A stretch of 64,000 nt of DNA. It comes from Exiguobacterium marinum DSM 16307 (GTDB lineage Bacteria; Bacillota; Bacilli; Exiguobacteriales; Exiguobacteriaceae). The translations under genes and the position numbers were made by a program. The notes under the pieces are model-generated. The model did no database searches, was not told the origin of the DNA, and saw only the letters and a list, made by a program, of their open reading frames with translations. Where the stretch lies: contig NZ_KK211189.1 in NCBI RefSeq assembly GCF_000620845.1, positions 194,501 through 258,500 of the forward strand, read 5' to 3'. Shown here piece after piece: positions 1 to 64,000 of this stretch (position 1 is its first letter; the number at the start of each line of letters is the position of its first letter).

Positions 1-35
1 GCCGGGAAAAATTCTTCGTCAAGGAACTTCTTCAT
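1..35 (-). other. possible 5' end of a leftward gene
   Basis: On the minus strand an ATG at 35 opens a frame reading MKKFLDEEFFP that runs off the left edge. Only eleven codons are visible and no clear ribosome binding site precedes them, so this may be chance. The rest of 36-97 shows nothing else except the binding site of the next gene. Confidence 0.25.
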
Positions 36-97
36 TGTCGCCTATGTCGGAAACGTTTAGAATGGTAGTATTGTGATTTTAAGAAGGGGTGGACCGT

Positions 98-472
98 ATG
101 CGTGAGTATTACGAAATTTCATTGACGATTAAACGGGAGTTTTTGCATGCTGTCATCGATTTGTTGAATCGGGAAGGCATCGCACCGGACTATGCGCTCG
201 AAAAAGAAGGTGCGGTCTTTTTGTTATTCAATCATTTACCTTGGCCAAACGTGACCCGTGAACCGCATGCCGTGGAACGTTTCTTGTTGACGTTGAAACG
301 ATCGGACTATTTATTCGTCAAAACGAAACGTAAATCACCGGTCCCCGATCATGAACCGGTCGCGTGTATGGGTGCCCTCGTCTCTCCGTTCAATGAACAT
401 TTGCGGATTGAGCTCGCGGTCGATGAGTCTGAAGCGAGTCATTTAGATATGTCCGCATTTCGTCATTACTAA
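98..472 (+). CDS. hypothetical protein, 124 aa
   Basis: I do not recognise the family. The product is soluble, mildly acidic at the C-terminus, and has no signal peptide or membrane segment. The ATG at 98 is preferred over an in-frame GTG at 89 because an AAGAAGGGG binding site (81-89) lies 8 bases before it. The gene stands alone and is closed by a stem-loop terminator. Function cannot be inferred from sequence or neighbours. Confidence 0.7.
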   Translation: MREYYEISLTIKREFLHAVIDLLNREGIAPDYALEKEGAVFLLFNHLPWPNVTREPHAVERFLLTLKRSDYLFVKTKRKSPVPDHEPVACMGALVSPFNEHLRIELAVDESEASHLDMSAFRHY

Positions 473-482
473 ACAAAACGAT

Positions 483-534
483 AATCCCCCATGACGGTTA
501 GACCGAAACAACTAGCCGACATGGGGATTTTTTT
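483..534 (+). terminator. intrinsic terminator
   Basis: AATCCCCCAT at 483 pairs with ATGGGGATT at 521-529, with a small inner hairpin in the loop, followed by a run of T. It ends the 98-472 gene. Confidence 0.75.
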
Positions 535-600
535 AGGAGTAGCTGTTTTCTTTGACGGGAATAAAGGACAGTATTCGAATGAAAAAGGAGACATGTCGGA

Positions 601-1485
601 ATGGACACAGTCATGTTAATCGTCAATCCATCCTCAGGAAAAGAGTTGGGGGAACAACATGCGACACATGCCGAAGAGGTGTTGCGCGAACGATATGGAC
701 ACGTCGATGTCCGATTCACTGAAAAGGAACAGGATGCGACGGACTTCGCACGTGAAGCAGCAGAAAAGCACTACCAGGCCGTCATTGCGATGGGTGGGGA
801 CGGAACCTTGAACGAAGCGGTAACCGGCCTGGCCGAAGCCACTCATCGACCTGACTTCGGCATCATCCCACTCGGTACGGTCAACGACCTCGCCCGTGCA
901 CTCGGTGTCCCAAGCAATCCTAAAAAAGCGATCGAGGCACTTCGTGATGCCAAACCGACGCCGATGGATATCGGAAAATATGAGAACGGTTATTTCATGA
1001 ACGTCATCGCCATCGGCCTCATTGCCGAAGCGGTCGACGAAGTAAGTGTGGAAGAAAAAACAAAATGGGGACCGTTCGCCTACCTGATTGAAGGAATTAA
1101 AGCCTTCAGAGAACATAGCCCATATGAACTGATGGTTGAGAGTGAGGACGGACAATTTGATAATAAGGCATATCTCGCCGTCATCGCTTTGACGAACTCA
1201 GTCGGAGGTTTTGAAAATTTCGAACCGGATGCGCGACTCAACGATGGGCTTCTTCATGTCTATATTTTTGAAGAACTTCGTCTAAAAGATGCCCTTCAAT
1301 TAACACCCGCCCTATTCACAGGAAAACTGAAGGAGACCGACAGCGTCACATCATTTTGTACGAAATGTGTGAAAGTAAGCTCGCCTGATTCCCTTCCGGT
1401 AAACGCAGATGGAGACACAGGCGGTGCGTTGCCGCTCACATTTGAGATTTTACCGAGCCATTTAAACGTATTGAAGCCGATCTAA
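601..1485 (+). CDS. diacylglycerol/lipid kinase family protein
   Basis: A 294-residue member of the DAGK catalytic family (YegS/BmrU-like), which phosphorylates a lipid alcohol such as diacylglycerol with ATP at the membrane surface. The nucleotide-binding motif GGDGTLNE is at residues 65-72, an IPLGTVNDLARAL segment follows near 88-100, and the C-terminal beta-sandwich region with an NADGD segment is present. The length is normal. An AAAGGAGAC binding site lies 6-8 bases before ATG 601. It is soluble, as expected. The exact lipid substrate cannot be told from sequence. DgkB-like and YegS-like roles are both possible. Confidence 0.85.
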   Translation: MDTVMLIVNPSSGKELGEQHATHAEEVLRERYGHVDVRFTEKEQDATDFAREAAEKHYQAVIAMGGDGTLNEAVTGLAEATHRPDFGIIPLGTVNDLARALGVPSNPKKAIEALRDAKPTPMDIGKYENGYFMNVIAIGLIAEAVDEVSVEEKTKWGPFAYLIEGIKAFREHSPYELMVESEDGQFDNKAYLAVIALTNSVGGFENFEPDARLNDGLLHVYIFEELRLKDALQLTPALFTGKLKETDSVTSFCTKCVKVSSPDSLPVNADGDTGGALPLTFEILPSHLNVLKPI

Positions 1486-1542
1486 GAGCAGGACTTTTAT
1501 CAATGGAACCGAATGTTTTTAAGCGAGAAAGGAGAATGACCT

Positions 1543-2067
1543 ATTAATATCTCGCTTGTTCCACTTACAACAGCAACCGACGACATCGTCAATACGTTCA
1601 ATCGTTGGAATAACGACCCACAAATCGTACATCTCATTCGACCGAGCCGCTCTGAAGAAGAATTGACCGCCCATTATGAGATGACAGTTGATGATTTAGA
1701 AGAACGGCTCTTAACGCATGACATTTTTCTCATCTATGCAGATGACCATCTCGTTGGAGAAATGAACGTTATGTATGACCCGCCTCACTTGTATCGTCAA
1801 CAACCCGGTACGGCATGGCTCGGTTTCATCATCGGTGAATCCATCGGTCGAGGGAAAGGCGTCGGTACGGAAGCTCTTCGTTTGTTAGAAGAGATATTGC
1901 GAGCCAAACAAACGCCTCGTATGGAACTCGGCGTATTTGCCTTCAACCATGCGGCCCATCGTCTCTATTCAAAATGTGGCTATCAAGAAATTGGACGGAT
2001 CGAGCATTTCACCTATTGGGATGATCAATTTTGGGCCGATATTCGTATGGAGAAACGCTTTGACTAA
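1543..2067 (+). CDS. GNAT acetyltransferase with apparent ATT start
   Basis: This N-acetyltransferase has the acyl-CoA region 'GFIIGESIGRGKGVGTEALR' near residues 92-111 and 'FAFNHAAHRLYSKCGY' after it, resembling RimJ/RimL-type enzymes. The first in-frame ATG (1663) would cut off about 40 residues that read like a normal GNAT N-terminus (NISLVPLTTATDDIVNTFNR). An AAAGGAG site at 1528-1534 lies 8 bases before an ATT at 1543 that is in frame. The only nearby ATG (1536) gives a three-residue peptide ending in TAA. Either ATT is used as start, as known for infC, or one base is inserted near 1543-1547. Substrate unknown. Confidence 0.75.
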   Translation: MNISLVPLTTATDDIVNTFNRWNNDPQIVHLIRPSRSEEELTAHYEMTVDDLEERLLTHDIFLIYADDHLVGEMNVMYDPPHLYRQQPGTAWLGFIIGESIGRGKGVGTEALRLLEEILRAKQTPRMELGVFAFNHAAHRLYSKCGYQEIGRIEHFTYWDDQFWADIRMEKRFD

Positions 2068-2100
2068 AAAATCCTCCCACTTGATGTGGAAGGATTTTTT
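2067..2100. terminator. bidirectional terminator
   Basis: AAATCCT-CCAC pairs with GTGG-AGGATTT and is flanked by A and T runs. It separates the convergent GNAT and CBS-ACT genes. Confidence 0.8.
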
Positions 2101-2102
2101 AC

Positions 2103-2738
2103 TTAATTATTCAAATTTTCGACTTCGACGATGCGGAAGCCTTTTTGTTCGAGCTTAGAGACTACTTTGTTCTTCTTATCTTCATCGCAATCAGGTGGCA
2201 GCGTCACGAGCACCCGACGTACTACCTTACTTTTCGCATCGAGTGTCATCAGGCTCGCAATCGATGTGTACTTGTTCACGACTTTCGTGATTTTTTCGAG
2301 CGCCCCCGCTTGTTCACTCAAGGCAATCGTCAAGACGTAGCTTCCTGTGTCACGACTCCACGCCTCTTCGAGCATGCCGAGCATCTTACCGTGTGGCAAA
2401 ATTCCATAAAACTCGTTGCTTTCATCTTTTAATACCGCAATGTACGGCAATTCTTTGATGGAGAAGAATACTTCGAAGAACCCATCGGATTCATGAACGT
2501 ATTTTTGCGTATTTTTAATAAGTGTCATCACATTATCATCCATGTTTTCCCCGTTCATTCCATGACGATAAATATGCATTTTATAAATGTTACCGCGGAA
2601 AAATGTTCCCGTCTCGTCTAAAACAGGTACACAGCGATACCCTGTTTCTTCAAGCGTATGAAGCGCTTCCCGCAATGTTGCCTTTTCACTGATGGTGACA
2701 ACATCTTTCTTTGGGATACATAAGCTATGCACTAACAT
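2103..2738 (-). CDS. CBS-pair and ACT domain protein
   Basis: 211 residues. The N-terminal half carries two CBS-like segments (about 5-65 and 85-130, including CVPVLDETGTFFRGNIY and LPYIAVLKD). The C-terminal half, from about 133, is ACT-like with LTIALSEQAGALEKITKVV. CBS pairs bind adenosyl ligands and ACT domains small metabolites, so this is a sensor without catalytic residues. From memory, the start resembles the Listeria c-di-AMP-binding protein CbpA; Bacillus AcuB has the same domain order. AGGAGG precedes the ATG. It is monocistronic and divergent from pdxK. Ligand is inference. Confidence 0.75.
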   Translation of the reverse strand: MLVHSLCIPKKDVVTISEKATLREALHTLEETGYRCVPVLDETGTFFRGNIYKMHIYRHGMNGENMDDNVMTLIKNTQKYVHESDGFFEVFFSIKELPYIAVLKDESNEFYGILPHGKMLGMLEEAWSRDTGSYVLTIALSEQAGALEKITKVVNKYTSIASLMTLDAKSKVVRRVLVTLPPDCDEDKKNKVVSKLEQKGFRIVEVENLNN

Positions 2739-2860
2739 GCGTTTTCCTCCTAGCCAATAATAAAGTGGTCTACACCCTATTCATTATTATTCCCCAAATA
2801 TGATGAATATCCTGCATGTTTTTTCTGAAAAGTTATGAACACTTCTTTTAATCCTTGAAT

Positions 2861-2889
2861 TTGTCGGAATTCGAAAAAGTCGTTATAGT
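2861..2889 (+). promoter_or_regulatory. SigA promoter of pdxK
   Basis: TTGTCG (2861-2866), a 17-base spacer and TATAGT (2884-2889) lie 35 bases before the pdxK start. Confidence 0.55.
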
Positions 2890-2924
2890 GAAACTATCCA
2901 AACAGACAAAGGGGATGAACGATT

Positions 2925-3749
2925 ATGACGATGAAAAAAGCATTGACGATTGCCGGTTCTGATACGAGTGGCGGCGCGGGTATCCAAGCCGATCTCAAAA
3001 CGATGGAAGAACTCGGTGTGTATGGCATGACAGCCTTGACTGTCATTGTGGCACAAGATCCACATAACGCATGGAACCATGAAGTCTTTCCAATCGATAC
3101 GACATTGATTGAAAAGCAAATCGATACGGTTCTCGCTGGAATCGGAGTCGACGCGGTGAAGACAGGTATGCTCCCGACACCTGAAATCATTGAACTCGCT
3201 GCGCGTAAAATTAAAGAGTATGGCATCAAGAATGCGGTCGTCGACCCAGTCATGGCATGTAAAGGTGCCGATGAAATTCTTGATCCGAACGTTGCGGTCG
3301 CAATGCGGAAACACCTCGTGCCGGTCGCAAAAATCATCACACCGAACTTATTCGAGGCGCGTATGCTCGCTGGCCTCGACAAAACACCATCGACGATGGA
3401 CGAAATCAAAGAAGCAGCTCGTTTAATCCATGAGCTCGGCGCGGAAATCGTCATCGTTAAAGTCGGTGGCAAACTCGGATTCGACACAGCGTTTGACGTC
3501 TTATACGACGGAAACGAATTCCGTCTACTTGAAAGTGAAAAAATTAAGCCTGCGTTCACACATGGTGGCGGGTGTACGTTCTCTTCTGCCATCGCAGCTT
3601 CTCTCGCAAACGGTCATACGGTCGATGAAGCAATCGAAATCGGCAAAGAGTTTATCACAGAAGCAGTTCGTCACTCATTCCGTCTAAACCAATACGTTGG
3701 ACCGACGAACCATACAGGGTACCGCAAAAAAGTAGCTGCACAATCGTAA
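2925..3749 (+). CDS. pdxK: pyridoxal/pyridoxine kinase, dual-Cys type
   Basis: 274 residues of the ThiD/PdxK ribokinase fold. It phosphorylates pyridoxal or pyridoxine with ATP in vitamin B6 salvage. The N-terminus has the GSDTSGGAGIQAD motif. DPVMACKGADE holds one cysteine (112) and HGGGCTFSSAIAA a second (217). The two cysteines and their spacing match the CC-PLK family of Staphylococcus and Bacillus, where they form a catalytic lid pair. Starting at the second ATG (2931) would put them at 110 and 215. AAAGGGG precedes ATG 2925 by 10 bases. A ThiD role in thiamin synthesis is less likely because of the cysteines. Confidence 0.9.
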   Translation: MTMKKALTIAGSDTSGGAGIQADLKTMEELGVYGMTALTVIVAQDPHNAWNHEVFPIDTTLIEKQIDTVLAGIGVDAVKTGMLPTPEIIELAARKIKEYGIKNAVVDPVMACKGADEILDPNVAVAMRKHLVPVAKIITPNLFEARMLAGLDKTPSTMDEIKEAARLIHELGAEIVIVKVGGKLGFDTAFDVLYDGNEFRLLESEKIKPAFTHGGGCTFSSAIAASLANGHTVDEAIEIGKEFITEAVRHSFRLNQYVGPTNHTGYRKKVAAQS

Positions 3750-3752
3750 AAA

Positions 3753-3783
3753 GATGACCCGGAACCGCGTGTTTCGGGTCATC
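3753..3783 (+). terminator. hairpin after pdxK
   Basis: GATGACCCG pairs with CGGGTCATC; the following tract (CCTTTCC) is poor in T, so termination may be partial and yojF may receive read-through. Confidence 0.5.
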
Positions 3784-3804
3784 CTTTCCATTGGAGGGAC
3801 AGAC

Positions 3805-4176
3805 GTGAAAGCAATTCAACCCAATCACATTCAACAATATTTAGACAGTCACGTCGCAACACCGCTTTTCGTACATGTTGAGACAACAAACGGTGCCTAT
3901 GCGACACATAACGACCCCGACTTTCATAATGCCGGGATGTTTATTCGTAACGCTAAAATCGAATATAGCATCGGTCAAATCAAAGGAAACGGACCTTATC
4001 GAGTCGGATTAAAACTTGATCATGGCTGGCTCTATGTGGAAGGTTTGACCGATTTTGAAGTGCATGGTGAGCAGCTGTTACTCGCTGGTCACGATCGTCT
4101 CGGACGCCTGGCATGTGCACTTCATATCGATGTAAAACCGCTCCCTCAAGGAGCTTCGGAGGTGGAAAATCAATGA
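3805..4176 (+). CDS. yojF: YojF family protein (DUF1806)
   Basis: 123 residues from the GTG at 3805, which has GGAGGG 7-12 bases upstream; upstream codons in frame lie in the pdxK hairpin and are not used. It resembles Bacillus YojF, which is encoded directly before bshB2 (yojG). The protein is soluble, mostly beta strand, with no recognisable catalytic motif. Its stop overlaps the bshB2 start as ATGA, so the two are translationally coupled and probably act together in bacillithiol metabolism. That joint role is inferred from gene order. Confidence 0.8.
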   Translation: MKAIQPNHIQQYLDSHVATPLFVHVETTNGAYATHNDPDFHNAGMFIRNAKIEYSIGQIKGNGPYRVGLKLDHGWLYVEGLTDFEVHGEQLLLAGHDRLGRLACALHIDVKPLPQGASEVENQ

Positions 4177-4823
4177 ATGGACCATTACTCGTCATCTTCC
4201 CACATCCAGACGATGAGGCGTTCAGCTCAGCCGGAACGATCATTCAACATCGTCAAAAAGGGCTTCCGGTCACGTATGTCTGTTTAACACTCGGTGAGAT
4301 GGGGCGCAACATGGGCTCCCCAATTTTTACGACACGTGAAGAACTCCCTAAAATTCGAAAACGTGAATTAGAAGAGGCTTGTCGGATAATGGAAATCGAA
4401 GACCTGCGCATGTGGGGTCTTCGTGATAAAACCGTCGAGTTCGAAGACGAAGCCGCACTCGCTGCTCGTTTCCGCGCCTTGATTGACGAAGTGAAGCCGG
4501 AAACCGTCATCTCATTCTATCCAGAATATGCCGTTCACCCGGACCATGAAGCGACAGCTCGTGCCGTCGTACGAGCACTTCAGGAGATGGGAGAAGCGCG
4601 CCCTGAGTTTTTAGGTGTCGCATTCGATCGCCGCACAGAAGAAGAGCTCGGACAACCTCACGTGATCGTCGATGTGACGGAAGAAAGTGAACAGAAGAAA
4701 GACTCCCTCTTTGCCCATCGTTCTCAGACGGAAGGTCTTCTACGCGCCATTGACAATGCAGAAAACGCCCACGTTATGGAGTTACTCCAACGTGAGCGCT
4801 TCTATCATTATCCGTTCTCATGA
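4173..4823 (+). CDS. bshB2: bacillithiol N-acetyl-cysteine-side deacetylase BshB2
   Basis: 216-residue PIG-L/LmbE family zinc deacetylase. It removes acetyl from N-acetylglucosaminyl malate, the middle step of bacillithiol synthesis (the second enzyme, BshC, is not in this window), and may also deacetylate thiol conjugates. The zinc motif FPHPDDE is at residues 9-15 and the second metal motif HPDHE near 124-128. Context with yojF matches Bacillus yojF-yojG. The ATG at 4173 overlaps the yojF stop, and a GGAGGTGG site precedes it. The coding end overlaps a convergent small ORF by six bases. Confidence 0.9.
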   Translation: MNGPLLVIFPHPDDEAFSSAGTIIQHRQKGLPVTYVCLTLGEMGRNMGSPIFTTREELPKIRKRELEEACRIMEIEDLRMWGLRDKTVEFEDEAALAARFRALIDEVKPETVISFYPEYAVHPDHEATARAVVRALQEMGEARPEFLGVAFDRRTEEELGQPHVIVDVTEESEQKKDSLFAHRSQTEGLLRAIDNAENAHVMELLQRERFYHYPFS

Positions 4824-4910
4824 TTCATAGGCTAGGCGGGTCATATACAGCAAGGCCCCGACGGTCCCAAGACCAATCAACGTTCCGAATACTACAACGA
4901 TTTGTCCCAT
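4818..4910 (-). CDS. small single-pass membrane peptide, 30 aa
   Basis: The minus strand carries ATG at 4910 with an AGAGGTG site about 6 bases upstream, and 30 codons ending in TGA at 4818-4820. The peptide is MGQIVVVFGTLIGLGTVGAL followed by LYMTRLAYES: one hydrophobic, glycine-rich helix with a short polar tail, which would insert in the membrane. It overlaps the end of bshB2 tail to tail by six bases. A rightward terminator (4961-4995) lies upstream, so bshB2 transcripts probably run antisense through it. I do not recognise a family. Confidence 0.55.
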   Translation of the reverse strand: MGQIVVVFGTLIGLGTVGALLYMTRLAYES

Positions 4911-4960
4911 GTTTTCACCTCTTCTAGACTTTACGAACGTTTCAATTGATTGGTTTCAAA

Positions 4961-4995
4961 CAGGGCACCCACTTATTAGGGTGTGCTGTTTTTTT
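4961..4995 (+). terminator. terminator of the yojF-bshB2 unit
   Basis: CAGGGCACCC pairs with GGGTGTGCTG with one mismatch, then seven T. It sits beyond the small leftward ORF. Confidence 0.75.
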
Positions 4996-5060
4996 ATGTA
5001 CAAAATTTGATTATTTTCATCATACACTCAATATCCTGTCATTTCGTCCGTCTTAAGACG

Positions 5061-5093
5061 TAAAAACAGACATGGCTTATGGCCCATGCCTGT
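5061..5093 (-). terminator. terminator after the leftward MFS gene
   Basis: On the minus strand ACAGGCATGG pairs with CCATGTCTGT and is followed by TTTTTAC. Confidence 0.75.
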
Positions 5094-5098
5094 CATGA

Positions 5099-6262
5099 TT
5101 ATGAGTGAGTCGCATGAACGAACCAAACGACAAGTCCGATTAGTATGAACGCAAGAAATAGCGACGATGTCGTTCCCCCAATAAAGACAATCCCTAATAT
5201 GAGGATACCGAGATGCCATACCATCGAGATAGACGATTCCGTCGTCGCTCGAATGGATGAAGGAACTTGATGGTGCAACAGTCCATAATAGAGTGGTTCC
5301 ATCGCCCCATATAGAAGTCCCAACAATCCCATCACACCAATTCCGATTGGACTCGGAAATAAGCCGATGAAGAGAAACCCGCCACCCATCACCCAACCGA
5401 ATCGCTTCAACCAACGTTCTGAAGGCGCAAAATGCACGATGGTACCTGCGAACAGCTGTCCTGGCAACTGAATCAAGAGCAAACCACTTGAAATGACACC
5501 GAACCAATAAATCGGAACGGACACATCGCGAGCGTACAGTTGCCAAAATTCATCGATGAAATTGAAGGCAGACACCGCTGCCAAAACACTGATTGTGACA
5601 TGCCGAAGTTGCTTCTTCGACCAAACGAATTGAAACCCTTTGAACAAATGCCGCCACGTCAAACGTTCCTCTCGCTCTCGATGAGTCGGTTCGACAAGAA
5701 ATAGGCTAGAGATGGTCGCAATCATCAAACTCAAAATCGAGAGCTTGTAGTTCCACTCCATGGGAAGGTACTGAGCCAAAACACTTCCGCTCAATGCCGC
5801 CATCACAGCGGCCACGATCCCAATCGCGTTCAGTTTCCCGAGTACCCGTTCGAATGACGACGCTTCGCGACTTTCCTGTAACGACTCGTACAGCAAAGCA
5901 TTCTCTGCCCCACTTCGAATGACCGACCCGACGGCTGAACAACTGATGGCGACAAAGAAACCGGTGAACGTGAACGAATACAAAATGACAATAAACGACA
6001 GCCACTCTAATCCGACACCGATTTGGATGAGTCGACGCCGTGCCGTATGGTCCGCCCATACACCAGTTGGTACTTCTAGTAGTACGATGATGAGCGCATA
6101 CACCATCTCTAAATAAACGACTTCCTGAATGGAGATGCCCCGTGACTCCCAGAACAGCCGTTCAATCACGTATGCAGGAATCAGCCCTTCAAACCAACGA
6201 ACCCACCCTAGTCGGACAACGTTTCGACGAACTTAACTCGGTGAACGTGCTCGTTTTCTCAC
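5099..6262 (-). pseudogene. MFS transporter with an in-frame stop at codon 10
   Basis: The frame starts at a GTG (6260-6262) with AAGGAGGAG about 6 bases upstream, then meets TAA at 6233-6235 after nine codons, then continues open for 378 codons. The sequence after the stop (VRRNVVRLGWVRWFEGLIPA and onward) reads as a normal MFS first helix. The next start, GTG 6169, has no binding site and would remove most of helix 1. The remaining protein has about ten to eleven membrane segments, including the conserved EVPTGVWADHTARR loop typical of drug-efflux MFS proteins. One change, CAA to TAA, would explain it. It may be a true null, a leaky read-through or a sequencing error. Confidence 0.7.
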
Positions 6263-6300
6263 TTGAATCTCCTCCTTACTTGTCTATTCCCGAAAACACA

Positions 6301-6326
6301 AAAAAACCACGAGACGAATCTCGTGG
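6301..6326 (-). terminator. terminator of the DJ-1 family gene
   Basis: CCACGAGA pairs with TCTCGTGG; on the minus strand seven T follow. Confidence 0.8.
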
Positions 6327-6334
6327 TCGACGTG

Positions 6335-6847
6335 TTATTTTAATAAGTTGAGAATCTCACGGTTGAACGCCGGAATGTCATCCGGCTGACGGCTCGTCAC
6401 GAGCTGGTTTTGGCAGACAACGACTTCTTTGTCCGCATATTTCGCTCCAGCATACTCCATGTCGACTTTAATCGATTTATATCCGGTTGCATCACGACCT
6501 TCAAGCGTCTTCGCCGTAATCAATAGCTGTGGTCCGTGACAGATGGCAAACACAGGCTTCTTCGCGTCCATGAAGGCTTTGGCGAACGAAACGAACCGCT
6601 CGTCTTCACGTAACAAGTCAGGAGAGAATCCGCCTGGTAAGAGAAGGGCGTCAAAATCTTCTGGCGATACATCGTCAATCGATTGATCGATGTTCACTTT
6701 CGCCTCTCCTTGTTTTCCTTCTACCGTATTGCCTGCTTTCTTCTCGATTGTCACGACGTCATGTCCCGCATCCACCAATGCGTCACGGGGACCCGTGAAT
6801 TCTACATCTTCAAACATATCTGTAATGAGCGTTGCTACTTTTGCCAT
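6335..6847 (-). CDS. DJ-1/PfpI family general stress protein
   Basis: 170 residues, the full length for the YfkM/YraA group (Gsp18-like) of the DJ-1/PfpI superfamily. These proteins are linked to repair of glycated or oxidised macromolecules. The nucleophile elbow AICHGP has Cys103 and His104, and glutamates 13 and 16 lie at the position of the family's acidic partner. Gene stands alone. A site resembling a SigB promoter precedes it, in keeping with SigB control of yfkM in Bacillus. Glyoxalase III or deglycase activity cannot be told apart here. Confidence 0.85.
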   Translation of the reverse strand: MAKVATLITDMFEDVEFTGPRDALVDAGHDVVTIEKKAGNTVEGKQGEAKVNIDQSIDDVSPEDFDALLLPGGFSPDLLREDERFVSFAKAFMDAKKPVFAICHGPQLLITAKTLEGRDATGYKSIKVDMEYAGAKYADKEVVVCQNQLVTSRQPDDIPAFNREILNLLK

Positions 6848-6889
6848 GTTCTAAACACTCCCTCTGTTTGTTTTATGCACATAGGGACT

Positions 6890-6915
6890 GTTCCACAGGC
6901 ATGAATCACTTAAAC
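6890..6915 (-). promoter_or_regulatory. SigB-like promoter
   Basis: On the minus strand GTTTAA, 14 bases, then TGGAAC, against the SigB consensus GTTTAA-N12-14-GGGWAW. It lies about 43 bases before the DJ-1 family gene. Confidence 0.5.
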
Positions 6916-6929
6916 ATCACTGCATGCAT

Positions 6930-7514
6930 TCAACGGAACTTCGAGACGTACGGATTGTCGCGTTCAAAGAAGCGATACGGGTAGTCACGGGCCTCGCCCG
7001 TATTCGGAATCCCGATACGTGGACCCGCCTCGATCACCATTTCAGTCTCACCTTCCGCAATATAGAGCGGGTCTTGTTGGAACGAGTGTCCGTATAAATC
7101 CATCGTGATTCCGAGTGCTTTCGTCAACTTCCCCGGTCCGTTCGTTTGGTCATATCGCTTCACCCCGGGACGATTCGCCGCAACCCATTCATGACCTTGA
7201 ATCGGTTCGACGGCCCGAATCAACACGGCTTCCGGTGTCCCGACTGGTCCGCTGACCACGTTCAAGAGTGTATGCGTATGCATTTGATACGTGTATACAT
7301 GTCCCGGTTTTCCGAACATGACTTCCGTTCGCTTCGTCCGACGTCCCCCGAAACTGTGTGCCGCTCGGTCGATGGCACCGAGATAAGCTTCTGTCTCGAC
7401 AATCTTTGCGATGATGTCGCCTTCCGGGTGTCGTCTCACCAAATATTGACCGAGTAAGGAGCGGGCCAAATCGAGTGTCGGTTGTTCATAAAATGCCACA
7501 TCGAGTCGCTTCAT
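6930..7514 (-). CDS. aag: 3-methyladenine DNA glycosylase (AAG family)
   Basis: 194 residues, the length of the bacterial AAG/MPG family (Bacillus YxlJ). It removes alkylated purines such as 3-methyladenine and hypoxanthine from DNA by flipping the base. The active-site motif VETEAY is at 39-44, followed by RAAHSFGGRRTKR and the YQMHTHTLLNVV strand, and the TNGPGKLTKALGI segment near 125-137. GGAGGTGGAAC precedes the ATG. It is monocistronic. Confidence 0.9.
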   Translation of the reverse strand: MKRLDVAFYEQPTLDLARSLLGQYLVRRHPEGDIIAKIVETEAYLGAIDRAAHSFGGRRTKRTEVMFGKPGHVYTYQMHTHTLLNVVSGPVGTPEAVLIRAVEPIQGHEWVAANRPGVKRYDQTNGPGKLTKALGITMDLYGHSFQQDPLYIAEGETEMVIEAGPRIGIPNTGEARDYPYRFFERDNPYVSKFR

Positions 7515-7562
7515 AGTTCCACCTCCGTTTGTCCCATTTTCTCAAAAGTCGTATCCTTCATA

Positions 7563-7592
7563 CAAAAAAGATGCCCTGCACGGCAGGACATC
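7563..7592 (-). terminator. terminator of nhaC
   Basis: GATGCCCTGC pairs with GCAGGACATC around a 3-base loop; six T follow on the minus strand. Confidence 0.85.
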
Positions 7593-7598
7593 ACTCAT

Positions 7599-8975
7599 TT
7601 ACGATGCGATTTTTAGTGATTCATGCTGCTTCCCCAACCGAACGTATCCCAAAATGATAGAGAAGACCGGGCTGAGCCAAAGGAAGAACGCAAATGGTGC
7701 GTATTCCAATACAGGTACGCCGAGCGTCGCTGCGAAGAACGCTCCGGAGACACCCCACGGAATGAGTGGGTTAATCACAGTCCCACCATCCTCAAGCGCA
7801 CGTGACAAGTAGCGTGGGTCAATCCCGCGATCGATGAACCCTTGTTTGAACGCCTGTCCTGGCAAGAGAATCGATAAGTACTGCTCTCCCGCGAGCAAGT
7901 TGACACCGATTGAACTGAGGACGACCGAGAGGACCGAACTTCCTGGTGATTTCAACCGCTCGAGCAACGATTCAACGATGGCTTGGAAGACACCGAGTTC
8001 GCGCAACAAGCCGCCGAATGCAAGGGCAATCAAGACGAGACTGACCGACCAGAGCATCGATTCAAGACCACCACGATCGAGTACCGTCGCAATCGTCTCG
8101 TTCTCGACACCTGACTTGAATCCAGACTGCATGACGCCGAGCCAGTTCGAGATGCTCCAGTTTCCTTGAACGAATCCAGCCGTCAACACACCAGCGAACA
8201 TCCCGACGAGCATCGTCGGCAAGACCGGCATGCGGCGAAATGCAAGCACTGCGACAAGAACAGGGGCAATCAACGTGAGCCAAGAAAGATCAAATCGTCC
8301 GCCGAGCGCTGCCTGTGCTTCCGCGATTTGTGTCGTATCGGCAGTTTGACCACTGCGTCCGAGGAATGTGAATAAAATCAATGTGATGATAAACGCTGGG
8401 ATTGTTGTCCCCATCATAAAACGAATGTGGTCGAACAGTTTGACACCTGCCACTGCCGGGGCAAAGTTGGTCGTATCCGACAACGGGCTCATCTTGTCTC
8501 CGAAGAGCGCACCCGACACGATTGCACCTGCGGCGAGAGCCGGCGAGATGCCTAGCGCCGTCCCGATTCCGAACAAGGCGACACCGACCGTACCGACTGT
8601 CGTAAATGCGCTTCCTGTGAATGTTGAGACGATCATCGTAATTAATAAGACACTTGGTAAAAACCATTCAGCAGAGATTGTATTTAATCCGATGGAGAGG
8701 ATCGTCGCGACCGTTCCGGACATTTGCCATACCCCGATGAGCATCCCAATCAACAACAGAATCAACACCGGCATAATCGCTTCACGAATCCCGTTGATCA
8801 TTGCTGTTTCAATCTGTTTGAAGTCGCGTGAACGATAATACGCGTATCCACCTACTATTACCATTGTGCCAAAAATCGCCATGTGTGGCGTCGCTTTGGC
8901 CAAAAACATCAGTGCGAGCAAGGTGATCCCGCTCATTAACACGACGAATACAGCTTCTTTTCCTTTCATCTGCAT
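7599..8975 (-). CDS. nhaC: NhaC-type Na+/H+ antiporter
   Basis: 458 residues with about twelve membrane segments throughout, member of the NhaC ion-transporter family. It exchanges cytoplasmic sodium (or, in the MleN subgroup, malate with sodium and lactate) for protons. Visible conserved stretches are GAIVSGALFGDKMSPLSDTT near 153-172 and GGTVINPLIPWGVSGAFFAA near 395-414. GGAGGGGAC precedes ATG 8975. A consensus promoter and a folded leader of about 90 bases lie upstream. The substrate, sodium or malate-lactate, is not settled by sequence alone. Confidence 0.88.
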   Translation of the reverse strand: MQMKGKEAVFVVLMSGITLLALMFLAKATPHMAIFGTMVIVGGYAYYRSRDFKQIETAMINGIREAIMPVLILLLIGMLIGVWQMSGTVATILSIGLNTISAEWFLPSVLLITMIVSTFTGSAFTTVGTVGVALFGIGTALGISPALAAGAIVSGALFGDKMSPLSDTTNFAPAVAGVKLFDHIRFMMGTTIPAFIITLILFTFLGRSGQTADTTQIAEAQAALGGRFDLSWLTLIAPVLVAVLAFRRMPVLPTMLVGMFAGVLTAGFVQGNWSISNWLGVMQSGFKSGVENETIATVLDRGGLESMLWSVSLVLIALAFGGLLRELGVFQAIVESLLERLKSPGSSVLSVVLSSIGVNLLAGEQYLSILLPGQAFKQGFIDRGIDPRYLSRALEDGGTVINPLIPWGVSGAFFAATLGVPVLEYAPFAFFLWLSPVFSIILGYVRLGKQHESLKIAS

Positions 8976-9011
8976 CGACGTCCCCTCCTTTCGTTATATC
9001 CTAATTATTTA

Positions 9012-9060
9012 TTATTCCACCTAACCGCTTAAACGCTTTTATGCACAAAAGCGAGTTAGT
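9012..9060 (-). promoter_or_regulatory. structured leader of nhaC
   Basis: Close to the expected 5' end of the minus-strand transcript, CACTAAC pairs with GTTAGGTG (one bulged G) and encloses CGCTTTT pairing with AAAAGCG around a 6-base loop. A second downstream AAGCG could pair with the same CGCTT, giving an alternative fold. I cannot match it to a named riboswitch class. Confidence 0.45.
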
Positions 9061-9070
9061 GATGTTTTTT

Positions 9071-9099
9071 ACTATACTCGCTTCCTTTCTCCCTGTCAA
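9071..9099 (-). promoter_or_regulatory. SigA promoter of nhaC
   Basis: On the minus strand TTGACA, 17 bases, TATAGT: a near-perfect vegetative promoter. Confidence 0.8.
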
Positions 9100-9138
9100 A
9101 CGACTTTTTATGATAAATTAAATGCTTGAGGGTGACCT

Positions 9139-9175
9139 CCGGAGTTCGTAACCTCCTCCGACATCAAAACTAGCG
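9139..9175 (+). promoter_or_regulatory. preQ1-I riboswitch
   Basis: Stem CGGAG (9140-9144) with CTCCG (9156-9160) encloses the loop TTCGTAACCTC, and the A-rich tail ACATCAAAACTA (9161-9172) can fold back into the loop as a pseudoknot, the hallmark of class I preQ1 aptamers. The ribosome binding site AAAAGGAAG starts four bases after the tail, so control is probably at translation or very close termination. It precedes queCDEF, the expected target. Confidence 0.85.
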
Positions 9176-9192
9176 AAAAGGAAGTGTGCTTC

Positions 9193-9837
9193 ATGCAACA
9201 CGAAAAAGCATTGGTCGTCTTTAGTGGTGGCCAAGATTCAACCACTTGCCTGTTTTGGGCAAAACAACAATTCTCTCATGTGGAGGCGGTGACGTTCGCA
9301 TATGGTCAACGCCATGATGCGGAAATCGAGGTCGCAAAAGAAATTGCGACAGAACTCGATGTCCCACACCACATCCTCGATTTGTCCCTACTCGGACAAC
9401 TCACATCGAATGCGCTCACGAGACACGATCTCGACATCGACAATGCGGACGTCCCAAACACGTTCGTTGATGGACGCAACCATCTATTTTTATCATTCGC
9501 GGCCGTCATGGCCAAACAACTCGGTATGCACCACATCGTGACCGGTGTATGTGAAACGGACTTTTCAGGTTACCCGGATTGCCGAGACCAATTCATCAAA
9601 TCACTCAACGTGACACTCAATTTAGCGATGGATTATCCATTCGTCATCGACACACCGCTCATGTGGCTCGATAAAAAAGAAACGTGGGCACTCGCCGACA
9701 AGCTCGGTGCGTTCGACTATGTCAAAGAACGCACGCTCACTTGCTACAACGGTGTCATCGGTTCAGGTTGTGGAGAATGTCCGGCGTGTATCCTTCGCCA
9801 AAACGGACTCACAGCTTATGAGGAGGTGCGCGTATGA
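9193..9837 (+). CDS. queC: 7-cyano-7-deazaguanine synthase QueC
   Basis: 214 residues. It converts 7-carboxy-7-deazaguanine and ammonia to preQ0 using ATP, in queuosine synthesis. The PP-loop motif SGGQDST is at 11-17 and the zinc-binding cysteines are in [13 protein letters not shown] near 188-200. ATG 9193 is chosen because AAAAGGAAG lies 8 bases before it; an in-frame GTG at 9184 overlaps that site. First gene of queC-D-E-F, overlapping queD by four bases, and downstream of a preQ1 aptamer. Confidence 0.95.
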
Positions 9838-10292
9838 AACATGCTCCGTTCCTCGCTCCGACAAGTGTCGAATCAAAACAAGAAGGATCGCTCATCTACT
9901 GTCCGCATCGCGTTCAAATCGTCAAAGAAGTGACGTTCGACGCGGCGCACCATCTATTTGATTATGACGGCAAATGTCGTGCCCTTCATGGTCATACGTA
10001 CAAACTCCAGATGGGTGTCAGCGGCTTTCTCGACAATCGTGGGATGACACTCGACTTTGGTGACTTGAAGACCATCTTTAAAGAAGAGCTTGAGCCTTAT
10101 CTCGATCATCGCTATTTGAACGAGTCACTCCCTTATATGAATACAACTGCAGAAAACATGTGCTATTGGATTTTTGAACAGTTGGCGACACACTTGCCGA
10201 ATGAACGCGACGTCCGCGTCGAATTCGTCCGTTTGTATGAAACGCCGACGTCGTACGCTGAGTTCCGCCGTGAATGGTTGGTGGAATCGTGA
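9834..10292 (+). CDS. queD: 6-carboxytetrahydropterin synthase QueD
   Basis: 152 residues, PTPS/QueD family. It makes 6-carboxy-5,6,7,8-tetrahydropterin from dihydroneopterin triphosphate. Zinc ligands are in FDAAHHLF and LHGHTYKLQ (His39 or 40, His52, His54), with the catalytic Cys48 in GKCRALHG. About 25 residues precede the core, slightly more than the shortest family members. The ATG overlaps the queC stop as ATGA and a GAGGTG site lies upstream. Confidence 0.94.
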
Positions 10293-10984
10293 AAATCCCT
10301 GTTCTTGAAGTGTTTGGACCGACCTTCCAAGGAGAAGGCCGCGCCATCGGACAAAAGACGATGTTCGTCCGGACCGCCGGTTGCGATTATCGCTGTTCGT
10401 GGTGCGATTCCGCCTTCACGTGGGACGGTTCAGAAAAACCGGATATGCTGACAGCAGACGAGGTGATTGCACGCCTTGACGCACTCGGTATGTATGATTA
10501 CGTCACCATCTCGGGAGGCAACCCGCTCCTCATCGCGGCTATGGAAGACCTCGTCGTGAAGTTGAAAGAACGTGGCATCACATTAGCTGTCGAGACACAA
10601 GGTAGCCGCTATCAAGACTGGATCACACAAATCGACGACGTGACCCTCAGTCCGAAGCCCCCGTCGTCTGGTATGAAGACAAACTGGGAACAACTCGATG
10701 CGATCGTCGAACGGTTGCGCCCGGAGCAAACGACATTTAAAGTCGCTGTCTTTGATGAAGTGGATCTTGCCTACGCAAAAGAAGTGCAACAGCGCTACTC
10801 ACCGGACGTCATGTATTTATCTGCCGGTAACCCAGAGCCGGGTGCTGATGGTGATATCACCGATGCCCAGCTTCGTCGTTTGAAACAACTGTGGAAAGAC
10901 GTCGCATGCGACCCGTCTTGGCAAAGCGTCCGTGTCCTACCGCAACTACACACATTATTGTACGCCAACGAACGTGGCGTGTAA
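10289..10984 (+). CDS. queE: 7-carboxy-7-deazaguanine synthase QueE
   Basis: 231 residues from the GTG at 10289, which overlaps the queD stop (GTGA); the ATG at 10274 would add five residues. It is a radical SAM enzyme that contracts carboxytetrahydropterin to 7-carboxy-7-deazaguanine. Cluster cysteines are in GCDYRCSWC (32, 36, 39, spacing CxxxCxxC), with the SAM-binding TISGGNPL segment after. The start [13 protein letters not shown] matches the family. Confidence 0.94.
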
Positions 10985-10995
10985 GGAGAATGAAC

Positions 10996-11484
10996 ATGAG
11001 ACCAGAAGACTTACAAGACCTCTCCCTCCTCGGACAGAAGAGCGTCCCTTATATTTTTGAATACACACCGGACGTACTTGAGGCGTTCCCGAACCGTCAC
11101 CCGGAGAATGATTACTTCGTCAAATTCAACGCACCGGAATTCACGTCCCTGTGCCCGATTACGAATCAACCGGACTTTGCGACAATCTACATTTCGTACA
11201 TCCCGGATGAGAAGCTCGTCGAGTCGAAGTCGTTGAAACTGTACTTGTTCAGCTTCCGTAACCACGGCGACTTCCACGAGAACTGCATCAACGTCATCGG
11301 GAAAGACCTCGTCAAGTTGATGGAGCCGCGCTATCTCGAAGTGTGGGGTAAATTCACACCGCGTGGCGGCATCTCGATCGACCCATACTACAACTACGGA
11401 AAACCGCACACGAAATACGAAAAAATGGCAGAACATCGTCTGTTCAACCATGACCTCTACCCTGAGACGATCGACAATCGTTAA
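10996..11484 (+). CDS. queF: NADPH-dependent preQ0 reductase QueF
   Basis: 162 residues, unimodular QueF. It reduces the nitrile of preQ0 to the amine of preQ1, completing the pathway encoded by queCDE. The nucleophile is Cys53 in [10 protein letters not shown] with Asp60, and the [20 protein letters not shown] motif is intact. ATG 10996 is 7 bases after AAGGAG; the ATG at 10990 is too close to it. Last gene of the operon. Confidence 0.95.
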
Positions 11485-11486
11485 TT

Positions 11487-11525
11487 GAAAAGTAGGCGCT
11501 CCATGTGGGGTCGCCTACTTTTTTT
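11487..11525 (+). terminator. terminator of queCDEF
   Basis: AAGTAGGCG pairs with CGCCTACTT and seven T follow. The stop codon of the convergent gene lies inside the right arm, so it may serve both directions. Confidence 0.85.
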
Positions 11526-12171
11526 GATAGCGATGAATCTGTCGTTTAATCGGTTCACGAAACACCGTCGCGATGAGCGTCAATACGAGCATGATTCCGA
11601 ATGCCAAGGCGATGAGCGTCCAATCACCGCTAGCGATACTACTTCCGAGAAAATTGTTTGCGAACGCCCCCGGAATCATGCCGACGACGGTCGCAAACAG
11701 ATACGCCGGCACCTTTACTTTCGCCAAACCTGAAGCGTAGCTGACCAAATCGAAATTGACGAGTGGAATGAGGCGTAAGATGAGGACATAAAAGAATCCG
11801 TCTTCTTCGATTTTTTGTTGAATCGCTTCATAGTTCGTCGATTCAAAATGATGCAGGAAACGATCGCCGAAATAGATAGCCACATAATAAGCGACGAGAG
11901 CACTTAGCGTCGCTCCGATGACAGTATAGATGACGCCAGGTATGATCCCGAATGCCAAACCGCCGGCGACCGACAGGACCGATGTCGGAAACAGGATGAG
12001 CGGTCGAATGGTGAATAAAATGATATAGATCAAGGGAGCCAACCATCCGAATTGGATGATGTAGTCCCGAATGTCGCCTGGACTTACGTCAATCCACTGA
12101 TACAGGAACGTCGCTGTTCCGAACAAGAGTAGGACGAATGCGATCATCCACTGTGTTTTCCATTTTTTCAT
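11515..12171 (-). CDS. TVP38/TMEM64 (DedA-like VTT) membrane protein
   Basis: 218 residues with about six hydrophobic segments. It belongs to the VTT/SNARE-associated family, seen from RPLILFPTSVLSVAGGLAFG (57-76) and the GFFYVLILRLIPLVNFDLVSY stretch that includes the conserved arginine-proline. Members are thought to be phospholipid scramblases or flippases. A single gene ending inside the que terminator. Exact lipid unknown. Confidence 0.85.
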   Translation of the reverse strand: MKKWKTQWMIAFVLLLFGTATFLYQWIDVSPGDIRDYIIQFGWLAPLIYIILFTIRPLILFPTSVLSVAGGLAFGIIPGVIYTVIGATLSALVAYYVAIYFGDRFLHHFESTNYEAIQQKIEEDGFFYVLILRLIPLVNFDLVSYASGLAKVKVPAYLFATVVGMIPGAFANNFLGSSIASGDWTLIALAFGIMLVLTLIATVFREPIKRQIHRYQKK

Positions 12172-12282
12172 CGTCCCGCCTCCTTCCTATTTGTTTTTAT
12201 TCCCCTAATCCAGGATGTCATCCACCTTTTTTCGACCATCTCGATGTGGTACGGTTAGAAAAAGCAGAAGGAGGAAATCGAT

Positions 12283-12780
12283 ATGAACCTTGCAGATGCC
12301 CTAATATTAAAACAGTTGCTCCATGAGCAAATCGATACATTGACCGAAGAGATTGAGAACGTAGCGTTCATCTCAATCGAAGCGACTGAATCCATTCCGA
12401 CGATTCAATCCCGTTCTCTTCAAGACATCGAGATGGAACTTGAGCACATCCGTCTGGACTTACGCCAACTCGACCGCTTGATTCAAGAAGAGAACGTCCG
12501 ATCCGTCGTCGAAACACACGACGGTCCACTCCCACTCGTCGAAGCGATTGAGCTCGCCATTCAGTTACGTGTTCAGGCACGGCTTTATGAAAAGTTGTCA
12601 CTTCGTCCGAAAAAAGAATATGTACACGGGGTCGCCGTAATCAAACATGCCTTGTACGACCCAGAACTATATCGTTTGAAAGCACGTGACATTAAGAAAC
12701 GGGCCATCCGAATCGAAAGTGCCATCCAAGCTGTCCGTCATCAAGCAGACATTGAATTTGATGCATCACGATACATGTAA
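12283..12780 (+). CDS. DIP1984/DUF6847-like coiled-coil protein
   Basis: 165 residues, mostly helical and charged. The start MNLADALILKQLLHEQIDTL and the later 'PLVEAIELAIQLRVQARLYE' are similar to my recollection of the DIP1984 family (septicolysin-like), whose biochemical role is not known to me. Two long helical hairpins are likely. AGAAGGAGG precedes the ATG at 12283. Monocistronic, closed by a strong terminator. Confidence 0.65.
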   Translation: MNLADALILKQLLHEQIDTLTEEIENVAFISIEATESIPTIQSRSLQDIEMELEHIRLDLRQLDRLIQEENVRSVVETHDGPLPLVEAIELAIQLRVQARLYEKLSLRPKKEYVHGVAVIKHALYDPELYRLKARDIKKRAIRIESAIQAVRHQADIEFDASRYM

Positions 12781-12806
12781 AAAGCGAAGGAACCCCTTCG
12801 CTTTTT
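12779..12806. terminator. bidirectional terminator
   Basis: AAAAGCGAAGG pairs with CCTTCGCTTTT around a 4-base loop; A and T runs on both sides. It contains both convergent stop codons. Confidence 0.85.
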
Positions 12807-13293
12807 ACATGTGATTATGGTGATTGTGATGGATGTCGTGGTGACTCGACGAGGAACGGCTACGCGGGGGTGCTTCATCGGCAAATTTCTCCCCGTCCAA
12901 AATCCCGAGACGTTTATATTGTCGGTCGACCCGCTCTTTCGTCTCCTCACGAATGGAATTAGACTCCATAATCAGTTGATAGCACCCGAGCGCGACACGG
13001 AACGGCTCCATGCGTGTACGCTCAATGGAAAAGGAATCGATTCCTCGTAAATAGTCTGCCAATCGTTCGGCCGTATCGTCGTCTGGGTCATCGGCGAGCT
13101 GCGAGGCGAAGCGCTGTAAGTCTTTCAACGTACTTGATGTTTTAGAATAGTTCATTCCTGATTTGATAAACGCAAAAATAATCAGACCGAACACAACCAT
13201 GAAAATGATTGGAAACACGCCAAATAACCCATTAAAGAATGAATCCCCTATCGAGTTACTAAACGGATCTCCACTAAATCCAAACACTGTCAT
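12805..13293 (-). CDS. membrane protein with His-rich tail
   Basis: 162 residues. One long hydrophobic segment (about 24-46, GVFPIIFMVVFGLIIFAFI) is followed by a charged helical region and a C-terminus rich in serine and histidine (HHDIHHNHHNHM). The tail could bind a transition metal, but no transporter or chaperone domain is seen, and histidine runs may also be neutral. GGAGTG lies upstream of the ATG. Single gene. Function unknown. Confidence 0.65.
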   Translation of the reverse strand: MTVFGFSGDPFSNSIGDSFFNGLFGVFPIIFMVVFGLIIFAFIKSGMNYSKTSSTLKDLQRFASQLADDPDDDTAERLADYLRGIDSFSIERTRMEPFRVALGCYQLIMESNSIREETKERVDRQYKRLGILDGEKFADEAPPRSRSSSSHHDIHHNHHNHM

Positions 13294-13347
13294 TCCAAAT
13301 CACTCCTTTTTCTTTATGTACGTTTACACATTCGAATTGGTTTCATC

Positions 13348-13373
13348 AAAAAACCGCGATCAAACGACCGCGG
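13348..13373 (-). terminator. terminator of the trmH-GNAT unit
   Basis: CCGCG pairs with CGCGG around a 10-base loop, with six T on the minus strand. Confidence 0.7.
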
Positions 13374-13380
13374 CATTTAT

Positions 13381-13839
13381 TCAACTATTCAATTGTTTCT
13401 CCATCATGATGCGTGGCTCTCCATCTTCTGTGTAGGCGCCCATGATGTCATATCCACAAAGGAGGTTCAAGATGATGACTCCTTTGTTCGTATTGCGTGC
13501 TTTCGTCCGAATCGAATGGAAGCCTTGCGCTTCGACCCACTCGAGTTGGGTGTCCATCAGCTTGCGACCGATGCCATGCTTTTGAAAGTCCGGGTGTACG
13601 CCGCCCGCCCAGCTATAAAATCGATAAGGCTCTGCCTCATAGCCGATCTTAAAGCCGATTAGCTGATCTTCTGAGAAAGCCAGCAACACTAACGGATTGG
13701 CGTGTCGATACAGGCGCTCTTTAAATCGTAACTGATCGAGATCGCCATATAACGTACGATACAGTCGGAAGAAATCCTCTTCAAAATCTTTAAAGTTGTT
13801 TGTCACATCTTTTACGATAAATGAACTCGTCGTACTCAT
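13381..13839 (-). CDS. GNAT acetyltransferase
   Basis: 152 residues from ATG 13839, which follows AAAGGGGATG; longer frames upstream overlap trmH and lack a site. The acetyl-CoA loop is AGGVHPDFQKHGIGRKLMDTQ (about 85-105), then IRTKARNTNKGVIILNLLCGY. The substrate is unknown. It lies 58 bases after trmH on the same strand with no terminator between, so the two are probably cotranscribed. Confidence 0.85.
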   Translation of the reverse strand: MSTTSSFIVKDVTNNFKDFEEDFFRLYRTLYGDLDQLRFKERLYRHANPLVLLAFSEDQLIGFKIGYEAEPYRFYSWAGGVHPDFQKHGIGRKLMDTQLEWVEAQGFHSIRTKARNTNKGVIILNLLCGYDIMGAYTEDGEPRIMMEKQLNS

Positions 13840-13897
13840 CGTTCCATCCCCTTTCAGTTTCTGGACAAAGATTCCGTACGTCTTTTCCTTTCGCCGT

Positions 13898-14662
13898 TCA
13901 TTCCGAATTTCCTGTCTCCCGTTCGAAAGCCGTGACGCCTTTTTGTTTATATAGTCCGAGCGAACGTTTCGGTAGACTCTTGACCATCCAGTCTTTAAAG
14001 ATGCGTGCTTGATCCTCGACAGGCAGTTCATAGCCATCCGTCACGATATGACGAGACCGTGTCGTGACATCATACAAGGAGATCGCAGCCGCCACGGAGA
14101 TGTTCAAGCTTTGTACGTACCCTTGCATCGGAATGACAAAGTTCCCGTCCGCCTGCTTCAGTGCCGCTTCCGACACACCACTATGTTCATTCCCGAATAG
14201 AAGAACGGTTGGCTTCGACACATCGACTTCTTCGAGTGGGATTGCTTCCTCACTTAATGCCGTCGCATACACTTGATAGCCGCCTTCTTTTAAGGAGTCA
14301 ATCGCTTCTTCAATGGAGCCATGCTCTACGACGTCCACCCAGCGATCTGCGCTCTTGGCGATGATCGAGTTCGGTTTAAACTTCGCTCGCCCTTCGACCA
14401 CGTGTAATGTCTGTACCCCGAACGCATCGGCCGAACGTAAGACGGCAGATTGGTTGTGTGGATCGTCCACACCTTCCGTTAAAATCGTGATATGGTTCGT
14501 TCGTATATTTAATACTTCATACATCCGTTTGATTCGGTCCGGCATGAGCATCTCATAGAGAGGAAGATCCTCTTTCAATAAGACACCTTTCTGTAGCAAC
14601 TCTTCTTTTAATTCAATCTGCTCCTCTTTCGTCAAAGCAGATGTAGTCTGTCTCCATCCCAT
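13898..14662 (-). CDS. trmH: tRNA (guanosine-18-2'-O)-methyltransferase TrmH
   Basis: 254 residues, SpoU/TrmH class of SAM-dependent knotted methyltransferases. Motif 1 is the TEGVDDPHNQSAVLRSADAF stretch, motif 2 is LLFGNEHSGVSEAAL, and motif 3 is IPMQGYVQSLNISVAAAISL, all in order. The C-terminal tail (KDWMVKSLPKRSLGLYKQKG) suits TrmH_C. ATG 14662 is chosen because AAGGGAG lies 8 bases upstream; the longer TTG frame overlaps that site. rRNA is a possible alternative substrate. Confidence 0.85.
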   Translation of the reverse strand: MGWRQTTSALTKEEQIELKEELLQKGVLLKEDLPLYEMLMPDRIKRMYEVLNIRTNHITILTEGVDDPHNQSAVLRSADAFGVQTLHVVEGRAKFKPNSIIAKSADRWVDVVEHGSIEEAIDSLKEGGYQVYATALSEEAIPLEEVDVSKPTVLLFGNEHSGVSEAALKQADGNFVIPMQGYVQSLNISVAAAISLYDVTTRSRHIVTDGYELPVEDQARIFKDWMVKSLPKRSLGLYKQKGVTAFERETGNSE

Positions 14663-14768
14663 CTTTCTCGCTCCCTTCAACCTATCATATTGTAGCTAGA
14701 TTCGATTCGACTGACAAGTTTGCCCCTATGTACCCCAATCTGTTTAAAGAATGAAAAAAATGAAAATA

Positions 14769-14827
14769 GCGAAAACGGTTGCACGAATTTATGCAATCGA
14801 TTACAATTATTCATGCAAGCGATTGCA
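14769..14827 (+). promoter_or_regulatory. three tandem LacI-family operators over the PTS promoter
   Basis: Three CG-centred palindromic sites start at 14769 (GCGAAAACGGTTGCA), 14791 (ATGCAATCGATTACA) and 14813 (ATGCAAGCGATTGCA), exactly 22 bp apart, so all face the same side of the helix. The second and third fit the cre consensus WTGNAANCGNWNNCW fully. The promoter TTGCAC (14779-14784), 17 bases, TACAAT (14802-14807) is interleaved: sites cover -35, -10 and the start. CcpA or a MalR-like regulator would fit. Confidence 0.8.
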
Positions 14828-14882
14828 CTATTGGCAAACATAAAAATAGACAAAACTCCCTCACAGGAAGGAAGCGTATAGT

Positions 14883-16511
14883 ATGAAAAAAATGATCTCA
14901 TTCGATTTCTGGCAGAAACTTGGCAAGGCCTTAATGGTCGTCATCGCCGTTATGCCAGCTGCCGGTTTGATGATTTCGATTGGAAAACTGATTGGAATGT
15001 CAGCCGGAGATGTCGGTATTTTATTAACGACGGCTCGCATCATTGAAGATTTAGGTTGGGGAATCATCGTCAACTTACATATCCTCTTCGCAGTCGCGAT
15101 TGGTGGTTCGTGGGCAAAAGATCGTGCAGGTGGTGCGTTCGCAGCACTCCTCGCCTTCATTTTGATTAACCGTGTCACGGGAGCCATCTTTGGTGTCAAC
15201 GGCGCCATGCTTCAAGACCCTGAAGCGACAATCGATTCACTATTCGGTGCAAACCTTGTCGTTGCGGACTACTTCACATCTGTACTCGGTTCACCTGCCC
15301 TCAACATGGGTGTGTTCGTCGGGATCATCGCCGGTTTCCTCGGTGGTGCACTTTATAACCGTTTCTACAACTTCAACAAGTTGCCGAACGCCCTCTCGTT
15401 CTTTAACGGGAAGCGCTTCGTACCATTTGTCGTCATCCTTGGTTCAGTCGTTGCTGCCATCGTTCTATCGATTGTATGGCCAACAATTCAAGGGGCGCTC
15501 AACAGCTTTGGTGAGTGGATTGCCACATCTCGTAACACGGCTCCAGTACTCGCCCCATTCATTTACGGGGCACTCGAACGTCTACTCTTGCCGTTTGGCT
15601 TACACCATATGCTCACAGTACCAATGAACTACACGGAACTCGGTGGAACGTATACGATTTTAACAGGTGCGACAGCTGGATCGGTCGTTGCCGGGCAAGA
15701 CCCGCTCTGGTTGGCATGGGTGACGGACCTCGTCAACTTGCGTGCTGCTGGTGATACTGCCGCATACAACGCGCTTCTCGCTGATGTCGTTCCGGCCCGC
15801 TTCAAAGTCGGTCAAGTCATCTTGTCATTCGCTGCGTTGATTGGTGCCGCATATGCGATGTATCGTAACGTCGATGCAGAGAAAAAAGAACAATACAAGC
15901 CGATGTTCTTGTCAGCCGCACTCGCTGTCTTCTTGACAGGTGTCACAGAACCAATCGAATTCATGTTCATGTTCGTCGCACCAGTTCTTTACGTCGTCTA
16001 CGCACTCATGGCGGGTGCTGCCTTCGCCTTGGCAGATATCATCGACCTACGTGTTCACGCTTTCGGTGCGATCGAACTCTTGACGCGCATCCCGATGATC
16101 GTCAAAGCAGGACTTCTTCAAGATTTGATCAACTTCGTTCTCGTTTCTGTCGTATTCTTCTTCCTCAACTTCGGTGTATTCAACTTTTTCATCAAGAAGA
16201 TGAACTTGCCAACGCCAGGACGTAACGGGAACTACATGGAAGAGACGACAGAGAAGTCATCTGTGACAGGTAACGAACAAGTCATGGGGATTATCACGCT
16301 TCTCGGTGGGGAAGAAAACATTGAGGATGTCGACGCATGTATGACTCGTCTTCGCGTGACCGTTAAAGACGTCACACTCGTCTCTGACGAACAAGAATGG
16401 AAGAAAAATGGCGCTATGGGTCTGATTGTGAAAGACCGTGGGGTCCAAGCCATCTACGGCCCGAAAGCCGACGTATTGAAATCAGACATTCAAGACGTCA
16501 TCGGTGCATAA
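14883..16511 (+). CDS. PTS IIBC component, glucose/alpha-glucoside family
   Basis: 542 residues. The IIC domain (about 1-440, some ten membrane segments) begins FWQKLGKALMVVIAVMPAAG and has the GLHHMLTVP and TGVTEPIEFMFMFVAP signatures. The IIB domain follows from about 460 with the phosphorylated Cys486 in VDACMTRLRV. It takes up and phosphorylates a glucose-type sugar using HPr and a separate IIA, which is not encoded here. The sequence recalls maltose/alpha-glucoside IIBC (MalX/MalP type); PtsG-like glucose uptake is the alternative. GGAAGGAAG precedes the ATG. Confidence 0.85.
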   Translation: MKKMISFDFWQKLGKALMVVIAVMPAAGLMISIGKLIGMSAGDVGILLTTARIIEDLGWGIIVNLHILFAVAIGGSWAKDRAGGAFAALLAFILINRVTGAIFGVNGAMLQDPEATIDSLFGANLVVADYFTSVLGSPALNMGVFVGIIAGFLGGALYNRFYNFNKLPNALSFFNGKRFVPFVVILGSVVAAIVLSIVWPTIQGALNSFGEWIATSRNTAPVLAPFIYGALERLLLPFGLHHMLTVPMNYTELGGTYTILTGATAGSVVAGQDPLWLAWVTDLVNLRAAGDTAAYNALLADVVPARFKVGQVILSFAALIGAAYAMYRNVDAEKKEQYKPMFLSAALAVFLTGVTEPIEFMFMFVAPVLYVVYALMAGAAFALADIIDLRVHAFGAIELLTRIPMIVKAGLLQDLINFVLVSVVFFFLNFGVFNFFIKKMNLPTPGRNGNYMEETTEKSSVTGNEQVMGIITLLGGEENIEDVDACMTRLRVTVKDVTLVSDEQEWKKNGAMGLIVKDRGVQAIYGPKADVLKSDIQDVIGA

Positions 16512-16516
16512 TCTAC

Positions 16517-16547
16517 CGGCCAACTCGCTCGAGAGTTGGCCTTTTTC
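16517..16547 (+). terminator. terminator between the PTS gene and the EEP gene
   Basis: GGCCAACTC pairs with GAGTTGGCC, then TTTTTCT. It lies only 15 bases before the next start, so some read-through may supply the next gene. Confidence 0.75.
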
Positions 16548-16562
16548 TAAAGGAGGACTATC

Positions 16563-17354
16563 GTGAACATTTTAACGCTTAATTGTCATGCCTGGTTAGA
16601 AGACCGCCAACAAGAGAAAATTGATGCCATCATCGAACGCATTGCGAGCGAAGAGTACGATCTCATTGCGCTTCAAGAAGTCAATCAACATAAAGAGGCT
16701 CCAATCCTCTACGGGAACATCCGTGAGAACAATTTCGCACACGTCCTCGTCGAGCGCCTGAAAGAGTTAGACCTTCCCTATCACATGACATGGGACTTTG
16801 CTCATTACGGATATGACATTTATGAGGAAGGCGTCGCCATCTTGTCACGCACGCCGTTTCTATCGACCGATTCATTCTTCGTATCGAAGACGACGGACCC
16901 TGACAATTACAAGTCCCGCAAGATTGTCAAAGCCGTCATCGAAGGAGCAGATGCTCCGACGACCGTCTACTCGTGTCACCTCGGGTGGTGGCATGACGAA
17001 GAAGAACCGGTGAAGCATCAACTCGACGAACTGCTACGTCACGTCGAGCATGACGATCATGCGCTTCTACTCGGCGACTTCAACAACGATGCCTTCATTC
17101 GAGGCGAAGGATACGATTATTTGATGGAGAAAGGGCTCCAAGACTTGTTCCATCTCGCAACGGAACGCGAAGGCGATGCGACCGTCCAAGGGAAAATCGC
17201 TGGATGGGATGAAAACAAGAAATCGCTCCGCATCGACTTGATATTGACGAATGCACCGATTCACGTCTCTCGTCATGCCGTCGTCTTCGATGGCGAGAAC
17301 GGCCCCGTCGTCTCCGACCACGCCGGTGTCGAAGCGACCGTGTTTTGGCGCTGA
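16563..17354 (+). CDS. endonuclease/exonuclease/phosphatase family protein
   Basis: 263 residues of the EEP superfamily (Mg2+-dependent nuclease, sphingomyelinase or inositol-phosphate phosphatase fold). Motifs are LNCHAW at 5-10, LQEVNQH at 38-44, YSCHLGWW, LLGDFNND and the final VSDHAGV. No signal peptide, so a cytoplasmic substrate is expected. GTG 16563 follows AAAGGAGG. Its place directly after a PTS gene suggests a role linked to a sugar phosphate or lipid, but this is inference. Confidence 0.8.
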   Translation: MNILTLNCHAWLEDRQQEKIDAIIERIASEEYDLIALQEVNQHKEAPILYGNIRENNFAHVLVERLKELDLPYHMTWDFAHYGYDIYEEGVAILSRTPFLSTDSFFVSKTTDPDNYKSRKIVKAVIEGADAPTTVYSCHLGWWHDEEEPVKHQLDELLRHVEHDDHALLLGDFNNDAFIRGEGYDYLMEKGLQDLFHLATEREGDATVQGKIAGWDENKKSLRIDLILTNAPIHVSRHAVVFDGENGPVVSDHAGVEATVFWR

Positions 17355-17471
17355 TTCACCTTTTTCTTCCGACTTGGGAGAAAAGGGTTTTTCTTTTGGG
17401 GAAAATCTTGTAACGTGATAGAAGACTGATGTCTAACTACTAATGAATGAAATAGAAAGAAGTGTTTGAAC

Positions 17472-18650
17472 ATGAAGACGAGCTCGCTCAGTCGAAGCGA
17501 CTGGATCCTAGTCCTTTCCCTCTCCTTACTAACGTTCGTTCTCGGAACGAGTGAATTTGTCATCGTCGGGATTTTACCTGATATCGCAAGCGGTCTATCC
17601 ATTTCCATCGCGACGGCAGGAAGTCTCGTATCGGCATTCGCCATCAGCTTCGCCGTCGGCACACCCATCATGATGTCCTTGACGAGTCATCTCCCAAAAC
17701 GTAAATTGATGCTCGGTCTGACCATTCTGTTCACTATTCTGAACTTGTTGAGCAGCCTGGCCCCACTCTATGAATGGTTACTCGTCTTACGCATGTTGAC
17801 GGCCGTCGTCACAGGTGTCTTGATTTCGCTCGCCATGCTCGTCGCCAGTGAAAGCGTCCCTCCAGCAAAACGAGGTGTGGCTGTGTCCTTTATTTTCGGT
17901 GGCTTCACGATGGCTAACGTGTTCGGTGTTCCAATCGGGACGTTTATCGGACAGCAGGCAGGTTGGGAATCCACATTTTTATTAACGACTACACTCGGTG
18001 CAGTCGCCTGGATCGCCATTTATCGTGTCTTGCCGAACCAGTTGTCTCAAGAAAAAGCATCACTTCGTGAACAATTGACATTGCTGACGAATCCGCGCAT
18101 TTTGATTGCCTTCCTGATTCCGGCGTTCGGTTTCGGGGCAACGTATGTCGTGTATACGTATCTCGTGCCGATTTTAAAAGATGTACTCGGTGTACCGGTC
18201 GCTTGGGTCAGTCCGATTTTATTCGCATACGGATTCATTTCGATTTTCAGTAATATCGCTGCCGGAAAAATCGCTAGTCACAATCCAATCGGACGCCTAC
18301 GGTTCGTCTTTCTCGTCCAGGCGTTCGTCCTGGCCGCGCTATTTGTGACGACGTCGAATGTGACGCTCGGTCTTCTCAATATCGCACTCATGTCGTTCAT
18401 GGCAATTTTATTGACGACATCGACTCAGATTTATTTGATTGATTTGGCAGAGAAGTTCAATCCGAACGCCAAAGGTCTCGCCTCGTCACTCATGCCAGTG
18501 GCAAGTAACGTCGGAATTGGACTCGGTTCCGCTCTCGGTGGTGTCGTCTATGCGACGAGTCCGATCATGACGCTCGCGCTCGTCGGCGGATTGGTCGCCC
18601 TCGTCACAGCCGGGTTGACTGCAATCAGTTATTCGCTCGACCAACGCTAA
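17472..18650 (+). CDS. MFS transporter, DHA1 efflux family
   Basis: 392 residues with about twelve membrane segments. It opens with LSLLTFVLGTSEFVIVGILP, a pattern shared by AraJ/YdhP/PbuE-type drug, arabinose or purine exporters. ATG 17472 is used; the TTG at 17466 is an alternative and the binding site (AGAAAGAAGTG) is weak. Divergent or convergent partners do not help to name the substrate. Single gene with a strong terminator. Confidence 0.85.
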   Translation: MKTSSLSRSDWILVLSLSLLTFVLGTSEFVIVGILPDIASGLSISIATAGSLVSAFAISFAVGTPIMMSLTSHLPKRKLMLGLTILFTILNLLSSLAPLYEWLLVLRMLTAVVTGVLISLAMLVASESVPPAKRGVAVSFIFGGFTMANVFGVPIGTFIGQQAGWESTFLLTTTLGAVAWIAIYRVLPNQLSQEKASLREQLTLLTNPRILIAFLIPAFGFGATYVVYTYLVPILKDVLGVPVAWVSPILFAYGFISIFSNIAAGKIASHNPIGRLRFVFLVQAFVLAALFVTTSNVTLGLLNIALMSFMAILLTTSTQIYLIDLAEKFNPNAKGLASSLMPVASNVGIGLGSALGGVVYATSPIMTLALVGGLVALVTAGLTAISYSLDQR

Positions 18651-18685
18651 AACGTGCGCACCTCGATGCAGGTGCGCACGTTTTT
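18650..18685. terminator. bidirectional terminator
   Basis: AACGTGCGCACCT pairs with AGGTGCGCACGTT around a 6-base loop, then T run; serves both convergent genes. Confidence 0.85.
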
Positions 18686-19389
18686 CATAACCATTCGAGA
18701 ATTGCGGATAGGACTTCGTCCAATTGTTCTTTCGATGTGAGAGGACTTTCCTGATCCCCTTTTTGTGGACCATACATCCCGAAGTTCGCATGGTTCCCAG
18801 ATTCGATTTGTACGAATTGACTATCTTCAGGAAGGTCACTTCGACTCGCATCGATATCTTCCGGGACAGCCAGCCCATCCAATTCACCCGAGATCGATAA
18901 TACGCGTAAGTCACTGTCGACCATCGAGCTGATCGGATACGAGGCGAGGAAAATCACACCCTCCACCAATTCTTGATGTTCGAGCGCGTACCCCGATGCC
19001 GCTGAACCTCCAAGAGAGTGACCGGCCACGACCCAGCGTTCAATCTCCGGATGTGCCTCGATGATTGAATCGGCTGCGTCGATATCTAAAATGCCTAAGT
19101 TAAGACGAAGCGACGGAATGGCGACAAAGACACCCTCTTCTGCTAATCGTGTTCCATAATATGCATACGCCTCTTTCTCGACTTTTGCCCCTGGGTAGAG
19201 AATGACCCCGACCTCGCTCGCCGTGTCGCCGAACTCGAGACGGTTGTCAACCAAGGTCCCTTCTTCCGCATACTGCGTCGCTTCATCGGTCGGTCCATAC
19301 GTGAACTGTGTCCAAATGAAAAAGCCAGCGACCGCGATGACAAGCAGTCCCAAGACTACCAGTCCTGCCCATTTAAAGAATTTCTTCAT
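18685..19389 (-). CDS. membrane-anchored alpha/beta hydrolase
   Basis: 234 residues. The N-terminus MKKFFKWAGLVVLGLLVIAV is a signal anchor without a lipobox, so the enzyme probably faces outward. The fold resembles the abhydrolase_5 group: VILYPGAKVEKEAY holds the oxyanion region, GHSLGGSAASG (about 117-127) has the nucleophile serine, with GELDG and a later GNHANFG histidine completing the triad. Substrate unknown. GGAGGC precedes ATG 19389. Confidence 0.85.
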   Translation of the reverse strand: MKKFFKWAGLVVLGLLVIAVAGFFIWTQFTYGPTDEATQYAEEGTLVDNRLEFGDTASEVGVILYPGAKVEKEAYAYYGTRLAEEGVFVAIPSLRLNLGILDIDAADSIIEAHPEIERWVVAGHSLGGSAASGYALEHQELVEGVIFLASYPISSMVDSDLRVLSISGELDGLAVPEDIDASRSDLPEDSQFVQIESGNHANFGMYGPQKGDQESPLTSKEQLDEVLSAILEWL

Positions 19390-19403
19390 TATATAGCCTC
19401 CAT

Positions 19404-19432
19404 TTGCATCCACTTCATCATAACGTTACACT
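19404..19432 (+). promoter_or_regulatory. SigA promoter of the NCS2 permease gene
   Basis: TTGCAT, 17 bases, TACACT, about 31 bases before the start at 19463. Confidence 0.6.
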
Positions 19433-19462
19433 AATAAGAAAAAGCATGATCAGGGGGACACC

Positions 19463-20728
19463 ATGACCAGAAGTAATGTAACCACGACGATTCAGTGGTT
19501 TATTTTTATTTTAGCTACAAATATTGTACCACCACTCTCCATCGCCGCCTTGTTTGAACTGTCACCAGATGAGACGATGACCTTCATATCCCGCTCACTC
19601 TTCATCTTCGCACTCTTTAGCATCGTCCAGACGATGCTCGGGCATCGCCTCCCGATTCTCGAAGGGCCCGCCGGCATTTGGTGGGGTGTCTTCACCCTAT
19701 ACGCATCAATCGGTCCCGCCCTATACGGAAGTCAGCAAGAAACACTGCAGGCACTCGGTTTTATGTTGTTCTTGAGCGGGATCATCGGTGTATTGTTGAC
19801 CGTCACCGGTATCTTGAGACGCATGCTTTCCCTGTTTACACCGCAAGTGCTCGGCGTCTATATGATTTTGCTCGTCCTCCAATTATCAGGGGCTGTCATT
19901 AAAGGTGGCTTCGGGGTGACGGAAGACGGGATCAACATCGTCCAAGCCGTCGCGACGGCAGGGCTCGTCTTGTTCGCACTCACGCTCGAGCAAAGTCGCT
20001 TCAAGCAATATGGACTCGTCATGACACTATTCGTCGGATTCGGTTTGTTTCACTTACTCAACCTCGGGAATCCAATCGTTCGTTCGGAATCCTTCTTCCT
20101 CGTACCGGAATTGCTTCCGTTCGGAAATTGGGTGTGGGATTGGAACTTGTTGCCGACGGCTTTCGTCATCACCTTGCTTCTCATGACGAACGTACTCGCG
20201 AATATCAAGTTGATCGAGCGCATCGTCAGTTCTCGTGAAAAACGAGAAATCAAAGGGAACGTTCCCGCGTCGGGTGTCGCCAGTGGTGTCAGTCAAATCG
20301 TGGCCGGTCTCTTCGGTACACCGGGTCCTGTCGCTATTTCAGGGACGGCCGGATTCCTCTCTTCGACGGAGAGCGTCCAACGCGCCCCTCATCTGATTGC
20401 TCACGCCCTCATGATGGGGTTAGCACTCATCGGTCCATTCGTCTCGTTGATTGCGAGCATCCCGGCCGCTGTCGGCTATGCGATTGTGACTCCGCTCATC
20501 GCGACGATGATCATCATCGGAATCAATGAGGCAGCCTTTGAATTAAAACAATCAACGGCTTCTCTCACGGTCGGTCTCCCGCTCGTCATCGGCGCCGGAG
20601 CAATGCTTCTGCCACCAGGTTCGATGAATGATTTGCCACCGCTCCTTGCGACCGTCTTCTCTAACGGACTCGTCCTCGGAACGATCGTCGCCTTGACGAC
20701 AGCCATCTTAAGTAAAATCAAGGATTGA
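19463..20728 (+). CDS. NCS2-family purine/pyrimidine permease
   Basis: 421 residues, about twelve membrane segments, nucleobase:cation symporter 2 family (similar to Bacillus YwdJ). Conserved stretches include LEGPAGIWWGVF near 66-77 and FGTPGPVAISGTAGFLSS near 286-303, where the NCS2 motif usually lies. It imports a nucleobase such as uracil or xanthine; the actual base is not determined. AGGGGG lies before ATG 19463. No riboswitch is seen before it. Confidence 0.85.
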   Translation: MTRSNVTTTIQWFIFILATNIVPPLSIAALFELSPDETMTFISRSLFIFALFSIVQTMLGHRLPILEGPAGIWWGVFTLYASIGPALYGSQQETLQALGFMLFLSGIIGVLLTVTGILRRMLSLFTPQVLGVYMILLVLQLSGAVIKGGFGVTEDGINIVQAVATAGLVLFALTLEQSRFKQYGLVMTLFVGFGLFHLLNLGNPIVRSESFFLVPELLPFGNWVWDWNLLPTAFVITLLLMTNVLANIKLIERIVSSREKREIKGNVPASGVASGVSQIVAGLFGTPGPVAISGTAGFLSSTESVQRAPHLIAHALMMGLALIGPFVSLIASIPAAVGYAIVTPLIATMIIIGINEAAFELKQSTASLTVGLPLVIGAGAMLLPPGSMNDLPPLLATVFSNGLVLGTIVALTTAILSKIKD

Positions 20729-20729
20729 A

Positions 20730-20760
20730 AAAAGAACTGGCCATAAAGGTCAGTTCTTTT
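20730..20760. terminator. bidirectional terminator
   Basis: AAAAGAACTG pairs with CAGTTCTTTT; lies at both convergent 3' ends. Confidence 0.8.
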
Positions 20761-21142
20761 CACGTACATGCATATGGTAACGGGCATCGTGCGGTAACAC
20801 GGAACCTTCTTCTTGTTCAAAATGCGCACGGTCTTTCAAATAACGAACTGCTGACGAGGTGTCACGATATAGGGCGCGCTGTAACGCCTGTTTCGCCGTC
20901 ACAGCCGTGCCATCATCATTTTTCAATTCAAGCCCCATCAGTTTATAGCCGATTGTTTGTCCTCCTCGACTCATTTGGCAAGCTTCCATCACATACGTTA
21001 ATAGCGTCGGTGTCACGACCGCATGTACGAACTCGCTCTTCACTTTCTTTCGAACAAGTTGTTCTACGCCATAACTGACGAACCCTGCGATGACACTGTC
21101 AATCAAGACCGCTTTCGTTCGTTTCTTCGTCAATGGATTCAT
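20750..21142 (-). CDS. RDD family protein
   Basis: 130 residues. The N-terminal KRTKAVLIDSVIAGF has the Arg-Asp pattern of the RDD domain and GGQTIGYKLMGLELK is its second conserved part. Two short hydrophobic stretches only, so it is a small membrane-associated member. Some RDD proteins move sodium or protons, but this one is too short to assign. Its start overlaps the stop of the upstream 21139-21786 gene by four bases (ATGA), implying cotranscription. Confidence 0.75.
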   Translation of the reverse strand: MNPLTKKRTKAVLIDSVIAGFVSYGVEQLVRKKVKSEFVHAVVTPTLLTYVMEACQMSRGGQTIGYKLMGLELKNDDGTAVTAKQALQRALYRDTSSAVRYLKDRAHFEQEEGSVLPHDARYHMHVREKN

Positions 21143-21786
21143 CGGCTCATCCTCTGCATCATCCCCGACGTCAACACTTCGATTCCTTCACCTTCTTCAG
21201 ACGCCATGATCAAGGCACGTGCAACGTGCAGCGCTTGAATCGGTGCGACTTCCGGTGTCTTCTCAAGCAAAAGTGACTGGAACGGTCGACTGATGACCTC
21301 GGCCGCTTTCTCCCCAAGTCGGAAAGAATCACGCTCTCCGAGTAATAGAGAAGGACGTGCGATAATCAAATGACGGAAGTTGAAGACGCGTAACGCGTTC
21401 TCGAGTTCCCCTTTCACACGGTTGTAAAAGAAAGATGAACGCAACGATGCACCTTGTGCCGATACAACTGCATAGCGCGTCGCACCATGTGCCTTGGCGA
21501 CACGAGCGACTTCAAGTGGTAATTCTAAATCGACTTGTTTGAACGCTTCCTGCGAGCCGGCTACCGCAATCGTCGTGCCGAGTGCACAGTACACGTCGTC
21601 GATCTGTGGAAGCGCCGCATCCATCTCCTCGAATCCGATGACCTCATGTAGCTTCGGATGACTCCAACGCTTTGAGCGTCGGACGACAATCCAGACCGCA
21701 TCATAACGGTCACTTTCTAACAACTGTTCAACCAATTCGCGGCCAATCAAGCCGGTCGCGCCTACGACAAGTGCAGTTTTCCCCAT
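21139..21786 (-). CDS. NAD(P)-binding protein, HTATIP2/TIP30-like
   Basis: 215 residues with the Rossmann motif GATGLIGRELVEQLL at the start, VYCALGTTIAVAGS, and YAVVSAQGASLRSSFFYNRVKG in the usual Tyr/Lys region. It is an atypical short-chain dehydrogenase or NmrA-like protein of unknown substrate. The two-gene unit with the RDD protein lies downstream of xpt-pbuX without a clear terminator, so it could receive purine-regulated read-through. Confidence 0.8.
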   Translation of the reverse strand: MGKTALVVGATGLIGRELVEQLLESDRYDAVWIVVRRSKRWSHPKLHEVIGFEEMDAALPQIDDVYCALGTTIAVAGSQEAFKQVDLELPLEVARVAKAHGATRYAVVSAQGASLRSSFFYNRVKGELENALRVFNFRHLIIARPSLLLGERDSFRLGEKAAEVISRPFQSLLLEKTPEVAPIQALHVARALIMASEEGEGIEVLTSGMMQRMSR

Positions 21787-21820
21787 CTATGACTCCTCCT
21801 AGACTACTATTTCCTTCAGT

Positions 21821-23874
<2,054 letters not shown>

Positions 23875-23892
23875 TTATTTAAGATAGACCTT

Positions 23893-23920
23893 ATTGTAGA
23901 CGAGCTGACGAGAAATGCAA
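23893..23920 (-). promoter_or_regulatory. SigA promoter of xpt-pbuX
   Basis: On the minus strand TTGCAT, 16 bases, TACAAT, about 28 bases before the aptamer. Confidence 0.65.
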
Positions 23921-24008
23921 TAGGTTGGAATCAAACGGTGAAATGTTCGATTTTTCTGAAACTGCTGTATACTGTATATATTGGATATGAGAGAGGAGCC
24001 CTGCCCGT

Positions 24009-24617
24009 ATGAAGTTATTCGTATTAGGCGCAACCGGTCGGACCGGACATCAATTCATCGATCAAGCCATCGAGCACGGTCATGATGTCACCGCATTCGT
24101 TCGTGAACAGAAAAAGCTGATTCGGACGCCACAACTTGAAATCATCGAAGGCGACTTATATGACATCGATTCGTTAACGGAAGCGATGCACGGTCACGAC
24201 GCAGTCGTCAGTTGTCTCGGAACGGATTTGAGCGACCCGGACTTTTTAGCGAGTGTCACGGACAAGCTCGTCCCAGCGATGAAGACGAATGGCATCTCAC
24301 GCGTCGTCTATTTGGCCTCAGCCGGTATCGACAATGAGATCCCGGGACTTGCAGGGAAAGCCATTACGTTCATGCTTCGGAAACCGCTTCGTGATCATCG
24401 GGGGGCCGTGGACTTATGGCGCAATTCGTCATTCGATTATACGATCGTGCGACCGATGCAATTGACGGACGGTCCTCGCACCTCGACTTATCGTACGGCA
24501 ATTGACGAGGTACCGGAGAACGGAAAGCACATCTCACGGGCAGATGTCGCCCAGTTTATGCTTCACGCCATCGAAGAGGAAGAGCACGTACGAGAGTCGG
24601 TCGGACTGGCGTACTAA
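24009..24617 (+). CDS. NAD(P)H-binding protein (YwnB-like)
   Basis: 202 residues, atypical SDR/NmrA-like, similar to Bacillus YwnB. The cofactor motif GATGRTGHQFIDQA is at 7-20; VVSCLGTDLSD and VVYLASAGIDNE follow. Active-site Tyr-Lys is not obvious. AGAGAGGAGC precedes ATG 24009. Single gene, function unknown. Confidence 0.8.
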   Translation: MKLFVLGATGRTGHQFIDQAIEHGHDVTAFVREQKKLIRTPQLEIIEGDLYDIDSLTEAMHGHDAVVSCLGTDLSDPDFLASVTDKLVPAMKTNGISRVVYLASAGIDNEIPGLAGKAITFMLRKPLRDHRGAVDLWRNSSFDYTIVRPMQLTDGPRTSTYRTAIDEVPENGKHISRADVAQFMLHAIEEEEHVRESVGLAY

Positions 24618-24677
24618 TTTGGTTCGATTCATGCTACAATATCGGGTAGTTTACTTTGAAAGGAACGAAAACGAATT

Positions 24678-26231
24678 ATGAGTATATTAACGGTACAAAA
24701 CTTGAGCCACGGCTTTGGTGACCGCGCTATTTTGAACGATGTCTCTTTCCGCCTCTTAAAAGGAGAGCATATCGGTCTCGTCGGAGCGAACGGTGAAGGA
24801 AAATCGACGTTCATGAACATCATCACACGCAAACTGCAACCGGATGAAGGAAAAATCGAATGGGCGAAAAACGTCCGTGTCGGTTATCTCGACCAACACG
24901 CGGTACTCGAGCGCGGGATGACGATTCGTGACGTCTTGAAAGGTGCTTTCCAATACTTGATCGACATGGAGACGCGCATCGGCGAACTCTACATGGAGAT
25001 GGGAGATGCTACACCTGAACAGATGGAAGACATGCTCGCGGAGGTCGGCGAACTTCAAGAAACGCTCGACTCAAACGACTTTTATATCATCGATGCGAAA
25101 GTAGAAGAAGTCGCACGCGGTCTTGGAATTTTAGACGTCGGTCTCGACCGTGACGTCACGGACTTGTCAGGCGGACAGCGTACGAAAGTATTGCTCGCGA
25201 AATTGCTTCTTGAGAAGCCAGATATCTTGCTCCTCGATGAGCCGACCAACTATTTGGATGAAGTCCATATCGAATGGTTGAAGCGTTATCTCCAAAACTA
25301 TGACAATGCCTTCATCTTGATCTCGCACGATATCCCGTTCTTAAATAGCGTCATCAACTTGGTGTACCATATGGAAAACCAAGAGTTGAACCGCTATGTC
25401 GGGGATTATGACAAGTTCATGGAAGTGTACGAAATGAAACGTTCGCAACTTGAAGCCGCCTACAAGCGTCAACAAGCCGAAATTGCCGATTTGAAAGACT
25501 TCGTCGCACGAAACAAAGCGCGTGTGTCGACGCGAAACATGGCGATGTCACGTCAGAAGAAGCTCGACAAGATGGATGTCATCGAATTGAGCGCAGATCG
25601 TCCGAAACCCGAGTTTCGTTTCTTGCAGGCCCGTACGTCAGGACGCCTCATCTTTGATGCGAAAGGTCTCGTCATCGGTTATGATGAGCCGCTCTCACGT
25701 CCGCTCGACCTTCAGATGGAGCGTGGTCAAAAGATCGCCCTCGTCGGTGCAAACGGGATCGGGAAGACGACCCTCTTGAAGAGCTTACTCGGCTTAATCA
25801 ACCCGCTTGAAGGGACAGTCGAACGCGGCGAGTTTCTTGAAATGGGTTACTTCGAACAGGAAGCAGCAACGAGCAACAACACGTGTATCGAAGAAATTTG
25901 GAGCGAGTTCCCGTCACTCAATCAACAGCAAGTGCGCGCGATGCTCGCGAAATGCGGTCTCATGACGAAGCACATTGAAAGTAAGATCTCGGTCCTCAGT
26001 GGTGGGGAAAAGGCGAAAGTTCGTCTTTGTAAACTCCTTAATAACGAGACAAACCTTCTCTTGCTCGATGAGCCGACGAACCACTTGGACGTCGACGCGA
26101 AGGAAGAGTTGAAGCGTGCGTTGAAAGAGTACAAAGGAAGCGTCCTCCTCATCAGTCACGAACCAGAATTCTATGAGGATATCGTCACAGACGTCTGGAA
26201 CTGTGAATCGTGGACGACGAAAGTATTCTAA
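24678..26231 (+). CDS. ABC-F family ATPase (YkpA/YbiT-like)
   Basis: 517 residues with two ABC domains and no membrane segments. Walker A motifs are GANGEGKST (about 36) and GANGIGKTT (about 355); signatures are LSGGQRTKVLL and LSGGEKAKVRL; Walker B are LLLLDEPTNYLD and LLLLDEPTNHLD. The linker (about 245-300) is charged and helical. ABC-F proteins act on the ribosome; this one resembles the housekeeping YkpA/YbiT group rather than resistance factors such as VmlR, from overall pattern. Confidence 0.85.
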   Translation: MSILTVQNLSHGFGDRAILNDVSFRLLKGEHIGLVGANGEGKSTFMNIITRKLQPDEGKIEWAKNVRVGYLDQHAVLERGMTIRDVLKGAFQYLIDMETRIGELYMEMGDATPEQMEDMLAEVGELQETLDSNDFYIIDAKVEEVARGLGILDVGLDRDVTDLSGGQRTKVLLAKLLLEKPDILLLDEPTNYLDEVHIEWLKRYLQNYDNAFILISHDIPFLNSVINLVYHMENQELNRYVGDYDKFMEVYEMKRSQLEAAYKRQQAEIADLKDFVARNKARVSTRNMAMSRQKKLDKMDVIELSADRPKPEFRFLQARTSGRLIFDAKGLVIGYDEPLSRPLDLQMERGQKIALVGANGIGKTTLLKSLLGLINPLEGTVERGEFLEMGYFEQEAATSNNTCIEEIWSEFPSLNQQQVRAMLAKCGLMTKHIESKISVLSGGEKAKVRLCKLLNNETNLLLLDEPTNHLDVDAKEELKRALKEYKGSVLLISHEPEFYEDIVTDVWNCESWTTKVF

Positions 26232-26251
26232 TTCAGTAAAGGACGTGTCGT

Positions 26252-27376
26252 ATGGCTGGCCCAATTCAAACGAATGAACGGATTATCTTGTATGACATTA
26301 TCCGAGGGTTTGCCCTCTGCGGCATTTTCCTCGTCAATATTCCTACCATGCTCGGGAGCGACTGGATGTTCGGTCGCCCCGACTATGCGGGAAGCGACTT
26401 GTTCGTCCGCACCCTCTTTGACTTGTTCGTGCAGACGAAATTTTATACGATCTTCTCCCTCCTATTTGGGATCGGCTTTTCGATTTTCCTCGAGCGCTCT
26501 TACGCCCGGGGCGATTCGGTCAGTCGTTACATACGCCGAATCTTGATTCTTTTCTTGTTCGGTCTCGCGCACTTGGCGATTTGGTCGGGTGACATCCTTC
26601 ATACGTATGCGATGTGGGGCTTATTGCTTCCTCTTTTTTACGGATTGAGTAACCGTGCCATTCTGACGTGGGCATGGGGACTGTTGACTGTAAATTTCTT
26701 ACTATTCAACGTTGCCCCTATCTATGTAGAGTGGGCTTTTGGATACATGTATTTAGGAGAGTCGTTCCCGACGGTCTTTAATTCAGGCTTCGGTCCTTGG
26801 CTAGACTATCGATTCGACAACGAGATTTTTACTATGATTCAAAATTCACTTTTTGTCGGAATCGAGATTCTCGGTCTGTTCTTACTCGGTCTCTTCATCG
26901 GACGGGAACGAAAGCTTCTGACTTGGAGTATCCAAGGGTTGACCCGGACTGCTGCCATCTGCGCAATTGCAGCCATACCATTCTGGGGAATCATCATCTG
27001 GCATCATTACGGTGATGGCGCCTCTTATATGTCAACGAACTCAGCAGCCGTATGGATTTCCGGGAAGCTACTCGCCACGACATATGTCTGCCTGTTCACG
27101 GTCGCCGTTCGAAAAGGTCGCACGTTCGCACCGCTCCAAGCGCTCGGTCGGATGGCACTCACGAACTATTTGACACATACGTTAATCATTGTCTTGCCGG
27201 TGATTGCGCTCGGGGCGTACGGGGCGCTTTCTTTAACCGAAGGCTTTTTCCTCAGCATCGCTATTTTGATTGCCCAATCGTTCTTCTCGATGTGGTGGCT
27301 AAAAGGTCACCGTTACGGACCATTTGAGAAGCTGTGGCGTTTAGGGACGTATGGGAGACAAACAAAATCATCTTAA
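26252..27376 (+). CDS. DUF418 family membrane protein
   Basis: 374 residues with about ten membrane segments. The start ERIILYDIIRGFALCGIFLV and the later GRMALTNYLTHTLI are hallmarks of the DUF418/YeiB family. Function is not established; members may transport or modify envelope components. It begins 20 bases after the ABC-F gene and is probably cotranscribed with it. Confidence 0.85.
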   Translation: MAGPIQTNERIILYDIIRGFALCGIFLVNIPTMLGSDWMFGRPDYAGSDLFVRTLFDLFVQTKFYTIFSLLFGIGFSIFLERSYARGDSVSRYIRRILILFLFGLAHLAIWSGDILHTYAMWGLLLPLFYGLSNRAILTWAWGLLTVNFLLFNVAPIYVEWAFGYMYLGESFPTVFNSGFGPWLDYRFDNEIFTMIQNSLFVGIEILGLFLLGLFIGRERKLLTWSIQGLTRTAAICAIAAIPFWGIIIWHHYGDGASYMSTNSAAVWISGKLLATTYVCLFTVAVRKGRTFAPLQALGRMALTNYLTHTLIIVLPVIALGAYGALSLTEGFFLSIAILIAQSFFSMWWLKGHRYGPFEKLWRLGTYGRQTKSS

Positions 27377-27405
27377 GATCGGACTTTATTGTCCGGTCTT
27401 TTTTT
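27375..27405 (+). terminator. terminator after the DUF418 gene
   Basis: AGATCGGAC pairs with GTCCGGTCT, then seven T. Confidence 0.8.
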
Positions 27406-27409
27406 AAAA

Positions 27410-27441
27410 CAAAAACTGCAAACGTATGAACGTCTGCAGTT
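27410..27441 (-). terminator. terminator of ppaC
   Basis: AACTGCAAACGT pairs with ACGTCTGCAGTT; five T follow on the minus strand. Confidence 0.8.
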
Positions 27442-27467
27442 CCGCTCGAGGCCACGGCTTCGAGTTT

Positions 27468-28397
27468 TTATTTTGTTGCCGCTTCAGTTAAAACGGGTAC
27501 GATTTGCTTCTTACGCGAGACGACCCCTGGAAGTGTCGCCAATCCGCTTTGAAGCGTCACGTTGAACGCTTGTTCGAAGAGTTCTGGTTTTGGTCCGACG
27601 ACGATGGCTTCCGAATCGTTCGTCAAAATGTTCGTGATGGCGAATACGAACAAGTCTAGGTTTTTCGCTGCAACCGTGTTGGCGATGGCCGCTTCGACTT
27701 CTTCTTTACGGTTCAAGACATCATTCGCATCGACCGTGTTCACTTGCGCGATCTCAACGCGATAGTCACCCATCGCGAATTCTTTCGCATCGAGTGAGAT
27801 GAGTTCTTCAATCGTTTTTTGGCTAAGGTCCGCACCGGCTTTGAGCATCTCAAGTCCGTATGCTTCCGCATCGACGCCAGCGATGTCTGCAAGTTCTTTC
27901 GCTGCTTTGATGTCTTCATCCGTACATGTCGGCGATTTGAAGAGAAGCGAATCCGAGATGATGGCTGAAAGCATCAAACCGGCCATGTCCGCTGCAATGT
28001 CGATGCCATGCTCTTTATACAACTTCAACAAAATCGTCGCTGTACATCCGACTGGCTCCGCACGATAGTAGAGCGGGTCTGCCGTTTGGAAGTTCGCGAT
28101 GCGGTGGTGGTCGATGACTTCAAGGATTCGCACGTCTTCAATGCCGTCCGCACTTTGCTGGAACTCGTTGTGGTCGACTAAGATGACTTCTTCCGCCTCA
28201 CCTTTCACGCCTTCGATCAAGCGTGGTGCTTTTACGCGGAAGTGATCGAGTGCATATTGTGTTTCCCCGTTCACTTCACCGAGACGGACTGCCTCTGCGT
28301 CCATCCCTAATTTCTTCTTCAACTCGGCATAGGCGAGCGCTGACGTGATCGTATCGGTATCTGGATTTTTATGTCCGAAGACTAGTACTGTACTCAT
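27468..28397 (-). CDS. ppaC: manganese-dependent inorganic pyrophosphatase
   Basis: 309 residues, family II (DHH) pyrophosphatase; hydrolyses PPi to phosphate in the cytoplasm. Metal motifs GHKNPDTD (8-15), VDHNE (74-78) and IDHHR (about 95-99), plus the C-terminal substrate motif SRKKQ, are intact. No CBS domains, so it is the short unregulated type. GGAGAATGAG precedes ATG 28397. Single gene. Confidence 0.94.
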
Positions 28398-28470
28398 ATC
28401 TCATTCTCCTCACTAAATAGTTTTCCCTTATCCATTATAACGTCCACGACATTTCTTTCAATTCCCAAAC

Positions 28471-28492
28471 AAAAAGAGCCGTGTCGGCTCTT
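28471..28492 (-). terminator. terminator of the 44-aa acidic protein gene
   Basis: AAGAGCC pairs with GGCTCTT; five T follow on the minus strand. The stop codon overlaps the stem. Confidence 0.75.
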
Positions 28493-28625
28493 ATGATTGT
28501 TCGTCTTCATCTGTCTCTTCGAGGTCGGAATGATCTCCTTTTGAATCCTCTTCGTGGGAGATGTCCGGTTGATCTCGGTTCAACTTCTCTTTTTCTTCTT
28601 GTTCACGCTTTTCTTTGTCTGACAT
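28491..28625 (-). CDS. small acidic stress-type protein, 44 aa
   Basis: ATG at 28625 has AAAGGATG upstream and opens 44 codons. The product (MSDKEKREQEEKEKLNRDQP and onward, ending EETDEDEQS) is wholly hydrophilic and low complexity, rich in Glu, Asp and Lys, and probably disordered. It has its own terminator and a SigB-like promoter, which support a real stress-induced gene. No family recognised. Confidence 0.65.
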   Translation of the reverse strand: MSDKEKREQEEKEKLNRDQPDISHEEDSKGDHSDLEETDEDEQS

Positions 28626-28664
28626 ATCACGTCATCCTTTCGAAAATCTGACTTGTCGTAACCT

Positions 28665-28690
28665 GTTCCCCAAGCTAGATTTCATGAAAC
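28665..28690 (-). promoter_or_regulatory. SigB-like promoter
   Basis: On the minus strand GTTTCA, 14 bases, GGGAAC, about 40 bases before the 44-aa gene. Confidence 0.55.
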
Positions 28691-28722
28691 GATATTTCAT
28701 CAAACGTAAACAAACTGAAACG

Positions 28723-29004
28723 TCAGGCTTGTACGAAGACGATTTCTTCTTCGCGAAGTTCGACTTTCACGTCTTGGCCTTGGAATAACCATTCATCTTG
28801 TTCCGCCACGACGAAACGGATTCCATCTTCTTCTGTCTCAACGGCCGCATTGTTCACGTCTTCCGTGATGACCCCGACGGAGAAACCGTGCGTCAAGTCT
28901 GTCGAACCCCCGTATTTCGCAAACAAACGAACCGTTTGACCCGCTTCGACTTCCATCTCTTGTTTGAACCATTGGAGCGCTTCTTCTGTTACTTGAATCT
29001 TCAT
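28723..29004 (-). CDS. HesB/YneR-like protein without cysteines
   Basis: 93 residues of the HesB-like fold, close to Bacillus YneR. It reads VTEEALQWFKQEM then VRLFAKYGG and FSVGV. Iron-sulfur carriers of this fold use three cysteines, but this protein has none, so it cannot bind a cluster in the usual way. Role unknown. GGAGGAGATG precedes the ATG. Confidence 0.8.
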   Translation of the reverse strand: MKIQVTEEALQWFKQEMEVEAGQTVRLFAKYGGSTDLTHGFSVGVITEDVNNAAVETEEDGIRFVVAEQDEWLFQGQDVKVELREEEIVFVQA

Positions 29005-29071
29005 AACATCTCCTCCTCTCGACTACTCCTTTCATTCTAAACGTTTCAAAACAGTCGAGCGAGGAAGTTGC

Positions 29072-30031
29072 CTAAAGTGTTGTCCCGACTTGATAGCTGA
29101 CTGTCATTCCATGTGTTTCAGGTTGAGCACCGTTCATCTCGGCAAGCGTCGTTTCAAATAAACGCCTGCCAATCTGTTCATTCGGAGAGAGCATCGTCGA
29201 CAGTCCGAACGCCCGACCAATCGGATGCCCGTCAAATCCGAGCATAGCGACTTCTTCGGGAATGGCAATATGCCTTCGTTGCATCTCTCCTAAAAATCCG
29301 AGGGCGACATAATCAGACGAGAAAAAGAGCGCTCGAGGACGCTCTTTTTGAGAGAGGAACGTTTCAGCCAACCGAACGCCATCCTCGCTCGTCAAATACC
29401 CAGTCCAAATCCATTGCTCACGCGCATGCGCTACTTCATCGAAATAGGCTTGCTGACGCGCAAGGGAACTCGGACTATGGCTTCTCGACAAAATCATACC
29501 AATCTGCTCATACCCGTGACTCTGTAATACACGAATACCGGATACGAATGATGCGTAATGATCGACATGAATCGATGAGATCGTCTCTGGTGCACCGACG
29601 GTCGCCACAGCAATCGGTCCGTAAGCGCGGTACGTCTCCATTTCTTTAAAGGACATCTCGTGCGACAAGACGATCGCCCCATCGACTTCGCGATGCTTCA
29701 ATAGATCAAGCGCTTGCCGTTCCTCGCTCAGCTTATACTCCGTTTGCCACATGACGAGTCGGTAGTTGTGTTCGAGCGCCGCCTTGGCGAGTCCGTTGAC
29801 GAAGAAACCGTAATACGGATGATCCATGTAAGGCAAGATGACGACAACACGTTGCGTTTTTCCTGTCGACAACGTCAACGCCTGTTGATTCCGCAAATAC
29901 CCGAGCTCCTTCATCGCTTTATGGACACGGGCCCGTTTTTCTTTCGATACGTACGGATGCTCGTTCAAGACGCGCGAAACCGTCGTCACCGAAACGTCAG
30001 CGTGCTTTGCGATATCTCGAATATTCGCCAT
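29072..30031 (-). CDS. LacI-family transcriptional regulator
   Basis: 319 residues from ATG 30031 (GGTGAG upstream). The helix-turn-helix is at 2-25 (NIRDIAKHADVSVTTVSRVL), the hinge near 45-58, and a periplasmic-binding-like sugar domain follows with a C-terminal AMLGFDGHPIGR segment. It binds a sugar or sugar phosphate, unknown. It lies 10 bases after a 77-residue ORF and is divergent from pbuG. A 16-bp perfect palindrome upstream of the pair is the likely autoregulatory operator. Confidence 0.88.
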   Translation of the reverse strand: MANIRDIAKHADVSVTTVSRVLNEHPYVSKEKRARVHKAMKELGYLRNQQALTLSTGKTQRVVVILPYMDHPYYGFFVNGLAKAALEHNYRLVMWQTEYKLSEERQALDLLKHREVDGAIVLSHEMSFKEMETYRAYGPIAVATVGAPETISSIHVDHYASFVSGIRVLQSHGYEQIGMILSRSHSPSSLARQQAYFDEVAHAREQWIWTGYLTSEDGVRLAETFLSQKERPRALFFSSDYVALGFLGEMQRRHIAIPEEVAMLGFDGHPIGRAFGLSTMLSPNEQIGRRLFETTLAEMNGAQPETHGMTVSYQVGTTL

Positions 30032-30041
30032 TCGTCTCACC

Positions 30042-30275
30042 TCAACTTGTCAGTCTTTGCATATAGTGTACCCACTCTGCTTGCTGACTGTCACCTCTTT
30101 CGACGACTTGGCAACGGATCGCCTGAACGAGACGGAAGCGCTCTTCTAACGGTAAATGAAGAAACTCTTCACGGAAACGGGTACACAACATTTTTCCAAA
30201 CGGTGTATACAACTGATTGATGACGAGCTCGTATACGATTCCACTGCACCATGTCTTCCACGTTGTCGGCTTCAT
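30042..30275 (-). CDS. hypothetical protein, 77 aa
   Basis: Starts with ATG 30275 after GGGAGGGG, ends 10 bases before the LacI-type gene, so the two form an operon. The protein (MKPTTWKTWCSGIVYELVIN and onward) has no signal peptide; two cysteines are scattered, and the middle (REEFLHLPLEERFRLVQAIR) is helical. No family recognised. It could be a small partner of the regulator, but this is only from position. Confidence 0.6.
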   Translation of the reverse strand: MKPTTWKTWCSGIVYELVINQLYTPFGKMLCTRFREEFLHLPLEERFRLVQAIRCQVVERGDSQQAEWVHYMQRLTS

Positions 30276-30302
30276 ATCGGTTCCCCTCCCTTTGTCTATA
30301 CC

Positions 30303-30331
30303 GTATCTTCTGAAACGCGTTTCAGAGCAAG
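30303..30331 (-). promoter_or_regulatory. LacI-type operator and promoter region
   Basis: CTGAAACGCGTTTCAG (30310-30325) is a perfect 16-bp palindrome. On the minus strand it lies within the spacer after a TTGCTC, so bound regulator would block the promoter of the 77-aa/lacI pair. Confidence 0.6.
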
Positions 30332-30350
30332 CATCTTTTTAGAAAAGTTA

Positions 30351-30363
30351 ATTTCCGAACATT
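30351..30363 (+). promoter_or_regulatory. PurR box 1
   Basis: ATTTCCGAACATT fits the Bacillus PurR consensus AWWWCCGAACWWT completely. It lies 45 bases upstream of the pbuG -35 element. Confidence 0.65.
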
Positions 30364-30407
30364 TTTTACTACTATTCCTCATTTTCCATGTTTTTTACGT
30401 AAAACAA

Positions 30408-30436
30408 TTGACGTGAATCGAACATTTTTGTATAGT
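30408..30436 (+). promoter_or_regulatory. SigA promoter of pbuG with a partial PurR box
   Basis: TTGACG, 17 bases, TATAGT. The spacer contains TGAATCGAACATT (30414-30426), a degenerate PurR box, so a repressor there would occlude RNA polymerase. Confidence 0.7.
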
Positions 30437-30476
30437 CATCAAGTTGATAACGTTAATTTACTCATTTTTTTCAATT

Positions 30477-30489
30477 AATGTTCGGAAAT
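30477..30489 (-). promoter_or_regulatory. PurR box 2, inverted
   Basis: AATGTTCGGAAAT is the exact reverse complement of box 1. It lies in the leader, 24 bases before the pbuG start. Confidence 0.65.
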
Positions 30490-30513
30490 AGACTGTAATA
30501 AGGAGTTTTATCG

Positions 30514-31803
30514 ATGAATATCTTTCAGCTGAAACAACATGGGACGAATGTTAAACAAGAAGTGACCGCTGGGATCACAACGTTCGTCACAATGGCGTAC
30601 ATCTCTGTCGTCAACCCGGCGATCCTATCTGACGCAGGTATCCCGTTCGCACAAGCTTTCACAGCAACAATCATTGCCATCCTCATCGGGACAGGCTTGA
30701 TGGCGTTTTATGCGAACTTACCAATCGCTGTTGCGCCAGGGATGGGACTAAACGCATTCTTCGCTTACACGCTCGTCGCCCAAGAGCAGATTGCCCCGTC
30801 TGCCGCGCTCGGTGTCGTCTTCGTCTCGTCCGTATTCTTCTTGATTTTGTCGCTCTCTCCGATTCGAACGAAGTTGATTCAAGCGATCCCGACTTCGTTG
30901 AAGCATGCCATCACGACCGGGATTGGGCTCTTCATCGCTTCACTCGGTTTGAAGTTATCGGGCTTAATCGTCGCCGATGAGGCGAACTTGGTGCGTCTCG
31001 GTGACGTGTCTTCTCCAGAAGTTCTACTCGTACTAGGCGGTTTGATCGTCTCAGCACTCCTCTTCTCACGAAACGTACCCGGTTCTTTACTCATCGGGAT
31101 GGTACTTACCGGGATTGCGGCATACTTCATGGATATCTTAAAAATCGACGGTGTCACGGCGATGCCGACGCTTCCGGAGGGACTCATGGTCAACCCCGTG
31201 ACGGCATTTAGTGATGTCATTCAATACGGTTTGTTCGGTGCCGTCCTCTCGTTCTTCCTCGTCACATTGTTCGATACGACAGGTACGCTTGTCGGTGTCG
31301 GAAAACAAGCCGGTCTCTTAAAAGAAGACGGAACGATCGAGAATGGTCACCGTGCACTCTTTGCCGATTCGCTTGCTACAATGGGTGGATCACTCGTCGG
31401 AACGAGCCCGTCTACGGCATACATCGAGTCTGCTGCCGGTGTCGCCCAAGGTGGACGTACGGGTCTCACGACGACCATCGTCGCTGGATTGTTCGGATTG
31501 ACACTCTTCTTCAGCCCGCTCATCGGTGCCATTTCTGGCGTAGCGGCGATCACGGCTCCTGCCCTCATCATCGTCGGTGCGCTCATGTTGACGAATGTCC
31601 GGTACATCGATTGGAGTGACTTTAGCGAATACTTCCCGGCGTTCATGACGATTTTGATCATGCCTTTGTCAGGAAGCATCGAACGCGGAATCGCATTCGG
31701 GTTCATCTTATACCCAATCTTCAAAGCAATGAACAAAGAGACGGTTCACCCGCTCATCTACTTGTTCGGCGCACTCTTCATTTTGGAAATGTTCTTCCTA
31801 TAA
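30514..31803 (+). CDS. pbuG: guanine/hypoxanthine permease, AzgA type
   Basis: 429 residues, NCS2/AzgA family with about twelve membrane segments; imports guanine and hypoxanthine (PbuG, or adenine as PbuO). Motifs TFVTMAYISVVNPAIL near 22-37, APGMGLNAFFAYT near 72-84 and GTSPSTAYIESAAGV near 295-309 are typical. Unlike xpt-pbuX no purine aptamer is seen upstream; PurR-like boxes are. AAGGAG precedes ATG 30514. Confidence 0.88.
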   Translation: MNIFQLKQHGTNVKQEVTAGITTFVTMAYISVVNPAILSDAGIPFAQAFTATIIAILIGTGLMAFYANLPIAVAPGMGLNAFFAYTLVAQEQIAPSAALGVVFVSSVFFLILSLSPIRTKLIQAIPTSLKHAITTGIGLFIASLGLKLSGLIVADEANLVRLGDVSSPEVLLVLGGLIVSALLFSRNVPGSLLIGMVLTGIAAYFMDILKIDGVTAMPTLPEGLMVNPVTAFSDVIQYGLFGAVLSFFLVTLFDTTGTLVGVGKQAGLLKEDGTIENGHRALFADSLATMGGSLVGTSPSTAYIESAAGVAQGGRTGLTTTIVAGLFGLTLFFSPLIGAISGVAAITAPALIIVGALMLTNVRYIDWSDFSEYFPAFMTILIMPLSGSIERGIAFGFILYPIFKAMNKETVHPLIYLFGALFILEMFFL

Positions 31804-31812
31804 GTTAGACAG

Positions 31813-31844
31813 AAGATCCTTGTCATGTGACGAGGATCTTTTTC
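31813..31844 (+). terminator. terminator of pbuG
   Basis: AGATCCTTGTC pairs with GACGAGGATCT, then TTTTTCTG. Confidence 0.85.
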
Positions 31845-31994
31845 TGTTATACGTGCTCCTTCCCTGTTTTATATCAGAAAAGAGATGAATATTGGTTCAG
31901 TGAGATGCGTTATCAATTAGACAGTATTTTACAAATAAATAAGTTTTTCTCCCCATTTTTCTGTCACTTTCCTACGCTTTATGAAATAATGACG

Positions 31995-32009
31995 TTGAAA
32001 TCGTTATCA
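31995..32009 (+). promoter_or_regulatory. cre site of lutABC
   Basis: TTGAAATCGTTATCA fits the catabolite-responsive consensus WTGNAANCGNWNNCW. It is 23 bases before lutA, so CcpA could repress lactate use when sugar is plentiful. The rest of 31845-31994 holds no clear gene. Confidence 0.6.
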
Positions 32010-32032
32010 TTTAGAAGAAAGAAGGAATGGCT

Positions 32033-32770
32033 ATGCCGAATGTAGCTTTATTCGTCACATGTTTATCTGATACGTTGTTCCCATCTGTCGGAAAAGCGAC
32101 AGTCGAACTACTCGAACATTTAGGATGCGATGTGACTTTCCCGTTTGAACAGACGTGCTGTGGGCAACCTGCCTATAATAGTGGTTATCATGAGGAAACG
32201 AAGAAAATCGCCAAGCACATGATTGAAACGTTTGAGAAGGCAGATGCAGAGTATATCGTCGGACCATCAGGATCTTGTGTCATGATGATGCGCGACTATC
32301 CACATTTATTTCAAGATGACCCGATGTGGGGACCACGCGCAGAAGCGCACGCCGCCAAAACGTTCGAACTGACGCAGTTCATCGTTGATGTGCTCGAAGT
32401 CACCGATGTCGGTGCTAAGTTCCCTAGTAAGGCGACGTACCATGCATCCTGTCATATGACTCGCCTCCTCGGAATTGAAGCAGCTCCCGGGAAATTGCTC
32501 GAGAACGTCGACGGTCTGACGATGATTCCACTTGAGAACGTACATAACTGTTGCGGGTTTGGAGGAACGTTCTCTGTCAAAATGCCGGATGTGTCGGTCC
32601 AGATGGTGGATGAGAAAGTCGAGTCCATCTTACAGTCAGGCGCAGAGGTGTTGATTGGAGCTGATGCTTCATGCCTAATGAATATCGGTGGACGTCTTCA
32701 TAAACAAGGACATCCGATTAAAGTGATGCATATTGCCGAAGTCTTAAATGAAGGAGTGAAGCAAGCATGA
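32033..32770 (+). CDS. lutA: lactate utilization protein LutA
   Basis: 245 residues from ATG 32033, six bases after AAGGA; the ATG at 32027 touches that site. It is the cysteine-rich (CCG-domain) subunit of the iron-sulfur L-lactate oxidising complex that converts L-lactate to pyruvate. The two CCG motifs are [12 protein letters not shown] (about 40-51) and [13 protein letters not shown] (about 171-183), and GASCHMTR-like [10 protein letters not shown] is present. First gene of lutABC. Confidence 0.95.
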
Positions 32771-34173
32771 GCATGGGGATTCGGTTAGATGAGAAGTTTC
32801 AGGACCGTCGGAAAGACGGGATTGAGGATGCGTTTATGCGTCAAGCCGTCAGTTCGGCTCAAAACCGACTGCGCGATGGACGGTTGAACGCTGCGGGCGA
32901 ACTCGGGGACTGGGAAGCATTCCGTGACCACTCGGAAGAGATTCGTCAGCATGTGCTTGAACATTTGGACTATTACTTATATCAATTGAGTGAAAACGTC
33001 TCAAAACGCGGCGGGAGCGTCTTCTTTGCAGAGACACCAGAAGAAGCGAACCGCTACATTCGGGAAGTCGTTCGCTCGAAACAAGCCAAACATGTCGTGA
33101 AATCAAAATCGATGGTCACAGAAGAAATCGGATTGAACGAGGCGCTTCAGGAAGAAGGATGCACCGTCGTCGAGTCCGACCTTGGGGAATGGATCTTACA
33201 ACTCGACGAAGATCCACCGTCTCACATCGTCGCTCCTGCCTTGCATAAAGACCGAGACGCTGTGCATGAAACGTTCACTGCTCACGGATATATCGGCTCG
33301 AACGACCCGACTGAACTCGGTCGCTATGCGCGACAAGAACTACGGAAAGACTTTTTGAAGGCAGAAGTCGGCATCACCGGCTGTAATTTCGCCATTGCGG
33401 AGAGTGGAGCCGTCGGGCTTGTGACAAATGAAGGAAACGGACGCATGGTGACATCACTTCCTGACACGGTCATCTCTGTTATGGGGATGGAACGCGTCGT
33501 CCCTTCCTATGAAGAGTTCGAGGTACTCGTCAATATGCTTTGTCGAAGCGCCGTCGGTCAGCGACTCACTTCATATATCACGACGTTCGCCGGGACACGA
33601 GCGATCGGCGAAGTCGATGGACCAGAAGAGTTCCACCTCGTCATCGTCGACAACAAACGATCAGGCATTCTCGGCACACAGTTTCAATCTGTCCTGCAAT
33701 GTATTCGTTGCGCGGCCTGTATCAATGTCTGCCCTGTCTACCGTCATATCGGTGGTCATGCGTACGGCTCCATCTATCCTGGTCCGATTGGTGCCGTCTT
33801 GGCCCCACTCCTTGACGGGTATGAGAACTACAAAGAACTCCCCTACGCGTCGAGTCTATGTGGCGCCTGTACAGAGGCATGTCCTGTGAAGATTCCGCTA
33901 CATGAACTGTTGATCGAACACCGCCGTGTCATCGTAGAAGAGAATAAACAATCACCTTTCGTGGAGCGGATTGCGATGAAAGGATTTGCCGTCACGGCTT
34001 CGAGTCCGTTCTTATTTGAAGCAGCGGAACACGTTGCACCGTTTGCGTCATCACCATTCGCCACGTCTGGTCAGATTGAAAAAGGACTACCAGCTTGGAC
34101 GGACTCAAAAGACTTACCACAGCCAAACAAACAGACCGTTCGAGATTGGTTCAAGAAACGAGGGAACGCCTGA
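32767..34173 (+). CDS. lutB: iron-sulfur protein LutB
   Basis: 468 residues. N-terminal LUD domain (about 65-295) and two 4Fe-4S motifs, [14 protein letters not shown] (about 314-327) and [13 protein letters not shown] (about 364-376). It carries electrons from lactate in the LutABC complex. The ATG overlaps lutA by four bases. Length as in Bacillus LutB. Confidence 0.95.
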
Positions 34174-34865
34174 TGAATCCTGGAACAATCACAAACCGTG
34201 AAGACTTTTTAAAACGAATCGCGAAACAACTTGGTCGTGAAATTGACCTCACACCACCGAAACGCGAATATAAGAACCATCCACAAGATCACGTGTTAAA
34301 AGGTGTGAGTGAAGAAGAACTGCTTGAGACGTTTCGCATGGTCGCGACCCGAATCCACACCGATTTAGTAGAATGTGAATCGAAACATCTTGATGATACA
34401 CTCCGTCTCTTGATTGAACGCTATGAAGGAACGCGCATCCTTGCGGAAAACGATGAACGGATTTCTGCTTGGGCACCCTCAACGAGTGAGACGTTCGCTT
34501 GGTGGGATTCGACACAACCGGAAATGAGTCGAGATTTGGCTATACGTGCTGACATCGGAATCACAATTGCGGATGCGGCGTTTGCGGAAAGTGCGACGAT
34601 CGTCCAATATGCGAAACCTGGTAAATCACGGACCATCAGTCTGTTACCACAAGACCATATCGCGATCATCCCAAAATCTGTCCTTGTTCCGCGCATGACG
34701 CAAACGGCACAACAACTTGCCGCACTAGACCGAGACGGCCTTCATTCCCCGAACGGTGTCAATTTCATCTCTGGACCGTCAAACTCAGCCGACATCGAGA
34801 TGAATCTCATTGTCGGCGTTCATGGTCCTGTTCGAGTCGCCTATATTTTAGTGCATGATTTATAA
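34173..34865 (+). CDS. lutC: lactate utilization protein LutC
   Basis: 230 residues, a stand-alone LUD domain. ATG 34173 overlaps the lutB stop by one base (TGATG); longer upstream frames overlap lutB. Conserved parts are DIGITIADAAFAESATIV and the end GPVRVAYILVHDL. Third subunit of the L-lactate oxidation complex. The stop lies only four bases before the tip of an insertion sequence, and no native terminator remains between them. Confidence 0.94.
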   Translation: MNPGTITNREDFLKRIAKQLGREIDLTPPKREYKNHPQDHVLKGVSEEELLETFRMVATRIHTDLVECESKHLDDTLRLLIERYEGTRILAENDERISAWAPSTSETFAWWDSTQPEMSRDLAIRADIGITIADAAFAESATIVQYAKPGKSRTISLLPQDHIAIIPKSVLVPRMTQTAQQLAALDRDGLHSPNGVNFISGPSNSADIEMNLIVGVHGPVRVAYILVHDL

Positions 34866-34869
34866 GAAA

Positions 34870-34886
34870 AGAGGCTGGGACATAAC
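34870..34886 (+). repeat. left terminal inverted repeat
   Basis: AGAGGCTGGGACATAAC; the mate is at 36694-36710. The next bases CCCAG can also pair with its own CTGGG. Confidence 0.85.
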
Positions 34887-34905
34887 CCAGTAGATTTATA
34901 AGAAA

Positions 34906-34944
34906 GAGGCCCCCGTGAGCGACTTGTTCGCTCGCGGGGGCCTC
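34906..34944 (+). terminator. strong stem-loop in the left end of the IS
   Basis: GAGGCCCCCG pairs with CGGGGGCCTC and TGAGCG with CGCTCG around a 7-base loop; TTGTCATTTTT follows. It would stop lutC transcripts before the transposase gene. Confidence 0.8.
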
Positions 34945-35045
34945 TTGTCATTTTTATGGGTTCGTGCACGCATTTCGGACTAAACAGATAGGGGCGACCT
35001 CTGATAAAGTTAAAGTGACCAAACCATAACTTTGGAGGTGCCCCT

Positions 35046-36731
35046 ATGTACAAAGAGTATACCATGAACCAATTGGTTTTGCCCCTAGATTTAGAAGTCC
35101 GGCTGCAGGAAAACGATATCGCCTTCGCCGTCCATGACCTCGTCGAACAGATCCCGGACGAGGCATTCGAACCGTTCTGGCGAACGACGGGCTGCCCGGC
35201 CTATCACCCGCGCATGATGATGAAAATCGTCCTCTGCGCCTACACACAGTCCGCGTTCTCAGGACGAAAGATCGAGGGCCTTCTCAAGGACAGCCTACGG
35301 ATGATGTGGCTCGCCCAGGGCCACGAGCCGAGTTATCGGACGATCAACCGTTTCCGTGTCCATCCGGCCGTTTCCCCGATCCTGAAGGAGGCTTTCGTCG
35401 CCTTCCGGTGCCATCTCGTCGAGACCGGCGCAATCGATGAGGAGGCGATCTTCATCGACGGCACGAAAATCGAGGCGAACGCCAACCGCTACACCTTCGT
35501 CTGGCGCAGGGCGGTCGAAAAACACCACGCCGCGCTCGTCGAGAAGTCGAACCAGATGTACGACGAGCTGATGGCCGACCAGGTCATCCCTGAGATCGAA
35601 CGGGAGAGCCCGGACGCGCTCACGGCCCAAGAGCTGGAACAAATCGCAGCGCGACTCGAGGAAACGATCGAGTCCATCAACGAGGAGATCAGCTCAACGA
35701 CGGACGTCGAGGAACGGAAACGATTGCGTGCGGAACGTAAGAAGCCCCGCCATCTCCGCAAACAGGCTGCCGACTTCGCGGCCCGGAAACGTCGATACGA
35801 GGAACACATGGCCACCTTCGGCACACGCAACAGCTATTCGAAGACCGACCGTGACGCGACGTTCATGCGGATGAAAGAGGATCACATGAAGAACGGTCAA
35901 CTGAAACCTGGCTACAACGTCCAAATCGCAACCGAAGGTCAGTACACGCTCGCCTATGACGTCTATCCGAACCCGACCGACACGAAAACGTTGATCCCGT
36001 TCCTCGACGAGATCGAAACCTTCCTCGACCTGCCCGCCTACATCGTCGCCGATGCCGGGTACGGGAGCCAACAGAACTACACGGACATCCTCGAGCGCCG
36101 AGGGCGCCAACCTTTGATCCCGCACACGATGTACCGGAAGGAACAGAAGAAGAAATGGCGCGACGACCCGTTCAACCTCGCGAACTGGGCATATGACGAG
36201 GGGACCGACACGTTCACGTGTCCGGACGGAAGAAAGCTTCCGTTCAGTCACGAGTCCCACCGAACCGACCGTGACGGCTTCATCCGTGATTTTCGTGTGT
36301 ACGCGTGCGAGAGCTGCGTCGATTGCCCGTTCCGAGAGCTGTGCACGAAAGCCGAGGAAGGGAGACACCGCCAGGTCAGCGTGAACGGGACCTGGGAAGA
36401 ACAAAAGAATATGACGAGAACGCTGCTTTCGGATGAGAAAACCGGTGCCGTCTATGCCCGACGCAAGACGGACGTGGAACCAGTTTTTGGATATCTGAAG
36501 GCCAATTTGGGTTTCACCCGCTTCTCCGTAAGGGGGAAACAGCGTGTGAAATGTGAGCTCGGCTTCGCCCTCATGGCGGTGAACCTACGAAAGTTCATCG
36601 CCAATGGCATCGGCGGAAGTACAAAGAAGGGGTCCGGCCACCGAAAATCGGTGACCGGACCCCTCTTTTTATCAAAATCTCTAAAACCGGCTAGTTATGT
36701 CCCAGCCTCTACTTTTATCATGACACGGTGA
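35046..36731 (+). CDS. IS1182-family transposase
   Basis: 561 residues, DDE transposase. N-terminal DUF772-type region (PAYHPRMMMKIVLCAY, 51-66) is followed by the FIDGTKIEANANRY Asp motif, the YIVADAGYGSQQNY second Asp, and VEPVFGYLKANLGFTRF with the terminal Glu. All three acidic residues are present, so it may be active. GGAGGTG precedes ATG 35046. No stop lies within the element: the frame runs through the terminator hairpin and right repeat and ends at TGA 36729-36731 in flanking DNA, adding about 35 unlikely residues. Confidence 0.9.
   Translation: MYKEYTMNQLVLPLDLEVRLQENDIAFAVHDLVEQIPDEAFEPFWRTTGCPAYHPRMMMKIVLCAYTQSAFSGRKIEGLLKDSLRMMWLAQGHEPSYRTINRFRVHPAVSPILKEAFVAFRCHLVETGAIDEEAIFIDGTKIEANANRYTFVWRRAVEKHHAALVEKSNQMYDELMADQVIPEIERESPDALTAQELEQIAARLEETIESINEEISSTTDVEERKRLRAERKKPRHLRKQAADFAARKRRYEEHMATFGTRNSYSKTDRDATFMRMKEDHMKNGQLKPGYNVQIATEGQYTLAYDVYPNPTDTKTLIPFLDEIETFLDLPAYIVADAGYGSQQNYTDILERRGRQPLIPHTMYRKEQKKKWRDDPFNLANWAYDEGTDTFTCPDGRKLPFSHESHRTDRDGFIRDFRVYACESCVDCPFRELCTKAEEGRHRQVSVNGTWEEQKNMTRTLLSDEKTGAVYARRKTDVEPVFGYLKANLGFTRFSVRGKQRVKCELGFALMAVNLRKFIANGIGGSTKKGSGHRKSVTGPLFLSKSLKPASYVPASTFIMTR
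36628..36670 (+). terminator. terminator in the IS right end
   Basis: GGGGTCCGG and CACCG pair with CGGTG and CCGGACCCC, then CTTTTT. It lies inside the open transposase frame. Confidence 0.8.
36694..36710 (-). repeat. right terminal inverted repeat
   Basis: GTTATGTCCCAGCCTCT, the exact complement of the left repeat. Confidence 0.85.
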
Positions 36732-37746
36732 CGCTTCCGTTTGAACTTGTTAACTTCACTTCAATCGCCCCGTCCCCAAACACGCATTCTTTCGATCGTT
36801 CGCCGAACACATCAACTTTACCATTTCGAGACTTCGCTCGAATCGTCACATCTTCCGGACGTTCATCGACATGTAAGTCAATTTTTCCATTGCTCGATTT
36901 TAACCGAATCGGTGCTTGAATCGCTTGTACGGAACAGTCAATCCGACCGTTTGACGTTTTGGCATCAATCGCCCCCGTGACGTGATCGACATCGATTCGA
37001 CCGTTCGAGGAATGGATGTTGATGCGCTCCAGTCGAGAGTGTTTCGCTTCCACGCGACCATTTGAGGAGTGAAGCTCCCAATCATGACCGTGACAACTCG
37101 ACGCAAGCACTTTTCCGTTCGAGGTGCGCAGTACACCGTGTTTCGCTTGAATCTGATGCGCGACGACTCGACCGTTCTCACTCTCGACATGTAATCGTTC
37201 CGCTTGGAGGTCCTGTACATCACTCGTACCGTGGCGGTTTTTCAATTGAATTTGATGATAGGCGTGATGTGGCAATTCAACCCGAAGCACCGGTGCTTTC
37301 GACCCGAACCACGAAAATAGATCAGATAGACCAAAACGACGTTCTGATTCGATTCGAATCTCCAATGTGTCCCCAACGATGTCCATCGCGACCCCATGAT
37401 CCGTCTCTGTTTCGAGCGTTGCGTAAGCATAACCATCTTGTGATGGAGTGACGAACACTTGCGCATTTTGTACTTGAATGAGGACACTTTGAAAGGCTAC
37501 CGTCGAACTTTTAACAACCGCGGGTGGTCGTATCGACTCCGATACTTCAAAATCGACGGAGGCGAGCAGTTCCGAGGCGAGTATGCTCGGTTCCCCTAAC
37601 TCGCGTGCCATCTCTTCATCACTTCTTCCTTCTAATCGGCCGCTCGAGAAATACTCGGACACATCTCGTAATATATCGAGGCGATCCTTCACCTTTACTT
37701 TCATCAATAATTGCTCAAGCTCTGACAAGTACTGTTCTTCATTCAT
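36718..37746 (-). CDS. DUF1700-DUF4097 fusion protein
   Basis: 342 residues. The N-terminus (1-60) is a HAAS/DUF1700-like helical region (YLSELEQLLMKVKVKDRLDI). The remainder is a beta-solenoid of the DUF4097 type with SSNGRI or SSNGK recurring six to seven times between about 190 and 342. No signal peptide or membrane segment, so it may act in the cytoplasm. Its start overlaps the padR stop by four bases, and this PadR-HAAS-DUF4097 order is a common Firmicute envelope-stress arrangement. The stop lies 8 bases outside the IS. Confidence 0.8.
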   Translation of the reverse strand: MNEEQYLSELEQLLMKVKVKDRLDILRDVSEYFSSGRLEGRSDEEMARELGEPSILASELLASVDFEVSESIRPPAVVKSSTVAFQSVLIQVQNAQVFVTPSQDGYAYATLETETDHGVAMDIVGDTLEIRIESERRFGLSDLFSWFGSKAPVLRVELPHHAYHQIQLKNRHGTSDVQDLQAERLHVESENGRVVAHQIQAKHGVLRTSNGKVLASSCHGHDWELHSSNGRVEAKHSRLERINIHSSNGRIDVDHVTGAIDAKTSNGRIDCSVQAIQAPIRLKSSNGKIDLHVDERPEDVTIRAKSRNGKVDVFGERSKECVFGDGAIEVKLTSSNGSVTVS

Positions 37747-38063
37747 CTGTCGTCTCCCCCTCGGATTAAGTCATTGACGCCGTTTGTGAATACATCCCAT
37801 TCCGCTCGCAACTCAGTCAAATGTGTTTTCCCTTGTTCCGTAATCTGATAATACTTTCGCGGTGGCCCTTCCCCGGACTCCGTTAAATACGTCGTGAAAT
37901 AGCCATCTGTCGTCAGTCGACGTAACAATGGATAAACAGCACCTTCCGAAATTGCCACTTTGGCCGAAATCGCTTGAACGAGTTCATAGCCGTAGCGGTC
38001 TTGTTCTGCCACAAGCGCCAGTACACAAAGATTCAACACACCTTTTTTGAATTGAGGATTCAT
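37743..38063 (-). CDS. PadR-family transcriptional regulator
   Basis: 106 residues: a winged helix (KGVLNLCVLALVAEQDRYGYELVQAIS, with EGAVYPLLRRLTTDGYF) and a short C-terminal dimerisation helix, the PadR-s2 subfamily. It is a likely repressor of its own operon. Starts with ATG 38063; the gene is divergent from the histidine kinase gene, with two operator-like repeats between. Confidence 0.88.
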   Translation of the reverse strand: MNPQFKKGVLNLCVLALVAEQDRYGYELVQAISAKVAISEGAVYPLLRRLTTDGYFTTYLTESGEGPPRKYYQITEQGKTHLTELRAEWDVFTNGVNDLIRGGDDR

Positions 38064-38077
38064 GATCCCACCCCCCT

Positions 38078-38129
38078 ACTATACATAGAACAATAGCACA
38101 TCATTTACTACTATTCAATAAACAATAGT
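38078..38129. promoter_or_regulatory. two PadR-like operators
   Basis: ACTATACATAGAACAATAGC (38078-38097) and ACTATTCAATAAACAATAGT (38110-38129) are similar 20-bp inverted repeats starting 32 bp apart, between divergent padR and kinase genes. The first overlaps a TATAGT that could be the padR -10 element. Confidence 0.55.
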
Positions 38130-38253
38130 GAGTATTCCCCTAATTTCTTAATATATAGCATCTGAGGAAATGAATCTGTACAATGAAAGAACGACACTCG
38201 TAGGATATTTGTCACAGCCGGAATGTTCATCATTCCAGGAAGGAACGGTCTTT

Positions 38254-40209
38254 ATGAAGTCATGGATTGACCAACAGATTGGAAGACAATTTTTATTCGT
38301 CTTCTACTTATTCATCGGACTGATTCTCCTCACGTCTCTTGCCGTATATGTGTATACGGAAAACCAAATCGAACAGACGACATCATCGCTCGAGAACATT
38401 AGTGAACGGCGCACGAATGCGACCGAATTGTTCGAGACATGGCAGTCGATGCAATATGAAATGCGTGGATACGTTATCCTCGGGGACGACGCGATGTTAG
38501 AGCGCGTCCAAGAAAAGCAAGTCTTGATTGACGAACAGACGACTTGGTTCGAACAGAACGCCGTGACCGATAAGGAAAAAACGTACGCGGGAGATGCTCG
38601 TACGCTCTTTGTCGCTTATCAGGAACGCGTCATGCCGAGCCTTGAACGTTATGTAGAAGGAAAGCGGAGCGGAAGTGTCACCGAGCCTTTCTTGAAAATG
38701 CCGACACTCGGGAAAGTAAATCCACAAAAAGAACCGCCGACGGATCGTAAATTCAAAATCAATTCGAAAAGTGCTGCAGATATGAGCGCGAGCATTGTCG
38801 ATATGGAGAGCGTCTTCACGAAATACCGGAACTCACTGAACGCAGAGGAGGACGCCCTCCGTGCCCAACTTGCGACCCATACGAAATGGGCACAGGCACT
38901 TTGGCTTCTTTCTTTACTCGGTGTTTTATTCATTCTCTTCATCGTTGCCCGTCCTTACGTCAGACGATTGACAGGGCAACTTCAGGAGTTGATTGAAAAT
39001 AGTAAGCGTCTTGCTGGAGAGCGACAGCCGGTCATCCCGGCAACTGCTCAATCTAAAAATGAAGTCGGGCAATTGACGACATCTTTCCGCCAGATGGCTT
39101 CGTCCCTCACGACACAACGTCATCGAATCGAGGAAGAACGTGAAAAGACAGCACGTCTTCTCCACTCGATTCGGGATGCTGTCATCTATGTGGAGCACAC
39201 AACAAAAGAAAAAGTAGCCAATCAGGCACTCTTCGTCTTGTTTAATCAACCGATTACGAAACGAAATGAAGTCGATTTATATCGATTAGATGTGAGTCTA
39301 GAAGAACTCGGCCTCCAGGTCGACCAAAAGGATGCGTTTTTCGCCTTCATGGAACGGTCCTTCGATGGACAGTGTAAAGAAGAGAGCGTCACGTTCTCGA
39401 TGAATCAAGAAGAGCGCTTCATTCAAATGTATGCGGAGAAGGTTTACTTGAGAGGGACACGCCACGGTACGATGCTTGTCTTCCGTGATGTGACACATGA
39501 GACTGAAGTCGACCGCCTGAAAACCGAGCTTGTGTCGACTGTATCTCACGAACTCCGTACGCCGCTCACAAGTATCATCGGTTTCACAGAACTACTTCGT
39601 TTCCGTAAACTGTCTCCTGAACGTTCCGAAAAATATTTAGGAATGATTCATCAAGAGACATTGCGTCTCGAAGACTTGATTTCAAACTTGCTTGATGTGC
39701 AGCGGATGGAGTCTGGCAAACAGACGTACCATAACGAACCAGAACGTCTATCCGTCATTCTCGAACAGGCCATCACGGTGCACCAAGGATCAAGCCAACA
39801 CCATCGCATCACGTTTGATTGTCAGGAAGATGTCTATGTATACGGAGACCGGACACGACTCGGACAACTATTTACGAATTTGCTGCATAATGCAGTCAAG
39901 TATTCTCCAAAGGGTGGCGATATCAATGTTCGTGTCGCATATGAACGACCCGACTGGATTGATATTTCGATTGAAGATCATGGAATCGGAATTCCTCAGA
40001 CGGCGCTGCCGAAGCTGTTTGACAAGTTCTATCGCGTCGACAATTCCGCAAGTCGTAAAATTGGGGGCACGGGTCTCGGGCTCGCGATTTGTAAAGAAAT
40101 TGCAGAGGGTCACGGTGGTGCAATCCACGCCACATCAAACATCGGCAAAGGTTCCATTTTCACCGTGAGTCTCCCAAAAATGGATCTATCGAATCAAATG
40201 AGTAGTTAA
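38254..40209 (+). CDS. sensor histidine kinase, orphan
   Basis: 651 residues from ATG 38254 after AGGAAGGAAC; an in-frame ATG at 38170 lacks spacing. Order: membrane segment (about 12-32), a CHASE3-like helical outer domain (about 35-205), a second membrane segment (about 215-235), HAMP (235-290), a degenerate PAS-like region, HisKA with His432 in SHELRTP, and HATPase (GDRTRLGQLFTNLLHNAVKY, then GIGIP and GTGLGL). No response regulator gene adjoins it. The signal is unknown. Confidence 0.88.
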   Translation: MKSWIDQQIGRQFLFVFYLFIGLILLTSLAVYVYTENQIEQTTSSLENISERRTNATELFETWQSMQYEMRGYVILGDDAMLERVQEKQVLIDEQTTWFEQNAVTDKEKTYAGDARTLFVAYQERVMPSLERYVEGKRSGSVTEPFLKMPTLGKVNPQKEPPTDRKFKINSKSAADMSASIVDMESVFTKYRNSLNAEEDALRAQLATHTKWAQALWLLSLLGVLFILFIVARPYVRRLTGQLQELIENSKRLAGERQPVIPATAQSKNEVGQLTTSFRQMASSLTTQRHRIEEEREKTARLLHSIRDAVIYVEHTTKEKVANQALFVLFNQPITKRNEVDLYRLDVSLEELGLQVDQKDAFFAFMERSFDGQCKEESVTFSMNQEERFIQMYAEKVYLRGTRHGTMLVFRDVTHETEVDRLKTELVSTVSHELRTPLTSIIGFTELLRFRKLSPERSEKYLGMIHQETLRLEDLISNLLDVQRMESGKQTYHNEPERLSVILEQAITVHQGSSQHHRITFDCQEDVYVYGDRTRLGQLFTNLLHNAVKYSPKGGDINVRVAYERPDWIDISIEDHGIGIPQTALPKLFDKFYRVDNSASRKIGGTGLGLAICKEIAEGHGGAIHATSNIGKGSIFTVSLPKMDLSNQMSS

Positions 40210-40216
40210 TGATAAT

Positions 40217-40248
40217 AAGCCATCGCCTTTATGGGGGATGGCTTCTTT
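40217..40248 (+). terminator. terminator of the kinase gene
   Basis: AAGCCATC pairs with GATGGCTT and is followed by CTTTAT. The remaining bases to 40344 hold no gene that I can see. Confidence 0.6.
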
Positions 40249-40344
40249 ATATTGACAAAGTATTAGTCATGAAAAGAGTTAAAGTATTTTTAAATAAAGT
40301 GACATTCTTCAGTTAAAGCATTGATTGCATCATCTAACGTGAAC

Positions 40345-41118
40345 TCAAAGATACGAAATGGAATTCAAGGTTTCCATGAGCTCCTGTCTATATTCTTCAT
40401 CATATACATCTGGATGAACTTCAGCAAACTGCTCAAGATCATTATCATAGTATTTGCCTGACGCATGTTCAAATTCATCTGAAGTGACAGCATCACGTAA
40501 AACTTTCGCTCCAATCATCAAATTATGACCATCGATTCCATAAGCACTTTTCACCATTTTACTACCCAACAAGGACTTTGGATTGACCGCTATGAAAGTC
40601 TGAGGGTATTTTTTCGATAATTCATACGTCCACATGGTAATTGCCAGTTTACTTTGTGCGTATGCGTCACCGTCCGTGATAGGTGAATGACCTTGTAACG
40701 CCCCGTAGTCTAATCGTGCCTGGGCAGCAGATGACACATTGACGACTCGCCCTGTTACAGGAAGTAAAGGCAACAGTCTCTTAGTCAAAACATACGGTGC
40801 TATCGCATTCACGATGAAGCGAAAATCCCAACCGTTCTCCCCAAGCCGGGACTTGGCCCCATAGATTCCAGCATTATTAATTAGGACATCAATCGAATTA
40901 TGTTCTTTTAGTAGTCGGTCAGCGAATAACATGACGTCCTCTGACTTCGAAAGATCAGCAATATACGAAGTGACACGATTGGAGTCGAATTTTCGCACGA
41001 CAGCCGCTAGTTTTTGTTCGTCTCGACCATGAACCAAAACCTCATGACCTTCCTCAATCAAAAGTTTGGCAGTCGCTAGTCCGATTCCGTCTGTGGCACC
41101 GGTAACGAGAATCTTCAT
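40345..41118 (-). CDS. short-chain dehydrogenase
   Basis: 257 residues, classic SDR: cofactor motif GATDGIGLATAKL (7-19), LINNAGIYG, and YAQSKLAI with the catalytic Tyr and Lys near 155-159. Substrate unknown. The ATG (41118) coincides with the last base of the nitroreductase stop, so it is translated with it. Part of an HxlR-regulated reductase group. Confidence 0.85.
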   Translation of the reverse strand: MKILVTGATDGIGLATAKLLIEEGHEVLVHGRDEQKLAAVVRKFDSNRVTSYIADLSKSEDVMLFADRLLKEHNSIDVLINNAGIYGAKSRLGENGWDFRFIVNAIAPYVLTKRLLPLLPVTGRVVNVSSAAQARLDYGALQGHSPITDGDAYAQSKLAITMWTYELSKKYPQTFIAVNPKSLLGSKMVKSAYGIDGHNLMIGAKVLRDAVTSDEFEHASGKYYDNDLEQFAEVHPDVYDEEYRQELMETLNSISYL

Positions 41119-41771
41119 TACACTTCCTCAATGATTTCAGCTAAATCAAGACGTGATTTTGGTAAGTCTGCATTGAAATCAGCTTCAGAACGATATCCGA
41201 GTGATACGACAACACAAGATGTGAAGCCTTTTTCCCGTAATCCGAACTCCTCGTCTAACATTTTCATATCTAATCCTTCCATTGGGATTGCATCAATTCC
41301 CAATGAAGCGACACCAAGTAAAAATGAACCTAAGTTCAGATAAACTTGTTTCTCAGTCCAATGAGATAAGTCCTTGTAATCATATTTATGCATATCGACA
41401 AAAATCTTCCGCCCTGCGTGGTTAGCATGCTTGAACTCCTCTTCAGCGAAACGTCCATCCTCATCTTCCTTGTTCGTCACATGTTGAAGATACTCTTCTG
41501 TGATTTCTGTTTTAGATGCGAATACAACGACGGCAGATGCATTCGTCACTTTCGATTCGTTAAAACTATAGAATCCATTCGCTGCTTTTGCGACACGGGC
41601 TTTTCCTTCTTCAGTTGTCGCAAGCACAAAATGCCATGGCTGAACATTCGTTGATGATGGAGAAAGTTGGAGTAGCGACTTGATCGACTCCATGTCCGCT
41701 TCAGAAATTTGTTTGGATACGTCAAACTCTTTTGTTGAGTATCGATCGTTTAATGTCTTAACTAGTTGCAT
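41118..41771 (-). CDS. oxygen-insensitive nitroreductase, NfsB type
   Basis: 217 residues, FMN-dependent NAD(P)H nitroreductase. The sequence follows Escherichia coli NfsB closely from memory: RYSTKEFD, LQLSPSSTNVQPWHFVLA, KQVYLNLGSFLLGVASLGID and FGLREKGFTS. It reduces quinones and nitroaromatics. Likely induced under electrophile stress by the HxlR protein encoded upstream. The close match to an enterobacterial enzyme could reflect transfer, but that is not shown by the sequence alone. Confidence 0.88.
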   Translation of the reverse strand: MQLVKTLNDRYSTKEFDVSKQISEADMESIKSLLQLSPSSTNVQPWHFVLATTEEGKARVAKAANGFYSFNESKVTNASAVVVFASKTEITEEYLQHVTNKEDEDGRFAEEEFKHANHAGRKIFVDMHKYDYKDLSHWTEKQVYLNLGSFLLGVASLGIDAIPMEGLDMKMLDEEFGLREKGFTSCVVVSLGYRSEADFNADLPKSRLDLAEIIEEV

Positions 41772-41814
41772 ATCTACACTTCCTTTTTCGATTTGTAAAA
41801 CTTGATATGCGCCT

Positions 41815-41879
41815 AGTATAGGATTCTCATTACCCGCCTACAAGTACGGACTTCTTTATCCGTACGGACACTTTTGTAC
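41815..41879 (-). promoter_or_regulatory. nitroreductase promoter and HxlR operator candidate
   Basis: On the minus strand TTGTAG (41843-41838), 17 bases, TATACT. Upstream, GTACGGAC occurs twice 18 bp apart (41844 and 41862), flanked by TACAAGT and ACTTTTGTA as imperfect inverted arms. Confidence 0.55.
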
Positions 41880-41888
41880 AGACTACGG

Positions 41889-42257
41889 TTATGCGTCATA
41901 TTCTTCTTCGAAATAAATTTCTCCATATTGATGCTCATCTTGATAATCTTTTCCCCACGATCCTAATTGCTTCAAAATGGGTATGAGCGCTTCGCCAGCC
42001 TCCTTAAGAGAATATTCTGCACGTGGTGGAACTTCGTCATATATTTTTTTAGCCAAGAGATCTGCTTCTACTAGTTCTTTGAGTTGACGAGAAAGTACTC
42101 GTTCATTGATGTTCGGAATTTTACGTTTCAATTCCCCAAATCGGATTACGCCAGCACCGCCTACGTGATAGATGATAAGTGGTTTCCATTTCCCCCCCAT
42201 CACATCGAGCGCCAACTCTACATTACAATAAAAAACCTTATATTCTGCTTCTTTCAT
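41889..42257 (-). CDS. HxlR-family transcriptional regulator
   Basis: 122 residues from ATG 42257 after GAGGAGGG. HxlR/DUF24 winged helix: ALDVMGGKWKPLIIYHV, IRFGELKRKIPNINERVLSRQLKELV, and YDEVPPRAEYSL. The N-terminal Cys at about residue 9 (KVFYCNVELA) matches the sensing cysteine in YodB, CatR and HypR. Likely controls the nitroreductase and SDR genes immediately downstream on the same strand. Confidence 0.85.
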   Translation of the reverse strand: MKEAEYKVFYCNVELALDVMGGKWKPLIIYHVGGAGVIRFGELKRKIPNINERVLSRQLKELVEADLLAKKIYDEVPPRAEYSLKEAGEALIPILKQLGSWGKDYQDEHQYGEIYFEEEYDA

Positions 42258-42283
42258 GATTCCCTCCTCATCATTCCTAACGC

Positions 42284-42308
42284 AAAAAGACACCGTCTCC
42301 GATGTCTT
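42284..42308 (-). terminator. terminator of the mannosylglycerate operon
   Basis: AAGACACCG pairs with CGATGTCTT (one G-T pair) followed by five T on the minus strand. Confidence 0.65.
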
Positions 42309-42313
42309 AAATC

Positions 42314-43249
42314 TTACAGGATACAGTCACTTACAATCCACTCCATCGTTCCTTCAACTTTTAAAGGTTGATGTCCTGCTACCACGATAAAGTGATCACC
42401 TTTACCAACTTGCTCCCCATTGACTCGACCCTCTCCCTCTACTATCGAAACGAGTCTAAAGCGGTCTAAAGGATCAAGCGTGAAACCGGGTTGAACACAC
42501 ATATGATAGACATTGAATTCATTCGTTTCGACCAATGTTGTGATTGTACCATCAGGAATTTTTATTGTTTCTGGGACAATTACTACCTGTTCATTTGGAA
42601 AGTTCGTGACAGCTAATGCTTTTTCTAAATGTAATTCTCTAAGATTCCCCGTCGCGTCGACACGATCAAAATCATATACCCGATATGTCGTATCCGATGA
42701 CTGCTGTGTTTCAAGAATAACGATTCCTTTTCCAATCGCATGAATCGTACCACTTGGAACATAGATGAAATCACCTTTTTTAACAGGGAAGCGACATAAG
42801 AGTTCATCCCACTGCCCATGCTCAATCCGCTCCAAAAATTCTGACTTTGTTTGCGCACCATGACCAAGGATCAATTCTGCATCTGATTCTGCATCGACCA
42901 CATACCAACATTCGGTTTTTCCGTAAGGTTCACCTTCTAAACGTTGCGCCTGATTATCGTTTGGATGAACTTGTACGGATAAGTCTTCCCTCGCATCTAA
43001 CAGCTTGATGAGTAGAGGAAACTCTTCGTTTGTGTACTCTCCGAATAAATAACGGTGATTTTTCCATAGCTCCGCGAGAGACATTCCTTTATATTCTCCA
43101 GAAGAAACGTAGCTCATGCCGTTCGGATGCGCTGATATTCCCCAACATTCTCCAATATTTCCATCTGGAATTTTATAATTGAAGAGCGTGCTTAACTTTC
43201 TACCGCCCCATATTCTCTCTTGAAATACCGGATTAACTTTTAAAATCAT
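42314..43249 (-). CDS. manA: mannose-6-phosphate isomerase, class I
   Basis: 311 residues from ATG 43249 (AAAGGACGGGAAC upstream). Zinc site residues are in QVHPND (about 93-98), TECWYV and VPSGTIHAIGKG; GGRKL at the start is typical of the Bacillus-type enzyme. Converts mannose-6-phosphate to fructose-6-phosphate. It overlaps the end of glxK by 17 bases and is the last gene of the operon, so it supplies the exit for the mannose moiety from MngB. Confidence 0.92.
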   Translation of the reverse strand: MILKVNPVFQERIWGGRKLSTLFNYKIPDGNIGECWGISAHPNGMSYVSSGEYKGMSLAELWKNHRYLFGEYTNEEFPLLIKLLDAREDLSVQVHPNDNQAQRLEGEPYGKTECWYVVDAESDAELILGHGAQTKSEFLERIEHGQWDELLCRFPVKKGDFIYVPSGTIHAIGKGIVILETQQSSDTTYRVYDFDRVDATGNLRELHLEKALAVTNFPNEQVVIVPETIKIPDGTITTLVETNEFNVYHMCVQPGFTLDPLDRFRLVSIVEGEGRVNGEQVGKGDHFIVVAGHQPLKVEGTMEWIVSDCIL

Positions 43250-44393
43250 TGTTCCCGTCCTTTCTGGCTTTGAAAGTAGCATAGCAATGTGCTGCTGTCT
43301 GTTTAAGATGTTCATAAGCGACTTTTGGTTTCATTAACTCTTCGAGAGACATTGGGCCAGACGCAATGGAATGTGCTGCGAGAACGGAAGTATGTTGTAG
43401 CTTTTCAAATGGGATGTTGACACTTCCCCCAAGTAACACTACGGGTATCCGTTCTTCCGCCCCAAGTTTTCCAATCATCAACGGAAGTTTTCCGTTTAAG
43501 GTTTGCTCATCAATTTTCCCTTCACCCGAGATCACTAAAGCATAGTTGGCAATTCTTTCGGGAACATCGTTCAGCGATAACACCAATTCTGCGCCTGATG
43601 TATATTTAGCACCGGCATAAGCGTATAGTGCTCCAGCAATTCCGCCTGCCGCACCGCTTCCGACACATAATTGAACATTCACTCCTGTATCTCGTTCCAT
43701 CATTTTTGCGAAATGTTTCAACCTTTCATCTAGCAACAACACGTCCTCTGGAGTCGCGCCTTTCTGTGGCGCATATACATGTGCCGCCCCCGTCTCTCCG
43801 TAATACGGGTTTTCTACATCGCAGACTAGAACAATCTCTGTGTCTTCTAATCTCTTCTTAAGCTCACTTGAATCACTGCGAACCACAGAATGAAAGTTTT
43901 CGACGTTAGTGACTTCTTTTTGTTTGGCATCGAAGAATATTCCTCCAAGTGCACGTAACATCCCGAATCCGCCGTCCGTCGTTGCGCTCCCGCCTAACCC
44001 GACATAAATCGTTCGACTTCCTTCTTTGATTGCATCAAGGATGAGTTGCCCGACCCCATAAGATGTCGCAAGTCGCGCGTTCCGTTCTTCGATTGGAACT
44101 TGAGGCAATCCACACGCCGCCGAGACTTCGATTACCGCTGTTTGACGTTGTCGATTGATTCCATACGTCGCCACTACTTGTTTTTTTCGTGAGTCCAGCA
44201 CTTCAAGCTCTCGATTTTCTAGTTGTAATGCGTGCCGTAATGCAGAAACCGTTCCTTCTCCTCCATCCGCAACTGTCAAGAGATCAATGCGTTCATTTGG
44301 ATTGACCATTTGGATTCCATCCCTTACAGCTCGATTCGCTTGTTCGGACGTCAGACTTCCTTTAAATGAATCAAGTGCTACTAATACAGCCAT
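43233..44393 (-). CDS. glxK: glycerate kinase, GlxK/GarK family
   Basis: 386 residues from ATG 44393 after GGAGGG. Class of glycerate kinases with DSFKGSLTSEQAN (about 8-20), ADGGEGT and YVGLGGSATTDGGFGMLRAL. Produces 2- or 3-phosphoglycerate from glycerate and ATP. The glycerate is the second product of MngB, and the placement between mngB and manA is the strongest sign that the pathway substrate is mannosylglycerate. Confidence 0.92.
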   Translation of the reverse strand: MAVLVALDSFKGSLTSEQANRAVRDGIQMVNPNERIDLLTVADGGEGTVSALRHALQLENRELEVLDSRKKQVVATYGINRQRQTAVIEVSAACGLPQVPIEERNARLATSYGVGQLILDAIKEGSRTIYVGLGGSATTDGGFGMLRALGGIFFDAKQKEVTNVENFHSVVRSDSSELKKRLEDTEIVLVCDVENPYYGETGAAHVYAPQKGATPEDVLLLDERLKHFAKMMERDTGVNVQLCVGSGAAGGIAGALYAYAGAKYTSGAELVLSLNDVPERIANYALVISGEGKIDEQTLNGKLPLMIGKLGAEERIPVVLLGGSVNIPFEKLQHTSVLAAHSIASGPMSLEELMKPKVAYEHLKQTAAHCYATFKARKDGNNDFKS

Positions 44394-44417
44394 GTTGATT
44401 CCCTCCGTATTAAAATC

Positions 44418-44448
44418 AATCAGGACATGGATCATCCATGTCCTGATT
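44418..44448 (-). terminator. inverted repeat between mngB and glxK
   Basis: AATCAGGACATGG pairs perfectly with CCATGTCCTGATT around ATCAT. On the minus strand GATTTTAAT follows, so it may terminate partly, or protect the 3' end of the mngB message. Confidence 0.6.
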
Positions 44449-44452
44449 CGTT

Positions 44453-47065
44453 TTATTTCATCAAGATGGACTTCACTTGATTCGGTAAGATATGAAACTG
44501 ATTGTTTGACACGACCTCAGTAATGTCTCGAACCGGTTCTTCATTCAAATTGACTTCAGTGAATGAATCAAAGTCTACTTTCGTAAACATGAGAGGAATC
44601 GTATGCTCAGTCGGGTTATATACACGTAACAGTAACGCTTTTTCATTTTCGGCCTTTTTCAAAGTACTCATTAATAAGCCATTTTCAGTCATCTCTAAGA
44701 GTGATGCAGAGGCGTTTAAGCGAAGTCCAGTTGGATTAAGCTTCATCGCGTCATGTGGTATTTTGTTATAGGTCACAATCGGTGTAAGATGACGTTTCGC
44801 CAAGTCAGAGAGACGTTCAGTTCCATCCAATGATGTGAACGCAAAGTCAAACGTGTAAGTGCCAATCATCTGCGAATCAGGTGTCGACAATTTGATTCCG
44901 GATGGTCGTCCAGGTCGTCGAACAAGCTCTTCTTTACCTAACACGCCTACACTTCGGAATAAGGTGATGGCCAGTGTCGATCCGCCTTCTTCTATTACTT
45001 CAAACTCACGTGAACTATTCGTAATGACACCCATTCCATTTCCTGATTCTTCTTGTAATCCCACATAAGACAACATCGGGAAAATTCCGTCCGGTCGTTC
45101 ATTCCATCCTTCTTCTTCCCATACATGAATTGCAGCATCGATGAACGGTCGTTTGATTTCACCGAACTGATTGTCGGAAAACGAAATATTCGTTTGGACA
45201 GAAGTTGGCAAACAAAGGCGAAGGCGATGATCATTTGCGTCATTGTCCACGACTACTTTGAGTCCAATTGTTGAATCATTTTGTTCAATGACCAATTCAA
45301 GTGAGACCTTCAACAGATTCGTCAGACGCCCATCTTTTCGTTCCATCAAATCACTCGGGATCTTCATATCATGTGAAATCGTGACAACTGTTCGGTTGGA
45401 TGTGCTCGTCGTTTGAATGATCGGACGACTCGATTGTGTTGTGATCGGATTGTCTCCTGCGAGCGGAGAATAGTCATATTCATCTCCATCATCTCCACTA
45501 TCTTCGAGCCACAACAAATCTTGGTGCAATACGCCCGATCGTTTATCCAGCAAATCGATGGTTCCATTTTCTTTGACCGTAATGTTATAGACTTTTGTTT
45601 CAATCAGTTGTGGACCAAATACTGTCGTCTCTTCTACAGCTGTTGGCGTCGACTCTGATACCACAAATACGGTTTCATAGCTAAGTGCTGCCAATTCACG
45701 TCGAACTTCGATTGTATACTTGTAAAACGGATCATAGTTGCCGTAGTGAACGATTTGGCGATCAATCAAGCCTGGATCAATGATTTCTTTTTGAATCAAT
45801 TCATAAGGTACTTCCATTCCATCTTCTGTTTCTAAACGGAATGATTCAAACTTTGTGATGACTTCCGTCCGAATCACACGTTCTTCGGCAATGCTTCTCA
45901 AGTTAAAGAACGTTAATCTGTCTTCTGTTCGTTTCGTGTCAATCGAATCCACAATTCTACGTTTATAGAATGTGATCAATTGATCTGTTTTCTCGTTTGC
46001 GATGAAGAAACGGTTAAAGATTTCAGCATGGACTTTATCTGAACAACAGCAACCGATGCTGTCATGGGCATGATTCTTCATGATTTCTTTCCAAATCAAT
46101 TCAATCAGACCGTGATGATATTCAATGCCAAGGGAATACGCTAAACTCATCAATGGTTCGAGCATGTTCGTCAACTTGTTCTCGATGATGGCATTCATCG
46201 TTTTGATATCCATTCGAGTTGAATAGATACTTCGGTGAACCCGCATGTATTTTCCATCGAGAAATTCGCCGCTAATCGTCGGAAGATTCAACTGTTGCTC
46301 GAGTTGTTCGAATACTTTTTCGTAGCGACTCAAGAAAAATTCACGTTCAGGATACAAACGATGCAGTTCGGTGAGCACTTCCGTAATATTTTGCTGAATT
46401 GGCATCTGGTCATGACCATTTGGAAGGAGAAGGTTCTCTCCTGTGGCTCCGCGATCAAGCACTGGCAAATATTTATCCATGCGTTTCTTTAAAGCCTCTG
46501 GTTCGGTAGGCAAATACTTACCGATGGCATAACCGAGTGGCATCAATTGAACCAATACGTTCGATCCATCTTTCGATTCCCAGTAGAATTCAGTCTTGTT
46601 TGTCCCATGACGTTCCGACGTCCCACGCCAAAAGATGGAACGCTTAATCCCGAAACCATTCAAAATCATTGGCATTTGAGCAGATTGACCAAAGGAATCA
46701 GGCAGATATCCGATTTCCATATGGGGTCCGAATTCTTTAGAGTCTTTAATACCGTATAGCAAGTTTCGAACAATTGATTCTGCCCCAACAATCATCTCAT
46801 CCGTCTGTGTATACCAAGGTCCGATGATCAACTTGTTCGCCTGAACGAGGCGTTTAATCCGCTCACGATTCTCAGGCTTGACGGCTAAATAGTCTTCTAA
46901 AATAGACGTTTGTCCATCTAACACGTAATACGGATAGTGCTCATCTGTTTCCAAACGATGCATAATTTCTTCTAAGTTATTCACCAACAGAATTCTTGAC
47001 TCTTCTGTGGAGAAGTACCATTCACGATCCCAATGCATATGTGGAACCACATGAACCTGTTTCAT
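44453..47065 (-). CDS. mngB: mannosylglycerate hydrolase (GH38)
   Basis: 870 residues, full length for GH38 alpha-mannosidases of the MngB type. It cleaves 2-O-(6-phospho-alpha-mannosyl)-D-glycerate to mannose-6-phosphate and glycerate in the cytoplasm. The zinc motif PHMHWDREW is at 8-16, the nucleophile Asp is in LPDSFGQSAQMP, and NHAHDSIGCCCSD gives the further ligand. No signal peptide. AAAGGAGAG precedes the ATG. Neighbours mngA, glxK and manA complete the pathway. Confidence 0.9.
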   Translation of the reverse strand: MKQVHVVPHMHWDREWYFSTEESRILLVNNLEEIMHRLETDEHYPYYVLDGQTSILEDYLAVKPENRERIKRLVQANKLIIGPWYTQTDEMIVGAESIVRNLLYGIKDSKEFGPHMEIGYLPDSFGQSAQMPMILNGFGIKRSIFWRGTSERHGTNKTEFYWESKDGSNVLVQLMPLGYAIGKYLPTEPEALKKRMDKYLPVLDRGATGENLLLPNGHDQMPIQQNITEVLTELHRLYPEREFFLSRYEKVFEQLEQQLNLPTISGEFLDGKYMRVHRSIYSTRMDIKTMNAIIENKLTNMLEPLMSLAYSLGIEYHHGLIELIWKEIMKNHAHDSIGCCCSDKVHAEIFNRFFIANEKTDQLITFYKRRIVDSIDTKRTEDRLTFFNLRSIAEERVIRTEVITKFESFRLETEDGMEVPYELIQKEIIDPGLIDRQIVHYGNYDPFYKYTIEVRRELAALSYETVFVVSESTPTAVEETTVFGPQLIETKVYNITVKENGTIDLLDKRSGVLHQDLLWLEDSGDDGDEYDYSPLAGDNPITTQSSRPIIQTTSTSNRTVVTISHDMKIPSDLMERKDGRLTNLLKVSLELVIEQNDSTIGLKVVVDNDANDHRLRLCLPTSVQTNISFSDNQFGEIKRPFIDAAIHVWEEEGWNERPDGIFPMLSYVGLQEESGNGMGVITNSSREFEVIEEGGSTLAITLFRSVGVLGKEELVRRPGRPSGIKLSTPDSQMIGTYTFDFAFTSLDGTERLSDLAKRHLTPIVTYNKIPHDAMKLNPTGLRLNASASLLEMTENGLLMSTLKKAENEKALLLRVYNPTEHTIPLMFTKVDFDSFTEVNLNEEPVRDITEVVSNNQFHILPNQVKSILMK

Positions 47066-47078
47066 TTCTATCTCTCCT

Positions 47079-49007
47079 TTATGCTGCTTCTTTTTCTGCC
47101 TTCAACTGTTTTTGAACTTTGTGTCTTCGTGTGTATAAGAGAAGGAATGTAGAGATTGCAGCCCCTACTAATGCCGCTCCCAACCAAATCGTTGCCGCGA
47201 AGAACAACGGCTGACCTTGAAGTAGTGCTAATGAGAAAATCCCTGCTCCTGGAACATTCAATCCAATTCCAAAATATGCGACGATTGCGCCCGTCACGGC
47301 TGAACCTGCAACGAGTGACGGGATCACTCGGAGTGGGTCATTGATCATGAATGGAATGGCCCCTTCTGTGATACCGGCAAGTCCAAGTAACCAAGTCTGT
47401 TTCCCGATTTCACGTTCTTCACGTGTGAACAAAGTTCTACCTAAACGCGTTGCCAATGTGACCGAGAAAGCAGAAACCATCTTGACCGAGGCGAATGCCG
47501 CATAAGGAATAAAGTTTCCGCTCGCCATCGCACCGATACAGAACGTATATGCCGCTTTGTTGATCGGACCACCTAAGTCAAACGAGACCATGGCTCCGAT
47601 AATTGCCCCGAGCAAGAGTGCGTTTGCTCCTTCTAAGCCACTTAACCATTCGAGCAACCCTGTGTTCAGCGCCGCAAGTGGTCGACCAATGACGAACAAC
47701 ATAATGGAACCGACGACTAATGTTCCTACTACCGGGTACACCCAGAAACTAATGAATCCTGCAAATGTACCTTTTGGTTGTATTTTCGCTTTCAAATACT
47801 TAAGGAAATAACCCGCTAACAAACCACCGAGCATCCCACCCAAGAAACCGCTACCAATTAAGTTCGCGGCAACACCAGCAGCAAAACCTGGACCTAGCGC
47901 CGGTTTATCTGCAATTGAATACGCCATGTATGCTGCAAGGATTGGAATCATAAGCTGACCTAAGAGCGATCCACCTAATTGTCTTAACAACCACAACCAC
48001 GAGCCTTCTTCAGCGTAAAGTGCCTGTAAATCAAAAATTTGGGCGATAAAGACCGCGACCGCAAGCGTCATTCCCCCGGCGACGATGACCGGTATAATAT
48101 GAGAAATCCCAGTAAGCAGTGAATTTTTCACTTCTGTCTTCCATGACTGACTATCTTCTTCAGTATGTGTAGCGGAAACTTCTTTGAACTCACCACGCGC
48201 TTCACTTTCGCCTTTATCTAGTGCTTTTTGTACTAACTGTTTGGCATTACGAAGCGGTGATGCGACTGACGTTTTTACTTTCGGCAAATGACTGAAACGT
48301 TCTTCTTCTTTTACCGAAACATCCACAGCAAAGATAACAGCTTCAGCACTTTCTAAATCTTTTGTCGAGTGGCGATCCTCAATCCCGTTCGCACCCTGCT
48401 TCTCGACTTTGACTTTCACGCCAAGTTCTTGACCAGCTTTGACCAAAGCTTCTGCTGCCATATACGTATGAGCGATTCCGGCAGGACAGGCTGTTACACC
48501 CAGAACTAACTTTTGATTTTCATTTGGTGAAATTGAATTCTCTTTCTCTTCCGTTTCATCTAATCGAATGAGCATCTCCTCAGGAGATTTTGATTGTAAT
48601 AAACGATTTTTGTACGTTGTATCAGTCAGACGAATGACAAACTCTGATAATAGTGACAAGTGAGTAGATCCAGCTTCAGCCGTTGGAATAGCCAACAAAA
48701 TGACAAGGTTGACCTTGTTGTTAGGATCGACACTTTCCCAGTCATTGATTGGTTGCTTAAGTGTGGCGATAGCAAAACCAGCTTTTACAACTGCATCTGA
48801 CTTTCCATGAGGAATCGCAAGTCCTCCTTCAAATCCTGTCGGCGATAGTGCTTCACGCTCCATCACTGCTTGATAAAATGTTGATTCGGACGTGATATTA
48901 CCATTTCGCTTAAGTTGTTTGATTAAAAAATGAATTACGTCTTCTTTTGAAGAGAAGGATTGTTCAACATTCAACAATGAAACGTCGGTGCTCTCTCTCA
49001 GTTGCAT
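47079..49007 (-). CDS. mngA: mannosylglycerate PTS IIABC (fructose type)
   Basis: 642 residues with IIA (about 1-150, His67 in GLAIPHGKS), IIB (about 165-270, Cys174 in TACPAGIAHTYMAAEAL) and IIC (about 290-625, some eight to ten membrane segments, FDLGGPINKAAYTF) in one chain. It imports and phosphorylates 2-O-alpha-mannosyl-D-glycerate. Assigned from domain order plus neighbours mngB and glxK; alone the sequence would be called fructose family. Confidence 0.88.
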   Translation of the reverse strand: MQLRESTDVSLLNVEQSFSSKEDVIHFLIKQLKRNGNITSESTFYQAVMEREALSPTGFEGGLAIPHGKSDAVVKAGFAIATLKQPINDWESVDPNNKVNLVILLAIPTAEAGSTHLSLLSEFVIRLTDTTYKNRLLQSKSPEEMLIRLDETEEKENSISPNENQKLVLGVTACPAGIAHTYMAAEALVKAGQELGVKVKVEKQGANGIEDRHSTKDLESAEAVIFAVDVSVKEEERFSHLPKVKTSVASPLRNAKQLVQKALDKGESEARGEFKEVSATHTEEDSQSWKTEVKNSLLTGISHIIPVIVAGGMTLAVAVFIAQIFDLQALYAEEGSWLWLLRQLGGSLLGQLMIPILAAYMAYSIADKPALGPGFAAGVAANLIGSGFLGGMLGGLLAGYFLKYLKAKIQPKGTFAGFISFWVYPVVGTLVVGSIMLFVIGRPLAALNTGLLEWLSGLEGANALLLGAIIGAMVSFDLGGPINKAAYTFCIGAMASGNFIPYAAFASVKMVSAFSVTLATRLGRTLFTREEREIGKQTWLLGLAGITEGAIPFMINDPLRVIPSLVAGSAVTGAIVAYFGIGLNVPGAGIFSLALLQGQPLFFAATIWLGAALVGAAISTFLLLYTRRHKVQKQLKAEKEAA

Positions 49008-49062
49008 AACTTCTGTCCTCCTTATGAGAAATGAATTACTTTCTATGAGCCAAGTGTATCAA

Positions 49063-49096
49063 CAAAAAAAAGAGAAGAACGATTCTTCTCTTTTTT
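49063..49096. terminator. terminator between the RpiR gene and mngA
   Basis: AGAGAAGAA pairs with TTCTTCTCT; A and T runs on both sides. It implies a separate promoter for mngA in 49008-49062, where TTGATA and TAATTC lie 18 bases apart on the minus strand. Confidence 0.75.
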
Positions 49097-49142
49097 GCAC
49101 AAACTCTATTCATGTAAGGGTTTTCATGTGTATTTATACACA

Positions 49143-49868
49143 TCATTTATATGATTTCCAATAATCTTCAAGGATGTGTCTTAATAGATAAAAAATAGGA
49201 GTCGGATCCGTAATATTATGATTGCGACTGTAGATTGGAGGAGATGAGAAATATAATGAATATGATGACTCTTTCTGTAACGTATTGTCGCATAGATGTG
49301 TAATGGCAATCGTCCGTACACAATGTTCTTTTGCGAGTTTTGCCAGCTCAATCAGCTGACTTGTTTCACCCGATACGGAAATAAGTATTAACAAGTCTTT
49401 ACTTGTTAAAGTCTCAAGTTCTGTCAACATGTTGTGACGGTGAAGATAGAATTCACACTTTTTGTTTACTGTTCTTAATCCATTCATTAAATACTCACAG
49501 TAAATAGCTGAGTCACCAATTCCATAAACGATGACACGTGGTGATTGATGAATCATCGTATTGAACGATTGTATTTTTTGAGAATCTAGCAAAGCATGTG
49601 TTTTTTTAAGGTTTTGCATTGCATCTAACTCTTCTAGTTCGCGTAGTTCTTCCTTTATGGCCGTTTTCATATGTGAGAATCCATCGTATCCAAGCTTTCG
49701 CGATAAACGAATAATCGTATTTGGTACCGTAAACATTTGCGTAGCCAACGATTGTACTGACATATGGGGTACATCTTCAAAATTGGCCTGAATATATTCT
49801 ATGATTTGATCGTCTGTATCATTCAACAGGTGCTCAAAGTTTAGAACTCGATCATTAAAATGAAGCAT
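49143..49868 (-). CDS. RpiR/MurR-family regulator
   Basis: 241 residues: N-terminal HTH_6 (MSVQSLATQMFTVPNTIIRLSRKLGYDGFSHMK, about 36-68) and a SIS sugar-phosphate domain (VIVYGIGDSAIYC, ILISVSGETSQLI). It likely senses a pathway sugar phosphate and controls mngA-mngB-glxK-manA, which follow it on the same strand. Escherichia coli uses a GntR-type MngR, so the regulator differs. Confidence 0.85.
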   Translation of the reverse strand: MLHFNDRVLNFEHLLNDTDDQIIEYIQANFEDVPHMSVQSLATQMFTVPNTIIRLSRKLGYDGFSHMKTAIKEELRELEELDAMQNLKKTHALLDSQKIQSFNTMIHQSPRVIVYGIGDSAIYCEYLMNGLRTVNKKCEFYLHRHNMLTELETLTSKDLLILISVSGETSQLIELAKLAKEHCVRTIAITHLCDNTLQKESSYSLYFSSPPIYSRNHNITDPTPIFYLLRHILEDYWKSYK

Positions 49869-49951
49869 AATCTCCTCCCGAAATACAACAATTCTACTAA
49901 TTTCTCATTTCCATTAAATATAAAAAATTTTTATGCACGTATCACTATTTA

Positions 49952-49967
49952 ATTTAAGCGATTACAA
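49952..49967. promoter_or_regulatory. candidate cre site before the RpiR gene
   Basis: ATTTAAGCGATTACA deviates from the cre consensus at one position in each orientation; 85 bases upstream of the RpiR-type start. Confidence 0.4.
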
Positions 49968-50012
49968 CAATCTCCATTAGCTTATACGACACACGAAAAA
50001 CTTGCAATCAAA

Positions 50013-50040
50013 CAAAAAAGAGGTGGTTTCCCCCCTCTTA
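50013..50040 (-). terminator. terminator of the glucose dehydrogenase-like gene
   Basis: AAGAGG pairs with CCTCTT with further G-C pairs inside; six T follow on the minus strand. Confidence 0.65.
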
Positions 50041-50048
50041 TTACTTCC

Positions 50049-50846
50049 TTACTGTACTTTGTTCTCTGGACCGAATGATGGATAGAGCGAAAGCCCACCA
50101 TCCGCAAAGATTGTTGTCCCTGTCACATAGGACGATTCGTCTGATGCGAGCCAAGCGGCAACGGCAGCGATTTGCTCCGGCTTCCCAATCGCATGTGATG
50201 GGATGAGAGCCTCTAACCCCTCTTTTTCTTCCGGATTGTTCATCGTTTCTTCATTGATTGGCGTGTCGATTGCACCTGGCGCGATCGCATTGACGCGAAT
50301 ATGGTTCGGTGCGTATTCGAGAGCGACTGATTTCGTGAACATTTTCACGCCGCCCTTACTTGCTGCATAATGCGTATAGCCAGGTCGTGGAATGACCTCA
50401 TGAACAGAAGACATATTGATGATATTGCCCTCGATTTCATGTTCAACAAAGTATTTCAAAGCGGCACGAACGCCAAGGAATGTCCCGTTCAAGTTAACGT
50501 CGATAATCTGTTTCCAGTTATCGAATTCCATTTCATGCGTCTTCGCTTCGACTTGTACACCGGCATTGTTGACGAAAAGATCCATCTTCCCGAATTCAGA
50601 GATGGCTTTCTCAATCATCTTCTCCGCAAGCCCTTCTTCAGAGACATCTCCTTTCACGGCGACCGCTTTCCCGCCACCCGCTTCGATTCCCCGGATGACC
50701 TCTTCCATTTCCTTTTCACTGCTTCGATAGTTGAGGACGACATTCATCCCCTCTTTTGCGTAGCGTTCCCCGATTGCTCGACCAAGACCTTTCGAGCTTC
50801 CGGTGATGACTGCGACTTTTCCTTTCAACTCTGGATAGTTTGCCAT
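50049..50846 (-). CDS. SDR, glucose 1-dehydrogenase-like
   Basis: 265 residues. The cofactor motif ITGSSKGLGRAIGERY is near 14-29, FVNNAGVQ near 90-97, and YAASKGGV with Tyr and Lys near 160-164; the ending GTTIFADGGLSLYPSF resembles Bacillus glucose 1-dehydrogenases, which act in spore germination or stress. Substrate is not proven by similarity. GGAGGAATTG precedes the ATG. Confidence 0.82.
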   Translation of the reverse strand: MANYPELKGKVAVITGSSKGLGRAIGERYAKEGMNVVLNYRSSEKEMEEVIRGIEAGGGKAVAVKGDVSEEGLAEKMIEKAISEFGKMDLFVNNAGVQVEAKTHEMEFDNWKQIIDVNLNGTFLGVRAALKYFVEHEIEGNIINMSSVHEVIPRPGYTHYAASKGGVKMFTKSVALEYAPNHIRVNAIAPGAIDTPINEETMNNPEEKEGLEALIPSHAIGKPEQIAAVAAWLASDESSYVTGTTIFADGGLSLYPSFGPENKVQ

Positions 50847-50918
50847 ATCAATTCCTCCTTCATCTTCTCGGTTTTAGTTCCCGCATTTCCCTTTTCCTCA
50901 AACATAGTTGGCTGCATT

Positions 50919-50947
50919 TTGAATATTTGATACAAATCAACTATACT
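50919..50947 (+). promoter_or_regulatory. SigA promoter of the CorC/HlyC gene
   Basis: TTGAAT, 17 bases, TATACT. Confidence 0.6.
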
Positions 50948-51023
50948 GAAACAAACTATTCATTTTCAGGAAACGCCTGAAAGACGTTTGATCTTATTCT
51001 TAATGGAGGTGACTCCCCGATTT

Positions 51024-52358
51024 TTGGGGGAATTGTTGGACAGTCCCATGTTACTTAGCTTATTCATCGTTACGCTCTTAATCTTTTTGACTGCCTTTTT
51101 CGTGGCAGCCGAATTTTCAATTGTAAAAGTGCGTAGCGCTCGACTCGACCAGCTCGTGCTCGAAGGAAACAAGAAAGCCGTCACTGCGAAAAAAGTCATC
51201 GAAAATATTGACGACTCGCTCTCTGCTTCTCAGTTCGGGATTACGCTTTCCGCACTAGGTCTCGGATGGATCGGCGCTGACCAAATCGAAAAATATATCC
51301 ACACGTTGGTTGAACAGTTGAACTTATCACAATCACTCGTGACGTTCTTGTCGTTTCTGATTGCATTTTTACTGATCGCGTTCCTGCACGTCGTCATCGG
51401 GGAATTAGTTCCAAAGACGCTTGCGGTTCATGAATCTGAAAAGTTGACGCTCCTTGTCGCGCGTCCGCTCTATGTGTTCACGAAACTCTTCTATCCGTTC
51501 ATTCGTGCCTTGAACAGTATGGCTCGACTGACTCTCCGCTTGTTCGGGGTTCAGACGACGGCTCAAGAAACGGCTCACTCGGAAGAAGAACTGAAAATCA
51601 TCATGACGGAAAGTTTCCGTAGTGGTGAGATTAACGAAAACGAGTTAGCATACGTACAAAACATCTTCTCCTTTGACGAGCGGATTGCCAAAGATGCCAT
51701 GGTTCCACGAATGAACATGGTGACGATTGATGAAGAAGATACAATCGAAGAAATTATTTCGGTTGTCGAAGAACACCAGTACACGCGTTATCCGGTCACA
51801 CGGGATGGCGATCGGGACGATGTTCTCGGATTCGTGAACGCAAAACAACTTTTCACTGCTCAACTTTCGAAAAATGATGCGCCGTTCGAATCGTTCATTC
51901 ATCAATTACCACTCGTTACTGAGTTCACTCCACTTCAAGAAGCGATGGTGAAAATGCAAAACGCACAGACGATGATGTGCCTCGTCATCGATGAATACGG
52001 GGGAACTGCCGGCCTTTTGACGATTGAAGATATTTTAGAAGAAATCGTTGGTGAAATCCGAGACGAGTTCGACCGAGATGAACAAGCTGAAATTACAGAA
52101 GTCGCTCCGAAACATTACCGTCTCTCGGGACTCGTATTAACACAAGAACTCGAAGAGCGGTTTGGCATCGAAATCGAGGATGATGTCGATACGGTCGGCG
52201 GATTCGTTTTATCACAAAAAGCGAACGCACGAACGGGCGAACGCTTCACTTTGCCTGGTAATCACGAACTGATTGTGAGTGAAGTCGATAATCACCGCAT
52301 CGTCTTCGTTGATTTGATTTTAGCCTCATATGAAGAGGAAGAACCTATATCAGAATGA
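51024..52358 (+). CDS. CNNM/CorC-HlyC family transporter
   Basis: About 444 residues. DUF21/CNNM membrane domain (about 10-185 with four segments and TAFFVAAEFSIVKVRSARL), a CBS pair (about 205-330), and the CorC_HlyC C-terminal domain (about 345-435). Related proteins export magnesium or handle cobalt. The start is uncertain: the frame is open to 50988 and a GGAGGTGA site at 51005-51012 is inside it, so the TTG at 51024 (11 bases after) fits best; ATG 51048 is the alternative. Upstream promoter is clear. Confidence 0.85.
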   Translation: MGELLDSPMLLSLFIVTLLIFLTAFFVAAEFSIVKVRSARLDQLVLEGNKKAVTAKKVIENIDDSLSASQFGITLSALGLGWIGADQIEKYIHTLVEQLNLSQSLVTFLSFLIAFLLIAFLHVVIGELVPKTLAVHESEKLTLLVARPLYVFTKLFYPFIRALNSMARLTLRLFGVQTTAQETAHSEEELKIIMTESFRSGEINENELAYVQNIFSFDERIAKDAMVPRMNMVTIDEEDTIEEIISVVEEHQYTRYPVTRDGDRDDVLGFVNAKQLFTAQLSKNDAPFESFIHQLPLVTEFTPLQEAMVKMQNAQTMMCLVIDEYGGTAGLLTIEDILEEIVGEIRDEFDRDEQAEITEVAPKHYRLSGLVLTQELEERFGIEIEDDVDTVGGFVLSQKANARTGERFTLPGNHELIVSEVDNHRIVFVDLILASYEEEEPISE

Positions 52359-52372
52359 TGCTTTTTTTCACG

Positions 52373-52402
52373 CCCTTCTCCTAAATGTAGAGAAGGGTTT
52401 TT
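52373..52402 (+). terminator. terminator of the CorC/HlyC gene
   Basis: CCCTTCTC pairs with GAGAAGGG, then TTTTT. Confidence 0.8.
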
Positions 52403-52445
52403 AACATTCGAATCGAACTGTCGCTATATTTTCGCCTCTTACCGT

Positions 52446-52526
52446 GATATACTGCACATATGTTGCTTATTTGAGTGTCACCCACTCAATGACACAACAT
52501 CACCGAAACATGGCGAGATGTTCGGT
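52446..52526 (+). promoter_or_regulatory. extended -10 promoter and two-hairpin leader of ypcP
   Basis: An extended -10 (TGATATACT, ending 52453) is followed at once by a hairpin (52460-52500: ATGTTG and TTGAGTG pair with CACTCAA and CAACAT, with two equal 5-base internal loop strands) and a second hairpin (52502-52526: ACCGA-ACAT with ATGTTCGGT). Confidence 0.5.
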
Positions 52527-52558
52527 TTAAACAGAAAGAAATAGAAAGAAGGTTACGC

Positions 52559-53551
52559 ATGGAACGCAAACTATTTTTGATTGACGGTAACTCCATGCTG
52601 GCCAGTGCTTATTATGGTGCCGCCGCGAGCCGAACGAAAAAAGGACGCGAGGTATCCAAAAACGATCGGAGTGCCGTCATCGGAATGACCGGCCTCATTC
52701 GGACGATTCTACGTAGACATCGTCCGACTCATTTTGTCGTCGTCTGGGACGTCTCACGTGAAACATTATGGCGTCGAGAACTGTACCCGGGCTATAAACG
52801 CCGCAGACGCCAAACACCGCCTGAATTGAAAGCGCAGATGGAACTCATGCGCCAATTGCTTGAGGATAGTGGGATTCCACAATTCCAAGTAGAAGGGTAT
52901 GAAGGGGAAGATTTGATTGCCCATATCGCGCGTAAATTCAGTTGTAGTGCCCCTGTGGTCATCATGACAAAAGATAAAGACTTGTTACAGCTTGTCAGTC
53001 CACGAATCACCGTTTGGTTACAAACACAGGAGCTTCAGCAAATGCAGGCTCGCTGTGACATTCGTGATAACCGTCCGTTACCTCTCAAACGTCATTTAGA
53101 AATTCGACCAGAAGAGATTGCAGCGTTATACGAAGGGTTGAAACCGAAGCAATTGTCAGCCGTTAAAGCGTTGACAGGAGACCGTTCTGACGGGATTCCT
53201 CCAGTGGCTGGACTCGATGAAAGTCAATCGGTTCAACTGATCAAACGATTCGGTTCACTCGATAAGCTGTATTCTGCCTTGAGCATCAAAGGTGACAAAC
53301 GACAACAAGTAAATGAAACGATCGCGGCACTGACGTCAGAGGAGGTGCCCCGTAACTTGAGACGAACACGCAAAAAAGCAGAGCGTAATATGGAGCTCGT
53401 TCGTCTTGATGTCACGGTGCCAGCACTTGAACATTTGAAGCTAGCTCATCTCGAGCTCAGCATCAACCCGAAGAGAGTCGAGCAAGCGTATCAAAAACGC
53501 GGACTTCGCATCTCATTCAATGCAAGTCAGAAGAAAGTATCCGCACATTAA
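52559..53551 (+). CDS. ypcP: 5'-3' exonuclease (YpcP-like)
   Basis: 330 residues, stand-alone homologue of the 5'-3' exonuclease domain of DNA polymerase I. Metal sites are LIDGNSML (7-14), VVWDVSRETLWRRELYPGYKR (about 60-80), EGYEGEDLIA, MTKDKDLLQLV, and the helix-hairpin-helix GDRSDGIPPV (about 207-216). It may remove RNA primers or flaps. Roughly thirty residues longer than the Bacillus protein, from memory. AGAAAGAAGG precedes ATG 52559. Confidence 0.85.
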   Translation: MERKLFLIDGNSMLASAYYGAAASRTKKGREVSKNDRSAVIGMTGLIRTILRRHRPTHFVVVWDVSRETLWRRELYPGYKRRRRQTPPELKAQMELMRQLLEDSGIPQFQVEGYEGEDLIAHIARKFSCSAPVVIMTKDKDLLQLVSPRITVWLQTQELQQMQARCDIRDNRPLPLKRHLEIRPEEIAALYEGLKPKQLSAVKALTGDRSDGIPPVAGLDESQSVQLIKRFGSLDKLYSALSIKGDKRQQVNETIAALTSEEVPRNLRRTRKKAERNMELVRLDVTVPALEHLKLAHLELSINPKRVEQAYQKRGLRISFNASQKKVSAH

Positions 53552-53581
53552 AAGAACGGACGTCAAGCGTCCGTTCTTTTT
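53550..53581. terminator. bidirectional terminator
   Basis: AAAGAACGGACG pairs with CGTCCGTTCTTT around a 5-base loop, with A and T runs on either side. Confidence 0.85.
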
Positions 53582-54366
53582 ATATGCACGGTAATCCCGT
53601 CTTCATCGGTCAACGACCATTCAGATGACGTACCACCTAATGCTTGATTCGTCTGCTCATTGACGAGAAGCGTCCATGTCTCGAGTCCTGCCTCAACTCC
53701 TAGAGCATCACTCGGACGTGCCCATACGTTCGTACCAATGTGATGGTGATATCCGTCTGCCGAAAGGAACAGTGCTCCCGGATAAGAATCCGTCGTGATG
53801 GAAAAACCGAGACGATCATGGTAAAAGCGTTTCGCCGCCTCGATTGAGCGCACTTTAAGGTGCACATGTCCCATCGTTGTCCTGATTGGTAAACCTGTGA
53901 ACGGTCGATTCGCCGCAGCTTGAAGCATCGACTCATATTCGACAGGCTCTGTCGCCATTTTCACATGACCGTTTGCTTCATACGTCCATTGGTCTTTCGG
54001 ACGATCGGCGTACAGCTCGATTCCATTCCCTTCTGGGTCACTCAAGTAGAACGCTTCACTCACCAAGTGGTCACCTTGCCCGACTTCGATACGCCGCTCA
54101 ATAAGATGTGCCAAGATGCTTCCTAACTCCACGCGATCCGGCAATAGAATTGCTAAATGAAATAACCCTGCCGCTCGTGGATTCGTCTTCGCTTGTGGCA
54201 CACTGTGCAAGATAACGAGTGAACGTTCTTTCGTTCCGAGCGTGACAAGTTCTTCGGTTTCTTCTATGACGTTCATCCCGATTACGTCTACATAAAATTG
54301 TTTCACCTGTTCGATATCACGGACCCGAAGCGTCACCGGTCCTAGTTCAATTTTCTCGATTTTCAT
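53563..54366 (-). CDS. catE: VOC-family ring-cleavage dioxygenase, CatE type
   Basis: 267 residues with two vicinal-oxygen-chelate modules. Iron or metal ligands lie in GLFHLAIL (His, about 70), GHVHLKVRS (His, about 168) and the C-terminal region; SDPEGNGIELYAD closes the first module. In Bacillus, CatE is a catechol-2,3-dioxygenase protecting against quinones; the second module's Glu is less clear here. It is divergent from an HxlR regulator, the same plan as CatR control of catDE, though CatR is not adjacent in Bacillus. Confidence 0.75.
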   Translation of the reverse strand: MKIEKIELGPVTLRVRDIEQVKQFYVDVIGMNVIEETEELVTLGTKERSLVILHSVPQAKTNPRAAGLFHLAILLPDRVELGSILAHLIERRIEVGQGDHLVSEAFYLSDPEGNGIELYADRPKDQWTYEANGHVKMATEPVEYESMLQAAANRPFTGLPIRTTMGHVHLKVRSIEAAKRFYHDRLGFSITTDSYPGALFLSADGYHHHIGTNVWARPSDALGVEAGLETWTLLVNEQTNQALGGTSSEWSLTDEDGITVHIKRTDA

Positions 54367-54472
54367 ATAAAATCACCTCACCCCCACTATACCCGCTCAG
54401 CTTACGTTACAGAAGTAGGCACAAAAAGGTGGTATAGTTACTTCAACGATACTATTGGAAAGGAAGAGCGAT

Positions 54473-54799
54473 GTGACCAACATAACAAGCTGCGAAGTCG
54501 ATACGGCACTCGAACTGATCACAGGAAAATGGAAGCATTCCATCCTCCTCGTACTAATCAACGGGGATACGTTACGCTTCAGTGAGTTGAAGCGATCGTT
54601 ACCAAAAATCAGTCAAAAGATATTGACCGCACAACTCCGTGACTTAGAAGAACAGGAGATTGTCATCCGAACCGTCTATCCAGAAGTCCCTCCCCGTGTT
54701 GACTATCGCTTAAGTGAGTATGGGAAAACGCTCATCCCGATTCTCGAAGCGATGAATGAATGGGGAAGACGTCATGCCGAACGAATGCGCTCTAATTAG
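54473..54799 (+). CDS. HxlR-family regulator, CatR-like
   Basis: 108 residues from the GTG at 54473, eight bases after AAAGGA; an upstream TTG frame overlaps that site. Winged helix ALELITGKWKHSILLVLING and FSELKRSLPKISQKILTAQL are typical. A Cys near residue 7 (TSCEVDTA) suits the single redox cysteine of CatR and YodB. Probably represses the divergent catE-like gene. Confidence 0.82.
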   Translation: MTNITSCEVDTALELITGKWKHSILLVLINGDTLRFSELKRSLPKISQKILTAQLRDLEEQEIVIRTVYPEVPPRVDYRLSEYGKTLIPILEAMNEWGRRHAERMRSN

Positions 54800-54879
54800 T
54801 TGTCCACATGTGGATAACCATTTTAACCCATCCCCATCATCACTTATCCACAGGAGGTCGTCATGATTCGTTATCCACA
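54800..54879 (+). promoter_or_regulatory. cluster of four DnaA-box-like sequences
   Basis: TTGTCCACA (54800-54808), TGTGGATAA (54809-54817, inverted), TTATCCACA (54844-54852) and TTATCCACA (54871-54879) occur within 80 bp. Three fit TTATCCACA exactly and the first differs at one base. The first two abut as an inverted pair; the last lies inside the first codons of the next gene. Confidence 0.75.
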
Positions 54880-55870
54880 GTTGACCGGGCATCACATCGG
54901 TGTCACTGCCCCTTCGTCAGGTATACCAGAAGAACTGCACCATTTATTGCATCAATCGGAACAGAAGTTTTCCACTCGAGGGTTCACGTTGCAATTCACT
55001 CCGAATGCGTGGAAACAACGATTTGGGAAGTCCGCTCCGGCTCGGGTGCGCGCAGATGAACTGACATCTCTACTTCAAGATGACAAAGTCGACTTGATTG
55101 TCCCGCCTTGGGGTGGGGAACTCTTAATGGAGATTCTCGATCAAATCGAGTGGCAAACATTACCCGCAAAATGGATGCTCGGCTATTCGGATACAAGTTT
55201 ATTGCTTTTTGTGTATACGCTAAAAACCGGAATCGCCTCGGCACACGGTCCAAACTTAGTCGACTTACGTGCCGAAGTGTGGGACGAGACGAGTTCACGC
55301 TGGCTCGATGTGTTGTCGACGCGGACCAACGAGACGGTCATCCAACGTTCGTCCGAGAAGTTCCAAAAAGAATGGCAGTTTGATAACCCAACGCCACATC
55401 TGTTTCACTTGACGGAAACGACTGAATGGAAAGCTGTCGGTGGTCAACACGCGACAGGTCGATTGCTCGGTGGATGTCTTGATGTGCTCTTACATACAAT
55501 CGGGACGCCATATGGAAACGTCAAGACGTTCCAACACGAGCACCTGAATGATGAACCGATTCTTTGGTATTTTGAAAACGCCGAGATGAACGTTCCGGCA
55601 TTAAAAAGGACCCTCCTTCAAATGAAGTGGGCCGGTTGGTTCGAGCATACGTCTGGTATTCTATTTGGACGGAGTGAGGCACCTTCTGTGCATCAAGACT
55701 ATACGGTCGAGATGGTGTATGAAGAGCTTCACCACACTCTAGGTATTCCAATCTTTTACGATATCGATTGTGGACACGTTCCCCCGCAGATGACGCTCGT
55801 TAACGGGGCGCACGCTTCTGTGCAGGTCGAACATGGTAAAGGTACATTGATTCAAACGTTCAAGGGCTGA
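54863..55870 (+). CDS. S66-family LD-carboxypeptidase/MccF-like peptidase
   Basis: 335 residues. S66 serine peptidases cut L,D-peptide bonds of recycled murein (LdcA) or inactivate microcin C (MccF). Here GVTAPSSG is at the start, the nucleophile serine is in GYSDTSLL, GGCLDVLLHTIG follows, then EIL-type Glu and the SGILFGR and CGHVPPQ regions. Cytoplasmic, no signal peptide. CAGGAGG precedes ATG 54863. DnaA-box-like sites surround the start. MccF-type immunity is the alternative role. Confidence 0.85.
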   Translation: MIRYPQLTGHHIGVTAPSSGIPEELHHLLHQSEQKFSTRGFTLQFTPNAWKQRFGKSAPARVRADELTSLLQDDKVDLIVPPWGGELLMEILDQIEWQTLPAKWMLGYSDTSLLLFVYTLKTGIASAHGPNLVDLRAEVWDETSSRWLDVLSTRTNETVIQRSSEKFQKEWQFDNPTPHLFHLTETTEWKAVGGQHATGRLLGGCLDVLLHTIGTPYGNVKTFQHEHLNDEPILWYFENAEMNVPALKRTLLQMKWAGWFEHTSGILFGRSEAPSVHQDYTVEMVYEELHHTLGIPIFYDIDCGHVPPQMTLVNGAHASVQVEHGKGTLIQTFKG

Positions 55871-55889
55871 TTCGTCAGCCCTTGATTTT
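55862..55889. terminator. bidirectional terminator holding both stop codons
   Basis: AAGGGCTG pairs with CAGCCCTT around ATTCGT. The stop codons of both convergent genes (TGA at 55868-55870 and at 55875-55877 on the minus strand) are in the hairpin. GATTTTAA follows rightward. Confidence 0.65.
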
Positions 55890-57095
55890 AAATAGTAATC
55901 CCATTAAGTTTTGATGATAGTACCCCTCAGGGAATTGAGCTATAAGTGTCTCTATCTCCTCTAACCATTGATCCCCACATCCGTAGAGGGTACCAAGTAA
56001 TAATCCCTCTAAATAAATGGCTTGGTCAATCAAACTATGCTTCAGTTGCCATTCATTTCTTCTCTCCCACAATTCATTTAAGAATACCTCGGCTTGTTTT
56101 ATGTCTCCTTTCATCGCAGAATAAACTCCTTTGAACATTTCAAGAGGAGTAATGAAGCGTTTTTCCTCCTTAATCACCTGATAGTTTTCTTCTTTTTGCA
56201 AGATTTCTTCGATAATGTTTAATTGAACCCCCATCAAATCCACATCATTTTGCTTCATCGCCACTAAGCCTTCTGTAAACGCCAATCTCATTCTTGAAGA
56301 ATCATCTTCGGTAAAATCAACATACTGTCGAGCTTTCCTGATTGCCGTCTGAATCAATTCTTTCTCTTTTCGATATAGTGCGCAAATTACGAGAGCTCGA
56401 TATACGTCATCTGCTCGATAATAAGTTCGTGTCTGTTTCATATAATTTAATGCTTCTTCTAAATATTGAATAGCGTGAGACAACTGAGCGTTGTAAAGTA
56501 ATTCTTTAAAAACGAGCAACATATAAAATTCGATACGCGTTTTCGTTTTCATCGCTTGAGAATCAAGCTGTTCAATAAGCTCAATTTTTTCACTCGCTTC
56601 ATCAAATCGATCCCAGTGCATTAAATAGTATGCTTGGCCAATTCGCGTCATTGCAATTTCATCTTTTTCTCCTAATCGTTCAAATAATGCAATAGCACGA
56701 TTATAATAATCCAACACTAAATCGCGATTATCATTCGTCAAAATCGCATCACCATAAAAAACATACGTACGTCCTAGCCAAATCGATTGCATGTCATCAT
56801 CAAGAAATGGTTCTAAACGCTCGATAATATCTTTATTGTCCCACTTCATGAAACCCATATCTGCGTATTCGATTTCCTCTACAAGTTTTTGTAGTTCAGA
56901 TTCTCGAGGATCTTTGAGCAAAAACTGTACCGAGACATCCAATCGACTGGCGAGTTCTCGCAAACTACGCATCGATGCTTCTGCTTTCCCATTTTCAATC
57001 ATACTGAGCATCGACTTCGTGACGATGCCTTCTGCCAACTGCGTTTGAGTCATTTTTTTCTGTTTTCGTAATGCTTTAATGCGTTCTCCAATCAT
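55875..57095 (-). CDS. XRE regulator with TPR domain (RRNPP-like)
   Basis: 406 residues. HTH_XRE at 3-60 (RIKALRKQKKMTQTQLAEGI, SMLSMIENGK), then helical TPR-type repeats from about 65 to 400. This layout is that of the peptide-sensing PlcR/PrgX/NprR group, where the TPR domain binds a secreted peptide, but no candidate signal peptide gene was found beside it. It is divergent from an MFS exporter with two copies of a 17-bp palindrome between. The coding sequence is AT-richer than most of the window. Confidence 0.8.
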   Translation of the reverse strand: MIGERIKALRKQKKMTQTQLAEGIVTKSMLSMIENGKAEASMRSLRELASRLDVSVQFLLKDPRESELQKLVEEIEYADMGFMKWDNKDIIERLEPFLDDDMQSIWLGRTYVFYGDAILTNDNRDLVLDYYNRAIALFERLGEKDEIAMTRIGQAYYLMHWDRFDEASEKIELIEQLDSQAMKTKTRIEFYMLLVFKELLYNAQLSHAIQYLEEALNYMKQTRTYYRADDVYRALVICALYRKEKELIQTAIRKARQYVDFTEDDSSRMRLAFTEGLVAMKQNDVDLMGVQLNIIEEILQKEENYQVIKEEKRFITPLEMFKGVYSAMKGDIKQAEVFLNELWERRNEWQLKHSLIDQAIYLEGLLLGTLYGCGDQWLEEIETLIAQFPEGYYHQNLMGLLFKIKG

Positions 57096-57110
57096 ATGCC
57101 ACCTCCAAAA

Positions 57111-57182
57111 GTTAAATTATATTGAACTTTTTATTTACATTTCACACTTTTGTCTTTATGATTATGTTAAATCACATTTAAC
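57111..57182. promoter_or_regulatory. two 17-bp palindromic operators
   Basis: GTTAAATTATATTGAAC (57111-57127) and GTTAAATCACATTTAAC (57166-57182), 55 bp apart, between the divergent XRE and MFS genes. The second is a perfect 7-3-7 palindrome. Confidence 0.65.
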
Positions 57183-57204
57183 TATTTTGTAAAGGAGACT
57201 TCTT

Positions 57205-58458
57205 ATGAAAAAATCATTTTCGAATCTACACATCTTGTTAATCGGAAAATTCATGTCGTTGTTCGCCTCAAACTTGTTCACATTTATCGCTGGATTGACC
57301 GTTCTCACCACTTCCGGTTCTGGGTTACAATTTGCGATTGTCTTATTAGCAGGAACCCTTCCTCGCATTCTGCTCTCACCTTTTGCTGGTGCTTATGCAG
57401 ACAAACTAAATCGCAAGCGTGTCATCGTAAATATGGAAACGTTAAATGGATTGCTATTTCTTCTTGCCGGAATTTCAAGCCTAATTTGGACATTTAATGT
57501 CCCTGCTTATCTTTTGATCACCGCATTACTCTCTGTTTTTTCAACTTTTTTATCCGTGACTTTATCTAGCTCCATCCCGCTTTTGTTTAAGGAAGAAGAG
57601 TTACAACGAACCAACTCATTAATCCAAAGTATCATCTCATTTTCAAGTATTGGCACGCCTTTATTAGCTGGAGCTTTATTTAAAATTCTACCGATTTCCG
57701 TATTCTTGTTCAGCTCAGCTGTATTATTTTTCATCGCAGGAATAGTCGCCACTCATCTTAAATTTCAATCCCGCGACATTCAGGAAACGTCTCAGTCGAC
57801 CTGGAAGGAAGTGCAATCCGGTTTTCAATATCTTAAAAAACAGCGTGTTTTATGGACCATTGCGCTCCTCGCCACTTTTCTTAATTTCTTTTTTGTCGCA
57901 TCCGAAGTCTTATTCCCTATTGCTGCCTTACAAGAAGTCGGGGTATCACCTCTTCAGTTCGGATTTTTAGAAAGTATGTTCGCTATTGGGTTTTTAGTCG
58001 CTTCATTATTACATGCATTACCATTCTTCAAAATTAAGTACCGGCTTTCAACGATGAGAAGTGCCTTAATTATTTTAAGTTTACTTTTTATCGGTCCAGC
58101 CATCCCACTTTACTTTACATTCGACGTATTGCCAGCTATCTTATTCTTTTCGTTTTTCGCTTTATTGAGTGGTCTCTTCGTCATTCGAGCCAACATTCCG
58201 ATTCAAATGTATTTACAAACGAACACAGATCCCAACTATCTAGGTCGTGTAATGGGAGTTCTCGAATCACTTGCAATGGGAATCACACCACTTGGGTTCA
58301 TTCTTTTCGGGTTTTTAAGCGATTTAATTCCAGTCTCTCTCCTCTACACCATCTGTATGATTTGTTTGCTTAGTCTCACTTTGATTTCCATGCATCGCAT
58401 CCGTCACGACATCCAGGCAGAAAAAGCTGCACTTCAGTCAGCCGAACGTGTGTCGTAA
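57205..58458 (+). CDS. MFS exporter, macrolide-efflux-like
   Basis: 417 residues, about twelve membrane segments. The sequence (SGLQFAIVLLAGTLPRILLSP, AGAYADKLNRKRVIV) is like MefA/MFS_3 efflux proteins, which export macrolides or other amphiphiles. AAAGGAG precedes ATG 57205. Probably controlled by the divergent TPR regulator through the two shared operators. It could also export a peptide or siderophore. AT-rich codon use suggests a different origin from its neighbours. Confidence 0.82.
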   Translation: MKKSFSNLHILLIGKFMSLFASNLFTFIAGLTVLTTSGSGLQFAIVLLAGTLPRILLSPFAGAYADKLNRKRVIVNMETLNGLLFLLAGISSLIWTFNVPAYLLITALLSVFSTFLSVTLSSSIPLLFKEEELQRTNSLIQSIISFSSIGTPLLAGALFKILPISVFLFSSAVLFFIAGIVATHLKFQSRDIQETSQSTWKEVQSGFQYLKKQRVLWTIALLATFLNFFFVASEVLFPIAALQEVGVSPLQFGFLESMFAIGFLVASLLHALPFFKIKYRLSTMRSALIILSLLFIGPAIPLYFTFDVLPAILFFSFFALLSGLFVIRANIPIQMYLQTNTDPNYLGRVMGVLESLAMGITPLGFILFGFLSDLIPVSLLYTICMICLLSLTLISMHRIRHDIQAEKAALQSAERVS

Positions 58459-58459
58459 C

Positions 58460-58494
58460 GAAAAAGACATCGAACGAATCAGTTCGATGTCTTC
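58460..58494. terminator. bidirectional terminator
   Basis: AAGACATCGAAC pairs with GTTCGATGTCTT around a 6-base loop; T run on the minus side. Confidence 0.8.
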
Positions 58495-58775
58495 TCTGTT
58501 GACGGGAGTACCCGTTTTTCTAATAAAAATGGTCCGAATGGGATGACGGATGCCATAACAGCAAGCGTCAAAACTTTGAAGCCCCAACGGAAGCGCCACG
58601 CCATGTACACGGCTGCGAGCACGTAAGCAACAAACAAGAAACCGTGCGCTGCGCCGACAATACTGACCGCAAGTGGAATGCCGGCCATATATTTCAGTGG
58701 CATCGCGATTAATAGTAACAGCAAGAAGGATACCCCTTCTGTGTAGCCAATCCATTTAAAATGAGTCATAGTCAT
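58479..58775 (-). CDS. DUF3817 family membrane protein
   Basis: 98 residues with three hydrophobic segments and the family pattern FKWIGYTEGVSFLLLLLIAMP and GAAHGFLFVAYVLA. Function unknown in the family. GGAGAACG precedes ATG 58775. Its stop lies in the shared terminator. Confidence 0.8.
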   Translation of the reverse strand: MTMTHFKWIGYTEGVSFLLLLLIAMPLKYMAGIPLAVSIVGAAHGFLFVAYVLAAVYMAWRFRWGFKVLTLAVMASVIPFGPFLLEKRVLPSTEKTSN

Positions 58776-58856
58776 ATGCGTTCTCCTTTATCTCTGTTAG
58801 GCTACATCTATCGTAGCCGAAACGTGAGAGGTTTGTCACAGGAGAACATATAAAAG

Positions 58857-59363
58857 TTACGAGGCTATTTGACGATTTGGTGAACGGTGCAATACTTTCG
58901 TTTCAACGAAGTTACGAAGAAACAAGCCGTCGACTCCGATTTTGCCAGCGTTATGACCGGCAACTAAAATCAAGACAGATACGATCAACATCGTTGGGTT
59001 CGTACTGACTGTTCCTGATAGTAAGAACGCCATGTTCATGACAAGTCCGAAGAATGCTGCACTACGTGTGAGTGCACCGAGCAATAACCCTAGGCCGACC
59101 AAAAATTCACCGTAAGGGATGAGGACATCGAATAATCCAGCGTTCGGGATTGCAAAGTTTTCTAAGAATGCGGCCCACCATCCTGCGACAGCTGGATGTT
59201 CTCCAGTGGCGAGTGACACCGCGTTGTTTAAAAATCCTTCTGTTCCAAAACCACCTGTGATTTTACCCCAACCTGCCGTCAACCAATGATAACCGAGCCA
59301 TACACGTAATACCGTTAAAATCGCTGTGGCAACATTGTGGTTTTGCCAAAATTTCGTGAACAT
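58857..59363 (-). CDS. DoxX family membrane protein
   Basis: 168 residues from ATG 59363 after GGGAGGAATT. Four membrane segments; LRVWLGYHWLTAGWGKI (about 18-34) is the DoxX signature, and GEFLVGLGLLLG follows. Members associate with quinone or thiol stress (such as MhqP/CatD). A palindromic TGTGA-N6-TCACA site lies about 40 bases upstream. Confidence 0.85.
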   Translation of the reverse strand: MFTKFWQNHNVATAILTVLRVWLGYHWLTAGWGKITGGFGTEGFLNNAVSLATGEHPAVAGWWAAFLENFAIPNAGLFDVLIPYGEFLVGLGLLLGALTRSAAFFGLVMNMAFLLSGTVSTNPTMLIVSVLILVAGHNAGKIGVDGLFLRNFVETKVLHRSPNRQIAS

Positions 59364-59401
59364 AATAATTCCTCCCTTTAAGAAGTTAAATAAATGAATA
59401 A

Positions 59402-59417
59402 TGTGATTACATTCACA
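59402..59417 (-). promoter_or_regulatory. Crp/Fnr-type operator before doxX
   Basis: TGTGATTACATTCACA: both half sites TGTGA and TCACA are exact, with 6-base spacing, as in Fnr/Crp boxes. A TATATT that could be the -10 lies just upstream, so binding would probably repress. Confidence 0.5.
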
Positions 59418-59504
59418 ATATATCATCTATGTTCGCTTTTTCACATATATAATCTTCCTTGTTCATAATTCGTACATATGTATGCCACAGTCTATTCACA
59501 TATA

Positions 59505-59531
59505 CAAAAAGACGCCTTCGTTAGGCGTCTC
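59505..59531 (-). terminator. terminator of the PPOX-fold gene
   Basis: AGACGCCT pairs with AGGCGTCT; five T follow on the minus strand. Confidence 0.8.
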
Positions 59532-59539
59532 TAAGAGTA

Positions 59540-59953
59540 TTATAAGGTGACTTCTTGAGATGGTTGACCTTTTTTGTTCATCACACGCATTGATTCAGGT
59601 TCGATTTTGAGAATGATGAGTTTTGGATCATCCGGTCCATCAAACCATCCTTCAAGTTTGTCATTCCATACTTTTTCTTTCATCGATTCATCATCTGACA
59701 CCGTTGCTTTTCCTAAGATTTCTAGGTACGTGTCGCCGACTCCATCTCCATCGTAGCCAATCAAGATATGAGTATATGGATTTCTCTCTAATTCCTCTAC
59801 CTTATCTGTATCATTTGAAGTTGCTGTATAGAGCGTGAAATCTTCATGGAAAAATGTCATATACCGACTGTGCGGTTTTACTTTATATACAGTCGCCATT
59901 GTACCTACATTACTTGAGTCTAATATTTTTAATGCTGTTTCTTTTGCACTCAT
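59540..59953 (-). CDS. pyridoxamine phosphate oxidase-like stress protein (YdaG-like)
   Basis: 137 residues from ATG 59953 after GGAGG. FMN-binding split barrel, general stress protein 26 (YdaG) type: LDSSNVGTMATVYKVKPHSRYM, then VEELERNPYTHILIGYD. It probably binds flavin or F420-like cofactors; the reaction is unknown. A SigB-like promoter precedes it, as for Bacillus ydaG. Confidence 0.85.
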   Translation of the reverse strand: MSAKETALKILDSSNVGTMATVYKVKPHSRYMTFFHEDFTLYTATSNDTDKVEELERNPYTHILIGYDGDGVGDTYLEILGKATVSDDESMKEKVWNDKLEGWFDGPDDPKLIILKIEPESMRVMNKKGQPSQEVTL

Positions 59954-59990
59954 TCCGAATTCCTCCTTCACGATTTGTCGCTCGTATACT

Positions 59991-60015
59991 GTTCCCTCAA
60001 ACCATATGGTTAAAC
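59991..60015 (-). promoter_or_regulatory. SigB-like promoter
   Basis: On the minus strand GTTTAA, 13 bases, GGGAAC, close to the SigB consensus; 38 bases before the YdaG-like gene. Confidence 0.6.
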
Positions 60016-60017
60016 AC

Positions 60018-60047
60018 AAAAAAACCTGCTCGCCGATGCGAGCAGGT
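60018..60047 (-). terminator. terminator of the cold-shock gene
   Basis: ACCTGCTCGC pairs with GCGAGCAGGT around 4 bases; seven T follow on the minus strand. Confidence 0.85.
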
Positions 60048-60070
60048 ATCATATTCCTTAGAAAGGAAGA

Positions 60071-60271
60071 TTAGATTTTTTCAACGTTAGAAGCTTGTGG
60101 TCCACGAGCTCCGTCTGTGATTTCGAAAGTTACTTCTTGGCCTTCTTCAAGTGTTTTGAAGCCGTCGCCTTGGATTGCTGAGAAGTGTACGAATACGTCG
60201 TCTCCGCCTTCCATTTCGATGAAGCCGTAACCTTTTTCTGAGTTAAACCATTTTACTTTACCTGTGTTCAT
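60071..60271 (-). CDS. cold shock protein (Csp family)
   Basis: 66 residues, full length for a CspA/CspB protein. RNP1 KGYGFIEM (14-21) and RNP2 DVFVHFSAI (25-33) are intact, giving a five-strand OB fold that binds single-stranded RNA. AGGAGGG lies before the ATG. The leader from about 60272 to 60430 is long and AT-rich, as for many csp messages; it includes CTGGAAT and ATTCCAG arms, but I could not place the promoter with confidence. Confidence 0.93.
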
Positions 60272-60430
60272 GAATGAACCCTCCTGAAATAAACGCTATG
60301 CGTTATAGTAGTGCCTTACTAGAAAAAACTTGACCAAAAAAAATACAAGCCTCTGGAATTATCTAATGAAAAATAATCCCAAGCACTTGTGAATTATGAT
60401 TCCAGCTATTCTTAATTAAGCACATATTGA
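60272..60430 (-). promoter_or_regulatory. long leader of the cold-shock gene
   Basis: About 160 AT-rich bases with no ORF on either strand. On the minus strand CTGGAAT and ATTCCAG could close a long stem, and a run of eight T lies within. Long leaders control csp messages in cold; that role is inference here. Confidence 0.35.
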
Positions 60431-60532
60431 ATATAACATGGTTAGATGCTTCTGTCTAGTAAATACTTCTGATTGCTAAAAATAAGTCGAAACGGGTACA
60501 CCCTAGAGAAGATGACACTAGGAGGATCTATT

Positions 60533-62131
60533 ATGAAAAATTCAAATGATCAACAGTCAATCGCATCGATGATTGCTGCTTATTCCGACTGGTCTGAAGA
60601 AGAATTAATTCATCAAACACTCAAGTGGCATCATACCACGAGTAAAACAACTTATCCAGCAATGAGCCAAACATACGCTTGTCGAATCCCATTAACGGAG
60701 AGAGTTTCGCCTGTCCGGACGTCTCTTCCGCTTGAACAGATCGATGGAGTGGTTCGTCCCGTTTGGATGCGCCGACTCGATGCGGAATATTTGAATCTGA
60801 TGCATATGACAAAATCACGTGTCGATGTGACGAACTATGGGGCTGTTGGAGATGGCAAGACGGACTGCACCCTCGCCTTTCGTCTCGCCCTCCGCTCTAA
60901 TCGCCGTGTCTATGTGCCACCAGGTGTATATATCGTTCGAGGAATTCGCCTCCCTTCTAGTTGTGCACTTGAAGGTGCCGGACAAGACGTCACAATTCTC
61001 AAATTATCCGATCGGGCTCCGAAGCATCGCCGTCTTTTACGAAATACGACCCCATTCGCCGGCAATCATCATATCGAGGTATCCCATCTTACACTTGATT
61101 GGAACGTTGATCGTTTAGGTGACGTGAAACGAACGACAAGCTTTGACACGACATCGAGCGCTTTGACATTCGCGCACGTGACGTATGGATGGGTGCATCA
61201 TGTGACGGCTAAAAATGCCGGGCTCCATGCGTTTGACATCACGTCCCCGCACTATCACTACCTAGGTGACGGACTTCGTGCGGCAAACGGAAGTCGGTAT
61301 ATCCATCTCAATCAACTCGAAGCAACGAATTATGGGGACGATGGGATCACAACACATCATAGTGATGCCATCTACATCACTAACTGTTATTGTCATCACC
61401 CCCATGGCCGAACGCACGCTTTAGGATTCTCAAACTCAAACGGCATTGAAATTGATGACGGTTCGCGTCACGTCACGCTTGTTCACAACAGAACGGAAGG
61501 CTGTTTTGGAGGTATCGAAGTAAAAGCGCATGGAACCTCGTCAGCCGCACACGACGTCCACATCTTCGGACATCTCTCCGTTCACGACAATCGTTCGTTC
61601 AACTTCCGCCACATCGGTCATCATTTGGCAGACGATCCGGATTCCGCGACTGCACGCTTCCTGTCCGGTACAAATTTGGTATCCATCGAGCCAGTCCGAA
61701 GCCCGCTTTATGCAAAATCCTCGCCACGGAGTCTGGTCGTTTCCGCATATCAAGATGTCTTCATCCATGGTTTGACTGCCATCGGCGACCCGACCTACGA
61801 CTATGAACAGCATCCAGCACTTGCGATTCAATATAAGTCAAGACGTGTACAGTTGAAACGAATTTCCGTTCGCGGGTTTACCACAGCCCGAGCCGACCTC
61901 GAGCTGTTCGGAGGGGAGAACCGCACCGACGAAGTGACTATCGAAAACTTACGATGCCATGAATCTGCGCCAATCGCTTTAAAAATCGGACGTCAGATAG
62001 AACAAATTGCACTTCATCAAATCGAAGGACAGAAAAAAAGTGGAGATGCTCTCATCTCCACGAAAAGTCCGATTGATGTGCAGGACATACTCGCTTACGG
62101 ATTCTCAGACCGGGTACGTTCGGACGTTTGA
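60533..62131 (+). CDS. right-handed beta-helix protein (pectate-lyase-3-like)
   Basis: 532 residues from ATG 60533 after AGGAGG; the frame is open upstream to 60473 without a site. About 95 residues of helical, charged N-terminus lead to the pectate_lyase_3/GH28-like motif VTNYGAVGDGKTDCT (about 98-112) with VYVPPGVYIV, then a long solenoid with GIEIDDGS repeats. No signal peptide. Such folds occur in polysaccharide lyases, GH55 and phage tailspikes. The catalytic residues are not certain. Confidence 0.75.
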   Translation: MKNSNDQQSIASMIAAYSDWSEEELIHQTLKWHHTTSKTTYPAMSQTYACRIPLTERVSPVRTSLPLEQIDGVVRPVWMRRLDAEYLNLMHMTKSRVDVTNYGAVGDGKTDCTLAFRLALRSNRRVYVPPGVYIVRGIRLPSSCALEGAGQDVTILKLSDRAPKHRRLLRNTTPFAGNHHIEVSHLTLDWNVDRLGDVKRTTSFDTTSSALTFAHVTYGWVHHVTAKNAGLHAFDITSPHYHYLGDGLRAANGSRYIHLNQLEATNYGDDGITTHHSDAIYITNCYCHHPHGRTHALGFSNSNGIEIDDGSRHVTLVHNRTEGCFGGIEVKAHGTSSAAHDVHIFGHLSVHDNRSFNFRHIGHHLADDPDSATARFLSGTNLVSIEPVRSPLYAKSSPRSLVVSAYQDVFIHGLTAIGDPTYDYEQHPALAIQYKSRRVQLKRISVRGFTTARADLELFGGENRTDEVTIENLRCHESAPIALKIGRQIEQIALHQIEGQKKSGDALISTKSPIDVQDILAYGFSDRVRSDV

Positions 62132-62601
62132 GCCGCCTCCACGAGCCGGTCCAATTTGTCGTCATCGAGTTCAAGCGAGCTTTCTTTCTGCTTTGCCATC
62201 ATTCGGACGATTGCTTTGTCTAAAAAACCCATTCGTTCAAAGTCATAACCACTGCCAACGACCTCGACAAAATAGGCATGCTCGCGGAGTGATTCACGGT
62301 ACGCCTCTTCTAACTCACGAATCCGCTCTGATTCTGTCGGTGTCCCGGCACACAAATATAAAGCGAGGGGATGCTCAAGCAAGTGTGCTTCGTGAAGCGC
62401 CAACCATTCCTTCATTTCGTCCTGGATGGTTCCCATCCGAATCGAACTGCCGACGATGACGTGATCGATCGTCTCCCACATCACATTCGGCTCTTCTACG
62501 ATATTTTGGACATGAACGTCACCCGACAGACGTTCAGCGAGTAGAGCCGCTACTTTTTCACTCGTCCCATACCTGGAAGAGTAAGCGATTAAAGTACCCA
62601 T
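62095..62601 (-). CDS. flavodoxin-domain protein (HemG-like)
   Basis: 168 residues from ATG 62601. The FMN loop is TLIAYSSRYGTSEKVA (3-18), with GSSIRMGTIQ and YLCAGTPTESE after it, like the flavodoxin_5/HemG group, which can oxidise protoporphyrinogen. In this setting, without heme genes, the substrate is open. The 3' end overlaps the beta-helix gene tail to tail by 37 bases (62095-62131). The binding site GAAAAGAGGGAACGAC precedes the ATG. Confidence 0.8.
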   Translation of the reverse strand: MGTLIAYSSRYGTSEKVAALLAERLSGDVHVQNIVEEPNVMWETIDHVIVGSSIRMGTIQDEMKEWLALHEAHLLEHPLALYLCAGTPTESERIRELEEAYRESLREHAYFVEVVGSGYDFERMGFLDKAIVRMMAKQKESSLELDDDKLDRLVEAAQTSERTRSENP

Positions 62602-62674
62602 GTCGTTCCCTCTTTTCATTTCAGACGTTACTTACACTATTCCCGAATCATGAAAAGAAGATACGTGACCATTC

Positions 62675-62702
62675 AAAAAAGCTCGCCGAATGGCGAGCTT
62701 TT
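62675..62702 (-). terminator. terminator of the glucosidase gene
   Basis: AAAAGCTCGCC pairs with GGCGAGCTTTT; six T follow on the minus strand. Confidence 0.85.
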
Positions 62703-62704
62703 GG

Positions 62705-64000
62705 TCACAGTTTGTACACTTGCGCTTCGTACGGACGAAGCGTGAACGGTTCAATCGGTTCCATGTTGCCGATGACGCGTTCGTTTACGTCATATGGTAA
62801 ATCACGTTGTTGTGTTTCGCCCGAGAAGTTACAAAGCACGAGCCACGTCTCGCCTTCGAACGAACGTGTGAATGCATAGACCGCTTCATCTTCCGGCAAC
62901 AACAGCTCATACTTTCCATAGACAACGATTGGATTGGCTTTTCGGAGCGCAATCAATTGACGGTAGTAATGGAAGAGCGAATTCGGGTCTTTCCGTGCCG
63001 CTTCCGCATTGATGTCGACATAGTTCGGGTTGACCCCGATCCATGGCGTCCCAGTCGTGAAGCCGCCGTGCGCTTCGTCCGACCACTGAACTGGTGTGCG
63101 TGAATTGTCACGTCCCCGCTCATGAATTCCACGGAAGATCTCATCGTGTGTCAACAATCCTTTTGATGTGTAATCATGATAAGCATTCAACGTTTCAATA
63201 TCTCGGTATTGATCAATCGAATCAAAGGCGACGTTCGTCATGCCGAACTCTTCCCCTTGATAAATATATGGTGTTCCTTTTAATAGGTGAAGGAGTGTCG
63301 CGAGCATCTTCCCAGAACGGACACGGTATTCCGGTGAATCATTCCCAAAACGTGAGATAGCTCGAGGCTGGTCATGGTTACTCCAGTACAAGCTGTTCCA
63401 CCCTTCTTCTTCAAGTCCTTCTTGCCAACGTGAGAAGATCGTCTTCAGTTCGGTCAACTTCCAGTCCGTCGGATTCCACTTCCCGAAGCTCCCGTTCCCG
63501 ACGTCTACGTGCTCAAAGTGAAAGACCATGTTCAATTCGTTGCGGTCTTCCCCTGTATAAAGCTTCGCTTCTTCTACACTGACACCTGGCATCTCCCCGA
63601 CCGTGATCGTATCGTATTTCGATAAGACTTCTTGATTCATCTCCTGCATGAATTCATGGATGCGTGGTCCGTTAAAGAAGAATGGCGTACCGTCACCGTA
63701 TCCCGTTCCTTGTGTTTGACCGTCTGGGTAGCTTTGGTCTTTTGAGATCATGTTGATGACGTCCATTCGGAACCCATCGACCCCTTTATCGAGCCAATAC
63801 GTCATGAGGTCATACACTTCACGGCGAAGCGTCTCGCTTTCCCAGTTCAAATCCGGTTGCTTCTTACTGAAGAGGTGAAGGTAGTACTCATCGCTCGCCT
63901 CATCATACTGCCAAGCGCTACCGCCGAAGAAAGCTCCCCAGTTCGTCGGTGGTTGACCGTCCTTTCCTTTTTTCCAAATATAATAGTCACGATACGGACT
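62705..64000 (-). CDS. malL: oligo-1,6-glucosidase/alpha-glucosidase (GH13), 5' end cut off
   Basis: The visible 431 codons run past the right edge, where they read PYRDYYIWKKGKDGQPPTNW with no start. GH13 catalytic residues are all present: nucleophile in GVDGFRMDVINM, acid in ITVGEMPGVS, and Asp in SNHDQPRAISR. The QPPTNWGAFFGGSAWQYD loop and the FRGIHERGRDNSRTPVQW stretch match oligo-1,6-glucosidases of the MalL/trehalose-6-phosphate hydrolase group. It hydrolyses isomaltose-type or maltose-type sugars in the cytoplasm, and may use products linked to the PTS at 14.9 kb. Trehalose-6-phosphate hydrolase is the alternative. Confidence 0.9.
   Translation of the reverse strand, partial: SPYRDYYIWKKGKDGQPPTNWGAFFGGSAWQYDEASDEYYLHLFSKKQPDLNWESETLRREVYDLMTYWLDKGVDGFRMDVINMISKDQSYPDGQTQGTGYGDGTPFFFNGPRIHEFMQEMNQEVLSKYDTITVGEMPGVSVEEAKLYTGEDRNELNMVFHFEHVDVGNGSFGKWNPTDWKLTELKTIFSRWQEGLEEEGWNSLYWSNHDQPRAISRFGNDSPEYRVRSGKMLATLLHLLKGTPYIYQGEEFGMTNVAFDSIDQYRDIETLNAYHDYTSKGLLTHDEIFRGIHERGRDNSRTPVQWSDEAHGGFTTGTPWIGVNPNYVDINAEAARKDPNSLFHYYRQLIALRKANPIVVYGKYELLLPEDEAVYAFTRSFEGETWLVLCNFSGETQQRDLPYDVNERVIGNMEPIEPFTLRPYEAQVYKL

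Follow-up and report, generated by a model that had tools for sequence, protein, structure and literature searches.

An oriC-proximal DnaA-box module of fixed geometry precedes different genes in two groups of Exiguobacterium

In Bacillus subtilis, the deletion of six DnaA-box clusters (DBCs) outside oriC was reported to result in early initiation of replication, which was partly relieved when one cluster was restored (PMC5295017, PMC13220808), and a cluster that had been relocated to the terminus (terC) was described as having a weaker effect (PMC5010248). The cluster model itself is disputed. A strong phenotype is said to appear only when all six clusters are removed (PMC5295017), one review states that no B. 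subtilis clusters with significant roles have been identified (PMC5295017), and around tenfold overproduction of DnaA reportedly did not cause over-initiation in this organism (PMC13220808). A strong DnaA region has been described upstream of yydA (PMC4447404), and a 2026 review lists the existence of regulators of the balance between ATP- and ADP-DnaA in B. subtilis as an open question (PMC13220808). In Escherichia coli MG1655, the DARS1 and DARS2 loci consist of box I, 5 bp, a facing box II, 3 bp and a box III that is oriented as box II, in agreement with the description given in PMC5742627.

The locus described here lies in a 64-kb stretch of the genome of Exiguobacterium marinum DSM 16307 (the window). 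Three exact TTATCCACA boxes and one TTGTCCACA are found in the window sequence at 54800-54879 (Table 1). A first-pass annotation of the window had reported three exact boxes and a near match within 80 bp, including an inverted, abutting pair and a box inside a coding start. These positions were confirmed: the pair is formed by boxes 1 and 2, and box 4 is the one within ldcA. The core module comprises 53 bp and consists of the abutting facing pair TTRTCCACA and TGTGGAYAA, 26 bp and TTATCCACA. The ldcA product had a single NCBIfam match, muramoyltetrapeptide carboxypeptidase, which scored below its cut-off.

Table 1. Features of the DnaA-box module and its surroundings (positions in the window)
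Feature	Position	Strand	Remarks
DnaA box 1	54800..54808	+	TTGTCCACA, with one mismatch; forms the left half of the facing pair, no gap to box 2
DnaA box 2	54809..54817	-	TTATCCACA; faces box 1, gap zero
Facing pair, 18 bp	54800..54817	.	TTRTCCACATGTGGAYAA
Spacer, 26 bp	54818..54843	.	Fixed length, sequence largely free
DnaA box 3	54844..54852	+	TTATCCACA; reaches into the ldcA Shine-Dalgarno AGGAGG
DnaA box 4	54871..54879	+	TTATCCACA; within ldcA codons 3-6; absent from the sister-genus module
ldcA, LD-carboxypeptidase (peptidase S66), 335 aa	54863..55870	+	Pfam PF02016 and PF17676 above cut-off; own-genus host gene
HxlR-family regulator gene (hxlR)	54455..54799	+	Pfam PF01638; stop codon directly before box 1

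The clustering of these boxes is far beyond chance. The three exact boxes are the only ones in the window, where 0.38 are expected and where three or more occurred in 1/100 shuffles. Sites with one mismatch numbered 14 versus 13.6 expected and are not enriched overall; it is the clustering, and not the number of one-mismatch sites, that is the striking feature of the window. The frequency given earlier for a random 9-mer, once per 130 kb per strand, needs correction, as the actual values are around 262 kb per strand and 131 kb for both strands together. In the whole 2.81-Mb genome we found 26 exact boxes, versus 4 for the reversed pattern. Twelve of these are located at oriC (C2:423192-425272), around dnaA (C2:423680-425071), three at ldcA, three at C2:396920-397032, and the remaining eight are lone sites. 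With these eight as the background, around 1.6e-7 triplets within 71 bp are expected. The earlier conclusion that the cluster is not oriC, as neither dnaA nor dnaN is present in the window, holds: dnaA lies at a distance of 174 kb, in the region of the true oriC at C2:423-425 kb, and both oriC and a hidden second origin were rejected as identities of the module. At oriC itself, an exact box (C2:425264-425272) spans the region from the dnaN Shine-Dalgarno sequence to the A of the ATG and resembles box 3 at ldcA in this respect; two other genomes, G007 and G011, have a box at dnaA at an offset that matches that of the dnaN box.

The conservation of the locus was studied in 38 genomes, 19 of the own genus and 19 of a sister genus; these terms stand for the genome-set labels g1 and g2, and public records call both Exiguobacterium. 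The gene ldcA is present in all own-genus genomes, and the four boxes occur in each of them at offsets 0, 9, 44 and 71. More explicitly, box 1 reads TTGTCCACA in 18 genomes and CTATCCACA in one (L017), box 2 is exact in 18 and reads TTGTCCACA in the other (L016), which yields a perfect palindrome, box 3 is exact in all 19, and box 4 is exact in 14 and has one mismatch in five. A lack of conservation upstream of this gene, which the first-pass annotation had put forward as the observation that would speak against its proposal, was thus not found, and its comparison with the Bacillus clusters outside oriC is supported, with conservation in 19/19 genomes of the genus. Invariant columns make up 24/27 positions of boxes 1-3, 5/26 of the spacer and 0/30 of the upstream sequence, and 25/27 and 9/26 of boxes and spacer in the sister genus (n=19 each), with Fisher p-values of 3e-7 and 1e-5, respectively, that are uncorrected for kinship. 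The identity of the boxes is 96-99%, versus 57% (mean) for the own-genus spacer, the length of which is constant in 19/19, and 67% for that of the sister genus.

Chance can be excluded for boxes 1-3 because their conservation is intergenic. Box 4 is the weakest case, because codons close to a start can stay conserved for other reasons. Nevertheless, its Tyr codon is TAT in all 19 genomes, while a single codon was used in none of the six other invariant Tyr columns, and for Pro and Arg it uses CCA in 16 and CGT in 17 of the 19 genomes, each of which accounts for around one fifth of such codons elsewhere in the gene. The codon usage shows box 4 to be under apparent synonymous constraint within the ldcA coding start. 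In one genome (G005) two overlapping ldcA matches in different frames were recovered (L019/L020, G005:C1:251154-252163), which suggests either a frameshift or an assembly error; boxes 1-3 upstream are intact. As the genomes within a genus are related, 19/19 does not represent 19 independent tests, and the strongest independent argument is the comparison of two host genes.

In the sister genus the module directly precedes a different gene. It is found in front of a gene for an RlmI-like SAM methyltransferase in 19/19 genomes (with one mismatch in G024); the top NCBIfam matches of this gene were 23S rRNA cytosine-C5 methyltransferases, all below their cut-offs, and a match to it is present in 19/19 sister and 0/19 own-genus genomes. 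The TTRTCCACATGTGGAYAA pair occurs in exactly one copy in 18/19 genomes of either genus (reversed pattern: 0), and the two exceptions, G014 and G024, have diverged forms of the pair at the same site. Box 3 was found at +44 in the same orientation relative to the gene at the first 14/14 sister loci and finally at all 19, exact in each, which brings its presence at this offset to 38/38 genomes. A comparison of the two genera yields 96% identity for the boxes and 33% for the spacers. The dinucleotide AC precedes box 3 in 37/38 copies, which may reflect common descent or a preference of DnaA for this flank. Part of the sister genus (L084, L085, L087, L088 and L092-L094) has an extra exact box 45-49 bp ahead of the palindrome; its distance is not constant but differs by a few bases among loci, in contrast to the 26-bp gap.

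The ldcA gene of the sister genus is located elsewhere (1.30-1.37 Mb from dnaA in the genomes measured, n=7), and no exact box was present in the 4-kb surroundings of 11/11 loci read among the 19 genomes. The earlier suggestion that the module serves to connect murein recycling to DnaA is therefore not borne out: the 53-bp module precedes an unrelated gene in all sister genomes, and the sister ldcA lacks boxes at the loci read. For the same reason, an ldcA operator was rejected as the primary role. Considering that the module fronts another gene in the sister genus, the conserved entity is a DnaA module near oriC and not an operator of ldcA. In other words, the two genera have the module at different host genes but share its 53-bp geometry and its chromosome arm, which provides a natural control that separates an element that acts on DnaA from one that regulates its neighbour. 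The case also calls for caution, since clusters are easily judged by their box count or their neighbour, and the neighbouring gene is a poor guide to function.

The complementarity of the boxes allows for another explanation of their conservation, namely an RNA element in which base pairing of box 2 with box 1, 3 or 4 of the ldcA leader masks the ribosome-binding site. The complementarity is real and the pairing of box 2 with box 4 was predicted in 3/5 leaders folded. The folds were discordant though, with box 2 pairing with box 3 in L007 and with box 1 in L016, and the z-scores, obtained for these 5 of 19 leaders, were just -0.97 to -1.67. Moreover, box 2 changes in L016 and in the sister genomes G026 and G034 without a matching change in box 3, and a sister transcript that starts at the usual distance from the -10 sequence would exclude the palindrome. 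We consider such an element very improbable; given the inconsistent folds and the uncompensated changes, the RNA switch was rejected.

The chromosomal position of the module is constant as well. The module is located upstream of dnaA and on the dnaA strand in 16/16 own-genus genomes (167-224 kb) and 16/16 sister genomes (90-107 kb), and is thus oriC-proximal on one arm, 90-224 kb upstream of dnaA, in 32/32 genomes measured; of the 38, five carried module and dnaA on separate contigs and one, G035, was not included. To what extent the layout occurs elsewhere was assessed by scanning 84,980 species for a box at 15-45 bp from the pair, a set from which records close to that of the window may be absent. 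The scan yielded 58 stretches, 23 of which are from Exiguobacterium and all have a gap of 26 bp; 14 of these are at ldcA (including L100, where ldcA is cut off but hxlR and the start of ldcA are present) and 9 at the methyltransferase gene. Among the 35 other stretches, 16 contain dnaA, dnaN or yidC (stretches up to 8 kb). These 16 include two Bacillaceae, Compostibacillus humi and Halobacillus yeomjeoni, in which the pair, 26 bp and a box were found next to dnaN (L105:1982-2034 and L144:12-64), and these copies possibly represent an oriC source or a parallel of the module; in contrast to them, the module of Exiguobacterium has a gene start behind it and is separated from dnaA by 90-224 kb. 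Nine stretches were from Planococcus, with a gap of 27 bp; in the two that were read the layout was inside a coding gene, presumably a luciferase-like one, and these loci were taken as unrelated. Ten stretches were scattered, including one of a Pseudogulbenkiania MAG (L127) that has a gap of 26 bp and none of the queried genes nearby. A link to rlmH was sought for two Paenibacillus matches and not found. In a class-wide sample the pair was present in 85/398 genomes, and 30 loci were returned from it, none of this family, of which 21 have dnaA, dnaN, recF or yidC in their short flanks. The pair thus appears often oriC-linked in other Bacilli, while in the Exiguobacterium family it is maintained well away from oriC.

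This distribution also bears on the proposal that the module merely resembles DnaA boxes and constitutes the operator of the adjacent HxlR regulator or of another transcription factor. The last base of hxlR directly precedes the palindrome in the window and an hxlR match is present at 18/19 own-genus loci. However, L006 (G013) keeps the module intact without an hxlR match, from which it follows that hxlR can go without loss of the module, and no hxlR match was found in the 6-kb stretches around 14 sister modules. In addition, the oriC boxes of this genome have the same 9-mer sequence, and the pair loci of other Bacilli mostly flank genes of the origin region, as specified above. An operator of this kind is, in our view, scarcely probable and was rejected on account of the modules that lack hxlR.

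A stronger alternative is that DnaA bound to the module represses or times the downstream gene (ldcA or the RlmI-like gene) according to the level of DnaA or to replication. In both genera (19/19 genomes each) the module abuts the start codon, always in the same orientation, and an extended -10 sequence (TGnTATAnT) is located between the pair and box 3 in 19/19 sister modules, so that both the -35 region and the start site would fall under bound DnaA. The apparent synonymous constraint on box 4 points in the same direction, and B. subtilis DnaA reportedly controls ywlC, vpr, yyzF-yydABCD, sda and others (PMC4447404, PMC8203912). Against this stands that the host genes differ between the genera and are functionally unrelated, and that TGnTATAnT occurs in 0/19 own-genus spacers. 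A simple promoter scan found no promoter-like site at the ldcA copy, and equally none at the one sister copy tried. The gap between hxlR and ldcA is 63 bp and ldcA is probably co-transcribed with hxlR. We therefore regard a gene switch as the main function as unlikely, while local control of ldcA by DnaA is possible, because the module abuts the start codon throughout the own genus.

The reading that we favour, with somewhat better than even confidence, is that the module is a DnaA-box cluster close to oriC whose target is DnaA and, via DnaA, the initiation of replication. A role in the control of replication is more likely than one in cell-wall recycling. Binding of DnaA to the module is strongly inferred, because the sequence is the box of the same genome's oriC and selection hits the box and not its surroundings. 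Two DnaA molecules would bind the 18-bp palindrome facing each other and a third one at the fixed distance of 26 bp, which would result in a compact nucleoprotein complex; the strictness of the layout is suggestive of a defined assembly of three DnaA molecules that includes one facing pair. At its position 90-224 kb upstream of oriC the module would be copied soon after initiation, and the duplicated module would soak up DnaA and delay re-initiation, as was proposed for the B. subtilis clusters. Such a site near oriC, which is doubled early, can therefore titrate DnaA and postpone re-initiation; for the module itself, both titration and the effect on timing are inferred. An effect on the downstream gene would be likely but secondary. 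As the module is near oriC, occurs in a single copy and is not tied to one gene, a role directed at DnaA fits. The genome also contains yabA. Several features argue against titration as the complete explanation: the placement in the same orientation directly before a start codon in both genera is not needed for titration, the sister module surrounds a conserved extended -10 sequence, the boxes are few compared to the strongest B. subtilis regions, and the exact gap of 26 bp is not obviously required for a pure titrator.

The module is not the only DnaA-box cluster in these genomes. A second one in the genome of the window (C2:396920-397032; L031:2421-2533) is located 27 kb upstream of dnaA, between rlmH (Pfam) and an htrA-like gene, and holds an approximate copy of the facing pair, with TTGTCCACT directly followed by TGTGGATAA. 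In the single sister genome read (G019) a cluster is likewise located beside rlmH. We take yydA of B. subtilis to be rlmH, in which case this cluster is apparently in the same place as the yydA region. At least five own-genus genomes (G004, G005, G006, G007 and G011) have four boxes with an identical spacing (69, 46 and 11); where measured, these boxes lie 47-65 kb upstream of dnaA. No exact boxes are present at this cluster in the genome of the window. In G007, the one genome read in this respect, the copy (L175:2477-2611; G007:C1:2989276-2989410) is found where a histidine-phosphatase-like gene ends, beside a DegV-family gene and 54 kb upstream of dnaA. G019 has a four-box cluster (L176:2452-2572; G019:C1:3082251-3082371) that is located 127 kb upstream of dnaA, where a DEAD-box RNA helicase gene starts. 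Considering that one cluster is shared and that others vary with the lineage, a function in the control of DnaA fits better than one connected to a single gene.

An explanation that goes further is that the module resembles the catalytic DARS or datA loci, in the sense that the facing pair brings two DnaA AAA+ domains head to head and alters the nucleotide state. Boxes 1 (+) and 2 (-) face each other like boxes I and II of E. coli DARS1 and DARS2, where a head-to-head contact of ADP-DnaA is thought to free ADP (PMC8682772, PMC5742627); for this reason, a DARS-like mode of action is still conceivable. The exact spacing and the single pair per genome are suggestive of architecture over box number. 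The spacing, however, is 0 bp and 26 bp versus 5 bp and 3 bp, and a gap of 0 instead of 5 bp would rotate the partners by around half a helical turn. Transcription across datA, DARS1 and DARS2 is reported to impair them (PMC5010248), and the ldcA copy is probably situated within an hxlR-ldcA transcript. Furthermore, B. subtilis is described in PMC13220808 as lacking datA, DARS1 and DARS2. Taken together, this makes a DARS- or datA-like catalytic locus quite improbable, and membership of the DARS family was rejected on basis of the spacing (5 and 3 bp) and the orientation of box III. The related and broader proposal, that the Exiguobacteriaceae module would be a single-copy machine of fixed geometry that changes the activity of DnaA beyond just binding it, and a Gram-positive counterpart of DARS or datA, is in our estimate improbable as well. 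In this view, the layout and the position on the chromosome arm are kept while the host gene differs. If true, it would settle whether bacteria of this kind possess chromosomal loci for balancing ATP- and ADP-DnaA. A compact element in a single copy is suited for testing architecture versus titration in the management of DnaA in Gram-positives.

No literature that joins a DnaA box and an LD-carboxypeptidase was found within the scope of the search, which left most subscription papers outside, and among the matches listed for Exiguobacterium and DnaA, within the same scope, there was no title on DnaA boxes. DnaA-box clusters outside oriC as such are already known, and within this scope it is the fixed geometry that is new. 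Compared to the B. subtilis DBCs (yydA, ywcI/vpr, ywlC, gcp/ydiF and trmE/jag), which likewise have several TTATCCACA-type boxes outside oriC and often just upstream of genes, the host genes in Exiguobacterium differ (ldcA and RlmI-like). The module contains 3-4 boxes, versus 4-12 sites in the eight strongest B. subtilis regions (PMC4447404), and its fixed layout of 18 + 26 + 9 bp at two host genes may set it apart from these clusters. The E. coli datA locus likewise represents DnaA sites outside but near oriC that restrain initiation (PMC5295017, PMC5010248), yet datA works with IHF, which B. subtilis is stated to lack (PMC13220808), and the likeness is one of place and putative role. The core of the E. 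coli DARS loci also has three boxes within a short stretch, with I and II facing, but in Exiguobacterium the gap between the facing boxes is 0, and box 3 follows 26 bp further on in the orientation opposite to that of box 2.
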